DNA from: Roseburia sp.
Lineage (GTDB): Bacteria > Bacillota > Clostridia > Lachnospirales > Lachnospiraceae
Reading direction: 5' to 3'
DNA: 8,671 nt
NCBI GenBank assembly: GCA_030844625.1
Contig: JAUUNJ010000090.1
Location: 1 to 8,671 of the forward strand
The translations under genes and the position numbers were made by a program. How positions within the stretch are numbered: the stretch's first letter is position 1; the number at the start of each line of letters is the position of its first letter. Shown here in pieces: positions 1 through 8,671 of the stretch. The notes beneath the pieces are model-generated. The model was given only the letters and a program-made list of their open reading frames with translations. It made no database searches and had not been told where the DNA came from.

Positions 1-2
1 TA

Positions 3-356
3 AAAAGTTTATATGATAGAGGCGTCAAGCTGGCGGTAGCCACCTCTTCGGACAGACAGCTTTTTATGGCAACATTGAAAAGAGAAGATATACTCAGATA
101 TTTTTCCCATATAGTTACGGTAAATGAAGTAGAGAGAGGAAAAGGATATCCGGATATTTATGAAAAGGCAGCAGAAAGGCTGAGAATTAATCCTCATAAA
201 TGTGTTGTGTTTGAAGACATTCTTACAGGAGTATCCGGTGCCAAGATGGGGGAATTTAATGTGATTGCAGTACATGATGAAAAATCGGATTATAATAAAG
301 AAAAAATTCAAAAAATAGCAGATTATTATATAGAAAGCTTTAAAGAATTATTATAG
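3..356 (+). CDS. HAD-family phosphatase / beta-phosphoglucomutase-like, 5'-truncated by window edge
   Basis: This is the C-terminal ~117 residues of a HAD-superfamily hydrolase. The frame is open to the window edge, so the start and the nucleophile Asp motif (DxD) lie upstream. Visible landmarks are motif II in KLAVATSS (Ser/Thr after a beta strand), a Lys in GKGYPDIYEKA at the motif III position (the equivalent in beta-phosphoglucomutase relatives is K-P-x-P-D), and motif IV in CVVFEDILTGVSGAK, whose Glu-Asp pair would bind Mg2+. The family mostly dephosphorylates small phosphorylated metabolites or isomerises sugar phosphates in the cytosol; the substrate cannot be read from this part. The Tyr in KGYPD where Pro is usual is a small deviation. 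The ATG at 66 is internal and not the real start. The next gene follows 49 nt after the stop, so the two may be co-transcribed. Confidence 0.88.
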   Translation, partial: KSLYDRGVKLAVATSSDRQLFMATLKREDILRYFSHIVTVNEVERGKGYPDIYEKAAERLRINPHKCVVFEDILTGVSGAKMGEFNVIAVHDEKSDYNKEKIQKIADYYIESFKELL

Positions 357-405
357 GTTGCCTGACAAGACTCAAAATCATACAAGAAACAGGAGGAATG
401 GTAAA

Positions 406-636
406 ATGATAAATCCAACAAAATTATTGAAGATGAAAGGACTTTGGGAGAAATTTAACAATAATCACCCAAAAGTTATGCCTTTTTTTAATGCGGCAAA
501 TTCAAAAGGGATTACAGAGGGTACGATAATAGAAGTGAAAGTTAAGTATCCGGACGAGACAGAATATACAACGAATGTTAAAGTGACACAGGAGGATCTG
601 GAGTTGTTTCATCAGGTTAGCGAATTAAACAGATAA
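406..636 (+). CDS. small conserved-looking protein of unknown function, 76 aa
   Basis: A 76-residue protein beginning MINPTKLLKMKGLWEKF. The start at 406 is chosen because AGGAGG (391-396) sits 9 nt upstream; the frame is open back to 358 but that stretch has no ribosome binding site. The protein is soluble, with no signal peptide or membrane segment. An N-terminal amphipathic, Lys-rich helical part is followed by an acidic/beta-rich half (GTIIEVKVKYPDETEY, then VKVTQEDLELFHQV). From memory, short proteins with this MINPTKLLK-type beginning recur in Lachnospiraceae as hypothetical proteins, but I cannot assign a function. No clear terminator separates it from the HAD gene or from the promoter at 697. 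Confidence 0.75.
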   Translation: MINPTKLLKMKGLWEKFNNNHPKVMPFFNAANSKGITEGTIIEVKVKYPDETEYTTNVKVTQEDLELFHQVSELNR

Positions 637-696
637 TGAAAAAACAGAGGGAATCGAATGCAGTAAAGCGTGGAGTTATATTATACAAAAAAGTAA

Positions 697-723
697 TTGA
701 CAAATATTTTGATAGGGTATAAC
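697..723 (+). promoter_or_regulatory. sigma-A-type promoter upstream of the ABC-exporter leader
   Basis: A perfect TTGACA (697-702) is followed after 15 nt by TATAAC (718-723). The spacer is short, and TAACCT at 720-725 would be the 17-nt alternative. Predicted transcription start is near 730, giving a leader of about 240 nt before the first exporter gene, which is long for an unregulated transcript. Confidence 0.6.
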
Positions 724-770
724 CTAGTAAAAGTACAACTATAAAAAATCAGGAAAAGGAGGTAAATAAA

Positions 771-854
771 ATGAGAATTAATAATAATTTAAACGTTAAC
801 AATCAATTAAATAGAAAATCATTGGAAAATGCCTCCGTTCTATATAAGAATTGA
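771..854 (+). CDS. putative 27-aa leader peptide of the ABC exporter operon
   Basis: A short reading frame starts ATG at 771 behind a very strong ribosome binding site (AAAAGGAGG, 755-763, 7 nt spacing) and ends TGA at 852-854. The peptide begins MRINNNLNVNNQLNRK and is rich in Asn (9 of 27). It lies between the promoter at 697 and the intrinsic terminator at 905, with the exporter genes beyond. This is the arrangement of leader peptides whose translation controls read-through, known for bmrB ahead of the heterodimeric exporter bmrCD in Bacillus subtilis. The ribosome binding site and position argue for translation; the control role is inference. Alternatives are a small functional peptide, or the remnant of a larger gene (the start has a slight flagellin N-terminus flavour, not convincing). 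Confidence 0.6.
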   Translation: MRINNNLNVNNQLNRKSLENASVLYKN

Positions 855-918
855 TATCCGGAATTCGATTTATATTAAGAATTGATATATCATTATGTAA
901 CATGCCGTGGCAGTTTCT
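824..918 (+). promoter_or_regulatory. possible antiterminator pairing (leader codons with terminator 5' arm and loop)
   Basis: By eye, GGAAAATGCC (824-833, inside the leader peptide frame) can pair with GGCAGTTTCT (909-918) at nine of ten positions, counting one G-U pair and with a single A-G mismatch. The downstream partner includes three bases of the terminator's 5' arm and all of its loop, so the two structures exclude each other. A ribosome translating through codons 18-21 would mask the upstream partner. Found by inspection without folding energies, so this is tentative. Confidence 0.3.
845..888 (+). repeat. 13-bp direct repeat pair in the exporter leader
   Basis: TAAGAATTGATAT occurs at 845-857, across the leader peptide's stop codon, and again exactly at 876-888. 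Between them, AATTC (862-866) is complementary to GAATT in both copies (848-852 and 879-883), so the middle segment can pair with either one. It may be part of a conformational switch, or simply an AT-rich duplication. Confidence 0.6.
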
Positions 919-932
919 GTCACGGTTTTTTT
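905..932 (+). terminator. intrinsic terminator / attenuator ahead of ABC exporter genes
   Basis: CCGTGGC (905-911) pairs with GTCACGG (919-925), seven pairs including one G-U, around a 7-nt loop, followed at once by seven T residues (926-932). It lies on the + strand after the leader peptide and 37 nt before the first exporter start. No full gene precedes it on this transcript, so it is best read as an attenuator that decides whether the exporter genes are transcribed. Confidence 0.75.
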
Positions 933-968
933 ATGCATTTAAATAGTAGTTTTAAGAGGGAGGAAAAA

Positions 969-2774
969 TTGAAAAAATTATCATCATACATTTTAGAACA
1001 TAAATTCAGATATTTTATTGCAATTGTTTCAATGATTATTTCGGTAACTCTGGATTTGATGGCACCACAATTTACAAAACATATTATCGATGATGTTATT
1101 GTGGCAGGTCAGATATATAAATTGAAATTTTTGCTGTTAGGTATTTTTATGATAGGTATCGGCAGATGTGTATTTCAGTATATAAAAGAATATACATTTG
1201 ACTGTCTGGGGTCCGACATTTCCAGTTCCATGCGAAAGGATCTCTTTGTACATACTCAGAATTTAAGTGAAGACTTTTTTGACCGGACAGATACCGGTGA
1301 ACTGATGTCACGAATTAAGGACGATATTGATAAAATATGGGATGGACTTAGTTATGTCAGTATGCTTCTGATTGAAGTGGTAATACATACTTCCATTGTT
1401 CTGTTCTGTATGTACAGTATGGATATACGCCTTGCCATTATTCCGACTATAGCTATGATTTTTTGTGGGTGCATTGCACTTATTATGGAGAGAAAGCTTG
1501 GAACAGTTTATGAGGAGATAAGCGAGGAAAATGCCGAGTTAAATACAGTCGCCGAAGAAAATCTGGCAGGAGTAAGAACTGTCAAAGCGTTCGCAAGAGA
1601 AAAATATGAGATTGAAAAATTTTTATCTCACAACAATCGTTATTATGAATTAAACATGAAGCAGTCCAAGGTATTTGTTAAGTATTATCCATACTTTTCT
1701 GTGGTGACAAAAATACTGCCTCTTTTGACACTTTTGGTGGGAGGTAAATTTGCCATTGAGGGAAGTATTACTCTTGGAACTTTGAGTGCAATGGTGGAGT
1801 ATTCCAATAATATTGTATGGCCTATGGAAATGCTTGGATGGCTTACAAATAGTTTTTCGTCGGCAGTTGCTTCCAACAAAAAAATCAAAAGGATTTATAA
1901 GGAAAAACCTGACATAAGGGAAGTGGAAAATCCGATTACTTTGGAGCGAGTAAATGGGAAAATTCAGTTTGCAGGTGTTTCTTATATGAAAGATGACAGA
2001 AATATAATATTAGATGACATCAGTTTTGTGGTTGAACCGGGATGTACTCTTGGAATTATGGGAGAGACCGGATCGGGAAAATCCACTATCATTAATCTGC
2101 TGTCCAGATATTATGACGTCAGTAGTGGAGCAATAAAACTGGATGATGTGGATATCAGGGAAATGTCACTGAAACAGGTTCGTGAAAGTGTTGCACCTGT
2201 TATGCAGGATGTATTTTTGTTTTCAGATACTATTTCAGAAAATATTAAGCTGGGGAAAAAAGATCACATAGGAGCAGAGGAAATCAAGAAAGCCTCTGAT
2301 AGTGCACAGGTGGCTGAGTTTGCGGAACGTATGGAAAATCAATATGATACCGTAATAGGTGAGCGTGGTGTGGGACTCTCCGGAGGACAGAAACAACGTA
2401 TCAGTATTGCCAGAGCTTTTGCAAAACATAATCCGATTCTTGTATTGGATGATTCTACCTCTGCCCTTGACATGGAAACAGAGCAGCAGATTCAGGGAGC
2501 ACTGGATAATCTTACAGGTGTGACAAAAATTATTATTGCCCACAGAATCAGTGCGGTTCGTAAGGCAGATGAGATTATATTATTAAAAAATGGAAAAATT
2601 GTGGAGAGAGGAACTCACGAAAGTTTAATGGCAGAAAAAGGACTGTATTATGAGACTTATCTGGCACAGTATGGAGATGTTATTACCAGTGAAAGTATAC
2701 AAAATGTGAAGGACAATATTTTGTCGGACAATGGGGTATTTGTTGCAGATAAGAAAGAGAGAAAGGAGGAATAA
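969..2774 (+). CDS. ABC exporter half-transporter, subunit with degenerate Walker B (heterodimer partner 1)
   Basis: A 601-residue type-I ABC exporter half: an N-terminal transmembrane domain (about residues 1-320, six expected helices, first at about 13-33) fused to an ATPase domain. Walker A is GETGSGKST (365-373), the Q-loop Gln is 413, the signature LSGGQ is 470-474, Walker B is ILVLDDS with D494, and the H-loop His is 525. Residue 495, normally the catalytic Glu, is Asp, so its own Walker site should hydrolyse ATP poorly. The partner gene 2 nt downstream has the reciprocal defect, so the two probably form a membrane heterodimer exporting drugs, peptides or lipids; the substrate is unknown. 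The start is TTG at 969, 5 nt after GGGAGG (958-963). Upstream in-frame starts (882, 933) lie in or right after the terminator and lack ribosome binding sites. A polar tail of ~30 residues, rich in charge near its end, follows the ATPase core. Confidence 0.93.
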   Translation: MKKLSSYILEHKFRYFIAIVSMIISVTLDLMAPQFTKHIIDDVIVAGQIYKLKFLLLGIFMIGIGRCVFQYIKEYTFDCLGSDISSSMRKDLFVHTQNLSEDFFDRTDTGELMSRIKDDIDKIWDGLSYVSMLLIEVVIHTSIVLFCMYSMDIRLAIIPTIAMIFCGCIALIMERKLGTVYEEISEENAELNTVAEENLAGVRTVKAFAREKYEIEKFLSHNNRYYELNMKQSKVFVKYYPYFSVVTKILPLLTLLVGGKFAIEGSITLGTLSAMVEYSNNIVWPMEMLGWLTNSFSSAVASNKKIKRIYKEKPDIREVENPITLERVNGKIQFAGVSYMKDDRNIILDDISFVVEPGCTLGIMGETGSGKSTIINLLSRYYDVSSGAIKLDDVDIREMSLKQVRESVAPVMQDVFLFSDTISENIKLGKKDHIGAEEIKKASDSAQVAEFAERMENQYDTVIGERGVGLSGGQKQRISIARAFAKHNPILVLDDSTSALDMETEQQIQGALDNLTGVTKIIIAHRISAVRKADEIILLKNGKIVERGTHESLMAEKGLYYETYLAQYGDVITSESIQNVKDNILSDNGVFVADKKERKEE

Positions 2775-2776
2775 CA

Positions 2777-4552
2777 GTGGCTTATAATTCATTTAAAGAA
2801 GACGAACAAAGTGCAGAAAAAAGTAAACTTCAGACACTAAAAAGATTGTTTTCCTACCTGTTAAAATACAAATGGACAATATTGCTGGTACTGTTACTGA
2901 TGGGATACTGCGTAGCAGTCAGTCTGGCAAATCCTCTGATTATAGAATCGGCAATTGACGATTATATAGGCAAAGGGAACTGGGTTGGGTTGTGCAAATT
3001 ACTGGCAGTGGCTTTGATATTAAATCTTCTGGTAACTTTCGCCATAAAAAGCCGGATGTACATTATGGCAAAAATGTGTAACAGAATTCTTCTTACAATC
3101 AGACAGGAATTGTATACCCATATTCAGAAACTGGGATTTAAATTTTTTGACAGTAGACCTACCGGAAAAATATTGTCAAGAATCATTGGCGATATTAATT
3201 CGTTAAAGGATGTATTGTCTAATTGCGTAACAACATTGATTCCCGATTTCATTACGGTAGCAGCAGTTGTAACAATCATGTTTGCCAAGAATCCTAAACT
3301 GGCGTTAGCAGCATTAATCAGTACGCCGCTGATGGCTTTTGCTACTTCCTATATTGAAATAAAGGCCCATCCCAGATGGCAGAAATTTCGTAAAAAATCT
3401 TCCAATTTAAATGCTTTTCTTCATGAAGATATGTCGGGAATGAAAATCATACATAGTTTTACTGCGGAAAAAGAGACCGAAGAAACTTTTGATGAGCTTG
3501 TTAAGGAACATAAGCAGTCATTCAGGGAAGCAGTTAGAATGAGTGATTGCTTTGGTTCGGCAATTGATTTTTCCTGGGGACTGGGCTGTATTTCTCTGTA
3601 TTTTGTGGGAATCGTTATTCTCAAGGACGAACATATTTCGGTTGGTACCTTTCTGGCATTTGGAACTTATATTAATATGTTTTGGCAGCCAATCAATAAT
3701 TTAAGTAATTTCTATAATCAGATTATAACAAATATAGCAGGGGCAGAAAGAATTTTTGAAATTCTGGATACGGAGCCTGAAATTGCAGATGGGAAAACGG
3801 TGGCAGAATTACCTGAACTGAAGGGTCAGGTGGTGTTTGATCATGTTACTTTTGGATACGATGAAAAAATTGTATTAAATAATGTAAGTTTTAACATTCA
3901 ACCGGGAGAAACCATTGCACTGGTCGGTTCTACAGGAGCAGGAAAGTCTACCATTATAAATTTAATCAGCAGGTTTTATGATGCAAATAAGGGAAATGTA
4001 CTTCTTGACGGACATAATGTGAAGGATGTAACCATTGAAAGTCTCCGCAGACAGGTGGGAACAATGACACAGGAGAATTTTATTTTTTCGGGAACAATTA
4101 AAGAAAATATTCGTTATGGTAAGCTGGATGCCACAGATGAGGAAATTATAGAAGCCGCAAAAGCTGTGAATGCTCATGATTTTATTATGAAAATGGAAAA
4201 CGGATATGATACGGTGCTTTCAGAGCGGGGAGGAGAATTGTCTATTGGACAGAAGCAACTTCTGGCACTGGCACGAACTATGGTGTCAAAACCGAAAATA
4301 TTAATTCTTGACGAGGCGACTTCCAGTATAGATACAAAGACGGAACTTATGGTGCAGGAAGGTATAGAACAGTTATTGAAAGGAAGAACTTCTTTTGTAA
4401 TTGCACACAGGCTTTCTACAATCAAGAAAGCAGACAGAATTTTTGTGATAGAAGATGGAGAAATCATTGAAGAGGGAAATCATATACACCTTTTAGAGAC
4501 AAAAGGAGCTTATTATAATCTGTATATGGCACAATTTAGAATATTTGAGTAA
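2777..4552 (+). CDS. ABC exporter half-transporter, subunit with catalytic Glu and degenerate signature (heterodimer partner 2)
   Basis: A 591-residue half-transporter: a six-helix-type membrane domain (first clear segment WTILLVLLLMGYCVAVSLA, about residues 35-53) followed by an ATPase domain. Walker A is GSTGAGKST (384-392), the Q-loop Gln is 432, Walker B is ILILDEATSS with D512 and catalytic E513, and the H-loop His is 544. The signature reads LSIGQ (488-492): Ile replaces the first Gly. In heterodimeric exporters such as TM287/288 and BmrCD each ATP site uses Walker motifs of one subunit and the signature of the other. Here the competent site would join E513 to the partner's LSGGQ, and the degenerate site would join the partner's D495 to this LSIGQ. 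The start is GTG at 2777, with AAAGGAGG (2762-2769) placed inside the end of the upstream gene, so translation is probably coupled. Confidence 0.93.
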   Translation: MAYNSFKEDEQSAEKSKLQTLKRLFSYLLKYKWTILLVLLLMGYCVAVSLANPLIIESAIDDYIGKGNWVGLCKLLAVALILNLLVTFAIKSRMYIMAKMCNRILLTIRQELYTHIQKLGFKFFDSRPTGKILSRIIGDINSLKDVLSNCVTTLIPDFITVAAVVTIMFAKNPKLALAALISTPLMAFATSYIEIKAHPRWQKFRKKSSNLNAFLHEDMSGMKIIHSFTAEKETEETFDELVKEHKQSFREAVRMSDCFGSAIDFSWGLGCISLYFVGIVILKDEHISVGTFLAFGTYINMFWQPINNLSNFYNQIITNIAGAERIFEILDTEPEIADGKTVAELPELKGQVVFDHVTFGYDEKIVLNNVSFNIQPGETIALVGSTGAGKSTIINLISRFYDANKGNVLLDGHNVKDVTIESLRRQVGTMTQENFIFSGTIKENIRYGKLDATDEEIIEAAKAVNAHDFIMKMENGYDTVLSERGGELSIGQKQLLALARTMVSKPKILILDEATSSIDTKTELMVQEGIEQLLKGRTSFVIAHRLSTIKKADRIFVIEDGEIIEEGNHIHLLETKGAYYNLYMAQFRIFE

Positions 4553-4553
4553 A

Positions 4554-4569
4554 TTTTATATATATAAAA
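4554..4569. repeat. 16-nt AT-only palindrome after the exporter genes
   Basis: TTTTATATATATAAAA is a perfect palindrome directly after the stop of the second exporter gene. It lacks GC pairs and is followed by A rather than T residues, so on the + strand it is not a convincing terminator. No better terminator is visible before the tRNA promoter at 4610. Confidence 0.35.
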
Positions 4570-4609
4570 ACATGAAATAAAAAACCTGCAAAATATTCAC
4601 CAAAAGTTC

Positions 4610-4638
4610 TTGACAAAAAAGTATGGTTATAGTATCAT
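4610..4638 (+). promoter_or_regulatory. strong promoter of tRNA-Gly
   Basis: TTGACA (4610-4615), a 17-nt spacer, then TATCAT (4633-4638): one mismatch from the full sigma-A consensus. The predicted start is about 4645, some 26 nt before the mature tRNA, which fits a stable-RNA promoter. Confidence 0.8.
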
Positions 4639-4642
4639 ATTT

Positions 4643-4665
4643 CTTGCGTGTGAAACACACGCAAG
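4643..4665. repeat. perfect 10-bp inverted repeat in the tRNA 5' leader
   Basis: CTTGCGTGTG (4643-4652) and CACACGCAAG (4656-4665) are perfectly complementary across AAA. The repeat begins at about the transcription start and ends 5 nt before the mature tRNA. As RNA it would be a hairpin in the precursor's leader, perhaps guiding or protecting processing; as DNA it could be an operator over the start site. Confidence 0.65.
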
Positions 4666-4670
4666 ACAAT

Positions 4671-4742
4671 GCGCGAGTGGCTCAGTGGTGGAGCACCTCC
4701 TTGCCAAGGAGGGGGCCGCGGGTTCGATCCCCGTCTCGCGCT
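4671..4742 (+). tRNA. tRNA-Gly (anticodon GCC)
   Basis: A complete cloverleaf can be drawn. The acceptor stem is GCGCGAG (4671-4677) with CTCGCGC (4735-4741). The D stem is GCTC/GAGC (4680-4683, 4691-4694). The anticodon stem is CCTCC/GGAGG (4696-4700, 4708-4712) around TTGCCAA, placing GCC at 4703-4705. The variable loop is five bases and the T stem is GCGGG/CCCGT with loop TTCGATC. The discriminator base is T and no CCA is encoded. A run of T residues follows immediately (4742-4747) and may serve as terminator with the tRNA fold. The 3' end is also the apparent integration target of the island to the right. Confidence 0.97.
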
Positions 4743-4747
4743 TTTTT
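4723..4747. repeat. left att-like direct repeat (3' end of tRNA-Gly)
   Basis: Bases 4723-4747 (T loop, 3' half of T stem, 3' acceptor strand and T run) recur at 8633-8657 with one difference (C at 4739 versus T at 8649). Similarity stops on both sides: the base before the repeat differs (G versus C), and ACG follows here while CAT follows at the right copy. This is the form of an attachment core in which the tRNA stays intact at one end. Confidence 0.75.
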
Positions 4748-4758
4748 ACGTGATGGCA

Positions 4759-4898
4759 ATGAGCCATGCAATAACAAAAAGAAGAGGTTCGATGAAAGTT
4801 TACTTTCGAGAGAGGCTCTTCTTTTTTGTTATTATAGGGCGAAGCCCGCGACCGAGATGAAACACCGTAGGTGTGTAATCGAGGTGTACATGGCTCAT
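4759..4898 (+). ncRNA. predicted multi-helix structured RNA (or folded DNA element), class unknown
   Basis: About 140 nt fold into a closed multi-branch form found by hand. The outer stem ATGAGCCATG (4759-4768) pairs perfectly with CATGGCTCAT (4889-4898). Inside are three hairpins. (1) ATAACAAAAAGAAGAG (4771-4786) pairs with 4816-4832 with one bulged base, topped by GAAAGT/ACTTTC (4794-4799, 4802-4807). (2) GGGC-GAA-GCCC spans 4837-4847. (3) A composite arm spans 4851-4885: ACC/GGT, a tandem G-A/A-G step, GAT/ATC, a GAA/GTA internal loop, and ACACC-GTA-GGTGT at the tip. TAGGGC (4835-4840) could alternatively pair with GCCCTA (4908-4913). No open frame uses this region sensibly. I do not recognise the family; it may be an RNA gene, or a recombination or transposon-end structure. 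The strand is assumed from the genes around it. Confidence 0.55.
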
Positions 4899-5187
4899 AT
4901 CTCAACTGCCCTAAAACAAAGGAGTTCCGTGTGCCCAGTCTCTCCTCAGAAAAAATCCTGAAGTACATTTACATACATATGCATACATCTATTAAGCAAG
5001 GCAAAACGTAGTTTTTGTCGCCTCTGCGACTCCTATTTGGAGACTGCACTTATAATATTTTCTGAGTACTAAACCCGTTATCCTGATAAAAATAAAAGAT
5101 TACTGTGAAAAATGCTTGGTGGGGTTAAAAGAATCTGTCAGAAAATGATTACTCCTTAACAGATAGTAATGTAAGTCGATAAAGTAA
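4899..5187. other. non-coding stretch between structured element and hydrolase operon
   Basis: No credible gene is seen here. It contains small hairpins: GTCGC-CTCT-GCGAC (5017-5030), directly followed by CTCC-TATTT-GGAG at about 5030-5042, and possible AGGAG/CTCCT pairing between about 4919 and 4946. There is an ACATACATATGCATACAT stretch of alternating purine-pyrimidine character near 4971-4988. It may hold the 3' continuation of the structured RNA or recombinase arm sites; neither can be shown by eye. Confidence 0.45.
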
Positions 5188-5216
5188 TTGTAAGTTATAT
5201 GAATATTCGATATAAT
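5188..5216 (+). promoter_or_regulatory. promoter of the hydrolase/CPBP operon
   Basis: TTGTAA (5188-5193), a 17-nt spacer and a perfect TATAAT (5211-5216) lie 59 nt before the first start codon. The island operon therefore appears to have its own promoter instead of relying on tRNA read-through. Confidence 0.6.
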
Positions 5217-5275
5217 TAATTTATTAAAATTCAAAATTTAGAACTAGACAAATCGGAATTTCCGGAGGTGTAAAG

Positions 5276-6112
5276 ATGGCTGAAAAAGACCTTTTATTAG
5301 GAGCATTAAAGGTATTTTCGTTTTTTGATGGTGCTACTGATATCAAATTTTCTTATAATTTTAAATGCACAGAATATGATGAATTAATAAGCAAATATAA
5401 TTTATTAAATGTAATCGGAAATGGAAGCACACTTGAAAAAGTAATTAGACTAATGGAATGGTGTTCCCAAAATGTTTTACATAATGGGGGAACAAAGGAT
5501 GTCGAATTTTTAGAAAAAAATTCTTTAAGTATTCTCGCCTATTCATTCCAAAAAGGTAGAGAATTTGGTGTATATTGCAGATTACAGGCAATAGTATTTA
5601 CAGAGTGTTGTCTTGCTTTAGGAATTAAATCAAGAATATTACATTGTTTACCTTTTACACCATATGATTTTGATACACATGTTGTTTCAATGGTGTACAT
5701 TGAAGAGATGAATAAATGGATTATGATTGATGCAGGCAACGGACGATATTTTTTGGATGAAAAAAACAACATTCTTTCCCCATTAGAGGTTCGAAAAAAA
5801 TTAGGCAACAAAGAATTTATCACATGCAATGTTCCAGATGAGCGTTATCTTTTATATATGGCAAAAAATCTATTCTATTTTAAATCTCTGCAGATTAATA
5901 CGTTTGGTGCAGATTTGGTAAAAGGGCAAGAAAGTATATACTGTGTTCCAACAGGGTTCAATGTTGTGGAAAGAGAGATTGGCTATTGTCAATATGCAAT
6001 CAGTAACTCAGATCCACAATTTATTTCGGATTGGGAAAAAGCATTAAACGAGTATGTGAACAGAACTGAAATTATGATTGCAAGCGAATCTTGTTTTTTT
6101 GATTGTAAATAG
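5276..6112 (+). CDS. transglutaminase-like (Cys-His-Asp) domain protein, 278 aa
   Basis: A cytosolic-looking protein with no signal peptide or membrane helix. The central part matches the transglutaminase-like fold: Cys101 in EFGVYCRLQAIVF (the family's G-x-C-R-x-x-A helix start), His135 in DFDTHVVSMVYIEE, and Asp152 in KWIMIDAGNGRYFLD, spaced as the usual Cys-His-Asp triad, with LGIKSR between them. Bacterial members are mostly cysteine proteases, amidases or acyl-transferring enzymes rather than cross-linking enzymes; the substrate is unknown. About 90 residues before and 100 after the core are not recognised. The start ATG at 5276 follows GGAGG (5264-5268) by 7 nt. It is the first gene of an operon with a carbon-nitrogen hydrolase (35 nt downstream) and a CPBP membrane protease, so it may act on the same amide or peptide substrate as its neighbour (inference). 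Confidence 0.8.
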   Translation: MAEKDLLLGALKVFSFFDGATDIKFSYNFKCTEYDELISKYNLLNVIGNGSTLEKVIRLMEWCSQNVLHNGGTKDVEFLEKNSLSILAYSFQKGREFGVYCRLQAIVFTECCLALGIKSRILHCLPFTPYDFDTHVVSMVYIEEMNKWIMIDAGNGRYFLDEKNNILSPLEVRKKLGNKEFITCNVPDERYLLYMAKNLFYFKSLQINTFGADLVKGQESIYCVPTGFNVVEREIGYCQYAISNSDPQFISDWEKALNEYVNRTEIMIASESCFFDCK

Positions 6113-6147
6113 TTATACAAATTGGAATTTAGTGAAGAGGTGTAATT

Positions 6148-6852
6148 GTGAAGTTGAAGGTATTATTGGCTGTTCCCTACAAAGGTAATAGTATATATGA
6201 ACTAAGAAAAATTCTTTCTCAAAATGATGTAGATTTATATGTTTTCCCAGAAGGATTTTTGGATAGTAATACATTGACTGAAGCTCTTGAAATTATAAAG
6301 AACGACCAGAAATATATCATTACAGGTTTTAAAGATTTGTGTAATAATGGTCAACATAAAGTGCTTGTTATTGATAATGGTAAGATTGTTGATGAATATA
6401 CAAAATGCATTTTGACTAAGGGTGAAAAAGAAAAAGGGAAACAACACGGTGAAAAAATCATTTGTGTTAATACCAAATTTGGGAAAATAGGCGTCACGAT
6501 TTGTTATGAGATTCATTTTCCAGAAGTAGCAAGGATAATGTCTTTAGAAGCTCCGGTTATGCTTATAAATATTATTGGAACAGGAATGTATCATGATTTA
6601 CAACTTGAACAGTGGACGACATTAGCAAAAGCTAGAGCCATTGAAAATGAAGTGTATGTTTTGGGATGTTCACATTATGAAGGAGAAATACCTTTAGCAT
6701 ATGTTTATAACTCTGTGGGACGATGTGAATTGATGAAAACAAACGAGTGTGGTGGATTTGTTGTTGAAGTTGATTTGGACAAAAGCAATGAAAAGGTAAT
6801 CAATTATTTAGAAGATAGAGTACCAAGGTTATTTAATGTTTTATCTGAATGA
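6148..6852 (+). CDS. carbon-nitrogen hydrolase (nitrilase superfamily), 234 aa
   Basis: The three catalytic positions of the nitrilase superfamily are present: Glu35 in YVFPEGF, Lys86 in EYTKCIL, and Cys119 in GVTICYEIHFPEVAR. The motif KARAIENEVYVLGC near 161-174 is also typical. The family hydrolyses amides, carbamoyl compounds or nitriles through a thioester at Cys; which one applies here is not readable. At 234 residues it is shorter than the usual 260-300, with compact loops around the active site but no missing core motif. The start is GTG at 6148 with AAGAGGTG (6135-6142) upstream. It lies 35 nt after the transglutaminase-like gene, and its stop overlaps the next start by 4 nt, so the three are very likely one transcript. 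A cytosolic amidase beside a Cys-His-Asp protein suggests a two-step conversion of an amide or peptide-like substrate (inference). Confidence 0.9.
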   Translation: MKLKVLLAVPYKGNSIYELRKILSQNDVDLYVFPEGFLDSNTLTEALEIIKNDQKYIITGFKDLCNNGQHKVLVIDNGKIVDEYTKCILTKGEKEKGKQHGEKIICVNTKFGKIGVTICYEIHFPEVARIMSLEAPVMLINIIGTGMYHDLQLEQWTTLAKARAIENEVYVLGCSHYEGEIPLAYVYNSVGRCELMKTNECGGFVVEVDLDKSNEKVINYLEDRVPRLFNVLSE

Positions 6853-7604
6853 TAAATAAGAATTTATATAGGAAGGAATTTAGGATTCATATGAAAATAA
6901 TCAGAAAAATATTTGAAGTTCCTGAGTCATATATTCAGTCGGTCAAGCATTATTCCATAAAGGATACTGGTATGGCAATGGGGTTTTTTATCCTGTATTG
7001 CGGTGCAATGGTTGTTTCTGGATTTCTCAACGCGTATCTGACTATTTTGGAAAGGACATTCTCTGGCATAATAATCAATTCCTGCTTTGTAGGTGTTGTA
7101 CTTTTATTTTTAGCTGTAAAAAAGCAGGGAGTCGAGGCTGTTGGACTGAAAAAAGGAAATATAAGGCTGTCACTGATACTGGGAATCGTGCTTGCTGCAA
7201 TTCTCTTTTTCTGCAACTGTCTGTCTAATATAATTTTTGAGGGTCAGGTTTTTGTTCCATTCAAGACGATACTGATATACATTATATACTTTTTTACCGT
7301 AGGTTTATGCGAGGAGGTTATCTTTAGAGGATACATTCTAACTAGGCTGTATGGAATTGTTAGAAATGTGTATATTGATATTCTATTATCAGGAGTGCTA
7401 TTTGTACTTATGCATTTTCCTTTCAGAATGGTAGCTTATAACCTATCGTTTTTTGAATTGGTAGCCAATGTTTCCTATATAATAGACCTATTTGTAACGA
7501 GCTTGGTACTGTCATTTATCAGAGTAAAATCTGACAGCCTTTATGGTACTATAATTCCACATTGGATTTCAGACTTGTCATACTCAATAGTAACGCACGT
7601 ATAA
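6849..7604 (+). CDS. CPBP-family intramembrane metalloprotease (Abi/CAAX protease-like)
   Basis: A multi-helix membrane protein with the three CPBP motifs: EEVIFR (Glu155, Glu156, Arg160), FVLMH (Phe185 to His189), and HWISD (His238, Asp242). Hydrophobic segments lie at about 43-65, 72-90, 107-128, 138-153, 177-190 and 207-224. Bacterial members act in the membrane, and some process peptides, protect against self-made bacteriocins or cleave anti-sigma factors; none is proven for this protein. The ATG at 6849 overlaps the previous stop (ATGA), favouring translational coupling. An alternative start at 6891, with AGGA 5 nt upstream, would give 237 residues and is also plausible. It is the last gene of the operon, with a terminator at 7696. 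A membrane protease next to two cytosolic hydrolases could be an immunity or export-processing partner (inference). Confidence 0.88.
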   Translation: MINKNLYRKEFRIHMKIIRKIFEVPESYIQSVKHYSIKDTGMAMGFFILYCGAMVVSGFLNAYLTILERTFSGIIINSCFVGVVLLFLAVKKQGVEAVGLKKGNIRLSLILGIVLAAILFFCNCLSNIIFEGQVFVPFKTILIYIIYFFTVGLCEEVIFRGYILTRLYGIVRNVYIDILLSGVLFVLMHFPFRMVAYNLSFFELVANVSYIIDLFVTSLVLSFIRVKSDSLYGTIIPHWISDLSYSIVTHV

Positions 7605-7695
7605 ATTCCAGTTTGTCGAAGGATTTAGGTGCACTTACAAAACTACTATTAGTAACTATTTGCTTTAAATTAGACTGATTTATTAGTGTTATAAC

Positions 7696-7727
7696 GTCAA
7701 TGCCCTTGCGGTGTTGACTTTATTTTT
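7696..7727 (+). terminator. intrinsic terminator of the hydrolase/CPBP operon
   Basis: GTCAATGCC (7696-7704) pairs with GGTGTTGAC (7710-7718), nine pairs including two G-T wobbles, loop CTTGC, followed by TTTATTTTT. It lies 91 nt after the CPBP stop and closes the operon before the toxin-antitoxin unit. Confidence 0.8.
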
Positions 7728-7798
7728 GGGACGTTTTTAACTTCTATCCTTTTCTGTCTTATCCATTCTTTCATCCATATATGATTTCTTTGATGTAA

Positions 7799-7823
7799 CC
7801 ATCTAAGGAATACTTAGAGATGG
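7799..7823. repeat. imperfect inverted repeat upstream of the toxin-antitoxin promoter
   Basis: CCATCTAAG (7799-7807) matches CTTAGAGATGG (7813-7823) with a 2-nt bulge and loop GAATA. There is no T run on the + strand; upstream T-rich sequence gives no clear minus-strand terminator either. It could be a protein-binding site or a remnant. Confidence 0.4.
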
Positions 7824-7844
7824 ACCTTTAAATTTATAATTGAG

Positions 7845-7877
7845 TGGAATTATTATATTTTATGAGATATAATAATT
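7845..7877 (+). promoter_or_regulatory. toxin-antitoxin promoter overlapped by a 10-bp palindrome (candidate operator)
   Basis: A perfect TATAAT (7868-7873) has a weak -35 match (TGGAAT, 7845-7850) at 17 nt. The sequence AATTATTATA (7848-7857) and its exact complement TATAATAATT (7868-7877) frame a 10-nt centre and cover the spacer and -10. Toxin-antitoxin operons usually autorepress through such sites. The high AT content makes chance palindromes likelier. Confidence 0.5.
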
Positions 7878-7901
7878 ATAAATAAATTTTTGGAGGAATA
7901 C

Positions 7902-8321
7902 ATGGAATTGAATGACACAAATAATAAATATATTACCTTCAAATTGGGGGATATGACATTTGAATATGACGAAAAGAAAAATCAAAAGAATATTGAAAAG
8001 CATGGTATTTCCTTCAAAAGTGCTGCGCGTGTATTTTTTGACTATGATAGAATTGAATTTTATGACGAAGAAAATAGCCAGGAGGAAGAAAGATATGATA
8101 CTATAGGAGATACTACAGCAGGAAATATTGAATTGTTTGATAATGGAACTGTTATTGGAAACGTAAGAGAAATAACAGGTGGAAAAGAGGACGTTCTTTT
8201 TGTAGTATATACCGAAAGAATTAAAAAGAATGATGCCGGGAAAGATACTGATATAACAAGGTTGATTTCAGCCAGATATGCAACCAATTTTGAAAGGGGG
8301 TTATATTATGGTAAATATTAG
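7902..8321 (+). CDS. brnT: BrnT-family type II toxin, enlarged (139 aa)
   Basis: Recognised as BrnT-like from FEYDEKKNQKNIEKHGISF (20-38), the F-D-Y-D...EEERYDTIG segment (46-69), LFVVYTER (99-106) and the C-terminal ITRLISARYATNFER (118-132). BrnT toxins have a RelE-like ribonuclease fold and stop translation. Typical members are about 90-100 residues; this one has extra sequence at about 70-97 (between TIG and DVLFVVYTER) and at about 107-117, plus an N-terminal extension. The start at 7902 is chosen because GGAGG (7892-7896) lies 5 nt upstream; the in-frame TTG at 7890 overlaps that site. The next gene starts 14 nt before the toxin's stop, the toxin-first order typical of brnTA. It probably stabilises the island (inference). 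Confidence 0.82.
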   Translation: MELNDTNNKYITFKLGDMTFEYDEKKNQKNIEKHGISFKSAARVFFDYDRIEFYDEENSQEEERYDTIGDTTAGNIELFDNGTVIGNVREITGGKEDVLFVVYTERIKKNDAGKDTDITRLISARYATNFERGLYYGKY

Positions 8322-8502
8322 TGAAATGACACCACAATTAGCTAAGGACTTAAAGTTTTCTGAGCAGGAGATACAAGAATTAGAAAACGCCAAAAAGATG
8401 GAGATTACTTTTGATGAAGATTGTCCCGAAACAACACCTGAACGGGCATTAAAGTTTAGAAGAGTTAATCCATCACGCAGGGATTCATCAAAGAGAGCCT
8501 GA
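8308..8502 (+). CDS. putative short antitoxin partner of the BrnT-like toxin, 64 aa
   Basis: A 64-residue protein overlapping the toxin gene by 14 nt, with GAAAGGGGG (8292-8300) placed 7 nt before the ATG at 8308. It has an acidic helical middle (FSEQEIQELENAKKMEITFDEDCPE, about residues 17-41) and a basic tail (KFRRVNPSRRDSSKRA, 49-64). Position and size fit the antitoxin of the pair. Unlike classical BrnA it shows no obvious ribbon-helix-helix DNA-binding region, only the basic tail, so how it would repress the promoter is unclear. From memory, ITFDEDCPE-type short proteins accompany toxins in Clostridia; this is not verified. The longer frame from 8278 has no ribosome binding site. Confidence 0.68.
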   Translation: MVNISEMTPQLAKDLKFSEQEIQELENAKKMEITFDEDCPETTPERALKFRRVNPSRRDSSKRA

Positions 8503-8527
8503 TATTTTTTCATTTATTGTATTTTTT

Positions 8528-8558
8528 ATGGCGACTATTTGTCGCCATTTTCCTTTTT
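8528..8558 (+). terminator. intrinsic terminator of the toxin-antitoxin operon
   Basis: ATGGCGAC (8528-8535) and GTCGCCAT (8541-8548) form a perfect 8-bp stem with loop TATTT, followed by TTTTCCTTTTT-type sequence. It sits 25 nt after the antitoxin stop. T-rich sequence on the left side also means A residues on the other strand only, so it works best for + strand transcription. Confidence 0.8.
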
Positions 8559-8632
8559 GAAAAATCAAAAGAAACTTTAAAGGGGTGCTTCACCTGCCGA
8601 AGAAATTTTAATTTTAGTTTTCATTCTATGTC

Positions 8633-8657
8633 TTCGATCCCCGTCTCGTGCTTTTTT
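8633..8657. repeat. right att-like direct repeat (copy of tRNA-Gly 3' end)
   Basis: This copy repeats the tRNA-Gly T loop through acceptor strand plus T run with one mismatch (24 of 25). Upstream sequence (CATTCTATGTC) has no tRNA character, so this is only the 3' fragment and marks the probable right boundary of the island. About 75 nt between it and the preceding terminator hold no gene, only a small GGTG-CTT-CACC hairpin (8584-8594). Confidence 0.75.
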
Positions 8658-8671
8658 CATGCCCGGATTTT

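Follow-up and report, generated by a model that had tools for sequence, protein, structure and literature searches.

The leader region and the exporter genes

The stretch of DNA analysed here (the window, 8,671 nucleotides of a Roseburia sp. contig) carries two adjacent ABC exporter genes, which are preceded by a likely promoter, a small leader frame and an intrinsic terminator. Read from the sequence and its open reading frames, and for region 2 from duplex predictions and co-variation, the features are:

697-723, + strand: likely promoter, with TTGACA at 697-702, TATAAC at 718-723 and a 15-nt spacer
758-765, + strand: region 1, Shine-Dalgarno (SD) sequence of the leader, GGAGGTAA
771-854, + strand: leader frame of 27 codons, MRINNNLNVNNQLNRKSLENASVLYKN, with ATG at 771 and the stop codon at 852-854
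824-838, + strand: region 2, with the predicted anti-SD ATGCCTCC at 829-836
904-918, + strand: region 3, left arm and loop of the terminator, with an SD-like copy GGCAGTTTC in 909-917
904-932, + strand: intrinsic terminator, with a 10-pair stem (904-913/917-926) and T residues at 926-932
956-963, + strand: SD sequence of the first exporter gene, GAGGGAGG
969-2774, + strand: ABC exporter subunit 1, TTG start, PF00664 and PF00005, putative Walker B LVLDD and signature LSGGQ
2777-4552, + strand: ABC exporter subunit 2, GTG start, PF00664 and PF00005, putative Walker B LILDE and signature LSIGQ

Both exporter genes encode ABC_membrane and ABC_tran domains (Pfam), and their translations form an asymmetric pair, with Asp and LSGGQ in subunit 1 and Glu and LSIGQ in subunit 2, where we take LVLDD and LILDE to be the Walker B motifs and LSGGQ and LSIGQ to be the signature motifs. 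In known heterodimeric exporters one nucleotide site is degenerate, and since one subunit has Asp and the other Glu, the same should hold here. The heterodimeric exporter proposed in a preliminary description of this DNA is thus upheld as a pair predicted from adjacent, asymmetric subunits. By sequence, the highest-scoring relatives of solved structure are ABCB1-type transporters; the bacterial ones include TM_0288 and YheH, the latter being the BmrD subunit of B. subtilis. Directly after the exporter genes lies a tRNA-Gly (GCC) at 4671-4742, with TTGACA-17-TATCAT at 4610-4638, and at 7890-8502 a BrnT-like toxin gene (PF04365) overlaps a 74-codon frame without family match, which may encode an antitoxin.

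The elements that the preliminary description had named upstream of these genes, i.e., a TTGACA promoter element, a 27-codon frame with a strong ribosome-binding site and a hairpin followed by seven T residues, were all found again. TATAAC is the best -10 element for the promoter, which is absent from the list of a consensus scan because that scan wants a spacer of 16-18 nt, and the leader SD sits within AGGAAAAGGAGGTAAATAAAATG. The terminator hairpin (904-926) reads GCCGTGGCAG-TTT-CTGTCACGGT with the seven T at 926-932, lies between the leader frame and the exporter gene and is the first-listed of eight terminator-like sites in the window, where shuffles expect 4.4. A TTG start for the first exporter gene, previously placed 37 nt past the terminator, is indeed present at 969, its distance being corrected to 36 nt after the last T. 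The earlier account missed the stretch 829-836, which links the ribosome-binding site to the terminator. A 13-nt direct repeat, TAAGAATTGATAT, occurs at 845-857 and 876-888 (spacing 31), its first copy containing the leader stop codon.

Occurrence of the leader among relatives

The best 80 of 340 exporter relatives from a scan of genome contigs (L001-L080, mostly Lachnospiraceae) were examined, and by eye a recurrent layout is visible, consisting of AAAGGAGGTAA, an ATG, a frame several tens of codons long with AAATTACCTCC close to its end, and a terminator whose left arm includes GGTAATTT. Of 81 loci, two scripts with hand-set thresholds and different terminator rules assigned a leader with terminator to 73 and 75, respectively; L030 was picked falsely by both and L058 by the first, and the second mis-picked the leader of L046. 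Adding to the 71 true picks of the first script five loci with terminators from the second (L005, L009, L016, L071 and L075), leader and terminator of the window's layout are present in 76 of the 80 judgeable sites among the window and L001-L080, L044 being cut by a contig end and outside these 80; no leader of such layout was found in the other four (L002, L030, L034 and L058). Frame and hairpin are hence both kept among relatives, a point on which the preliminary description had made its reading depend. The terminator lies 16 to 300 nt from the gene in the picked loci and overlaps the end of the leader frame in two of 73 picks (L029 and L043). L002, with an 83%-identical exporter but no leader upstream of position 3001, seems to follow the terminator hairpin of another gene and is perhaps a natural case of lost control.

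Beyond this set, an order-level sample, in which 57 of 146 genomes matched at E<=1e-100, gave 28 new loci (L085-L112, 37-56% identity). The leader layout is found in 17 of them, namely 16 with the leader start in view, L093 being the least typical, plus L101, which has anti-SD and terminator and entered no test because its contig starts inside the leader. It is absent in the other 11 (L089-L091, L097, L105, L106 and L108-L112), and in L089-L091 a different 72-codon frame, similar in all three, stands in its place. A phylum-level sample (12 of 299 genomes at E<=1e-150) added 10 new loci, six of which show the layout (L114-L119); it is absent in L120, L121 and L123, and the upstream sequence of L122 is too short. 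Upstream of L120 and L121, TTGACA and two hairpins around CATGG are kept and no strong-SD leader frame was found, so that these regions are perhaps decayed attenuators. In L114-L116, L118, L119, L095 and L098-L100, the first hairpin is followed by another terminator-like one around CATGG, and tandem attenuators are possible there.

A strict pattern search for the element elsewhere matched in one of 397 genomes (G006, the genome of L074), with one hit in the reversed control, and a second pattern matched in one of 392 genomes, with six reversed hits; the patterns recover 12 and 32 of the 75 picks of the second script and none of 14 order-level ones. These searches thus neither show nor exclude a use before other genes. 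In Rfam, the leader had no match at gathering level or at E<=1 and seven relatives had none at gathering level, and this absence of curated-model matches rules out an Rfam family (riboswitch, T-box or leader) for the element.

One RNA stretch with two co-varying partners

By its sequence, the stretch 829-836 is complementary to two other segments, the leader SD (758-765) and the left terminator arm (904-918). With the SD, seven of eight positions pair in the window, one of them as G-U (-12.2 kcal/mol; shuffle p 0.008). The antiterminator, i.e., the pairing of region 2 with region 3, is predicted to involve positions 824-828, 830-833, 835 and 837-838 of region 2, with a duplex energy of -11.5 kcal/mol in the window. 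Across 73 loci, a set that still includes the false picks L030 and L058, the SD:anti-SD pairing is better than in shuffled frames at p<=0.05 in 58 and at p<=0.01 in 39. The antiterminator alone reaches p<=0.05 against shuffles of the whole frame in 15/73 loci (p 0.56 in the window), and in 54/73 its best site shares at least 4 nt with the SD partner.

Stronger evidence comes from swap tests, in which own and other loci's terminator arms were placed on a locus's own anti-SD block, the block being chosen by SD pairing only. In the first set, with 43 clusters at 70% identity, own arms gave -13.49 and swapped arms -11.56, a value as good as that of the own arms being reached in 0/20,000 permutations; coarser clustering gave 12/20,000 with 19 clusters (60%) and 5839/20,000 with four (55%), where the test has no power left. 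With distant loci included, the values were -13.43 vs. -10.43 for 55 clusters, -13.20 vs. -9.95 for 41 clusters, -13.23 vs. -9.11 for the order-level group alone (n=12) and -13.13 vs. -9.61 (sd 0.38) for 95 loci in 47 clusters, each at 0/20,000. When the SD was tested against own and swapped leader frames, the first set gave 16, 389 and 9948 of 20,000 at 43, 19 and four clusters, a weaker result because nearly all SDs in that set are alike; after the addition of distant loci it was 0/20,000, both in the order-level group (-15.42 vs. -12.11) and in 47 clusters (-14.07 vs. -11.81, sd 0.31). L030, which is a piece of an upstream gene, and L046 with its mis-picked leader were dropped from the swap, masking and footprint tests, the near copies L087 and L100 were left out of the order-level swap group, and L094 and L104 are only in the 95-locus set.

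The joint changes can be followed in the letters themselves. Most loci have GGAGGTAA/TTACCTCC/GGTAATTT as SD, anti-SD and arm, which is changed jointly to CGAGGTAA/TTACCTCG/GGTAAAGG in L086; L115 has GGAGGTAGGG with GATAGCCCTGCC and GGGCTAT (pair ATAGCCC/GGGCTAT), and further pairs are CTTTACC/GGTAAAG in L087, AATAGCCC/GGGTTATT in L104 and TCTCC/GGAGA in L117. The window itself pairs TGCC with GGCA, the corresponding pair in most relatives being TACC and GGTA, and at position 6 of the SD:anti-SD helix C-G replaces T-A in seven of 55 clusters. Counted in a fixed register, which understates the shifted helices of distant loci, the own arm forms 7/8 pairs in 38/55 clusters, vs. a swapped fraction of 0.48. 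Taken alone, the antiterminator of the window is weak: 162 of 2000 block shuffles are as good, eight of 72 other arms suit its block equally well, as do 26 of 72 other blocks its arm, and the case therefore rests on the family. Across the family, co-variation supports an antiterminator mutually exclusive with the terminator, and an anti-antiterminator overlapping the antiterminator is present in the form of the SD:anti-SD pairing.

Region 2 of the window is also predicted to pair with the stretch around the exporter SD (950-968), and it does so as well as with the leader SD, at -12.2 kcal/mol each. This could speak for translation attenuation, in which the anti-SD mainly hides the exporter SD and the terminator is secondary; in cplR, according to excerpts of the published account, the terminator arm hides the SD of the gene and premature termination is inessential for induction (PMC10201436). 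Nevertheless, the anti-SD co-varies with the terminator arm and the leader SD, and the distance from terminator to gene is highly variable, as described above, so that we regard translation attenuation as the main mechanism as quite unlikely. Since the second pairing exists, a translational layer as in cplR is possible on top of transcription attenuation.

An open frame over a drifting peptide

In 87 of 88 loci the leader frame runs through the whole anti-SD without a stop codon; frames +1 and +2 do so in five of 88 each, with 14.5 expected from shuffles. The exception is L072, where the best SD partner lies elsewhere. For this test the start was chosen by SD strength alone and L030 was left out; the 88 loci were picked with leaders of 12-75 codons, and without that condition the start is unchanged in 87/88. 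The loci are related and not independent, the contrast between frames being drawn within each locus. Together with the strong SD, the open frame argues at the sequence level for translation of the leader, and in view of the difference to the other frames we reject a chance frame.

Which peptide is encoded appears to matter little. In the picked loci the leader frame has 24-61 codons, compared with 27 in the window, and each of the three reading frames is used across the anti-SD (by 17, 49 and 5 of 71 loci measured, with L058, a false pick, and L069, whose anchor is doubtful, among them). The pN/pS of the leader is 0.71 in 12 equal-length pairs of 16 tried. Together with the open frame, this indicates that the stretch probably continues to be translated although its peptide can vary almost at will, so that RNA and ribosome position would count rather than the peptide. 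The Asn-rich leader peptide emphasized in the preliminary description is accordingly not conserved as such, and a conserved arrest peptide was rejected on the basis of the three-frame reading and the pN/pS. The peptide of the window starts with MRINNNL (771-791), which resembles flagellin N-termini, a likeness that is probably due to chance in AT-rich sequence.

An ordinary intergenic terminator next to a chance small frame could account for the four of 80 judged relatives without a leader and for the lack of other users of the motif in the pattern searches (1/397 and 1/392 genomes, at a sensitivity of 12 and 32 of 75). It would need the co-variation to be an artefact and is contradicted by all co-variation and open-frame results, which makes it extremely improbable.

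Folding with a ribosome footprint

Folds were calculated at equilibrium (partition function) with an assumed ribosome footprint of -15 to +16. For RNA reaching to the terminator loop with a free SD, the 73 loci gave 9.6 pairs between SD and anti-SD and 0.9 in the antiterminator; masking of the SD brought the latter to 7.0 pairs, the antiterminator rising in 60/73 loci and falling in three. The full switch was seen in 20 of 26 loci vs. six of 390 shuffled leaders, the 26 being drawn from the 73 as one representative of each 60% cluster together with eight of the largest.

When the footprint was moved along the frame, at least four antiterminator pairs formed in 12 of 87 loci without a ribosome, in 61 with a ribosome on each of codons 1, 2 and 3, in 38 at codon 4, 27 at codon 5, 17 at codon 7 and 15 at codon 10, in 17, 18 and 9 at codons 13, 16 and 19, and in five with a ribosome on the last codon, where the SD:anti-SD pairing is present in 57/87. 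Even with a ribosome on codon 1, 26 of the 87 loci stay below four antiterminator pairs. In the window, for which the values come from a scan of 31 hand-chosen loci while the counts come from all 87, there are 4.0 antiterminator pairs at codon 1, 2.9 at codon 3 and 0.1 at codons 5-15. Among eight late loci, the switch is clear in L116 and L119 and partial in L094 and L115, which also form the antiterminator with a ribosome at codon 10, L115 additionally with none; in L118 and L104 it forms irrespective of a ribosome, and in L114, where the script took the downstream hairpin, and in L117 it hardly forms.

These profiles bear on peptide-specific arrest, in which a drug-bound ribosome would stall at a defined codon through its nascent peptide, as in erm- or mef-type leaders, and thereby free the antiterminator. 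Such leaders are known, e.g., Mef(E)L with MTASMRLR (excerpted in PMC4335068), and a frame of several tens of codons is conserved in the picked loci. Yet neither the length nor the sequence of the peptides is constant, all three frames are used to read the conserved RNA stretch, the pN/pS is 0.71, and stalling within the frame is predicted to free the antiterminator in a minority of loci, as the counts at codons 5 and 10 indicate. Peptide-specific arrest is thus a doubtful explanation with little probability.

Proposed switch

The folding results lead to a model in which an untranslated or freely translated leader gives termination and a ribosome held at the first codons gives read-through. 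Without a ribosome, or with one in the middle of the frame, the SD:anti-SD pairing would form in most loci and leave the terminator free (off), and few loci would form the antiterminator once the ribosome has reached the last codon (off). A ribosome on codons 1-3 would mask the SD and release 824-838, so that in most loci the antiterminator could form (on). As the leader SD and the stop signal compete for one RNA stretch, a ribosome held at the start is predicted to permit read-through. We therefore consider it quite probable that 824-838 serves both the leader SD and the terminator arm in a three-way transcription attenuator, and that a start-held ribosome turns the exporter on. At the level of sequence and comparison, the three parts, their co-variation and the open frame over a drifting peptide are established. 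The ribosome-mediated attenuation suggested in the preliminary description thereby gains substance, its logic being that of bmrB-bmrCD and a co-varying antiterminator and anti-antiterminator being present.

Which signal holds the ribosome is inferred from known systems. By analogy to these, it would be an antibiotic that arrests ribosomes during initiation or directly thereafter, with the exporter presumably removing the drug; lincosamides and pleuromutilins appear as the first candidates. The same RNA switch could alternatively read ribosome loading as a physiological signal (initiation capacity, initiator tRNA or its formylation, growth rate) instead of antibiotics. The dependence of the switch on occupancy of the start site in the folds would suit such a signal, and a similar idea has been proposed for the fthC uORF motif (excerpts of PMC11109978). 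On the other hand, the genes behind the leader belong to a superfamily of drug exporters, and a similar exporter of B. subtilis is under attenuation control that responds to ribosome-targeting drugs (excerpts of PMC4191407), for which reasons we deem a purely physiological signal rather unlikely.

A broader proposition, to which we give about even chances, is that clostridial attenuators of this kind have a terminator that imitates the leader SD, with the anti-SD picking either the site or its copy, and thus constitute a peptide-independent initiation sensor for whole drug classes. Because of the SD copy, the terminator would in this case directly read a ribosome parked at the start site. If true, many Clostridia, apparently with gut species among them, would carry an inducible exporter with this switch, which would respond to any drug trapping ribosomes at the start of the frame without needing a drug-specific arrest peptide. 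It would also account for the conserved SD-like sequence in the left arm of the terminator and amount to a general design principle of SD, anti-SD and SD copy, for which the regions upstream of other genes could be screened. In addition, it would provide a clean test of initiation sensing vs. codon-specific stalling.

Comparison with known systems

Among the best matches by title or start of abstract in the open-licence literature, no such leader before clostridial ABC exporters was found, and none of that literature was found to combine Lachnospiraceae, transcription attenuation and a leader peptide. The available excerpts of PMC11109978 and PMC8632094 name no such motif, and PMC2965389, likewise in excerpt, describes ABC-leaders, one of them upstream of a multidrug export operon in lactobacilli. 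Published texts compared in the following are represented by excerpts as well.

In patAB of Streptococcus pneumoniae, terminator, antiterminator and anti-antiterminator are predicted before an ABC exporter pair as they are here, whereas the excerpted text mentions no leader peptide and cites induction by fluoroquinolones or DNA damage (PMC4319486). The mef(E)/mel leader shares with the present one a leader peptide with an AGGAGG site, an intrinsic terminator and an efflux system that is antibiotic-inducible (PMC4335068), induction here being inferred; it differs by its arrest-type peptide MTASMRLR, common to msr and erm leaders, and by another pairing scheme (PMC4335068).

Closer in mechanism are vmlR, cplR and lmo0919, where stalling on a uORF prevents the anti-antiterminator and thus leads to the antiterminator (PMC9226507, PMC10201436). 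According to its figure legend, the alignment of cplR and lmo0919 also marks an anti-SD element (PMC9226507, PMC10201436). In contrast to the present leader with its 27 codons, and 24-61 in relatives, the uORFs of vmlR and cplR have three codons (MIN and MRI), and the controlled genes of the three systems encode ribosome-protecting ABCF proteins rather than proteins with ABC_membrane and ABC_tran domains. Moreover, the excerpts describe the SD of the vmlR uORF as single-stranded and the identity of that uORF as important (PMC9226507, PMC10201436), while the frame described here crosses the anti-SD, in contrast to vmlR and cplR, and is nearly free in sequence.

For bmrB-bmrCD, the likeness extends to the genes: a small translated leader frame precedes a heterodimeric ABC exporter, the ribosome is the sensor, and terminator, antiterminator and anti-antiterminator occur in both (PMC4191407), translation, sensing by the ribosome and the joining of the two exporter proteins being predictions in our case. 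The terminator lies within nt 60-162 of bmrB (PMC4191407) and hence inside the leader frame, whereas the present frame ends at 852-854 and the hairpin begins at 904. The role of the predicted anti-antiterminator of bmrB is left unclear in the excerpted text (PMC4191407); here, as a further difference, the anti-antiterminator consists of the pairing of the leader's own SD. In our best reading, the element attenuates transcription by way of the ribosome and responds to ribosomes that are held at initiation, which makes it an analogue of bmrB-bmrCD, vmlR and cplR with a different layout.
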